Shown: in pieces, positions 1-37,624 of the stretch
How the letters are laid out: every line of letters begins with the position of its first letter
How positions within the stretch are numbered: position 1 is the stretch's first letter
From: Caryophanales bacterium
GTDB lineage: Bacteria > Bacillota_I > Bacilli_A > RFN20 > CAG-826
Assembly (NCBI GenBank): GCA_016290145.1
Contig: JAEESX010000008.1
Location: forward strand, 1-37,624
Direction: 5' to 3'
Length of the DNA: 37,624 nt
Program-made: the position numbers and the translations under genes
Notes under the pieces: model-generated
The model's input: only the letters and a program-made list of their open reading frames with translations
What the model was told of the DNA's origin: nothing
Database searches by the model: none

Positions 1-841
1 CTTTATCTACTACTTCAACGCCATGTAATAAGTTAGGCATAATTTGTTGACCTAAGTTCATCACTGCACGAGTGTATTCATTATAGAAAAATACTTTCTT
101 ATTGTACCTTTGGCACAATATCATGATTTCTTCAATACGGAAAACGTTTTGCCAGAAGCAAGAAATAAAGATACGTTTATGAGAATCTTTAAAACTCTTT
201 TCCATCAATTTAAGAGATCTATGTTTTGGTGAACAATAACCACTTCTAGTCGCGGTTTTAGATTCACTCATAAGTAATAATGTTGGTTGAGAAGCAATAT
301 CTTCTAAGGCGTGTAAGTCAAAATAATATGACTTAGTTTGGCTAGTGAAATCGACGATGAAGTCACTAGTATAAATAATCCAACCTTGGCTTGTTTGGAT
401 GGCAATACCAGAGGAGGTCGGCGTATTATGACAAGTTTGGAAAAATCTCACTTCTCTGCCAGCGACTTTTAAGATACAAGAAGGTTCCACCACAACAACA
501 TTTGGGTTGAACTTCATTCTCACAGATAAAGCTTGACCTTGCATAAGACCAAGTGTTTCTTTTGTGGCGTATACTGGCGCTGGAGCTTGGTTATAGAAGT
601 ATTTCAAACCAGACATAGATTCATCATGTCCATGTGTGATGAAATAACCTCTAATGCGGTCTTTATTATCGACGAGATACTTTGGATTTGGAATCATGTA
701 GTCGATTCCAGGAGCGGTCTTATCAGGAATACAAGTTCCGCAATCCAAAACGAAAATATCGTTATTGATTTCAACAACGTAACAATCGCGGCCGTTTTCA
801 TCAAGGCCGCCTAAAGCCATAACTTTTACTAAATCGTTCAT
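1..841 (-). CDS. RNase J-like metallo-beta-lactamase/beta-CASP ribonuclease, C-terminus cut by window edge
   Basis: My translation from ATG at 841: MNDLVKVMALGGLDENGRDCYVVEINNDIFVLDCG...GYFITHGHDESMSGLKYFY...YTSDF; open to the window edge. RNase J fold signature (GGLDENG, HGH, TSDF). Confidence 0.85.
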   Translation of the reverse strand, partial: MNDLVKVMALGGLDENGRDCYVVEINNDIFVLDCGTCIPDKTAPGIDYMIPNPKYLVDNKDRIRGYFITHGHDESMSGLKYFYNQAPAPVYATKETLGLMQGQALSVRMKFNPNVVVVEPSCILKVAGREVRFFQTCHNTPTSSGIAIQTSQGWIIYTSDFIVDFTSQTKSYYFDLHALEDIASQPTLLLMSESKTATRSGYCSPKHRSLKLMEKSFKDSHKRIFISCFWQNVFRIEEIMILCQRYNKKVFFYNEYTRAVMNLGQQIMPNLLHGVEVVDK

Positions 842-911
842 ATTTTCTTTCGTATTATGTCTATGTAAAAGACCTAATTAAATTATATATATAATTAAAT
901 AGTTATCAATA

Positions 912-1253
912 CTAATCGATATTTTTTGTAATCAAAATATCGACACCTAAACCTAAAATATTGCTCTTCACAACATGACCAATTCTCGTTGGTGCGGCGA
1001 CTGATAATTTGTTAATTTCTTCCATTACTTCAAAGATCTTGCCTTTTGGAATGGAACCACTAGTTTTGACGGAAACTAATAAATCTTCGCGGTTATTAAC
1101 TCTCACTGAAGAAGTAATTGTTCTCACAGGGTTAGTTAATTCGCTAATTGCGTATTGTTTTCCTCTTGGGCAGAAATTGCCGGTCACGTTCATGTTATCA
1201 TCAACGCTTAAACGGCAGCCTCTTGGACAGATGATACAAGTAAATTCTTTCAT
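912..1253 (-). CDS. DUF1667-type small Cys-rich protein (CxxC...FCPRG) of the GlpO-like redox operon
   Basis: MKEFTCIICPRGCRLSVDDN...GNFCPRGKQYA; directly downstream of two FAD oxidoreductases, as commonly seen for DUF1667. Confidence 0.8.
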   Translation of the reverse strand: MKEFTCIICPRGCRLSVDDNMNVTGNFCPRGKQYAISELTNPVRTITSSVRVNNREDLLVSVKTSGSIPKGKIFEVMEEINKLSVAAPTRIGHVVKSNILGLGVDILITKNID

Positions 1254-1254
1254 A

Positions 1255-2502
1255 TTATCTAGCCTCCAATCTCAAGGTTACTTCATCCTTGATAAGGTCT
1301 AATTTATCTTTAGATAATTTCACCATTACCATCTCGGATGGGATGAGCACTGGTTTCATAATTTTGGCGACTTGTTGGCCGTTACTTTCAATGATTAACC
1401 AGACGTCTTTTACCGGTGTTCTGACACGGAATTTGAATGTCACGTCTTCTTGGTTATCACGATTGATTTCTTGTGGCACAACGTAGGAAATGCCATCTTT
1501 TGGTGTAACTAAGATTTTGTTGCCTCTTTGTAGTTCACCTTTTAAGTACATCGCGGCACCATGACCTGCTAATCTACCTTCATCAGTGACAAAGTCAACA
1601 ACGTCATGGACGTGTAGGCAGTTACCACATGAGAAGATACCTGGAATCATGGTTTCCATATGTTCATTAACTTTCGCACCTTTTGTGCTACTGGCTGGGC
1701 AATCTATATTATCTAATAAGGATATATAAGGAATTAAACCAACAGAAAGAATTAAAGTATCACATTCGATTTCCATTTCGGTTCCTGGAATGAACTGCAT
1801 TTTTTCATCAACCGCGGATAAAACGACTTTCTCTAATCTATCCTTGCCGATGACTTTGCTGACACTTCTACTTAAGTAGAGTGGAATATTATAGTCATTT
1901 AAACATTGAGCAATATTTCTGTTTAAACCATTGCTGTATGGCATGATTTCACTGACACAGATGACTTTTGCGCCTTCAAGTGTAAGACGTCTTGCCATAA
2001 TTAAACCGATATCACCACTACCTAAGATAACTATGCGTTTGCCGCATAGATAACCGTGGATATTTAAATACTTTTGTGCGGTTCCTGCGGTGATGATGCC
2101 TGCGCATCTATCGCCAGGAATTTGAATGGCGCCAGCGCCTCTTTCGTAGCAGCCTGTGGCCATGACGATTGCCTTAGCTTGAACGATCTCAACACCCTTA
2201 TCTTTGTTACTAATAGTAACAATCTTATCCTTAGTCATATCAATGACCATGGAGTTTGTCATATAAGGAATCTTTAATTCTTCAACTTGAGCAACGAAAC
2301 GAGAAAGATATTCTGGTCCGGTTAATTCTTCTTTAAATTCCGTAAGACCAAAACCGTTATGAATGCATTGGTTTAAAATACCACCGAGATTTTCATCTCT
2401 TTCGACGATTAAGATATCATCAATGCCTTCTTTTTTCGCTTGGATTGCGGCCGCCATACCGGCACTGCCGCCACCGATAATTAATAAATCAATCGTACGC
2501 AT
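1255..2502 (-). CDS. FAD/NAD(P)-dependent pyridine nucleotide-disulfide-type oxidoreductase
   Basis: N-terminal Rossmann DLLIIGGGSAGMAAAIQAKKEG, second Rossmann RIVILGSGDIGLIMARRL; adjacent to 2504-3946. Confidence 0.85.
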   Translation of the reverse strand: MRTIDLLIIGGGSAGMAAAIQAKKEGIDDILIVERDENLGGILNQCIHNGFGLTEFKEELTGPEYLSRFVAQVEELKIPYMTNSMVIDMTKDKIVTISNKDKGVEIVQAKAIVMATGCYERGAGAIQIPGDRCAGIITAGTAQKYLNIHGYLCGKRIVILGSGDIGLIMARRLTLEGAKVICVSEIMPYSNGLNRNIAQCLNDYNIPLYLSRSVSKVIGKDRLEKVVLSAVDEKMQFIPGTEMEIECDTLILSVGLIPYISLLDNIDCPASSTKGAKVNEHMETMIPGIFSCGNCLHVHDVVDFVTDEGRLAGHGAAMYLKGELQRGNKILVTPKDGISYVVPQEINRDNQEDVTFKFRVRTPVKDVWLIIESNGQQVAKIMKPVLIPSEMVMVKLSKDKLDLIKDEVTLRLEAR

Positions 2503-2503
2503 A

Positions 2504-3946
2504 TTATCTTCCTCCTTTAATCTTTTCTAAAAGGATTGGAGAGAATTCTCCATCATAGGATATCTCCATAGGAGATACTCCATAATATCTCGCTAAGATA
2601 AGAACTACTCTTGGTTGGCAGAAACCACCTTGGCACTTACCAAAACCTGCTCTTGTTCTTCTCTTAAGAGCTTTGACAGAATGTGGAGGAACACTACGAG
2701 ATAAAACGTCTAAAATTTCACCAAGAGTAACCTTTTCACAGTTACAGATGATTTGAGAATAGTTTTCGTGTTCATTCACAAACTTATAATCTTGTTCCAC
2801 CATCGCGTTATATAAACGGTGATATTTTCTAACGCATGGATTGTAATCTTTCTTTTCTTTGAGTTCGATTAATGGTCTCACTAATCTCTCAACGACATAT
2901 TCACCAATGGCAGGAGAGGAGACGAATCCTGGAGATTCAATACCACCAACATTGATGAAGTTTTTATCGCTCTTTGCGTATTCGATGACAAAGTCATGTC
3001 TTGTACAAGTTGGTCTTGTGCCCGCAAATACTCTAATCACTTGATTAAATGGAATGCTTGGGACCATTTCTGTGGCTTGCGCTCTAATATTGCGTAAGGT
3101 TGGTGGATCAGTTGTGACATCATTTGGATCATCATCGAGTTCACTACTTGGACCGACTAAATAGTTACCACTTGTGGTCATGGTCACTAAGATACCTTTA
3201 CCTTTTTCACTTGGTAATGGGAAAATTGTGTGATTCACTAAACCGGCTTTATAGTGGTCTAATACAAAGTATTCACCTTTTCTTGGTGTGATTTTCCAAT
3301 CGATTGCCTCCACCATGGAAGCGATTCTATCTGCGAATGCACCAGCGGCGTTAATAACAACCTTAGAAAGGAATTCACCCTTTTGCGTTACTACTTTGTA
3401 GTAGTCTCCTTCTTTAGTGATGGATTTAACTTCTTGATTTAAGAATAATTCCACACCATTATCGACGGCGTTTTCAACTGCATGGACCACAAAGTTAAAG
3501 ACATCGACAATACCTGCGGTTGGGGCAAATAAGGCACCTTTAACGCAAGGATTGATATTTGGTTCCATCTTCTTCACTTCTTCTGCAGAAAGGATTTCTA
3601 CTGGAACGTTATTTTGCTTGCTTCTTTCCGCGAGTTCTTTTAGAACTGGGATTTGTTCATCATATAAAGCAACAGTTAAAGAACCGACTCTTTCAAAATG
3701 AACATCGAGTTCTTCACAAATCTTGTCAAACATCGCATTACCCGCAACATTGAACTTCGCTTTGTTTGTTCCTGGCACTGGGTCATATCCACTGTGGACA
3801 ATTGCACTATTCGCGTTACTGGTGAGATTACCAACATCGTTTTCTTTATCTAATAATGCGACTTTGACATCGTACTTAGATAAGTTTCTGGCAATCATCG
3901 CGCCTGTAACACCCGCACCAATGATTAAGACATCAAATTTTTCCAT
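2504..3946 (-). CDS. FAD-dependent glycerol-3-phosphate dehydrogenase/LhgO-like oxidoreductase with C-terminal BFD-like [2Fe-2S] domain
   Basis: MEKFDVLIIGAGVTGAMIARNLSKY; C-terminal IICNCEKVT...GFGKCQGGFCQPRV. Start moved from tracked 4000 to 3946 because of SD GAGGTGAT just upstream. Confidence 0.85.
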   Translation of the reverse strand: MEKFDVLIIGAGVTGAMIARNLSKYDVKVALLDKENDVGNLTSNANSAIVHSGYDPVPGTNKAKFNVAGNAMFDKICEELDVHFERVGSLTVALYDEQIPVLKELAERSKQNNVPVEILSAEEVKKMEPNINPCVKGALFAPTAGIVDVFNFVVHAVENAVDNGVELFLNQEVKSITKEGDYYKVVTQKGEFLSKVVINAAGAFADRIASMVEAIDWKITPRKGEYFVLDHYKAGLVNHTIFPLPSEKGKGILVTMTTSGNYLVGPSSELDDDPNDVTTDPPTLRNIRAQATEMVPSIPFNQVIRVFAGTRPTCTRHDFVIEYAKSDKNFINVGGIESPGFVSSPAIGEYVVERLVRPLIELKEKKDYNPCVRKYHRLYNAMVEQDYKFVNEHENYSQIICNCEKVTLGEILDVLSRSVPPHSVKALKRRTRAGFGKCQGGFCQPRVVLILARYYGVSPMEISYDGEFSPILLEKIKGGR

Positions 3947-3957
3947 ATTTATCACCT

Positions 3958-5556
3958 CTATAATAATGGAGTAATGAGTTTCACTAAGGAGCAGAACCAT
4001 CTAGTTCCTAACTTTAACTTATAGTTACTTGGAACTTTCTTACTTTGAGCGATCATTTCGTCAAAATCTTTACGAATATCTCTCATGCAGTGGTTCTTAT
4101 ATAAAAGCGTGCCACACTCAAAGTGATGGACTAAGCTTCTAAAGTCAAAATTAATCGTACCAACAAATGCTAATTCATCATCCGCCAAAACGGTCTTCAT
4201 ATGGTTAAAACCTGGAGTGTAAATATAAATATTTATTCCAGACTTCATTAACCAAGTAAAGTATGACTTAGCAACTGCGTAAACGGATTTCTTATCAGGA
4301 ACTCCTGGAAGGATGAGATTTACTTCCACTCCTCTTAATGCCGCGTTTCTCATCGCATCGAGTAATGAGTATGTTGGGACTAAGTATGGAGTAGAGATAT
4401 AAATCTTTCTCTTCGCATAGTTAAGAATGTTGATGTAGTTTTGTTCACCAATAAGTGCGTCATCGATACCACCAGGACCATCGCCAAATGGCATCACAAA
4501 TCCCTCATCATCATACTTTGTATAATGATAACCAAGATATTTATTGTAATCGCTCACACTTTGAGCGCATAAATCATAGTTTTGTAAGAAGGTCGCAATA
4601 AGGTTATTCATCGCACTACCTTCAATCTTCACCATTGTGTCTTTCCAATAGCCGAATCTCTTGATGATATTCCCATATTCATCTGCAAGGTTCATACCAC
4701 CGGTGAACGCCATTTGATGATCGATGATGACAATCTTTCTATGGTCACGGTTGTTATAAACACCAGAAAGGATTGGTCTAAATGGATGGAACTTATAACA
4801 CTTAATACCATATTTAGCTAATTTTCTTGGTGTTCTCGCACTGATTGTGCCACTACAACCCATATCATCATAGATGATTCTTACATCCACACCTTCTTGG
4901 GCTTTTTGGATTAAGATTTCTTTTGTCTCATTCCACAACTTACCGTCCGTGATGATGAAGAATTCAATAAAGATAAATTCTTTGGCCTTTTTTAGACCTT
5001 CCATCATATCAGGGAAGAATTCCTCGCCTGTTTTATAGTAAGTCACTCTATTGTGCTTGTGGATGCCTAATTCAGTGGTATTAGATATATATCTAAATGT
5101 ACCGATGGCTCTACCTAACTCATCTTCATATTCTTCTTCTTTTAATTTGCTTAATTTGAAGTGAGCGTTATAAGCGTTTCTTGTCGCATCCACGACTATC
5201 TTGTCGCTCTTCTTAAGTCCATGGTTGCCGAATATTAGGAACAAGATGGAGAAGAAGACAGGAAGTAATAACATACCGACAATCCAAGGAATCTTAAATT
5301 CTGGATCTTCGTGTCGGTTAATAATCTTAAAGAAAATGATTAAAGCGATGATAAAGGCAATAAGTCTAATGCCCATATAAACGCCTGTGGCAATCCACTG
5401 TGCGGTAGCATTACCATCCACGGAAAGGGCACTAAAAGTGAGTTCTAGTACAGTCTCAAAGAAGAACTCGAAAAAGATAATGAGTGCGAGTTCAATAAGT
5501 AGGAAGATGATGATAAAGAAATATCCGCTGAATAAATTTCTAAAAAACTTCTTCAT
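3958..5556 (-). CDS. cls: Cardiolipin synthase (phospholipase D family)
   Basis: Two HKD-type motifs (DHRKIVIIDHQMAFTGGMNLADEY; HMKTVLADDELAFVGTINFDFRS), N-terminal TM segments. Likely start MKKFF at 5556. Confidence 0.9.
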   Translation of the reverse strand: MKKFFRNLFSGYFFIIIFLLIELALIIFFEFFFETVLELTFSALSVDGNATAQWIATGVYMGIRLIAFIIALIIFFKIINRHEDPEFKIPWIVGMLLLPVFFSILFLIFGNHGLKKSDKIVVDATRNAYNAHFKLSKLKEEEYEDELGRAIGTFRYISNTTELGIHKHNRVTYYKTGEEFFPDMMEGLKKAKEFIFIEFFIITDGKLWNETKEILIQKAQEGVDVRIIYDDMGCSGTISARTPRKLAKYGIKCYKFHPFRPILSGVYNNRDHRKIVIIDHQMAFTGGMNLADEYGNIIKRFGYWKDTMVKIEGSAMNNLIATFLQNYDLCAQSVSDYNKYLGYHYTKYDDEGFVMPFGDGPGGIDDALIGEQNYINILNYAKRKIYISTPYLVPTYSLLDAMRNAALRGVEVNLILPGVPDKKSVYAVAKSYFTWLMKSGINIYIYTPGFNHMKTVLADDELAFVGTINFDFRSLVHHFECGTLLYKNHCMRDIRKDFDEMIAQSKKVPSNYKLKLGTRWFCSLVKLITPLL

Positions 5557-5621
5557 AATAAGTCCTTTACTATCATAACACATTTAATTGTGTTGGGGGT
5601 CTAAAAGTAAATTTATACGCA

Positions 5622-5651
5622 TAAAAAAGCCCAATCACATGGACTGGGCTA
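5622..5651 (-). terminator. Intrinsic terminator downstream of pnp
   Basis: Minus strand TAGCCCA...TGGGCTTTTTT hairpin plus T-run. Confidence 0.8.
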
Positions 5652-5661
5652 ATTTAGTTAA

Positions 5662-7863
5662 TTATTTTTTGAACTTTCTTGGACCTTTGTGGGAATTATC
5701 TGGACGGGAGAGATGTTCAGTTCTCGCTGGTCTTTCTTCGTAATTCTCTGGTTTTGGTTCAAATTCTTTATGGGAGACTTTAACTTTGCCTTTTTCATCG
5801 ATTTCGATGACTCTGACTTTTAAGATGTCACCCACTTTGACTACGTCAGAAGCTCTATTGATGAAGCCCCAACCTAATCTAGAAACGTGGCATAAACCTT
5901 CGACGTTACCGAATAATTTCACGAAGGCACCGTATTCTTCAACACGTGTGACTTCACCTTCGAAGTCTTCACCAACTTTGGCTTCTCTCACGATATCTTG
6001 AATCATTTGTTTAGCCTTGTTGATGGTTTCTCTATCCATATGATAGATGGTGACTTGACCGTTATCTTCGATATCGATCTTCACGTTATCGCACTTAGCA
6101 ATAATGTCATTGATGACTTTACCACCTGTACCGATAACTTCTCTGATTTTATCAACATCGATCATGAAGGTATCCATCTTAGGAGCGTATTTACCGACAT
6201 CTGGTCTTGGTTCGGAGATGGCTTTAGCCATAACAGCACGAATCTTCGCTCTAGCATCATTAGCTTGTGCTAAAGCTTCTTTTAAGACGTCTCTTGTAAC
6301 ACCCTTAATTTTGATATCCATTTGTAAGGCGGTAATACCTTTTTCGGTACCAGCGACTTTGAAGTCCATGTCACCGAAGTGATCTTCTAAACCTTGAATA
6401 TCGGTAAGAATTGTATATGGATGTTTTCCATCTAATGGACCAGAAGTGATTAAGCCCATAGCAATACCACTAACCATGGCTTTGATTGGGACACCTGCGG
6501 CCATTAAAGACATACAGGAAGCACAGATACTAGCTTGTGAGCTAGAACCATTACTTTCGCAGACTTCTGCGACAGTTCTAATTGTGTATGGGAATTCTTC
6601 TTCAGAAGGAATGACATAACTTAAGGCTCTTTCACCTAAAGCACCATGTCCGATTTCTCTTCTACCTGGGGAACCCATTCTACCAACTTCACCAACAGAG
6701 TATGGTGGGAAGTTATAATGATGCATCCAGTGTTTGGTTTCTTCTGGAGTTAAGTTATCGATGATTTGTTCATCACTCTTAGCACCTAATGTGGTGATAG
6801 AGATAACTTGTGTTTGTCCACGAGTGAACATTGCACTACCATGGACTCTTGGTAATAAGTCGACTTGTGCATCTAATGGACGGATTTCATCAACTTTACG
6901 ACCATCAGGTCTAATCTTTTCTTCAGTGATTAATCTTCTAACTTCGTTAGCGACTAATAATTCTAAAGTTTCGTTGACCATGTGCATAACTTTTTGATGT
7001 GTTTTTTCATCAGGATAGCTACGTGTATCATAGTCATCTAAGATTTCATCTTCGATTGCGTCGATTGCGTCTTGTCTTTCGAGTTTATCAAAGATAGAGA
7101 TTGCTTTCTTTAATCTTTCGTTTGCTCTTTCAGTGACATCTTTTTCCACTTCAGGATCGCACTTATAAAGTTCAATTTCTCTTTTTGGTTTGCCGATTTC
7201 TTTAATGATTTCTTCTTGCCATGCACATAATTTCTTAATGGCTTCGTGACCAAACATTAAAGCATCTAACATTTCTTCTTCGCTTAATTGATCCGCGCCG
7301 GCTTCAACCATGTTAATGGCATCTTTTGTACCAGCGACTGATAAATTAAGGTCACTCTTTTCTTTTTCTTCCACTGTTGGGTTGATGATGAATTTGCCAT
7401 CAACTCTACCGACTTGGACACCAGCGATTGGGCCATCAAATGGAATGTCGGAAATACCTAATGCTAAGGAAGAACCAAGCATTGCGGTCATTTCTGGTGT
7501 GCAATCTTGGTCAACAGACATAACTGTGTTAACGATTTGCACTTCGTTTCTGAAACCTTCAGAGAACATTGGTCTAATTGGACGGTCAATGAGTCTGGCG
7601 GTTAATGTGGCATGTTCACCAGCACGACCTTCTCTTCTTAAGAAGGATCCTGGGATTTTGCCGACTGCGTATTGCTTTTCTTCATAACCAACTGTTAGCG
7701 GGAAGAAATCGCCTTCTTTAGGCTCATCAGAACAACACGCTGTGGAAAGAACAACTGTTTCGTTTAATCTAACGAGCACGGCGCCATCTGCTTGCTTAGC
7801 AATTTCACCGGCTTCAACAACGAATTTCTTTCCTTCGAATTCTAATTCGAATACTCTTTTCAT
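5662..7863 (-). CDS. pnp: Polyribonucleotide nucleotidyltransferase (PNPase)
   Basis: Full-length: two RNase PH domains, KH ([16 protein letters not shown]) and S1 ([26 protein letters not shown]). Confidence 0.98.
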
Positions 7864-7934
7864 TCTTTTACCTCTTTTTCAAAATATATACGGCATTATT
7901 ATATACTACATAAAACTCATTTCAAGAGTTTTAT

Positions 7935-7963
7935 AAATAAAAAATCACCAAGCGGTGATTCTT
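7935..7963 (-). terminator. Intrinsic terminator between rpsO and pnp
   Basis: Minus strand GAATCACCGCTTGGTGATTTTTTATTTAT. Confidence 0.8.
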
Positions 7964-7981
7964 TCATTCTGTTAACTGAGA

Positions 7982-8251
7982 TTATTTACGTAATCCGAGT
8001 TCGACGATGAGCTTTAAGTATGCTTCACGATCGGTTCTGATGAGGTAGTCTAATAAACTACGTCTTTGACCGACTAAGACAGATAATGCACGTTTGCTAG
8101 AAGCGTCATTGTGGTTTGCCTTCATGTGAGCGGTTAAAGCATTGATTTGTTCGGTTAATAATGCGACTTGGACTTGGACTGAACCTGTGTCTTTTTCGTT
8201 TTTACCAAACTTTTTGACGAGTTCTGCTTTTCTTTCTTTTGATAAAGCCAT
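7982..8251 (-). CDS. rpsO: 30S ribosomal protein S15
   Basis: MALSKERKAELVKKFGKNEKDTGSVQVQVALLTEQINALTAHMK...YLIRTDREAYLKLIVELGLRK. Confidence 0.98.
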   Translation of the reverse strand: MALSKERKAELVKKFGKNEKDTGSVQVQVALLTEQINALTAHMKANHNDASSKRALSVLVGQRRSLLDYLIRTDREAYLKLIVELGLRK

Positions 8252-8341
8252 AACTTGTTTCCTCCTTCTTTAATTCTTAACTAACTCCCAGGAAATCGTT
8301 GAGGATTCGAATATCCCGAGGGAAAGTCGCCGGTTATTATA
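8252..8341 (-). promoter_or_regulatory. rpsO promoter (-10 TATAAT) and structured 5' leader, candidate S15 autoregulatory RNA
   Basis: Minus strand TATAAT (8336-8341) then CCGGCGACTTTCCCTCGGGATATTCGAATCCTCAACGATTTCCTGGGAGTTAG with several short complementary segments, then AAGGAGG SD. Confidence 0.45.
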
Positions 8342-8376
8342 ATAAAGGTAAAACCTTATTATTGCAAAGAATTTTG

Positions 8377-9051
8377 TTAAAACATTTCGATTTCACACTT
8401 TTTCTGCTTCTTTAGATAGTCTTCTAGAAGAGGTGATAACTCGAAATTTAAGGCTTCATGTGGACATGAAATAACACACTTCAAACACCTAATACATTGT
8501 TTGTCCACGACACCATTATTGATGTGGCTACAAACCTTGCCACATTCACCACAATTGATACATTTATCGTTCTTATAAATCTTCACGCTTAAGCGGTGTC
8601 TGGTATTAGGCAAAACCTTCGCAAATGGGTTGCGTTTTTGACGAACAAAAATAGCTTCCGTATCTCTATTAACCATAGAGACAATATCATCTAACTTTTC
8701 AAACTCATTAAATGATATATCATTTAAGAGATATGTATGCTTACATGGAATATAGGATCCGCCGACAACTGTTCCTTGAAGGATTTTTTGTGTCTCATTG
8801 AGCACATCACCATGACTCATTTTTCCATATGTTAAGACCACTACGGCCTTATGAAATTTAAGTGATTTTAATACTGGTTCTATAGTTGTGGGAACGCTTT
8901 GATAATGTATTGGAAACACGAGAAAAATATCATCAAAATTCTTCTCTTTTAGTGTCATTAATTCGCATAGTTCATATCCGCTTTTTTCAGCTATGTATTT
9001 AGCGACTTTTAATGACTCACCAGTGTTAGACCAATATATAACTGCGTTCAT
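8377..9051 (-). CDS. EFR1-type flavodoxin/ferredoxin fusion (flavodoxin-like N-terminus, two 4Fe-4S clusters)
   Basis: MNAVIYWSNTGESLKVAKYIAEKSG; CINCGECGKVCSHINNGVVDKQCIRCLKCVISCPHEAL. Start at 9051 gives an ATGA overlap with the upstream gene stop. Confidence 0.85.
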   Translation of the reverse strand: MNAVIYWSNTGESLKVAKYIAEKSGYELCELMTLKEKNFDDIFLVFPIHYQSVPTTIEPVLKSLKFHKAVVVLTYGKMSHGDVLNETQKILQGTVVGGSYIPCKHTYLLNDISFNEFEKLDDIVSMVNRDTEAIFVRQKRNPFAKVLPNTRHRLSVKIYKNDKCINCGECGKVCSHINNGVVDKQCIRCLKCVISCPHEALNFELSPLLEDYLKKQKKCEIEMF

Positions 9052-10439
9052 CGATTTATAAACTCTTTCATAATCGCACATTCAGGAACTTCTTCTAAAA
9101 AAAATCCTAAGCAATTATTAATCTCATCTATCGCTTCTTCTTTACTTAAACACTTACTTCTTGTAGCGATTGCCATCTCAATCGCAGAGAAAGGAATCAT
9201 CCTTGATCTCATATTGTAGAATCTAGTGAATTGAGAGTATTCTTTGCACTTCTCAATCTTACAACTTGTATGTAGTCCCTTAGATGAATAATCAGGAGAT
9301 ACCCAACCACATTCTTTAGTGATAACGTCTTTGACGTTCTTCCAGTTATATTCGCCACCTGCAATCTCATCAAAATCCACTTGGACAAAGCGAGGAATAT
9401 TACCAGACCAAGAAGATGATCTAATCGCTCTTTTAAGAGGCTTTGTTAATAAAGGAATCTCTTTAATCGCCTTACAAACATTTGTCACTAATTCGTTGTT
9501 ATATCCCGCAAGAGTTTTAAGTTTAGAATCTCCGTAAGCAAGTTGCTTCATTGTGGCTAATGTATGAAACTGTCCATTTCTAAATGGAGGATGCAATGTA
9601 ATCACTCTTCCTACATTAAGCATGAAGTTTAAGAATTTGTTCTTTGCGAACTTATACGCCATCAAAGGCGCCATGTGATTATAAAATAATCCTGCGACTT
9701 GAGAAGGCTCATTTCCCACGACAAAATAAGGGACTTTATTCGCCACTAATTCAGGATAGAAAAGGATATACGCTAAAGAAGGACACATACAGGTGTTCTC
9801 ATTTAACTCATAAGTCTTGTTATATATCTTTTTAAGGACATCACTAGATACATATCTAGTAATGAATTCAACATTAGGAAGCATCTTTTTCGCATTCTCT
9901 ATAGATTGTCTTGCACAATCACTCATATATGGGATTTCCCAAGTAAGAGAAAGTACTCTTAAATTAAGAACTTTACTTAAGTAATAGAGAAGATATGTGG
10001 AGTCTTTACCACCTGTATAGAATACTGCGACATCAAATCTAGATTTCTTACTTTTAGGGAATGTATTAAGAATTGGATTAACACCTTTGAGTTGTTCTAA
10101 AACATCTTTTGTTTGGCAAATTGGACAAAGTCCATTTTCATCAAATTCCACGCCTGGCACCATAAAGTCATTCATCGCGCATTCTTTGCAGAATCTCGCT
10201 TCGGTAATAGACTTAGGGATCTTACGTAATTGTTCTTCTGTAACCACCACTCCTATAGAGATGAGTTTAGAAAGAATCCTGGATTCTTGCTCATTAAGTT
10301 CCTTTGGAAGAGAACGAATAATAACTAATTGTTTCTTGTTTAATTTGATCTCGTTTTTAAAGAGATGATTTCTATTTTGCAAGCCATAGTAAAATAATTT
10401 GCCCCCTACTTCTTTCCAACGGGATTGTAAGTAAAACAT
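9048..10439 (-). CDS. PP-loop ATPase / N-acetyl sugar amidotransferase-like (adenine nucleotide alpha-hydrolase) protein with N-terminal zinc-type CxxC pairs
   Basis: RFCKECAMNDFMVPGVEFDENGLCPICQ; PP-loop FDVAVFYTGGKDSTYLLYYLSKVLNLRVLSLTW. Confidence 0.75.
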   Translation of the reverse strand: MFYLQSRWKEVGGKLFYYGLQNRNHLFKNEIKLNKKQLVIIRSLPKELNEQESRILSKLISIGVVVTEEQLRKIPKSITEARFCKECAMNDFMVPGVEFDENGLCPICQTKDVLEQLKGVNPILNTFPKSKKSRFDVAVFYTGGKDSTYLLYYLSKVLNLRVLSLTWEIPYMSDCARQSIENAKKMLPNVEFITRYVSSDVLKKIYNKTYELNENTCMCPSLAYILFYPELVANKVPYFVVGNEPSQVAGLFYNHMAPLMAYKFAKNKFLNFMLNVGRVITLHPPFRNGQFHTLATMKQLAYGDSKLKTLAGYNNELVTNVCKAIKEIPLLTKPLKRAIRSSSWSGNIPRFVQVDFDEIAGGEYNWKNVKDVITKECGWVSPDYSSKGLHTSCKIEKCKEYSQFTRFYNMRSRMIPFSAIEMAIATRSKCLSKEEAIDEINNCLGFFLEEVPECAIMKEFINR

Positions 10440-10440
10440 A

Positions 10441-11343
10441 TTATTCTCCTAATATTTTTCTAGCTGTGGATTTATCTTTACCAAGTTGAATCTTTAAGGC
10501 TGCTAAGGATTCAAATTTTCTTTCATCTCTAATGAATTGAATGAATTCAACGAAGATATTCTTTCCATAAATGTTTTCATCAAAGTCTAATAAGTGAACT
10601 TCGATAATTGGTTCGTTAAGTGGATTGATGGTTGGGTGGGTACCAACATTAATAATGGCCTTGTATTGTTTATCAAAAACATAACCATATCCCACATAAA
10701 CACCATTCTTTGGATAAATGTATTCATATTCTAAAGAAAGGTTCGCGGTTGGGAAGTCTAGGTCTCTACCTTTTTTATACCCCACCATAACAGTACCGTT
10801 AATACGATATGGTCTACCAAGCATAGAGGCGACTTCTTCCATCTTGCCTTCTTTAATTAACGCAATAATGTTTCTTGAGGAAATTTTATTTCCTCCAATA
10901 TTCTCAAAGTCATTAACTTTGACATTAAAGAATAACTTCAAATAATCAACATCGCCTTCCGCACGGACACCAAAACGATAGTCTGGTCCGCAGCATATTT
11001 GATATGGATTAATTTGTTTTAATACTTTTTCAATGAACTCATCTTTTGTGGCGTTCACCACTTCTTTATTGAAGTCCATCAAATATAAATAATCGACACC
11101 GAGTTCTTCAAATAGATCCGCTTTATCAGCGATTGATGTGATGCAGTTATCACTTGTTTTATTACCTAAGACATAAGCTGGTGATTGGTTAAAGGAAAAG
11201 ACACCTAACTTGTAGCCTTCTTTTTTTGCTTTCTTTATTAGTGCTTGGTGACCTAAATGAACACCATCAAAGAAGCCTAAACAGAGGATTAGGTCATTAA
11301 CTTGTTCGAGTTTTTCTCCTAATTCAAATTGAACTATCTCCAT
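10441..11343 (-). CDS. ribF: Bifunctional riboflavin kinase/FAD synthetase
   Basis: LGFFDGVHLGHQALI...CGPDYRFG; riboflavin kinase part RPYRINGTVMVGYKKGRDLDFPTANL. Confidence 0.95.
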   Translation of the reverse strand: MEIVQFELGEKLEQVNDLILCLGFFDGVHLGHQALIKKAKKEGYKLGVFSFNQSPAYVLGNKTSDNCITSIADKADLFEELGVDYLYLMDFNKEVVNATKDEFIEKVLKQINPYQICCGPDYRFGVRAEGDVDYLKLFFNVKVNDFENIGGNKISSRNIIALIKEGKMEEVASMLGRPYRINGTVMVGYKKGRDLDFPTANLSLEYEYIYPKNGVYVGYGYVFDKQYKAIINVGTHPTINPLNEPIIEVHLLDFDENIYGKNIFVEFIQFIRDERKFESLAALKIQLGKDKSTARKILGE

Positions 11344-12196
11344 AATCGTTTATTCCTCTTTGGCAGATATATTGACCATCTACGTATTTATATATGGCAA
11401 TCACCATATGATTTTTATCTGCGACTAATATTGTACCATGACCTTCATAAATATTTTCCTTTAAATTTACACCATGAGAAGCGTGAACCGCCCACTTGTC
11501 ATTTAAAATGACGATTGGCACTACTTTACTTAAAACATCATAGTTATCCAAAAGATGCTCTTCACTCACTTCTGAAACATCAATCGCATCTTCAATATTA
11601 AATGGTCCAACCTTAGTTCTTCTAAGTGCGGTTAGATAACCAATATTTCCAAGTTTTTCAGCGATAGTTTCACCTAATACACGGATATATGTTCCCTTAG
11701 AAACTTTCGCTCTAAATGTGATTGTGTCTTCACTAAAATCTAATAGTTCTAATTCATAGATATTGATGTCTCTTGCAGGTCTATCAACTTCAATGCCTTG
11801 CAAAGCAAGATGATAGAGTTTTTGACCTTTATATCTCACAGAAGACACCATCGGTGGAACTTGTTTTTGAGGACCTTTTAATTCTTCAAAAACCCTTTCA
11901 ATATCTTCTTTTGAAAATGGTTTAACTTCTTGAGTTTTAATAATCTCATTAGTCTTATCTCCAGAGATTGTCTTTCCACCTAGTTTAAGTGTGGCGATAT
12001 ATTCCTTATCTAAACCATCTAAACAAATCATTGCCTTTGTGGCTCTACCGATAGAAACCACAAGTAAACCTGTAGCAAATGGATCAAGAGTACCACTATG
12101 ACCGACTTTTTTCTCATGGAAAATATGAGATATTTTGGTGACAACATCTCGACTAGTCCATTCTTCTTTTTTATCGATAAGGAAAAATCCGTTCAT
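11324..12196 (-). CDS. truB: tRNA pseudouridine(55) synthase
   Basis: MNGFFLIDKKEEWTSRDVV...KVGHSGTLDPFATGLLVV; overlaps ribF start. Confidence 0.95.
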   Translation of the reverse strand: MNGFFLIDKKEEWTSRDVVTKISHIFHEKKVGHSGTLDPFATGLLVVSIGRATKAMICLDGLDKEYIATLKLGGKTISGDKTNEIIKTQEVKPFSKEDIERVFEELKGPQKQVPPMVSSVRYKGQKLYHLALQGIEVDRPARDINIYELELLDFSEDTITFRAKVSKGTYIRVLGETIAEKLGNIGYLTALRRTKVGPFNIEDAIDVSEVSEEHLLDNYDVLSKVVPIVILNDKWAVHASHGVNLKENIYEGHGTILVADKNHMVIAIYKYVDGQYICQRGINDYGDSSI

Positions 12197-12237
12197 ACTT
12201 TTAATTTATCTTATTAGATAATATAATATTTTTCACT

Positions 12238-13434
12238 ATGAAGGCAATTCGTACATTACTTGCGTGTATCCGTAAAGCGGATCAAACATATAACCTTATC
12301 AATCATGGCGATAAGATTATCGTCGGTTTATCTGGTGGTAAAGACTCTATGGCTTTACTCTACTGTTTAAACCTCTATCGCAAGTTCTCTCATACTGAAT
12401 TCGAGCTTCAACCTGTCACATTAGATTTAGGCTTCCCTGGATTTAATCCAAAACCATTAGAAGAATTCTGTGAATCCATGGGGTTAAAACTCGTTGTTAG
12501 CAATAGCAAAGAAGTCTATGAAATACTTTGTATTCAACAAGAAAAACAACACTTAAAACACTTACCATGTTCTATTTGTTCCCGTATGAAGAAAGCGGCA
12601 ATTAACAAAGTCGCTAATGAAATGGGATTCAATAAAGTCGCATTTGCGCATCACGCAGATGACGCAATTGAAACATTATTAATGAACCAAATCTATGGAG
12701 CAAGAATTGCTACATTTGCACCAAAGATGCATTTAGAAAATGCGAACATCGACTTCATTAGACCATTCTTACTTGTACACGAAAAAGACATTAAGTCTTT
12801 TATTAAAGAAGAAAATATCAATGTTGTGGGTTCATCTTGCCCTGCAGATAAGCACACCACTAGAGAAGATATTAAAGTCTTATTAAATGATATTTATCAT
12901 CAATTCCCTAAATCTAAAGAAAGCTTCTTATCGATGATCAGTAATTACGAACAAGAAGATTTATGGGGAAATGAGATATATCAACAAATCAATCAAGAAG
13001 GATTAACTCTTAAACCAGTTGTTACTCCTATTGATATGTGGAACGTCACAAATATCAGAGAATTAGTCTTTAGAAAAGAACAAAATGTTCCTTATGAAGA
13101 AGATGAAATCTTAGAAGAACAACTACAAGCTAAAACATATCTTATTTATCTAAAAGATAAAGTGATAGGCACAATTAGATATAGATATGTAAATGGTGCC
13201 TATAAAGTAGAACGCTTCGCAATTCTTAAAGAATACCGTGGCAAAGGATACGGAAAACAAGTGTTCAATTACTTCGTTGATATGCTTGCCGCAGACTTTA
13301 ATCCTTGCACTATAACACTTAATTCCCAAGAACCAGTTATCAAGTTCTATGAGGAATGCGGTTTCATCCCTGAAGGTGAGATGTTCCTAGAAGCAGAAAT
13401 TAAGCATATTAAAATGAACAAGATAATAAAATAA
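12238..13434 (+). CDS. TtcA-like tRNA 2-thiocytidine synthase PP-loop ATPase fused to C-terminal GNAT acetyltransferase
   Basis: PP-loop VGLSGGKDSMALLYCL, CSICSRMKKAA and FAHHADDAIETLLMN; C-terminus AILKEYRGKGYGKQVFNYFVDML...FYEECGFIPEGEMFLE is GNAT. Confidence 0.85.
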   Translation: MKAIRTLLACIRKADQTYNLINHGDKIIVGLSGGKDSMALLYCLNLYRKFSHTEFELQPVTLDLGFPGFNPKPLEEFCESMGLKLVVSNSKEVYEILCIQQEKQHLKHLPCSICSRMKKAAINKVANEMGFNKVAFAHHADDAIETLLMNQIYGARIATFAPKMHLENANIDFIRPFLLVHEKDIKSFIKEENINVVGSSCPADKHTTREDIKVLLNDIYHQFPKSKESFLSMISNYEQEDLWGNEIYQQINQEGLTLKPVVTPIDMWNVTNIRELVFRKEQNVPYEEDEILEEQLQAKTYLIYLKDKVIGTIRYRYVNGAYKVERFAILKEYRGKGYGKQVFNYFVDMLAADFNPCTITLNSQEPVIKFYEECGFIPEGEMFLEAEIKHIKMNKIIK

Positions 13435-13465
13435 CCAGCATTTCACTGCTGGTTATTTATTTTAT
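13431..13465. terminator. Intrinsic terminator, possibly bidirectional, between ttcA-GNAT and the lipoprotein
   Basis: ATAACCAGCAtttcacTGCTGGTTATTTATTTT. Confidence 0.8.
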
Positions 13466-13474
13466 AAATAATAA

Positions 13475-14167
13475 TTATAGTAAGTGTGTTGGAGCAGCAC
13501 TACCGAATGATAAGAAGTTGAGAGATAAATCGATATAAACAACTCCGGTAAATTGAGAGATGGTAATACGTCTAATGGTAAGGCCACCATTGCCGTATGC
13601 ACATTCCACAGTCACCGTATCATTAAGATATTCAAATGTGCTTGTGTATTCTGTGCAATGATAGTTAATAAGTGAATCTTTATCAAGCAAGCCGTTAACA
13701 ATACGTCTATATTCTTTTGTACATTCAGTGAAGCATAATCCGACATCAGTCGATGTTGAACTACCTGTATCTTCTGGGAATTTAATTGTGTAGGTGGTAT
13801 TTTGCCATTCTCCACCTTCCCATTCAAAGATATTGTTGTTGGTTGCTCTATCGCAAAGTAATGAGAGAGAATCAGGTTTATCACTGCAAGTGAATTCCAT
13901 AAAATTTTCATCTATTTGAGCGGAGAAATTATCGGATGCATATAATGGTCCTTTATTATCATTCTCATCTTTATCGAATGATTTTCTTTCACATTCAAAG
14001 ATGGAATTATTAAACATATCTGTGTATGTATCTTTAAAAAGATTATAGGCAGTCTTTTGACTGATTGTGTCTGGTGCTTTGCATTGGCAGTCATGTTCGC
14101 ATTTATTGTCACATGCACAAAGTGCGATCATTGCAAGGCCTAACACGGCAACTTTCATTAATTTCAT
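13475..14167 (-). CDS. Putative lipoprotein of unknown function
   Basis: MKLMKVAVLGLAMIALCACDNK lipobox (LCAC). Confidence 0.7.
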   Translation of the reverse strand: MKLMKVAVLGLAMIALCACDNKCEHDCQCKAPDTISQKTAYNLFKDTYTDMFNNSIFECERKSFDKDENDNKGPLYASDNFSAQIDENFMEFTCSDKPDSLSLLCDRATNNNIFEWEGGEWQNTTYTIKFPEDTGSSTSTDVGLCFTECTKEYRRIVNGLLDKDSLINYHCTEYTSTFEYLNDTVTVECAYGNGGLTIRRITISQFTGVVYIDLSLNFLSFGSAAPTHLL

Positions 14168-14251
14168 AATTTATTACCTCTAAAATAAATTTTATATCCT
14201 TGAAAAAGTATTGTTTATGAAAAAGTTTTATTAAAAATAAATTTTTGAAAA

Positions 14252-14815
14252 TTATTTTAATTTGAGGCCCACTCTAAAGGCAGGAGCGACTTCTTCACCG
14301 ATAACGTGATATTTGCCGTTACTACCATCAAATGCTAATGGCTCGAGTTTTTTCACATCAATCTTATCATCAGTTAAAACTGAATCATCCACAACGACAT
14401 TAACGATTTCACCGATTAATGTGCCGCCTTCACCCATTTCACCATCTAAAGAAACTAGCTTACATTCTAGTGTCACTGGGTATTCTTCATATAATGGAGC
14501 GTTCACATGTTCACTCTTAACTGCATGTAATCCAGCTTTTTCTATCTTTTTAGGCTCATTAGCTTTGCTAACGATACCGACATAGTCACTTGCTTCCACT
14601 GTCTTTTTTGTGGCAAATGCAACGGTAAAAGCCTTGTTTTTGCGGATGTTATCTGTGCTAACATGAGCACCTAGTGAAATGGTTATTTGATTATAGTCAT
14701 AAACACCACCCCAAGCGGCATTCATTAAATCTGGTTCACCATTTTCATCATATGTACCAATCATTAAAACTGGCATTGGGAACAAAAATGTTTTTGCGCC
14801 TAAATCTTTTCTCAT
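14252..14815 (-). CDS. Flavin reductase-like (DIM6/NTAB) FMN-binding protein
   Basis: PVLMIGTYDENGEPDLMNAAWGGVYDYNQITISLGAHVSTDNIRKNKAFTVAF. Confidence 0.85.
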   Translation of the reverse strand: MRKDLGAKTFLFPMPVLMIGTYDENGEPDLMNAAWGGVYDYNQITISLGAHVSTDNIRKNKAFTVAFATKKTVEASDYVGIVSKANEPKKIEKAGLHAVKSEHVNAPLYEEYPVTLECKLVSLDGEMGEGGTLIGEIVNVVVDDSVLTDDKIDVKKLEPLAFDGSNGKYHVIGEEVAPAFRVGLKLK

Positions 14816-14854
14816 AATTACTTACCTCATTTTTATTTTATAATAAGTTTAGTT

Positions 14855-15379
14855 ATGAACGAAAAAGAATTACTCATTAAAGGCAACGAATATTTTGTTG
14901 ACCTAGCTAAGAAAGACATCAAATTAGAGAACAGTTTAAATGAACTAGTTAAAGGGCAACATCCACCCGTTTTAGTTATCGCCTGTTCTGATTCAAGAGT
15001 GTCACCCGAAGAAATATTCTCTTTAGGACTTGGATATCTCTTTGTCATTAGAACCGCAGGTAATGTGATAAATGAAGGCGAACTTGCCAGTGTCGAATAT
15101 GGTATAGAACATCTTCATATAAAATATGTACTCGTGCTCGGACACACCCACTGTGGTGCTATACACGCATCTATACATAATGAAAAAGGAAAATATCTAG
15201 ATCCAATTCTTAATAGAATTAAAAAGAATATCCTCGATGAAAAGGATGAATATAAAGCATCCGAAAAGAACGCCTTAGAAGAAGTCAAATTCTTAAAAGA
15301 TAAATTCAAAGAATATGACGGCAAGATAGAAGCCGCAGTATACGACTTAGAAACTAGAAAGGTGAACTTCCTAGAATAA
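14855..15379 (+). CDS. Beta-class carbonic anhydrase
   Basis: LVIACSDSRVSPEEIFSLGLGYLFVIRTAGNV...VLGHTHCGAI. Confidence 0.93.
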   Translation: MNEKELLIKGNEYFVDLAKKDIKLENSLNELVKGQHPPVLVIACSDSRVSPEEIFSLGLGYLFVIRTAGNVINEGELASVEYGIEHLHIKYVLVLGHTHCGAIHASIHNEKGKYLDPILNRIKKNILDEKDEYKASEKNALEEVKFLKDKFKEYDGKIEAAVYDLETRKVNFLE

Positions 15380-15412
15380 AGAAAAGAGAGCAAATGCTCT
15401 CTTATTTCTTTT
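15380..15412. terminator. Intrinsic terminator between convergent carbonic anhydrase and rbfA
   Basis: AAGAGAGCAaaTGCTCTCTTATTTC hairpin. Confidence 0.7.
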
Positions 15413-15734
15413 CTTTTAATAATTCTTCAATTCTTGCTTCTTTTTTGTAGCCTTCATCAAGAACGAAACTAATTTCTGGAATACGTCTAGTGTCCATCTT
15501 ACTAGCGAGTTCGCTACGGATGAATCCTTTAGAATGTTCTAAGACTTCTAATCCTTCTTTAATTTCTTCTTCTTTAATAAAGGAGACATAGACTTTCGCA
15601 TAGGAGAAGTCATTACTGACTTTGACTTCTGGAATGGTGACAAATCCTAAGTGAGGATTTTTTAAATCGAATTGAATGATCTCGGCAATATTCTTACGAA
15701 TGAGTGTCGCGATTCTCTCTTGTTTATTGGCCAT
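15402..15734 (-). CDS. rbfA: Ribosome-binding factor A
   Basis: MANKQERIATLIRKNIAEIIQFDLKNPHLGFVTIPEVKVSNDFSYAKVYVSF. Confidence 0.93.
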   Translation of the reverse strand: MANKQERIATLIRKNIAEIIQFDLKNPHLGFVTIPEVKVSNDFSYAKVYVSFIKEEEIKEGLEVLEHSKGFIRSELASKMDTRRIPEISFVLDEGYKKEARIEELLKEKK

Positions 15735-15736
15735 AA

Positions 15737-17578
15737 TTACTTACCGGCTTCTTCCACCATTTCGTAGCCTTCAATAATGTCGTTTTCTTTAACATCATTG
15801 TAGCCATCAAGAAGGATACCACATTCGAATCCTTTCTTAACCTCTTTTGCTTGGTCTTTTTCTCTTTGCAAGGATGCGATTTTGCCTTCAAAGACAATGA
15901 CGCCATCTCTTAACAAACGAATTGGAGAATTGTTTCTAATGACACCGTCAACGATCATACAACCGCAGATGGTACCGAGTTTAGAAACTTTGAATAATCT
16001 TCTGACTTCCGCTTGGCCAGTAACACGTTCCACCATAGTAGGTGCAAGCATACCTTTCATCGCGGCTTGAATTTCTTCAATTAAAGCGTAGATGATACGG
16101 TGTAATCTGATTTCCACCTTTTCTTCTTCAGCTTTCGCTCTGGTCTTAGAATCAGGTCTCACGTTGAAGCCATAAATAATGGCTTTAGAGGCACTGGCTA
16201 ACAAGACATCGCTTTCAGTAATCGCGCCAGAAGTTGCTCTTACGATATTAATCTTAATTGTTTCATTAGATAATTTTTCTAATGAGGATTTAACAGCTTC
16301 CGCAGAACCTGTGCTATCAGCTTTAATGATGATGTTGATGTTTTGCATTTCGCCTTCTTTTGCTTTAGCAAATAAGTCGTCTAAGCTAGCAGCGGATGAT
16401 TTATTCATCTCTTTTGCTTCTTTAATCATCTTACGTTTTAAAGCGATTTCACGTGCTTCTTGTTCAGTTGGGAACGCCATGAAGCGGTCACCTGCTAATG
16501 GGACTTCCGCAATACCGATAACGGAGACTGGTGTACTAGGTGTAGCCACTTGAAGAACTTTCTTAAATTCATTAGTCATTCTTCTGACTTTGCCATATCC
16601 TGTACCAACTACTAAATAGTCACCTTCACGTAAGGAGCCGTTTTGGACTAATAAAGTAGCTTTTGGACCTTCGTTCTTATCGAGTTTTGCTTCAAGAACT
16701 GTACCTAAAGCATAACGATCTGGGTTAGCTTTAAGTTCACCCATTTCCGCAACTGTTAAGATAGCTTCTAATAAGCCGTCGATGTTTTGTTTCTGCTTTG
16801 CAGAAATTTCCACAGCGATGACATCTCCACCATAATCTTCCACAACGATTTCATGGGCCATTAATTCATTCTTGACTCTACTTGGATCAGCACCTGGTTT
16901 ATCCATTTTGTTAATTGCAACAATAATTGGAACGCCAGCGGCTTTTGCGTGGTCGATAGCTTCAATTGTTTGAGGCATAACACCATCATCCGCAGCAACC
17001 ACTAAGACAACGATATCTGTAACGCTTGCGCCACGAGAACGCATCGCGGTAAAGGCTTCGTGCCCAGGAGTGTCAATAAATGTAATCTTTTGTCCATTAA
17101 TTTCTTTTTGGTAAGCACCAATTTCTTGACTAATACCACCAACTTCACCAGCGACTAAGTTTGAGTTTCTAACTGCATCGATGAGTGTGGTTTTACCATG
17201 GTCAACGTGTCCCATAATGGTAACAACTGCTGGACGTGGTTTTAATTTAGATGGATCATCATTAATTTCAACTTCTTCGAAGTTTTCGGCAGCGACAATC
17301 TTTTTCTTTTCAAAGTCGTAGCCAAATTCCAAACATACAGTACCGATGAGTTCATCATCTAAGACTGTATTGATGGTAATCATTTTTCCTTGTAAGAAAA
17401 GGAATTTAATAATATCCCCAACAGGAATATTTAGAGATTTAGAGAGTTCACCAACGGTAATAGCGCCTGTATAGGTGAAGACACCACCATTGACTTTGGT
17501 TCTCACTTTATCAGTGGTTACTTTCGTGGAAACGTTAGCTTCACGATTAAACCCTGGTTTTTTGTTGTTCTTTCCCAT
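15737..17578 (-). CDS. infB: Translation initiation factor IF-2
   Basis: G domain [22 protein letters not shown]...DTPGHEAF...NKMDK; short N-terminal region. Confidence 0.97.
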
Positions 17579-17634
17579 ATTAACACCTCTTCTTTCTTAC
17601 TAATTTATGCTCAAAGAGCATTATCGATTAAATA

Positions 17635-19314
17635 CTAGCGATCATCGTCATCGTAGTATTCATCGTAATCGTCGTAATCGACATCGTCATCGTATTCGTC
17701 TTCTTGCTCTTTGTCTTCTTCTTCCATTTCACGAAGTTCTTCTTCAGTGTAGATAGACATACGAGCGGCACCAGATGTGTCGAGGGCGCCTTTAGAAGAT
17801 TCATCAGATGTTTCTTCTTTCTTCTTTTTGCTAAACTTGCGGTCTTTCTTAGCGTTTTGTTTGTTGCTTTCTTCAGAAAGTGATTTTTCAAGGTCTTCAA
17901 GAGATGTGGTTGTTTTAACCTCTTTTTTGACTTCGACTTCCACTGGTTTTTCTTCAGAAACTGGAGCGACTTCAACAGGAGCTTCTTCAACTTTCTTGCT
18001 GACTTTGACTTCAGCTTTTTCGCTTTGTTCTTCTAAAGCTTCTTGAAGTTCAGTGTTATCTTCTTCTGCTTCATAAGTACGATCTTGTGGAGCAACATAG
18101 CCTTCTGGTAAACCAGGTAAGACAGAAACTTGAGCTTCTTCTTGAGCTTTGAATTGAGCGGCAAGCTTTTCGTATGCGGCTTTGGCTTTGAGTTCTGTAT
18201 CGATAGCTTGTAATTCTTCGAGTGTTTGGAATTCAATACCTTCTTCCGCTGCCACTGTTTCAGTTTTGATATCGATGTTGTATCCGGTTAATTTGACCGC
18301 TAAACGGACGTTAACACCTTTCTTACCGATTGCTAAAGAGAATGAGTCATCTTTAACAATGGCTAATGCTGATTTGCTTTCTTCATCAACTTTAATACCA
18401 ACAACGTGTGCAGGTTTTAAAGCTTCCATGATGAATAATCCTGGAACATCGCTATAAGCGATAATATCGATCTTTTCTTTGGCTTGTCCATTGCCTAATT
18501 GACCGACAACTTTTTGGATTCTTGATCCGTTAGGACCGATACATGCACCAGCAGGATCGATATTTGGATCATCTGTATAAACTGCTACTTTACTTCTTTC
18601 GCCAGCTTCACGAGCAATACCTTTAATGACAATTGTGCCATTATAGACTTCACTGATTTCTTCAGTGAATAAGCACTTTAAGAAGCCTTCGCTAGAACGT
18701 GTAACAACGATGTGTGCACCTTTTGTACCACTATCAACATTGTTAACGAATAATTTGATGGATTCGCCAACATTGAACTTTTCATCACCAATCATTTGTT
18801 TGTGAGGTAAGAAAACACTTGTTCTACCAATGTTGATGGTTAAGCCACGTTCATCAGCTTTTTCGACTTTACCGGTAATCATAGTTCCGATTTTGTCTTT
18901 GAAGTTTTCAAATAAAACATCTTTTTCAGCTTCAGCGAGCTTTTGTTTTAAAATGCTCTTCACGCTCATAGCGATAGCTTTGGTTAATTCTTCTGGTGAA
19001 GATGGAATAATTAATTCATCTCCAGCTTTGTACTTTTTGCCATCTTTTAAAGCGTTTGCATCTTCGACACTGATTTCTAAGAAATCATCTTCGACTTCTT
19101 TGACAACCTTTTTGACTTGGCACATGTCGATATTGCCAGTTTCGGCGTCGATTGTGACTCGGACACAGTCATCTTCTTCAGTAGCACCGATTTGCTTTTT
19201 GTAGCCTTTTGTCATTGCTTCTTTTAATGCAGCAATGATGACTTCTTTACTGATTCCTTTGCTAGCTTCTAACTCATTTAAGCCTTCAAGGAATACCTTT
19301 CCGTTAATAGCCAT
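17635..19314 (-). CDS. nusA: Transcription termination/antitermination protein NusA with long acidic C-terminal tail
   Basis: NusA N-domain, S1, KH (DPAGACIGPNGSRIQKVVGQL; LAIGKKGVNVRLAVKLTGYNIDIK); C-terminus EEDKEQEDEYDDDVDYDDYDEYYDDDDR. Confidence 0.96.
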   Translation of the reverse strand: MAINGKVFLEGLNELEASKGISKEVIIAALKEAMTKGYKKQIGATEEDDCVRVTIDAETGNIDMCQVKKVVKEVEDDFLEISVEDANALKDGKKYKAGDELIIPSSPEELTKAIAMSVKSILKQKLAEAEKDVLFENFKDKIGTMITGKVEKADERGLTINIGRTSVFLPHKQMIGDEKFNVGESIKLFVNNVDSGTKGAHIVVTRSSEGFLKCLFTEEISEVYNGTIVIKGIAREAGERSKVAVYTDDPNIDPAGACIGPNGSRIQKVVGQLGNGQAKEKIDIIAYSDVPGLFIMEALKPAHVVGIKVDEESKSALAIVKDDSFSLAIGKKGVNVRLAVKLTGYNIDIKTETVAAEEGIEFQTLEELQAIDTELKAKAAYEKLAAQFKAQEEAQVSVLPGLPEGYVAPQDRTYEAEEDNTELQEALEEQSEKAEVKVSKKVEEAPVEVAPVSEEKPVEVEVKKEVKTTTSLEDLEKSLSEESNKQNAKKDRKFSKKKKEETSDESSKGALDTSGAARMSIYTEEELREMEEEDKEQEDEYDDDVDYDDYDEYYDDDDR

Positions 19315-19328
19315 AAAATAAATTCTCC

Positions 19329-19778
19329 TTAAAATTTAATTGCTAAACGTATCTTTGATATATTCGATTTTTGTATATCAACCACTTTTGTTCTGGTTTT
19401 CACTCTGTATTCCAAAGTGATTTTCTCTTCATCTTGGCCCACCAGTGTGCCTTCATAGATATTTTCTCCATTAATAGGATTCACTAAGTGCACATGAATG
19501 TATCTATTCACGTAATCACCTAATTTATCCTTATTAAGAGGCTTTTCCGCTCCTAAAGAAGAAATATCTAGGGTATAGGAGTTTTCGAATGGATTGAGTT
19601 CATCTAAATACTCATTAAGAACTCTACTGACTTCAACGATGGCTTCCATATCAATTGGTTCCACGCGGTCCACAACGATGGATAATAAACGTTCACCTTT
19701 TTCAATATGGGAATTAATTGAAATTAATTCATAACCGATTTCTTGAAGTTTAGATCTAATTAATTGTTCTAATTCCAT
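19329..19778 (-). CDS. rimP: Ribosome maturation factor RimP
   Basis: 149 aa upstream of nusA: ...DISSLGAEKPL...YVNRYIHVHL; canonical rimP-nusA order. Confidence 0.9.
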   Translation of the reverse strand: MELEQLIRSKLQEIGYELISINSHIEKGERLLSIVVDRVEPIDMEAIVEVSRVLNEYLDELNPFENSYTLDISSLGAEKPLNKDKLGDYVNRYIHVHLVNPINGENIYEGTLVGQDEEKITLEYRVKTRTKVVDIQKSNISKIRLAIKF

Positions 19779-19797
19779 ACTTCCCTCCTAATCCCCT

Positions 19798-19838
19798 AAA
19801 AACAAAGAGTGGCCTCTCGGTCACTCTTGTTAAAGAGT
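19798..19838 (-). promoter_or_regulatory. Leader attenuator of the rimP-nusA-infB-rbfA operon: terminator (19798-19827) with competing antiterminator hairpin (19823-19838)
   Basis: Minus strand ACTCTT-TAAC-AAGAGT versus AGAGTGACC-GAGA-GGCCACTCT-TTGTTTTTAG; AAGAGT is shared by both hairpins. Confidence 0.7.
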
Positions 19839-19867
19839 ATAGCGCGTTTCTTTCAAAACGCAGTATG

Positions 19868-19895
19868 ATTATAACACCTAAAATACTTGTTGCAA
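19868..19895 (-). promoter_or_regulatory. Promoter of rimP-nusA operon (TTGCAA, 16 bp, extended -10 TGTTATAAT)
   Basis: Minus strand TTGCAA CAAGTATTTTAGGTGT TATAAT; predicted TSS near 19861. Confidence 0.7.
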
Positions 19896-19924
19896 CTATT
19901 ATTTAAAAATAATGGAAAATCCAA

Positions 19925-19930
19925 TATAAT
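19925..19930 (+). promoter_or_regulatory. -10 box of candidate ncRNA promoter
   Basis: TATAAT with the first paired base of stem A (G19937) 7 nt downstream; -35 weak (TTTAAA 19902-19907). Confidence 0.55.
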
Positions 19931-19936
19931 ATTTTT

Positions 19937-20251
19937 GTTCAAATATTTAGACCACAGGCGTCTCTAAATTGGAGTCATAAACGCAGGAATACTGTGATAA
20001 ATGAATATTTGAACTATCGCACTACGTGTTAGGGTGTGATAATGCGGAAAGTATTGCCCAGTAATGATATGAGGGTATATAAGAAGAGGTCGCAATATAG
20101 TAGACGCTTATATGTCTAATATAATCATCACGCTCCGCACAATTATTTATAATTGAACATGTGGCCGTCACAAGGATGACGTAACACCAGCAGTTACAGG
20201 ACCAAGTCGATAACTGCCTATAAGGTGTTTTCATCTAGGCGGCCTTTTATT
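19937..20251 (+). ncRNA. Candidate structured non-coding RNA (about 310 nt), family not assigned
   Basis: Stem A 19937-19947/20004-20014 (11 bp perfect); nested CACAG/CTGTG and GCGT/ACGC; stem B TATCGCAC/GTGTGATA; stem C TGCGGA/TCCGCA enclosing TATTGC/GCAATA; stem D GGCCGTC/GGCGGCC enclosing AACACC/GGTGTT and GCAGTTA/TAACTGC; ends GGCGGCCTTTTATT. Confidence 0.7.
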
Positions 20252-20309
20252 ATCTCCTTTTTGAAACACCGCCAGCGTTAAAAGAAAGGAGGAAAATAGT
20301 TGCATTCTA

Positions 20310-20342
20310 TAATTATGTTGTAATTATGATGTAATTATGTTA
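20310..20342 (+). repeat. Three tandem 11-bp repeats (TAATTATGTTG, TAATTATGATG, TAATTATGTTA) ending on the brnT start codon
   Basis: Direct reading of 20310-20342; the third copy contains the brnT ATG at 20337. Confidence 0.95.
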
Positions 20343-20618
20343 AAATTTGAGTGGGACGATAAGAAAAACCAAACAAACATTCAAAAGCATGGCATTAGCT
20401 TTGAAGAAGCGTCCTCGGTGTTTTATGACGAAGAGGCCTTAATCATAAGTGACGAAGCTCACAGTAAAAAAGAAGAACGTTTCATTATGATTGGTTTCTC
20501 ATATAAATTTAACATCTTGGTCGTCTGTCATTGTTACCGCCAAAACGAAACTATTGTTAGGATCATATCGGCCAGAAAAGCGACAAAAAATGAAAGAAAA
20601 GAGTATTTGGAAAGATGA
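20337..20618 (+). CDS. brnT: BrnT family type II toxin (RelE-fold ribonuclease)
   Basis: MLKFEWDDKKNQTNIQKHGISFEEASSVFYDEEAL...ARKATKNERKEYLER; ATGA overlap with brnA. Confidence 0.95.
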   Translation: MLKFEWDDKKNQTNIQKHGISFEEASSVFYDEEALIISDEAHSKKEERFIMIGFSYKFNILVVCHCYRQNETIVRIISARKATKNERKEYLER

Positions 20619-20827
20619 AAAAAGAATATGATTTCTCGAAAGGGACAAAGAATCCTTACACAAAGTTATTGAAAAAGCAAATCACTATTAATCTTAGCGA
20701 GGAAGTTTTAGATTACTTCAAAGACCTATCAGAAAAAACTTCTATACCTTACCAATCATTAATAAATTTCTATTTACTCGATTGTGTTAAAAATAAGAAG
20801 AAAATTGATATTTCTTGGAAAGATTAG
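20615..20827 (+). CDS. brnA: BrnA family antitoxin (ribbon-helix-helix type)
   Basis: KKQITINLSEEVLDYFKDLSEKTSIPYQSLINFYLLDCV, directly downstream of brnT. Confidence 0.88.
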   Translation: MKKEYDFSKGTKNPYTKLLKKQITINLSEEVLDYFKDLSEKTSIPYQSLINFYLLDCVKNKKKIDISWKD

Positions 20828-20845
20828 TTCTTTATTTTTCTAAAA

Positions 20846-20874
20846 GAAAAACACGCTTGCTGCGTGTTTTTTTA
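20846..20874. terminator. Terminator downstream of brnTA, convergent with the LRR protein gene
   Basis: AAAACACGCttgctGCGTGTTTTTTT. Confidence 0.8.
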
Positions 20875-21933
20875 TTTGTATGGATTGACGCTTATTGCTC
20901 CATCATTACATACAACTGTTGTGGTTTTGGAATTTGCTAACCAGTTACCACCACGAGTGATATGTCTCCATTCTTCCTTACTACCTGCGTAGTTAATACG
21001 GATAAGTCTTGGAGTATTGAAGAAGCAGTTAGGTCCAATCTTCTTAATGGATTTTGGTAATGTTACTACTTTAAGTTTTAAGCAGTTAGAGAACGCTCCA
21101 ATACCGAGTTCATCGATGCCATCACTAATAGTGGCAATCTCTAAATTGGTATTTCTCGCGAATGCATGACCACCGATGGATTTGAGTCCTTCTGGTAATG
21201 TATTTCTTCTCACACCATCATTTCTTTCAAATGGATGTGGAGCTTCTGTTTCAATGATTTCGATGTCTTCTCTATAGTATCTACCTTTAATGGATCCTAA
21301 GTAGATGACTAAGATTAAGAACCATAAGAAGAATGCGGCACCAGCAAGGATGATGGCATATAAGAATGCGAACTTAGTGCTAATCGCGGATCCACTTAAG
21401 GCACATGCTTGAGCGAATGACCATTTTAAGTAAGCACCCATTCTCCAGGAGTCTAATAACATCATTGCATTAGAGAACATGAAGAAGCCTGCAGCGACCA
21501 CTAAACCATGTGGGTTCTTTAATCTTCCTCTTATTAAGAGGACGATGCCATGAATTAACATGGATAAGCAAGATAATACAGAGATGGCATACCATCCGCC
21601 TGCGGCGTAGATGTTCTCTCTAATTAAGTACCATCTTAAGATGTTTTCGGTGGACATATAGTTGACCCAGCCGTTATGCACTAATAAGGCGGTTTGTCCA
21701 TCAGGCATATTGAACATGCATTTGAAGATGTTCCAGATATAGACCACTGATGTACCACCATCATAGGCATAGGATGGATTGGCATTAGTAATATCGTAGA
21801 AGTTAATACTTAGCCATGGGAAAATCCAATAGAGTGCTGGAATGGCAATCGCAAAAATACAGAGGATGCCAATAACAACGCCACCAGCGCTATGACGCTT
21901 AATGATTTTTACGTTTGAAAGTATATCGTTCAT
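20872..21933 (-). CDS. Multi-TM membrane protein with C-terminal BspA-like leucine-rich repeats
   Basis: Several TM segments, then LPEGLKSIGGHAFARNTNLEIATISDGIDELGIGAFSNCLKLKVVTLPKSIKKIGPNCF. Confidence 0.8.
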   Translation of the reverse strand: MNDILSNVKIIKRHSAGGVVIGILCIFAIAIPALYWIFPWLSINFYDITNANPSYAYDGGTSVVYIWNIFKCMFNMPDGQTALLVHNGWVNYMSTENILRWYLIRENIYAAGGWYAISVLSCLSMLIHGIVLLIRGRLKNPHGLVVAAGFFMFSNAMMLLDSWRMGAYLKWSFAQACALSGSAISTKFAFLYAIILAGAAFFLWFLILVIYLGSIKGRYYREDIEIIETEAPHPFERNDGVRRNTLPEGLKSIGGHAFARNTNLEIATISDGIDELGIGAFSNCLKLKVVTLPKSIKKIGPNCFFNTPRLIRINYAGSKEEWRHITRGGNWLANSKTTTVVCNDGAISVNPYK

Positions 21934-21984
21934 ATTCTTATCTCTTATTTTAGTCCATTGCTTTATATAAATAAAAGCATTTAA

Positions 21985-22326
21985 TTATTTGATTAGTTGA
22001 ATTTCAATAGCAAGAACGCCATATTTTTCGATGTCTTCTTGCTTATAATACTTGAGCATATCAATCGGATCTGCATCTTCACTTGGAAGATAACCAAGTC
22101 TTTCTTTTGGATAACTATTATATAGTTCTTTAAAACTAGGGAACTTAAATATATTAACAACAAGAACTTCTAATTTATCCCCGTTTTGGTTAGTAAATAC
22201 AATAGTATCGCCTTTAGAAATGTTTTCTCTTCCGTTTTTATTTAGACGCATCTCCACAGTCTTATTTCCACTCAAAATGAGTGAAAACGGTTCATTATGA
22301 AGATTCATTTCATAAATCTTAGACAT
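21985..22326 (-). CDS. ASCH domain protein
   Basis: MNLHNEPFSLILSGNKTVEMRLNKNGRENISKGDTIVFTN. Confidence 0.8.
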   Translation of the reverse strand: MSKIYEMNLHNEPFSLILSGNKTVEMRLNKNGRENISKGDTIVFTNQNGDKLEVLVVNIFKFPSFKELYNSYPKERLGYLPSEDADPIDMLKYYKQEDIEKYGVLAIEIQLIK

Positions 22327-22327
22327 A

Positions 22328-23152
22328 TTAGATACTCTGAATTTGTAATTTGTTGATGGCTAAATCAAATCCACCTTCTGCGGATTTCTCTAACCAATAT
22401 TTTGCTTTCTCTAAATCTTTGGTCACATAGATGCCATTTTCATAGTAGATGCTTAAGTTATACATCGCTTTCACATCACCAGCATTGGCGCCTTGTTGAT
22501 ACCAGTATAAAGCTTGAGATTGGTCTTTCTTCACGCCTTCTCCTTTAGAATAAAGGACACCTAGATAATAGAAGCAATTAGATTCGCCTTCTTGCGCACC
22601 AGCGTAGAAGTTATTGAATGCTTCTTCGAAGTCTTGTTCCACACCATAGCCATAGTAAGCATAAACGCCTAAACGATGATAAATATCTTTTTCACCGAGT
22701 TCTAAGGCTTTAAGATAAGCTTCTCTTGCTAAGACATAGTCTTGTTGACCACCGATAGCGTGTTCGTAGAAATAGCCTAATAAAGCACAGGCTTTGCCAC
22801 TACCAAGATCTGCGGCTTCCTTAACGAGATTAATCGCTTGTGGATATTGTTTGTTCTTAAAGTAGTAAAGACCGATATTGTACTTTGCTTTAACATCACC
22901 ATGCATTGCGGCGAGTTCATAGTATTGTCTGGCCTTCACCATGTCTTTATCACATCCAATACCTTTCTCGTAATAATAGCCAAGTTTTCTTTCGCCTTCT
23001 GGGCATTGATAGAGAGTGGATTTGTGGATGTATTTGAAAGCTTTGTCAAAATCGCCCTCACCGCGATAATGTTCGGCAAGTTTGATCATGGCTTTTGTGT
23101 CGCTCTGATCCGCTTTCGTGATTAGAGTGTCAAGTTCTTGTTTTTCGAGCAT
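22328..23152 (-). CDS. Sel1-like repeat (tetratricopeptide) protein
   Basis: Repeated A...YY.LAA.HGD.KA.YNIG.YY units. Confidence 0.9.
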   Translation of the reverse strand: MLEKQELDTLITKADQSDTKAMIKLAEHYRGEGDFDKAFKYIHKSTLYQCPEGERKLGYYYEKGIGCDKDMVKARQYYELAAMHGDVKAKYNIGLYYFKNKQYPQAINLVKEAADLGSGKACALLGYFYEHAIGGQQDYVLAREAYLKALELGEKDIYHRLGVYAYYGYGVEQDFEEAFNNFYAGAQEGESNCFYYLGVLYSKGEGVKKDQSQALYWYQQGANAGDVKAMYNLSIYYENGIYVTKDLEKAKYWLEKSAEGGFDLAINKLQIQSI

Positions 23153-23306
23153 ATTAAATCACCTCGAGTTTAACATACCACAACAAGTACCTATTTGTAA
23201 ATAAAAAAATTAAATTAATTTTTTTAATATATAAATATTTAGGTATAATAAAGCAAATAAAATATAGATGAGGCCAAGAAAAAAGACGATTTTTCAATCG
23301 CCTTAT

Positions 23307-23939
23307 TTATTTGAATAATTCATTTAAGTTTGAGATTCGTTTATATCTATCGGAATCTGGGAACTCACCAGTTCGATCTATGAGCACAGCATCTACACCT
23401 GCGTTATTCGCACATAATGTATCATTCATACCATCGCCTACATACACCACGTCTGATAACTTATAATCTTTCTTACTAGCTTCAATAGCCATGAGAATTG
23501 GTTCAGGATGTGGTTTAAATCTTTTATATTCCTGGTTACCCATATAGATGTCAAATGTATCTAATGGAATATTGAAGACATTAAGCACATCTTTTACGTG
23601 TGTGGTTTTATTACTTGTCACAATACCAGCATGGATATTGTTGTTTTTTAAATATCTCATGAATTCGAGAGATTCTTCATATGGCTCATTAGAGGTAATA
23701 GCCTTAGGAAAATCTAGCGCTGCATGAATATAATCAACAAATTCCTGCCATTTTGTAGGATCTCCGTTCATTCTTGCGTATCCTTCAGAAAGAGGAATAC
23801 GAGCAAATTCCACGGTATCTTTTGGATCAAATTTTAATCCGACATGTTCATATCCCACAGTGAAAACGTATTCTAAAGCGGACATTGTGTTGAGCAATGT
23901 TCCATCAAAATCAAAGAGATAAAGTTTGTAGCGTTTCAT
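23307..23939 (-). CDS. HAD family hydrolase (phosphoglycolate phosphatase/PpaX-like)
   Basis: LYLFDFDGTLLNTMSALEY...VTSNKT...KPHPEP...VVYVGDGMNDTLCANNAG. Confidence 0.88.
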   Translation of the reverse strand: MKRYKLYLFDFDGTLLNTMSALEYVFTVGYEHVGLKFDPKDTVEFARIPLSEGYARMNGDPTKWQEFVDYIHAALDFPKAITSNEPYEESLEFMRYLKNNNIHAGIVTSNKTTHVKDVLNVFNIPLDTFDIYMGNQEYKRFKPHPEPILMAIEASKKDYKLSDVVYVGDGMNDTLCANNAGVDAVLIDRTGEFPDSDRYKRISNLNELFK

Positions 23940-24010
23940 ATGGAATTTGGTAGCAAAAATAGGTTATCAAATTCATCCCTACCTTTGCCTATATTTAAAG
24001 GAGGAACAAA

Positions 24011-25111
24011 TTATTTAACATCGTTCACTTGATCGGTGTTTTTGCTTTCTTCTTGTTGCTTTTTGATTTCTTTTTGAGCTTTCGCTTCTTCTTTCTCTTT
24101 ATCGACCCATTCTGGGTGGTCAGCAGGATTTGGACCTTGGGTGATTGTGAGTTGTGGATATGGCACTGTAATTGCGTTTTCATTTAAGAAGATGTAGATG
24201 TCACGTTTCATATCACGTGTGACTTGGAATCTATCTTCTTCTTTAACTTTGGCCATGACTCTTAAAATAACCGCGGAGTCTGCCATATCTTCGACGCCTT
24301 TATAGAAAGGACCTTCAACGATACCATTAACGCGTTTGTGCATATCTTTTAGTCTTTCGACTAATAATGTTTCTGTACGAGCTAAATTCTCTTCATAAGG
24401 AATAGAGATATCAACAATCGCTAATGATAAAGCGTTTGTTAAGTTCACTAATGTATGAATGGAACTATTGGAGATAACTTTAACGTTACCACCTGTATCT
24501 TCGAGTTTTGTGGTTTTTAAGCCAATTTCAGTCACGGTACCACGGAAGTCATCAATGACAACGATGTCTCCAACTTCGAAGGCGTTATCGGCCACTAAGA
24601 AGATACCAGCGACGACGTCACTAATAAGTGTTTGGCAACCAAGACCAATGATAAGAGCAATGATTCCGATTGAGGCAATGATTGCTTTCATTTGACCAGG
24701 CATCCATTTGGTTAAGATGATGATGACACCCGCAACGATGATGCCCCACTTTAAGAATGAGAAAACTAATGATAAGGTTGTAGCAACCTTTTTATTCTTC
24801 ACTCTGATGAATTTGCCAATAAAACTTAAGATGGCAATTAATAATAGGACAACACCTACTGCGACAACTGTAAAGATTAATGTCGCATAGTTAAGGCTGA
24901 ACCAGTATCCCATAGCGTCAAAGCCATGTAAGATTTCTGGATCTCCACCTTCAACAGGACGGCTCATGGTGAAGATTTCCATGCCTGTTCCTTTGAACAT
25001 GACGTCCCAGAATAACACTAAGAGCACTGCGATTGCGCCTAGTGTCCACAAGACGATACTAATGATTAAGCGCTTAGTATCTTGTGGCTTTCTTTCTTCA
25101 ACTTTTTTCAT
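24011..25111 (-). CDS. MscS family small-conductance mechanosensitive channel
   Basis: TM bundle then ISDVVAGIFLVADNAFEVGDIVVIDDFRGTVTEIGLKTTKLEDTGGNVKVISNSSIHTLVN. Confidence 0.9.
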   Translation of the reverse strand: MKKVEERKPQDTKRLIISIVLWTLGAIAVLLVLFWDVMFKGTGMEIFTMSRPVEGGDPEILHGFDAMGYWFSLNYATLIFTVVAVGVVLLLIAILSFIGKFIRVKNKKVATTLSLVFSFLKWGIIVAGVIIILTKWMPGQMKAIIASIGIIALIIGLGCQTLISDVVAGIFLVADNAFEVGDIVVIDDFRGTVTEIGLKTTKLEDTGGNVKVISNSSIHTLVNLTNALSLAIVDISIPYEENLARTETLLVERLKDMHKRVNGIVEGPFYKGVEDMADSAVILRVMAKVKEEDRFQVTRDMKRDIYIFLNENAITVPYPQLTITQGPNPADHPEWVDKEKEEAKAQKEIKKQQEESKNTDQVNDVK

Positions 25112-25140
25112 AATTTAGTTCCTCCTAATAATCTAAATTA

Positions 25141-27315
25141 TTAAACTGATAATTCTATATTTCCGAAGTCTATGACTTCTTGATATAAAGTTTCGTTATA
25201 TGACCCGTTATAACCACGGGTTTCAACCAAATAATTTCCTGGCATATCCGCCATATAAACACTATTAACAAGTGTCTCGGAATATGCACCATCAACACTA
25301 AAGTTAGTAATTAGTGTTTGACCATCAAGGTCCCAAATATAAACGGTGAATGATGTGTATGTAGAATTGTCACAATACACTGTTACTGCTAATTGATAAC
25401 TATCTGCGACAGATGCATCAGGTCTCCAAGCGAGGTTTAAAGAACCATCAATATATGTATCTGTGAGACTACTAATATCTCCAGTTCCTGTTCCTAATGT
25501 AACCTTTTGATAAGCACCATATTCAGTGTTATAGTCACTCATCGCATATAATTCGTAACTCAAATCATACATCGCGCTTAAATCGCTTTCTTCGATGCCT
25601 TCAACGCGATAATAATCAGTGAATTCAATCTTGCTTAATATGTATTCATATTCGACATGGAATAATCCATCACGGTCTTTGTTATAAGATAGGAAGATAG
25701 AATATTTTGTATTATCAATATGTTCACCAGGATCTTCCACTTCGATATTCATACCTAACATCATTCCGTTTTCTGGTGTACCAATCTTCATAAAGCTTGC
25801 GCCTGTAAGAGATGGTTCAACTTGTTGCTGTTCAGTTGGAATTTGACCGAAATGAATCACTGTTGTGTATAAGATGGTTTCCGCACCGGTAGCCACTGTC
25901 GCAGGTCCGCTAGATGGATTTGGATTATTGTTATTCCATTCTTCAACGTCTTCTGCGCGGTGAGATACAGTTGTGACTGTAAATTTATATGGTGCATAAG
26001 AAACGTTCGCAAAGTTAACAGCGAATGGTTCGTTAAGTGGTAAGTTATATTGGCTATTATTTGGGAATGTCATTGATAATGTATCACCACTTGCTCTTTC
26101 AACTTCAATCGCGCTGATGGTTGTGCGTTCGTACACGCTAGCATAATCATCCGCGGAGCAGCCAATAAACATATTATATGTTTCTTCAGCACTACCTTCT
26201 GAAGTAACGCGTTCAATATAAACAGCGTCTTCAATTGTGGCTTGTGCTTTTTCAATACTTGATAAATTAACTAAGTTAGAGAACAAATAGAGACTCATCT
26301 CATCTTCACGGCCACCTGCGGATTGTCCGTTTGGATCGGTGTGTGTGGCAATATAGCCCGCATCATCCGTAGTCGCGTATAATGCGACATAGATTTCATG
26401 GCCTCTAGCATTAGAATACCATTCGACTTTTTGTCTGCTAAATGGGTCATTATCATCAAGATAAGCATATCCATCGCGTTGATATTCAGAAGTAGATTCA
26501 TTAGGTTCATTTTCAAAGATGCATAAACGATAGTTATATAAGTTAATGCCTAAAGTATTGACATAGTCAATGGTTGTGTAATAGACATCATTACCAAGTG
26601 GATCAACTTCAATCTCTAGAGAGATAGTATTTCTTCTACCTCTTTCAGTAGAGGCAGTAACTGGCTCTTCTAAAATATATTGTCTTTCAAGGTATAAGAA
26701 AGATGGTTGATACACGTTAATTGTGTAATCAGTTTCTTCATATAAATCAGTGAACTCACCTTGCGTCTCACCATAATTCCTAATAGGAATTTCTTTAACA
26801 TCATCGTATTGTTCACAAGTTAATTCCACGACCAAATTGCAATCCGCACCGGGATCGCTACTATAGGCTTCGTCTTCATCGTTACCGATATTTAAAATAA
26901 AGGAAATTGTTGAGCTTGTTGAAACAACTTCGCTGATTTGACAGATTTGTGGAAGATCATCCACGAGTTCGGTAGTTACTAAGTCAATACCAACAACTGC
27001 CACAACTGCGGTAGTAACCACTGCTGCGGTTGTTGTGACTGCGGTACCCACTTTTGCGGTAGCGCTAGTAACTTTTTCGATATCTTTTTGATCAATATTA
27101 GGTTCTTCTTTATCGACCTGTTTATTGATCTTAGTTTCGTTAGAATTTATTTCTTTTCCTTCTGAAGTGTATTCATTAGTCCAAGTAATCTTGTTCTCTT
27201 CTTTTTTGAAGACAAAAGAATCACTAAAAGGAGAATTATTCTCCTCCTTTTTAATGTTTAATGATTCTTTAATTGAACCTTTTTCGTTGTAGTCTTCAAA
27301 TTTGTTACGCTTCAT
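25141..27315 (-). CDS. Large single-TM surface protein, cytoplasmic N-terminus and FN3-like extracellular repeats, unknown function
   Basis: Polar N-terminus, TM ATAKVGTAVTTTAAVVTTAVVAVVGIDLV, then beta-rich extracellular sequence. Confidence 0.6.
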   Translation of the reverse strand: MKRNKFEDYNEKGSIKESLNIKKEENNSPFSDSFVFKKEENKITWTNEYTSEGKEINSNETKINKQVDKEEPNIDQKDIEKVTSATAKVGTAVTTTAAVVTTAVVAVVGIDLVTTELVDDLPQICQISEVVSTSSTISFILNIGNDEDEAYSSDPGADCNLVVELTCEQYDDVKEIPIRNYGETQGEFTDLYEETDYTINVYQPSFLYLERQYILEEPVTASTERGRRNTISLEIEVDPLGNDVYYTTIDYVNTLGINLYNYRLCIFENEPNESTSEYQRDGYAYLDDNDPFSRQKVEWYSNARGHEIYVALYATTDDAGYIATHTDPNGQSAGGREDEMSLYLFSNLVNLSSIEKAQATIEDAVYIERVTSEGSAEETYNMFIGCSADDYASVYERTTISAIEVERASGDTLSMTFPNNSQYNLPLNEPFAVNFANVSYAPYKFTVTTVSHRAEDVEEWNNNNPNPSSGPATVATGAETILYTTVIHFGQIPTEQQQVEPSLTGASFMKIGTPENGMMLGMNIEVEDPGEHIDNTKYSIFLSYNKDRDGLFHVEYEYILSKIEFTDYYRVEGIEESDLSAMYDLSYELYAMSDYNTEYGAYQKVTLGTGTGDISSLTDTYIDGSLNLAWRPDASVADSYQLAVTVYCDNSTYTSFTVYIWDLDGQTLITNFSVDGAYSETLVNSVYMADMPGNYLVETRGYNGSYNETLYQEVIDFGNIELSV

Positions 27316-27351
27316 AGGGAATCACGCATAGCGTGGAATTAATAATGTAGA

Positions 27352-28023
27352 TTATTCGCCGTCTGTTGAACCACGGCTTGGTTTAGTGAATGAAGCATTA
27401 CCGAATGAATACTTAACTGTGGATTCACTATCGAGTTTCACAGTGTATTTAATTGGTAAATTCTTTTTCATCAAGAACATAACTTTACGTGTTTGTTCTT
27501 CTGCCTCTTCGCTGGCTTTATATGTCATTGTGGAATTTAATCTATATTCACCTTTGATGGTTTGATAGAAGGAATTCTTTACATTTGTGTAGCCAACTGG
27601 TTCGTCTCTAAGTAAGTTTTCGCATTCGGCGATACCTTCATTGAGTTTTGCACAAATATCACCACGTAATGTGGCCATCTTGATGTTGAATGCTTCTTCT
27701 GTTAATTCTGTATCAACAGTGTTAAGAAGATCCTTCTTGTAATGGTAATATTTACCATCTTCGTCTTTCCAAACATATTCGACGACTCTTGTGAGGATTA
27801 GCCCGGAAACCTTGCTATAAAATTCCCCTTCTTTATAGTTGGTTTGATTGAGGCTAGATTTGTCTTGGATATGAACATTATCAAGAACTTCACTATCAAG
27901 AGTGAGATTAGCTTTTGTGCTGTTCAATTGATTAACAAATTTTTCTTGGCTGATGCCTGTGTCACATGCGGTTAAAAGCATCGCAGACATGGACATGAGA
28001 ATAATTGGAATTCTTTTATTCAT
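27352..28023 (-). CDS. Putative lipoprotein of unknown function
   Basis: MNKRIPIILMSMSAMLLTACDTG lipobox; start moved from tracked 28128 to 28023 because the signal peptide begins there (GGAGG SD upstream). Confidence 0.75.
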   Translation of the reverse strand: MNKRIPIILMSMSAMLLTACDTGISQEKFVNQLNSTKANLTLDSEVLDNVHIQDKSSLNQTNYKEGEFYSKVSGLILTRVVEYVWKDEDGKYYHYKKDLLNTVDTELTEEAFNIKMATLRGDICAKLNEGIAECENLLRDEPVGYTNVKNSFYQTIKGEYRLNSTMTYKASEEAEEQTRKVMFLMKKNLPIKYTVKLDSESTVKYSFGNASFTKPSRGSTDGE

Positions 28024-28088
28024 AAAAAATCCTCCAGTAATACCTATACGATATTTTAATCGATATACATATTTTATTAAATTAAAAT

Positions 28089-28121
28089 TTAAAAAAATCC
28101 GCGTTCCCACGGACTTTTTTC
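28089..28121 (-). terminator. Terminator after the YCG-repeat gene
   Basis: AAAAAATCCGcgttcccaCGGACTTTTTT. Confidence 0.7.
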
Positions 28122-28468
28122 TATCCAATAACGAATAACAAAGTTATAAGCGCCATCCACTGCAGACCGGTCATAAAACCATCTACTTGGTATATCGCTT
28201 TGCCACAATATTCTCTAATAATATTCCCATCAACTTGGTATCTAGCAGGACCGCAGTAATCTCTCACTAAATGGCCATCAAATGTCGCGACTGCTGGTCC
28301 GCAATATCTTCTAATTGTTTGACCAGAAAACTCATAGATTGCGTTGCCACAATACTTTCTTAATTTATTGTCATCTATCTGATAGATAGCGGGACCACAA
28401 TATTCCCTAATAAGATCCCCATCAATAGTTAAAATTGCATTACCGCAATATCTTCTTAATGTTGCCAT
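28121..28468 (-). CDS. Small protein of six 16-aa R-x-Y-C-G repeats plus C-terminal TM helix
   Basis: RRYCGNAILTIDGDLI/REYCGPAIYQIDDNKL/RKYCGNAIYEFSGQTI/RRYCGPAVATFDGHLV/RDYCGPARYQVDGNII/REYCGKAIYQVDGFM then TGLQWMALITLLFVIG. Confidence 0.75.
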   Translation of the reverse strand: MATLRRYCGNAILTIDGDLIREYCGPAIYQIDDNKLRKYCGNAIYEFSGQTIRRYCGPAVATFDGHLVRDYCGPARYQVDGNIIREYCGKAIYQVDGFMTGLQWMALITLLFVIG

Positions 28469-28593
28469 AATAATACCTCAGTTATCATTTTACCTTATGT
28501 GTAACTGAAAAACGAAAAAGTTTTAATGTTTTAGGTAAAAATTTGTTTTAATAAATATAGAAAGGTTAGCCAAGAATTTGGCCATTAGAAATT

Positions 28594-28764
28594 ATGTCAA
28601 CAAACGAACAAATCAAAGCCGCTTATGAAGCATACGTCGAAGAAAACGAAAAATTCGTCGTCAAAGGTAACAAAGCCGCAGCAGGCAGAGCCCGTAAAGC
28701 CTTAATGGAACTCGCAAAATTATGCAAAGCTCGCCGCGCTGAAATCTTGGAAGAAAAGAAATAA
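28594..28764 (+). CDS. Histone H1-like small DNA-binding protein (56 aa), not in the ORF track
   Basis: My translation: MSTNEQIKAAYEAYVEENEKFVVKGNKAAAGRARKALMELAKLCKARRAEILEEKK*; KGNKAA-x-RARKA-x-E motif as in Bacteroidetes-type bacterial H1-like proteins; terminator follows. Confidence 0.75.
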   Translation: MSTNEQIKAAYEAYVEENEKFVVKGNKAAAGRARKALMELAKLCKARRAEILEEKK

Positions 28765-28778
28765 GCTAAGCTTGTTAA

Positions 28779-28808
28779 ATAAAAGGTCCACTTACGTGGA
28801 TCTTTTCT
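28779..28808. terminator. Bidirectional terminator between the H1-like gene and GH114-like lipoprotein
   Basis: AAAAGGTCCACttacGTGGATCTTTTC. Confidence 0.75.
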
Positions 28809-29656
28809 TATGCCTTTAAAGCAACATTATTTGATATGTAATAAGAGAAGTGATTCTTCTTACAGTAATCTTTAATATCTTTCACTACTTCTTGATCGGT
28901 TGTGTATTCAATGAGTAATACTTCGAAATGTTCTTTCATCATGTCAATCATCTCAAAGAGATAATCTTGTTGTTCTTTCTCTTGCCTACCAAAGACATCA
29001 TTTTCATAATCTTCAATATTTGAAAAGACACATTCTTGTGCGTATACATCAATATCAAAGAAAGAGGTTATAGAAGAGAATTTTCCTAGTTCATACAAGA
29101 AGTCGGTTCCACTATTAATCATGAGTTTTAAGTCTTTTGTGGCTAAGTTATCAAGTATGGCCTTGCAGCCCTCAAAGATGCTCCATGAAAACTCTTGTGT
29201 GGTGTCTATATATTCTTCTTTTGCGAAGTAATAAACATCGAAGTTATCCATGAATAAACCATCCGCACCTAAAGCCTTTAATCTATCGGCTTCATTACTG
29301 ATATGGCTTTGCCATAAAGTATTAGAAACATCCACCCATCTCTCATCAGACCAGTTCTCATAATCCATAAAGGTGATGTCTTTAAACTCTTCATAATAAC
29401 TACGATAGTTTTCTAAAGAACCAATGGATAAATAAGCATATATTTGTGTGTGGTTTTTCTTTAACTTTTGGATATTACTCTCGGAGAACTCATCCATATC
29501 GATACAAACGATATCGTATTTCATAATCTTATCCGTATCTTTATCGGTTGCACCTAAAAAAACACCATAACCATTGCCATTCTTTTTAGCCTGGTCACAA
29601 GCACTAAGCATAGGTAAAACGATAAAAGGAAGAGCGAATATTAATAACTTTTTCAT
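28808..29656 (-). CDS. TM1410/GH114-like (endo-alpha-1,4-polygalactosaminidase family) lipoprotein
   Basis: Lipobox LSAC; YAYLSIGSLENYRSYY...RLKALGADGLFMDNFDVY, typical TM1410 TIM-barrel motifs. Confidence 0.75.
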   Translation of the reverse strand: MKKLLIFALPFIVLPMLSACDQAKKNGNGYGVFLGATDKDTDKIMKYDIVCIDMDEFSESNIQKLKKNHTQIYAYLSIGSLENYRSYYEEFKDITFMDYENWSDERWVDVSNTLWQSHISNEADRLKALGADGLFMDNFDVYYFAKEEYIDTTQEFSWSIFEGCKAILDNLATKDLKLMINSGTDFLYELGKFSSITSFFDIDVYAQECVFSNIEDYENDVFGRQEKEQQDYLFEMIDMMKEHFEVLLIEYTTDQEVVKDIKDYCKKNHFSYYISNNVALKA

Positions 29657-29658
29657 AT

Positions 29659-30294
29659 TTATTGATCAATCTTTAGATTTGTAATGATTTCTGGTTCCAC
29701 ACCAGCATAAAGTAGTTTACTACAAGCTGCGAAGAAATGCTCTTCTCCTTCTAAAGAACCGTTCATATACATATGTTCAGGATACTGTGTGGTATCCACT
29801 TTATTTCTATTCTCAGTATAAGCAAAATGTGGATTAAGAAGCTTATATAAAGCTTCCTTTCTGGTCCATATATTAAAGAATGATTCTATTTTTTCTTCTT
29901 TATCATAGATAATCTTCTTTTCTCCTGCGGACCAGAATTCTTTGTGTTCAATTAATGCGTAATAACGATATTCAGAGTTCTTAAGAATATCCACACCGAT
30001 ATTATGACTAGATATACCCACCATAAAGCGGTCACCACTATGGGATAAAGAAACGTGGTATTTATCAATAACTAATTTACCAGTCATCATCTTATGAGGA
30101 TGTAACTTCATAACTGGTATACCTAAGCAATGATAAACCGCTAATGATAAAGCACGCCAAATTAAAGTCTTATCACGTTTATACATGATAGAGGCACGAT
30201 CAATCTCTTTCTTACGCCAATTAGGCATTGCCGCAGGATGAGACAATTCTTCACCACTAAAGATATAAAGCCTAATGAATCTTTCTTTATTCAT
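29659..30294 (-). CDS. 4'-phosphopantetheinyl transferase superfamily (Sfp-type)
   Basis: VSLSHSGDRFMVGISSHNIGVDILKN...FFNIWTRKEALYKL. Confidence 0.85.
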   Translation of the reverse strand: MNKERFIRLYIFSGEELSHPAAMPNWRKKEIDRASIMYKRDKTLIWRALSLAVYHCLGIPVMKLHPHKMMTGKLVIDKYHVSLSHSGDRFMVGISSHNIGVDILKNSEYRYYALIEHKEFWSAGEKKIIYDKEEKIESFFNIWTRKEALYKLLNPHFAYTENRNKVDTTQYPEHMYMNGSLEGEEHFFAACSKLLYAGVEPEIITNLKIDQ

Positions 30295-30346
30295 ATATTA
30301 AAGTCAGTATACATCTAATTATGAAAACCGCTGATTAAATCGTAAT

Positions 30347-31753
30347 TTATTTCAAAAATTTGGAGAAAAGTTTCTTTTTCTTAGGAGTGTATGGATGTTC
30401 TCTTAATGAGAGGTTCATCTTTGTCTTACCAAATAATACTGTACTTGGATGAGTGAATTCTCTAAATCCCCATATACCATGATATGCACCCATACCAGAA
30501 TGTCCTGTACCATTGAATGGTACGCCTTTCACCATAAGGTGTAAGCACACTTCATTAACACATCCACCGCCATATTGTTGCGTTTGCATTACTCTTTTTG
30601 CCCACTTCTTATTCTTGGTGAATAGGTATAGCGCTAATCCGTGTTCTCTTCTTGCCATTACATCTAACAAATCATCAATCTTATTATCTTCAAATGGAAC
30701 GATAGGAAGTAATGGTCCAAAGATTTCATGGTTAACGATTGGTTCGTCTATATTTACTGGATAGATAATTGTTGGCGAGTATTTATCAGCACTATCATCA
30801 CCAACTCCTCCAAAGAGAATTCTATCTCTATATTGTTCCGCTTCTTCAGCGATATTTGTGTACGCTCGATGAGTGATGAGTTTTGGATATTCCTCATTTA
30901 AATGAGGTTGTTCGCCAACTTGTTTAATAATTGCGGCTTTAAGTTCTTCAATAAACTTATCCGCAACTTCTTTAGCCACTGCTACTTGGTTAATGTTGAT
31001 ACATACTTGTCCAGAGTTACAAATCTTAAAGAAAGCAATCTTTCTAGCAGCGTCTTTTAAATCAGCATCTTTTCTCACAATACACCAGTTACCTGTTTCT
31101 CCACCTAGTTCTAACGCTACTGGTGTTAAGTTCTGGCTTGCCATCTCCATAACGTGTTTAGCCACCTTTGGTGAACCTGTATAGAAGATCTTATCCACTC
31201 TTTCTTCTAAACAGAAGTCAGCAACATCATGTCCACCATCAATCGCGGCAATATATTCTCTTGGGAATGTTTCATCTAATATCTTCTTAATAACTTCTGT
31301 AGTCTTCGCGGATTTAGATGACATCTTCACTAAAGCGGTATTACCACCCGCAATAGAGGCCGCTAGAACGCCCAAAGATAAAAGGACAGGGAAGTTAAAA
31401 GGAGAAATGATTAAAGAGACACCATAAGGCATTTTATACACTTTCGTAATCATTGATGGAAAACAAGCAAGTCCTGAGAAATGAGTTTCTGGTTTCATCC
31501 ATTTACGAAGACCATGAATATATTCATCAATCTCCATTGTGGTATCACCGATATCACAGAAGAAGGCTTCAGCATCACATCTACCTAAATCAGTATGTAA
31601 AGCATCTACCAGGTCTTGTTGATGTGCATTAATCGCATCCTTAAGTTTCTTTAGTTGTTCCTTACGGAATTTGTAATCTAAAGTTTTTCCACTATAAAAG
31701 AATTCTCGTTGAGATAAAACAATCTCGTGTATCTCTTGTTTTGTGTATGGCAT
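30347..31753 (-). CDS. Aldehyde dehydrogenase (class 3-like)
   Basis: ISPFNFPVLLSLGVLAASIAGGNTALVKMS...ALELGGETGN...NSGQVCININ...EIFGPLLPIVPF. Confidence 0.93.
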   Translation of the reverse strand: MPYTKQEIHEIVLSQREFFYSGKTLDYKFRKEQLKKLKDAINAHQQDLVDALHTDLGRCDAEAFFCDIGDTTMEIDEYIHGLRKWMKPETHFSGLACFPSMITKVYKMPYGVSLIISPFNFPVLLSLGVLAASIAGGNTALVKMSSKSAKTTEVIKKILDETFPREYIAAIDGGHDVADFCLEERVDKIFYTGSPKVAKHVMEMASQNLTPVALELGGETGNWCIVRKDADLKDAARKIAFFKICNSGQVCININQVAVAKEVADKFIEELKAAIIKQVGEQPHLNEEYPKLITHRAYTNIAEEAEQYRDRILFGGVGDDSADKYSPTIIYPVNIDEPIVNHEIFGPLLPIVPFEDNKIDDLLDVMARREHGLALYLFTKNKKWAKRVMQTQQYGGGCVNEVCLHLMVKGVPFNGTGHSGMGAYHGIWGFREFTHPSTVLFGKTKMNLSLREHPYTPKKKKLFSKFLK

Positions 31754-31800
31754 ATGAATACCTCTTTATAGTTTTATTGTAGCATAATGTTGATTTTATC

Positions 31801-31836
31801 AACAAAAAATCGCTCGGTTAGGAGCGACTTTTTTAA
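31801..31836 (-). terminator. Terminator downstream of the serpin gene
   Basis: AAAAAATCGCTCggttaGGAGCGACTTTTTT. Confidence 0.75.
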
Positions 31837-33371
31837 TAAGTTGGATTATCAATATGTCCGACAAATATCGGTGTATCGTTGATGTCTCTAATAATGTAGA
31901 TAAATGGTTGATTGAGTTTAACTTGTAAGATATCGGTATCCATTTGTATGCCGCTTTCTGCTTTCATAGTTGCTACAGTTAAGCTTCTAATAACGGAACC
32001 ATCTTCATTGAATTCAACTTGGTTCTTTTGCTTCATAATACCAAGATAATGTTTGAAGCCATCAAGTCGAGAATCGGTAAAGGCGTTATGGAAAGAATCG
32101 TAAACAGGACTGAACATATCTCCAAGCCCTAAATCCACCATCGAATTCTCAAAGTCAAAGTCAATTGAGTTTTTAAATTTAGGTGTCGCTAAGCGAACTT
32201 CTATATTATTGTGCGCATAGTGGCAATATTCCTCATCTTCACCTTCAGGACATTCTGGAACAATTTTATTATCTTCGTTTTCTTTGAAAACATTAACGTT
32301 TTTGGTGAGTTCAAAGATATCATCTTTTTCATCTTTAGGAACAATATATGTCACTGAAGCATTACCATTTGCGTAGTAGTCTTTAACTGAGATATAAGTT
32401 CCATAATCATAATAATGAGGAACGAAATATGAATGATGCATATAAGTAACTTTTTTAGTATCACCATTAGCTAGATAGAAATCGCCTTTTGTATTCTCTT
32501 TACTTAAGTATTTGCTTTCCCAAGCATTTTTAAAGAATAGAGTTGAGAACCAAACGAGCATAGTTTTTTCATCAAGTTCTAAGAAATCCTTATTGATAAA
32601 TCCCTTTGCGTGAACGGCATCATTAGCCCACTCAAGCATTTTGTTAACATCACCATCGTTATTAAAATCACATGAGTATGCCATTGTGTAGAGTTTGGTT
32701 AATTTTTCAACATAAGAAGTTGAATATTCATAGCCTGATCGGAAGAAAGCCGCGTTCTTTAATTGAATTGTGGATTCATCATCCGCAAAGGAATTGGCCA
32801 TCATTACTTTCTTATAGAAAGCAACACGTTGTTCTTCATTTAAACCAAGTAATGTATCAAATCTTTCCGCCAAATTTTCTCTAGAGATAGATCCATAAAT
32901 TTCATTAAGAACGGAATATAAGCCGACAGGACTATAAGTCATGTTTTCTTTTCTACCTGTTTTAACTAAAGAATGATATGTCAAATTAGAGAAATTGTTA
33001 TAAGCGGTTGCTTCATCTTCACTAATCATACTTTTGGTTGGTTCTGTGCCATCTGGATAGCTAACTGTATTTAATGGTCTAAATGTATTGCTTTTAGCAA
33101 TAGAGATTTCATTCATCGATAATCTCATTCGTTTAGTTTGAACACCACTGTCTTTCATTAAAAATGTATTAATAAATGCGGCGCATCCCGCAACAATAAG
33201 ACCAAGTGTAGCTAAAGAGCAGCCAACAGGAACCACCACCTTCCATGGGAATTTCTTCTTTGGTTTAGGATAATTGGCTTCTAGTTGTCTAGTATCAAAA
33301 GTTAGATTGATATCTTGCTTCTCAATCTTAAACTCGAAATCTTTTTTAAATTGTTTCTCAGTTTTGTTCAT
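31833..33371 (-). CDS. Membrane-anchored serpin: short cytoplasmic N-terminus, one TM helix, extracellular serpin domain
   Basis: TM VVVPVGCSLATLGLIVAGCAAFINTFL; serpin NMTYSPVGLYSVLNEIYG...FFKNAWESKYLSKENTKGDFYLANGDTKKVTYMHH...VEFNEDGSVIRSLTVATMKAESG...LNQPFIYIIRD. Start moved from tracked 33395 to MNK at 33371 (SD GGAGGTAGGAGTT). Confidence 0.88.
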   Translation of the reverse strand: MNKTEKQFKKDFEFKIEKQDINLTFDTRQLEANYPKPKKKFPWKVVVPVGCSLATLGLIVAGCAAFINTFLMKDSGVQTKRMRLSMNEISIAKSNTFRPLNTVSYPDGTEPTKSMISEDEATAYNNFSNLTYHSLVKTGRKENMTYSPVGLYSVLNEIYGSISRENLAERFDTLLGLNEEQRVAFYKKVMMANSFADDESTIQLKNAAFFRSGYEYSTSYVEKLTKLYTMAYSCDFNNDGDVNKMLEWANDAVHAKGFINKDFLELDEKTMLVWFSTLFFKNAWESKYLSKENTKGDFYLANGDTKKVTYMHHSYFVPHYYDYGTYISVKDYYANGNASVTYIVPKDEKDDIFELTKNVNVFKENEDNKIVPECPEGEDEEYCHYAHNNIEVRLATPKFKNSIDFDFENSMVDLGLGDMFSPVYDSFHNAFTDSRLDGFKHYLGIMKQKNQVEFNEDGSVIRSLTVATMKAESGIQMDTDILQVKLNQPFIYIIRDINDTPIFVGHIDNPTY

Positions 33372-33909
33372 AACTCCTACCTCCATAGTAATCACGAAGT
33401 TTCTTAATTCCTCTTTGATACTTAGAAGAAACTTGAGAAGTTGTTAATTTCTTATCTTCAGCGATTTCTCTAAAAGAGAATCCGCAGACGATATGAAGAA
33501 CTAAATAGTTATATTCTTCTTCATCTAATAAATCTTTAAATTCATCTAGATATAAAGAAATGTTCTTCTTATCTTCTTCTCCTCTCATATCATCGGAATA
33601 AGAGAGATGGTTCTTTAACTCTTTATAGCGGTTTATAGAAAGATTCTTCGCTGTCACGAGTAAGAAATACTTGAGCTTAGTTTCATTCAAGAATGAGCCT
33701 CTTTTCTCATACATCTTTAAGAAAGTATCGTTAACGATATCTTTACTTTCTTCATCATCTTTTAATATGTCAAAAGCGACATAGTAAACGAGATAACGAT
33801 ACTTGTTAAAGATGATATTAAAAGATTCATCCACTTCTTCTTTAGATAGTGAGCAGAGTTTTCTAATAACCGAATAGCTAATCTTTTCCATCTCTAATAA
33901 ATAAAACAA
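33358..33909 (-). CDS. ECF-type sigma-70 family RNA polymerase sigma factor
   Basis: Region 2-like YYVAFDILKDDEESKDIVNDTFLKMYEK, region 4-like FSFREIAEDKKLTTSQVSSKYQRGIKKLRD; overlaps the serpin start. Confidence 0.85.
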   Translation of the reverse strand: MFYLLEMEKISYSVIRKLCSLSKEEVDESFNIIFNKYRYLVYYVAFDILKDDEESKDIVNDTFLKMYEKRGSFLNETKLKYFLLVTAKNLSINRYKELKNHLSYSDDMRGEEDKKNISLYLDEFKDLLDEEEYNYLVLHIVCGFSFREIAEDKKLTTSQVSSKYQRGIKKLRDYYGGRSYEQN

Positions 33910-33957
33910 TTTAAAAAATCGTTTTTGTCGAAATTAATTATACATTGATGTATTCAA

Positions 33958-33990
33958 GAAAAAAATCACTCGATGCGGAGTGATTATTTT
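33958..33990 (-). terminator. Terminator after the zinc-ribbon membrane protein
   Basis: AAAAATCACTCgatgcgGAGTGATTATTTT. Confidence 0.7.
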
Positions 33991-34568
33991 CCTTCTATCT
34001 GCATATTGTTTTTAGTGTTATTAAGAAATTGTCTTAATTTAATAAAATCTAGTCTTGCCATATATCCATAAGTTTTTGAAGTCTTATTGCCATTCACATA
34101 ATATGCAACTTTTAACAAGATAGGTCCATCAAATTGGATAACATCTTTAGCAGGTATTATGTCGCATCCATCAGGCATTTCAAAAACAAAGCAATTGGTT
34201 TTCTTATAATATTTCACACTCTTACCAGCGTAAGTATTTGTTTTTACATTAGTTTTAATGACACTAACTACGCCAAGAGCAAGAAAAACTGAGAGAATCA
34301 GCCAAGCAGTGCCAAGACCTACTGCAAAATAATATTTTTTTATTATAAGAAGGAGGAGGATTATCATTGGAACAAGAATATTATGGAATATTCCTAAACT
34401 CACAATGCGACCTGCGCAACTCCATTTAATAAAAGTTATAACCGGTTCAGAATTATTGCTAATTTCCATAGCGGTCTTTCCTTCTTCTAAAGAAAAACCA
34501 CAATGAGGACATATTTTTGCTTTATCGCTAATAGTTTCACCACATTCTGGGCATTTTAGTAAAGCCAT
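33984..34568 (-). CDS. Zinc-ribbon plus two-TM PH-like membrane protein
   Basis: MALLKCPECGETISDKAKICPHCGFSLEEG then TM pair. Confidence 0.75.
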   Translation of the reverse strand: MALLKCPECGETISDKAKICPHCGFSLEEGKTAMEISNNSEPVITFIKWSCAGRIVSLGIFHNILVPMIILLLLIIKKYYFAVGLGTAWLILSVFLALGVVSVIKTNVKTNTYAGKSVKYYKKTNCFVFEMPDGCDIIPAKDVIQFDGPILLKVAYYVNGNKTSKTYGYMARLDFIKLRQFLNNTKNNMQIEGK

Positions 34569-34650
34569 TTGATACCTCCACTAGTTTCTAGAATATCAAT
34601 AAGTAGAATACTACAAATGTTTAAAAAAATCAGTCTTTATCGGCTGATTT

Positions 34651-35685
34651 TTAATTTTCTTCTTTTGATTTTTTCTCATCTTCATGGAGAACCGCCATAT
34701 TGACATGGCAATAACCATCAGGATGCTTTTGTAAATATTGTTGATGATATTCTTCTGCGGGATAGAACTGTTTAAGATATAGAAGTTCAATCTTATGATC
34801 TTTCAAATTGAGTCCATCGAAATATGTTTTAACAATCTCTTCATCACCCATCTTAGTGAAATATATACCTGTTCTATATTGAATGCCTTCATCCTCACCT
34901 TGTTTATTCTTAGAGAATGGGTCAACGATTCTTAAATATAATTCAATTAGCTTTTCTAAAGAAACCTCGTGTTCATCATATAAGATTTGTACTGTTTCCG
35001 CGGCGTCATCTAATCCTTTCTTTAAATCTTCATAGGAAGGATTTTTCTTCGTGCCATTTGCATAGCCCACTGTGGTTTGAACAACGCCCCTCACTTGTGA
35101 GAAGTATCTTTCTACTCCCCAGAAACAGCCACCTGCAAAATAGATGATTTTTACATTTGGCAAATCATCGCGTTTTCTATTGCCATAATAAATATTATTT
35201 CTTGGAGAATAGTAACCAACTTTTGCCTCGTATCTGAAATAAGATGAAATCACACCATTATAAATAGCAACCGCGAACATCAACGCAGTAATAAAGATTG
35301 CAGATATAGTCACCGCTTCTTCACAATTTGCGAATGCAAAGTATATAAATGATGCAATAAAGGTAAATGTAGTTAATCCCATGCTAACCGCTCTTAAGGA
35401 GTTTGGCTTTTTAACTCTAATAGAAAGAATAACTATACAGGCGATAGTAAGTAAGAATGTGATAAATGGAGTAACTACACCATATGCCATAGGTCTTGGA
35501 TCCCAATAACTTGTAGTAATAATGTGATAAGCAGGTTTATTTGCTTCATCAAAATACCACTTCGCAGTCACTAAAGAATTTGGAAGACATTCAAGAAGTA
35601 ACACTAACGCTGTCGCTATTAGTGAGACTATAACAAATATTCTTTTTGCTTTAACTGGCATATACATAGGTCTATATAATAGCAA
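34651..35685 (-). CDS. msrA: Multi-TM protein fused to C-terminal peptide methionine (S)-S-oxide reductase (MsrA)
   Basis: About four TM segments then IIYFAGGCFWGVERYFSQVRGVVQTTVGYANGTKKNPSYEDL...EEYHQQYLQKHPDGYCHVNM. Confidence 0.88.
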   Translation of the reverse strand: MLLYRPMYMPVKAKRIFVIVSLIATALVLLLECLPNSLVTAKWYFDEANKPAYHIITTSYWDPRPMAYGVVTPFITFLLTIACIVILSIRVKKPNSLRAVSMGLTTFTFIASFIYFAFANCEEAVTISAIFITALMFAVAIYNGVISSYFRYEAKVGYYSPRNNIYYGNRKRDDLPNVKIIYFAGGCFWGVERYFSQVRGVVQTTVGYANGTKKNPSYEDLKKGLDDAAETVQILYDEHEVSLEKLIELYLRIVDPFSKNKQGEDEGIQYRTGIYFTKMGDEEIVKTYFDGLNLKDHKIELLYLKQFYPAEEYHQQYLQKHPDGYCHVNMAVLHEDEKKSKEEN

Positions 35686-35751
35686 AAAATTATGAAATAA
35701 TCAGGAATATTTTTATGTTAATAAATGTATTTATTTGCACAAAAGAAGCAA

Positions 35752-35782
35752 ATAAAAAAGACACACATAAGTGTGTCTAATT
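35752..35782 (-). terminator. Terminator downstream of the metalloprotease
   Basis: AAAAAAGACACACataaGTGTGTCTAATTAATT. Confidence 0.7.
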
Positions 35783-35794
35783 AATTGATAACTT

Positions 35795-37624
35795 TTATAT
35801 TCTTTCAATACTAATCGTGGCTACTGCTTTGCCATCAACTGTACTAATGCTATCAACGGAGAATTGCCAACTGAATGTCTCACCACAATCCATCTTATTG
35901 CCATCTGGGAATTGATTGGTGAAGTCGTTCCAGTTAAAGGAATCGCCACTTCTAAATAAGTGAGTTTCATTAATAACTTTAATCTTGTTGCCTAAAGAGT
36001 CTTCTTCAGGAGCGTTATTTCTAACATTAAAGAGAATAGAGTATCTATTATATTCTTCACCTAATTTAGAACCATGGTTTGTACCAGTTGAAGTATTAGT
36101 GAATGCTTCTGTAACTCTACCTAGTGTTGGATCAGTCACTAAGTTAGTGCTGTAACCACTAGAACCAAATTGAGTTAATCTCGCATCAACGTGCCATAAT
36201 CTCACACCGGCTTCTTGTGGTCCGTTAGAATAGAATCCCTTCCATTTATATGTCGCATCAAATTTCTTTGTGCCTGTAGGCGCAAATAACTCTAATAACA
36301 TATATTCATCAAATGGAGAATTAGCGTCTTCTGGATGATTGCTTAATAATATAGCAACATGGCTAGATTCATAATCTTCAAGTTCAATAACTGTATCGGT
36401 TTCAGGAACGATAACCTTACCCCAACCTAATGCGGTTATAGAGAAGGCTTCGTGACTACCTGTGGTATGCTCTTGCATATTGAATCCACCGGCAGGTCTT
36501 GTATCTCCACCATAATCGTAATAGTCCATTAAACCTAACATATGTCCGGTTTCATGAATAAAGACATGGCTATCTGCATCACTATGATTAGTATCATCTA
36601 ATGCTTCAAAGATTGAAGCCCACATATGGTATTTAACACCTGGATGATCACTGTCAGTGGCGTTAGAATAGTTTTCAAAACGAACCATACCTGTATCGGA
36701 TTCATTACTACCATAAAGGATACATATGGAGTCATAAACTCCATTATGGTCGCTATCATAACTACTTCTGCTATCACTTGGATTATTTGTGAAATACCAA
36801 TCCACTGCGTTAAGCACTAATTGTTTTTTATTTGCACTATTGTCATCGTAATAAGAGAATGGTTGTCCAACTTCATACCAGTTAGCGATAGTCGCATTAT
36901 AGTTAAGTGCGTGATTAGATAACTCATAATAATATGTCTTAACAGAGTTCCATCCATTTTCTTGGTGAGCACCATTAAAGGCAATATTTAACTTTTCTCT
37001 AACCATATCTCTATCACTAATCATGGAACTGCTATTAGCAAACCACACAGGAATAACTAAGGATTTGATAGAACCACTATTAGGCATATATCGACCATTA
37101 TCTTCTGTCCAAGGAGTTTGATTGAGTAAACCCATATAGTTATAATCTAAGGACTTAGGAGAATAATTAACTGCATCAATAACCGATACTTCATAAGATT
37201 CCTCAAATGGTTTTTCTAAATATTCACCAGAAACAGTAACTGTATAGTCACCTTCTACGTGCATATTAACTTCACTAGAATCAACACTATATTCAGTTAT
37301 CTCTTCAGTGAATCCACCTTTTAATGTTCCTATTAAATTAAATGAAGGAACAAATGTCTTATCTTTGATAAATGTCTTTCTAGCATTCTTAATAGTGACA
37401 TAATCTAATTCTTTAGCAATAACACTAATATCTACATAAACAGTACAAGACATTATTTTAATATCAATTCTTGCATTGCCCACTTTTAAAGCGGTGATAT
37501 TACCTTTATTATCCACTGATACAACATCAGGATTCTTACTAGTATAAGTAACACCACTCCAAGTGCCGCGGAAATCAGGTTCTTCTCCTTCTTCCACTAA
37601 ATCTAATCTAATTTGATCAGTCAT
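35795..37624 (-). CDS. Secreted M6-like zinc metalloprotease with N-terminal Ig-like (Big2-type) region; N-terminus cut by window edge
   Basis: HVFIHETGHMLGLMDYYDYGG zincin motif with the LMDYYD context of M6; N-terminal YTSKNPDVVSVDNKGNITALKVGNARIDI is Big2-like. Confidence 0.82.
   Translation of the reverse strand: MTDQIRLDLVEEGEEPDFRGTWSGVTYTSKNPDVVSVDNKGNITALKVGNARIDIKIMSCTVYVDISVIAKELDYVTIKNARKTFIKDKTFVPSFNLIGTLKGGFTEEITEYSVDSSEVNMHVEGDYTVTVSGEYLEKPFEESYEVSVIDAVNYSPKSLDYNYMGLLNQTPWTEDNGRYMPNSGSIKSLVIPVWFANSSSMISDRDMVREKLNIAFNGAHQENGWNSVKTYYYELSNHALNYNATIANWYEVGQPFSYYDDNSANKKQLVLNAVDWYFTNNPSDSRSSYDSDHNGVYDSICILYGSNESDTGMVRFENYSNATDSDHPGVKYHMWASIFEALDDTNHSDADSHVFIHETGHMLGLMDYYDYGGDTRPAGGFNMQEHTTGSHEAFSITALGWGKVIVPETDTVIELEDYESSHVAILLSNHPEDANSPFDEYMLLELFAPTGTKKFDATYKWKGFYSNGPQEAGVRLWHVDARLTQFGSSGYSTNLVTDPTLGRVTEAFTNTSTGTNHGSKLGEEYNRYSILFNVRNNAPEEDSLGNKIKVINETHLFRSGDSFNWNDFTNQFPDGNKMDCGETFSWQFSVDSISTVDGKAVATISIERI

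What the first reader, a model, noticed from the sequence alone, without database searches (positions are those of the whole stretch)
31833..33909. ECF-type sigma factor translationally overlapping a transmembrane serpin: candidate protease-sensing signalling pair
The sigma gene (33358-33909) overlaps the next gene, which has the topology of an anti-sigma factor: about 50 polar cytoplasmic residues, one TM helix, then an extracellular domain. That extracellular domain is a complete serpin. Serpins undergo a very large conformational change on cleavage of the reactive centre loop, so an outside protease could trap the serpin and release sigma. I know of serpins as secreted inhibitors but not as an established class of anti-sigma sensor.
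Basis: partly seen in the sequence, partly recalled or inferred. Interest (0 to 1): 0.8.

Follow-up and report, generated by a model that had tools for sequence, protein, structure and literature searches.

The report
Serpin-tipped membrane anti-sigma factor
In uncultured gut bacteria, a gene-switch protein (an ECF sigma factor) is consistently encoded next to a membrane protein whose outside part is a serpin, the spring-loaded fold that animals use to trap proteases, so these bacteria probably use a serpin to feel proteases outside the cell and turn genes on; this use of serpins appears to be undescribed.

Summary
A 177-aa ECF sigma gene (33358-33891, minus strand) overlaps by 14 nt a 512-aa gene for a ~43-aa basic cytoplasmic segment, one TM helix and a full-length serpin domain. 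The link is not local: all 66 complete TM-serpins examined from uncultured Bacilli have this sigma family directly upstream, while none of more than 80 lipoprotein/secreted serpins does. Four close relatives that lost the cytoplasmic segment also lack the sigma. Paralogous sigmas in the same clade precede the same architecture with other ectodomains, including the known anti-sigma domain RsgI_M, and share N-terminal similarity. A strictly spaced promoter motif lies upstream of the sigma and is nearly unique per genome; one of two extra exact sites precedes a lipoprotein serpin. A serpin-domain tree needs at least six gains or losses of the sigma-linked state. So: a modular membrane anti-sigma factor with a serpin sensor, most likely for proteases, feeding back on itself. 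Caveats: the window's clade has a non-canonical reactive-loop hinge, so classical protease trapping is doubtful; sigma binding, protease triggering and release are inferred. No paper describing a serpin as an anti-sigma factor was found in the open-access library.

The parts
33900..33930 (-). candidate sigma-dependent promoter of the operon: CGACAAAA-N13-TTGTTTTATT
   Evidence: Conserved upstream of the sigma gene; core motif in 34 of 57 loci vs mean 0.02 in shuffles; only exact site in the held part of this genome; 14 of 16 exact sites in 20 genomes are this promoter, reversed control 0
33358..33891 (-). ECF sigma factor, 177 aa (regions 2 and 4 only)
   Evidence: Pfam Sigma70_r2, TIGR02937 over cut-off; start ATG conserved
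33358..33371 (-). 14-nt overlap of sigma stop and TM-serpin start (translational coupling)
   Evidence: sequence; junctions -26 to +37 nt across 57 homologues, -4 commonest
31833..33371 (-). TM-serpin (candidate serpin-type anti-sigma factor), 512 aa
   Evidence: Pfam Serpin E 4e-41; AF2 pLDDT 84.7
33243..33371 (-). cytoplasmic N-terminal segment, residues 1-43: candidate sigma-binding module
   Evidence: joint loss with sigma; similarity to N-termini of non-serpin partners of paralogous sigmas; more ordered in tethered co-fold
33174..33242 (-). transmembrane helix, residues 44-66
   Evidence: hydrophobicity and AF2 helix 43-70
31842..33005 (-). extracellular serpin domain, residues 123-510
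   Evidence: Pfam 2-370 of 370; Foldseek to cleaved/latent serpins, TM-score (target) about 0.83
31977..32006 (-). reactive-loop hinge P17-P8 (EDGSVIRSLT), non-canonical
   Evidence: alignment and counts
31923..31964 (-). exposed part of the reactive-centre loop, residues 470-483
   Evidence: AF2 pLDDT below 50
33964..33985 (.). terminator-like stem-loop upstream of the sigma promoter
31810..31827 (.). terminator-like stem-loop after the serpin gene, separating it from the aldehyde dehydrogenase gene
   Evidence: listed on +; T-run also on - in the sequence

Best explanation
The two genes form an autoregulated ECF sigma / membrane anti-sigma module whose extracellular sensor is a serpin. The ~43-residue cytoplasmic segment holds the sigma at the membrane. 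An extracellular protease that attacks the reactive-centre loop changes the serpin (loop cleavage, probably with loop insertion, possibly with a covalent protease complex); this exposes the stalk or TM to a first cut, the M50 site-2 protease cuts in the membrane, and sigma is released to transcribe its own operon and a few exported proteins, in one relative a lipoprotein serpin. Shown by sequence comparison: gene pair, architecture, conserved exclusive synteny, joint loss of N-terminal segment and sigma, modular relatives with other ectodomains, promoter motif, M50 protease present. Inferred: sigma binding, protease as the signal, conformational trigger, proteolytic release. My estimates: anti-sigma role 0.88; protease attack on the loop as the signal 0.6; full covalent trapping 0.3.
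For: All nine TM-serpins (eight complete, one cut by a contig end) in the first 58 genomes have the sigma upstream; the short secreted ones do not. Wider: 57/57 versus 0/83, 5/5 versus 0/8 in regions picked as low-scoring, 4/4 in another family of the class while the signal-peptide serpins have none. Close relatives G122, G113, G253 and L078 have a lipobox or short anchor in place of the N-terminal segment and no sigma, and G113/G122 lack exact promoter sites. Paralogous sigmas are followed by N-segment + TM + other ectodomains, incl. RsgI_M E 5e-28 (L193), Big_3, and a degenerate serpin. With serpin N-termini as phmmer queries, the 8 best hits among 19 partner and 946 background N-termini are all partners, best E 4e-4. 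Promoter; extra exact site before a lipoprotein serpin in G015. Tree: at least 6 changes of the sigma-linked state forced (7). N-terminal segment better ordered when tethered to sigma. M50 peptidase in all 8 genomes tested.
Against: No experiment. The hinge and shutter of the main clade depart from inhibitory serpins. The N-terminal segment matches no Pfam anti-sigma domain. The regulon seems tiny: beyond exact sites, near matches equal the control (21 vs 21). Signal-peptidase-type AXA at the TM is not conserved (19 of 57), so the RsiV route is not supported. Co-fold has no interface score, pTM 0.57, an artificial tether and an unpaired alignment. All genomes are uncultured assemblies; homologues are not independent.
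Confidence: 0.66

Rival explanations
1. Serpin-type anti-sigma factor in which the serpin is not an inhibitor: either a cleavable bait (loop cut, no trapping) or a ligand-binding sensor that uses the serpin conformational switch, as hormone-binding serpins do.
For: Main-clade hinge P12-P9 is V/I/A-K-S-V/I/L, shutter N186 to S/T and H334 to Q. AF2 models the hinge inserted without cleavage, and top PDB matches are cleaved or latent serpins, including cortisol-binding globulin.
Against: P15 G and P14 T/S are kept and the inward-facing even positions stay small, so insertion is not excluded; other sigma-linked groups keep E-A-A-A or E-G-A/G-A hinges; the loop is long and exposed.
Confidence: 0.4
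2. Membrane-anchored protease inhibitor merely co-expressed with a sigma factor; the N-terminal segment is only a topology signal and the true anti-sigma is elsewhere.
For: Serpins of this clade also exist as plain lipoproteins; no recognised anti-sigma domain in the N-terminal segment.
Against: Sigma presence tracks the cytoplasmic segment, not the serpin; paralogous sigmas have partners of the same layout, some with RsgI_M; N-termini resemble each other across ectodomains.
Confidence: 0.08
3. Anti-sigma factor in which the serpin is an inert or protective cap and the signal is something else, such as general envelope stress or stalk cleavage by a house protease.
For: Ectodomains vary freely among paralogues; TM-proximal stalk 72-81 is predicted disordered and could be cut directly.
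Against: The reactive-loop hinge is highly conserved within the clade, serpins sit on this module in several separate tree positions, and one predicted target is a lipoprotein serpin.
Confidence: 0.12
4. Chance adjacency or assembly artefact.
For: None beyond the assemblies being metagenomic.
Against: 66 of 66 TM-serpins in many independent assemblies.
Confidence: 0.005

Closest known systems
SigI/RsgI systems of Clostridium thermocellum (PMC12203970)
   Same: Sigma gene then membrane anti-sigma: short N-terminal sigma-binding domain, one TM helix, exchangeable extracellular sensor (CBM, glycosidase, peptidase-like); a paralogous sigma of this clade carries the RsgI_M domain on its partner
   Different: Window protein has no RsgI_M or RsgI_N match; sensor is a serpin; no RsgI self-cleaving periplasmic domain; sigma is of the ECF type
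SigV/RsiV of Bacillus subtilis, receptor for lysozyme (PMC4183432)
   Same: ECF sigma with a membrane anti-sigma that itself senses a host enzyme; release through RasP
   Different: Different ectodomain (window: only Serpin in Pfam); signal-peptidase AXA site not conserved here (19 of 57)
Class II anti-sigma domain, CnrY type (PMC7406223)
   Same: Very short (under 50 aa) cytoplasmic segment with a first helix, no zinc motif
   Different: No sequence relationship demonstrated; second helix only weakly predicted; CnrY ectodomain is unrelated (own knowledge)
Protease-inducible serpin regulation in Bifidobacterium breve by a two-component system (Alvarez-Martin 2012, as described in PMC8012564)
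   Same: Protease sensing linked to serpin production in a gut bacterium
   Different: There the serpin is the output and a two-component system the sensor; here a serpin is itself part of the sensor-regulator
Bacterial lipoprotein/secreted serpins, incl. cellulosomal PinA (PMC12484212) and prokaryotic groups S-U (PMC8233489)
   Same: Serpin fold; nearest sequence relatives outside the TM clade are lipoprotein serpins of Bacilli
   Different: No sigma neighbour, no cytoplasmic segment, canonical E-A-A-A hinge

Membership tests
ECF sigma factor (features as listed in PMC8103513) | only regions 2 and 4, linker under 50 residues | tested here: met
   177 aa; Sigma70_r2 at 34-97 and region 4 at about 128-172 of the 183-aa ORF; TIGR02937 over cut-off; region 4 Pfam scores below curated cut-off
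ECF sigma factor (features as listed in PMC8103513) | positive autoregulation | tested here: inconclusive
   near-unique conserved motif upstream of its own gene is strong but indirect; transcription not measured
ECF sigma factor (features as listed in PMC8103513) | promoters with AAC at -35 and CGT at -10 | tested here: inconclusive
   type II motif CGAACGTTTT-N13-GT contains AAC and often CGT; the window's type I motif has GAC and TGT with the same geometry
ECF sigma factor (features as listed in PMC8103513) | co-transcribed with its cognate anti-sigma factor | tested here: inconclusive
   overlapping genes between two terminator-like stems and universal adjacency; transcript and binding not tested
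Class I anti-sigma factors (ASDI) | about 100-aa, four-helix cytoplasmic domain, often with Hx3Cx2C (PMC7406223) | tested here: not met
   cytoplasmic segment about 43 aa, no Cys/His motif
Class II anti-sigma domain (CnrY type) | under 50 aa, two helices that clamp sigma4 and sigma2 | tested here: inconclusive
   length fits; helix 2-18 plus a short one at 27-29; more ordered in a tethered co-fold, no interface score
RsgI family | RsgI_N/RsgI_M domains | tested here: not met
   only Serpin found in Pfam; RsgI_M found on the partner of a paralogous sigma
Serpin superfamily | complete serpin fold | tested here: met
   PF00079 positions 2-370 of 370; AF2 and Foldseek
Inhibitory serpins | hinge P17-P9 ExGTEAAAA (PMC8233489) | tested here: not met
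   window EDGSVIRSL; main clade EDG[TS]x[VIA]KS[VIL]; other sigma-linked groups are closer to canonical
Inhibitory serpins | covalent trapping of a protease | not testable with these tools
   needs biochemistry
Regulated intramembrane proteolysis | site-2 (M50) protease in the genome | tested here: met
   PF02163 over cut-off in G000 and 7 relatives; but it rings in all 14 control genomes, so it is not specific

The most novel reading that the evidence does not exclude
Serpins have been recruited several times in Bacilli as the sensor of membrane anti-sigma factors, making a class of bacterial protease receptors that read out reactive-loop cleavage as transcription, with secreted serpins among the outputs.
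Probability: 0.45. Interest if true: 0.86.

Novelty: new variant of a known kind. Interest (0 to 1): 0.77.

Why it matters
Membrane anti-sigma factors with exchangeable sensors are known for sugars, lysozyme and envelope stress; a serpin sensor would give bacteria a way to measure protease attack itself, using a fold whose one-way switch is among the best understood in biology. Prokaryotic serpins are called functionally enigmatic (PMC8233489); this gives a subset a testable role and turns serpin conformational change into a promoter read-out. It also suggests how gut bacteria notice host or microbial proteases, and offers a ready-made modular protease biosensor.

Tried and rejected
Viral contigs: no relative. 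Literature: no held paper links serpins with anti-sigma or ECF sigma factors; the nine papers holding both terms concern other matters as far as titles, abstracts and the two read show; subscription journals were not searched. My automatic lipobox rule misfiled six TM-serpins and one over-extended lipoprotein start, corrected by eye. Building a mixed sigma plus N-terminus alignment for co-folding failed repeatedly by MAFFT misplacement before a trimmed set worked. A profile of all serpin N-termini did not separate partners from background except one (E 0.006); only single-sequence searches did. Loosening the promoter motif to 2 mismatches gave only noise. Signal-peptidase AXA site as in RsiV: not conserved. 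Sigma tree: serpin-linked sigmas not cleanly separated, weak support. An elastase-like 'AAPM' bait in the loop was considered: [SAG][AG]xP-type motif in 21 of 49 only, so not claimed. Phylum-level search added no TM-serpin outside the class, but the sample was small.

Full report
OBSERVATION. On the minus strand an ECF sigma gene overlaps a gene for a membrane-anchored serpin. The serpin gene starts at ATG 33371 (512 aa, ends 31833) and overlaps the sigma by 14 nt. Sigma: Sigma70_r2 7e-9, TIGR02937 62 bits over cut-off 42.9. Serpin: PF00079 4e-41, residues 123-510 covering model 2-370. The pair lies between two terminator-like stem-loops. The genome is an 850-kb, 75%-complete assembly; its relatives are uncultured gut and rumen Bacilli deposited as Erysipelotrichaceae, Bacillales, Bacilli or Mollicutes.

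SYNTENY. In 58 related genomes, nine TM-serpins (eight complete, one cut by a contig end) had an ECF sigma immediately upstream, and the shorter secreted serpins had none. I widened this to 279 genomes of the order and the GTDB contigs. Of 140 distinct serpins with upstream DNA in hand, 57 had the sigma; automatic sorting by TM position gave 51/1/6/82 (Fisher p 3e-30), and inspection showed the seven exceptions to be sorting errors, so 57/0/0/83. Seventeen further regions, picked because they scored low, added five new TM-serpins, all with sigma, and eight lipoprotein serpins, none with it. A search over the class added four TM-serpins of another family (f27), all with sigma at -4 nt, while its signal-peptide serpins had none. 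Total 66 of 66. Four close relatives of the main clade (G122, G113, G253, L078) have a lipobox or short anchor in place of the cytoplasmic segment, and no sigma. So sigma presence tracks the cytoplasmic segment, not the serpin.

MODULARITY. Searching with the sigma profile in 32 genomes and reading the next gene showed that its paralogues too are followed by a gene for a short N-terminal segment, one TM helix and an ectodomain. Ectodomains include RsgI_M, the central domain of the known anti-sigma RsgI (L193, E 5e-28; weaker in L190 and L204), Big_3, a degenerate serpin, and several with no Pfam match. With the 57 serpin N-termini as queries against 19 partner N-termini and 946 background N-termini, the eight best hits were all partners (best E 4e-4), for example NADFNRIASQINY (serpin L005) and NPDFSRIANKISY (L198, no serpin). 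The N-terminal segment is therefore probably a shared sigma-binding module; this is inference from similarity and gene order.

EVOLUTION. On serpin-domain trees the sigma-linked state needs 9-10 changes, of which well-supported branches force 6-7 (quick trees, root unknown, so gains and losses cannot be told apart with certainty). Sigma-linked serpins form a main clade, a g53 clade (five rows), a clade of four (L172, L225, L233, L234), a pair (L171, L226), L152, L230 and the f27 clade; the four unlinked relatives lie inside the main clade. Repeated recruitment is the simplest reading, not proven.

PROMOTER AND REGULON. Upstream of the sigma is a bipartite motif of fixed geometry, type I CGACRAAA-N13-TTGTYTTATT or type II CGAACGTTTT-N13-GTNTWA. 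A core pattern covering both occurs in 34 of 57 upstream regions against a mean of 0.02 in shuffles. Genome-wide, type I has 16 exact sites in 20 genomes; 14 are this promoter and the reversed-pattern control has none. The other two precede genes for lipoproteins: in G015 a lipoprotein serpin, in G166 an unknown lipoprotein. Type II has 11 sites in 12 genomes, 10 at this promoter and one before a truncated copy of the sigma, control none. With up to 2 mismatches the extra sites (21) equal the control (21), so I claim nothing from them. Autoregulation with a very small regulon is the reading; one serpin target is suggestive, not a rule.

STRUCTURE. AlphaFold2 on 53 sequences gives pLDDT 84.7: helix 2-18, TM 43-70, disordered stalk 72-81, serpin body, exposed loop 470-483; hinge residues 458-469 are modelled as a strand next to 445-455. 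The closest solved structures are loop-inserted serpins (cleaved CBG and vaspin, latent tengpin; TM-score by target about 0.83). A tethered co-fold of sigma with the TM-serpin (the overlap read through by one four-letter word, an artificial linker) raised the confidence of serpin residues 1-37 from 77/72/55/47 (blocks of ten) to about 85/81/80/66. This fits an interface but is weak evidence: pTM 0.57, no interface score, and different alignments in the two runs.

HINGE. Inhibitory serpins, prokaryotic ones included, share P17-P9 ExGTEAAAA (PMC8233489). The window reads E-D-G-S-V-I-R-S-L; 49 main-clade proteins share E-D-G-[TS]-x-[VIA]-[KR]-S-[VIL], with S/T at N186 and Q at H334, whereas 18 secreted serpins keep A-A-A and mostly N186. 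P15, P14 and the inward-facing even positions stay small, so insertion is possible, but classical trapping should not be assumed. Other sigma-linked groups have E-A-A-A or E-G-[GA]-A hinges.

MECHANISM. Most likely: sigma held by residues 1-43; loop attack by an outside protease changes the serpin; the stalk or TM is then cut, finally by the M50 protease (present in all 8 genomes tested, as in most bacteria); sigma transcribes its own operon. The RsiV route through signal peptidase (PMC4183432) finds no support, since the AXA site occurs in only 19 of 57. Everything from sigma binding onwards is inference.

KNOWN SYSTEMS. It works like RsgI (exchangeable sensor, PMC12203970) and like RsiV (the anti-sigma is the receptor for an enzyme), but belongs to neither: its only Pfam match is Serpin. 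It is not a class I anti-sigma (segment too short, no zinc motif). Class II (CnrY type, PMC7406223) fits by length only. In Bifidobacterium breve serpin expression is protease-inducible through a two-component system (PMC8012564): same theme, different machinery. No held paper names a serpin as an anti-sigma factor.

VERDICT. Observation confirmed; anti-sigma reading strongly supported; protease sensing plausible; trapping open. New variant of a known kind, of high interest because the serpin switch becomes readable as transcription.

Noticed in passing
window 35795-37624 (-): Secreted M6-like (immune inhibitor A type) protease with a Big_2 domain, running off the window end, near the sigma-serpin pair; a metalloprotease, so not an obvious serpin target.
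   Followed up: no
window 34651-35685 (-): Methionine sulfoxide reductase (MsrA) domain fused to an N-terminal stretch of membrane helices.
   Followed up: no
window 28121-28468 (-): 115-aa protein made of about 15-residue repeats of the type YCG-x-A-x-Y-x-x-D-G-x-x-I-R (weak Bflower_3 match).
   Followed up: no
window 25141-27315 (-) and L009 3066-4454 (locus turned to the serpin strand): Large surface protein with a long polar N-terminus before one TM and repeats; a protein of similar layout lies directly downstream of the TM-serpin in G017.
   Followed up: no
L184 1962-3308; L230: Degenerate TM-serpins (G009, G219) on the same sigma module, the first with Pfam serpin match only to the C-terminal half: perhaps sensors drifting away from the serpin function.
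   Followed up: partly
L241 (G167:C23): Truncated second copy of the sigma (76 aa open frame) that still carries the intact type II promoter.
   Followed up: partly
L158, L159, L161, L166: Lipoprotein serpins of genus g26 share a different ECF-like upstream element ending in CGTCTTAAT ... GGTGAGAGG, suggesting that another ECF sigma controls them.
   Followed up: no
L220 (G166:C22:20150): Unknown 190-aa lipoprotein with an exact type I sigma promoter; second candidate regulon member.
   Followed up: partly
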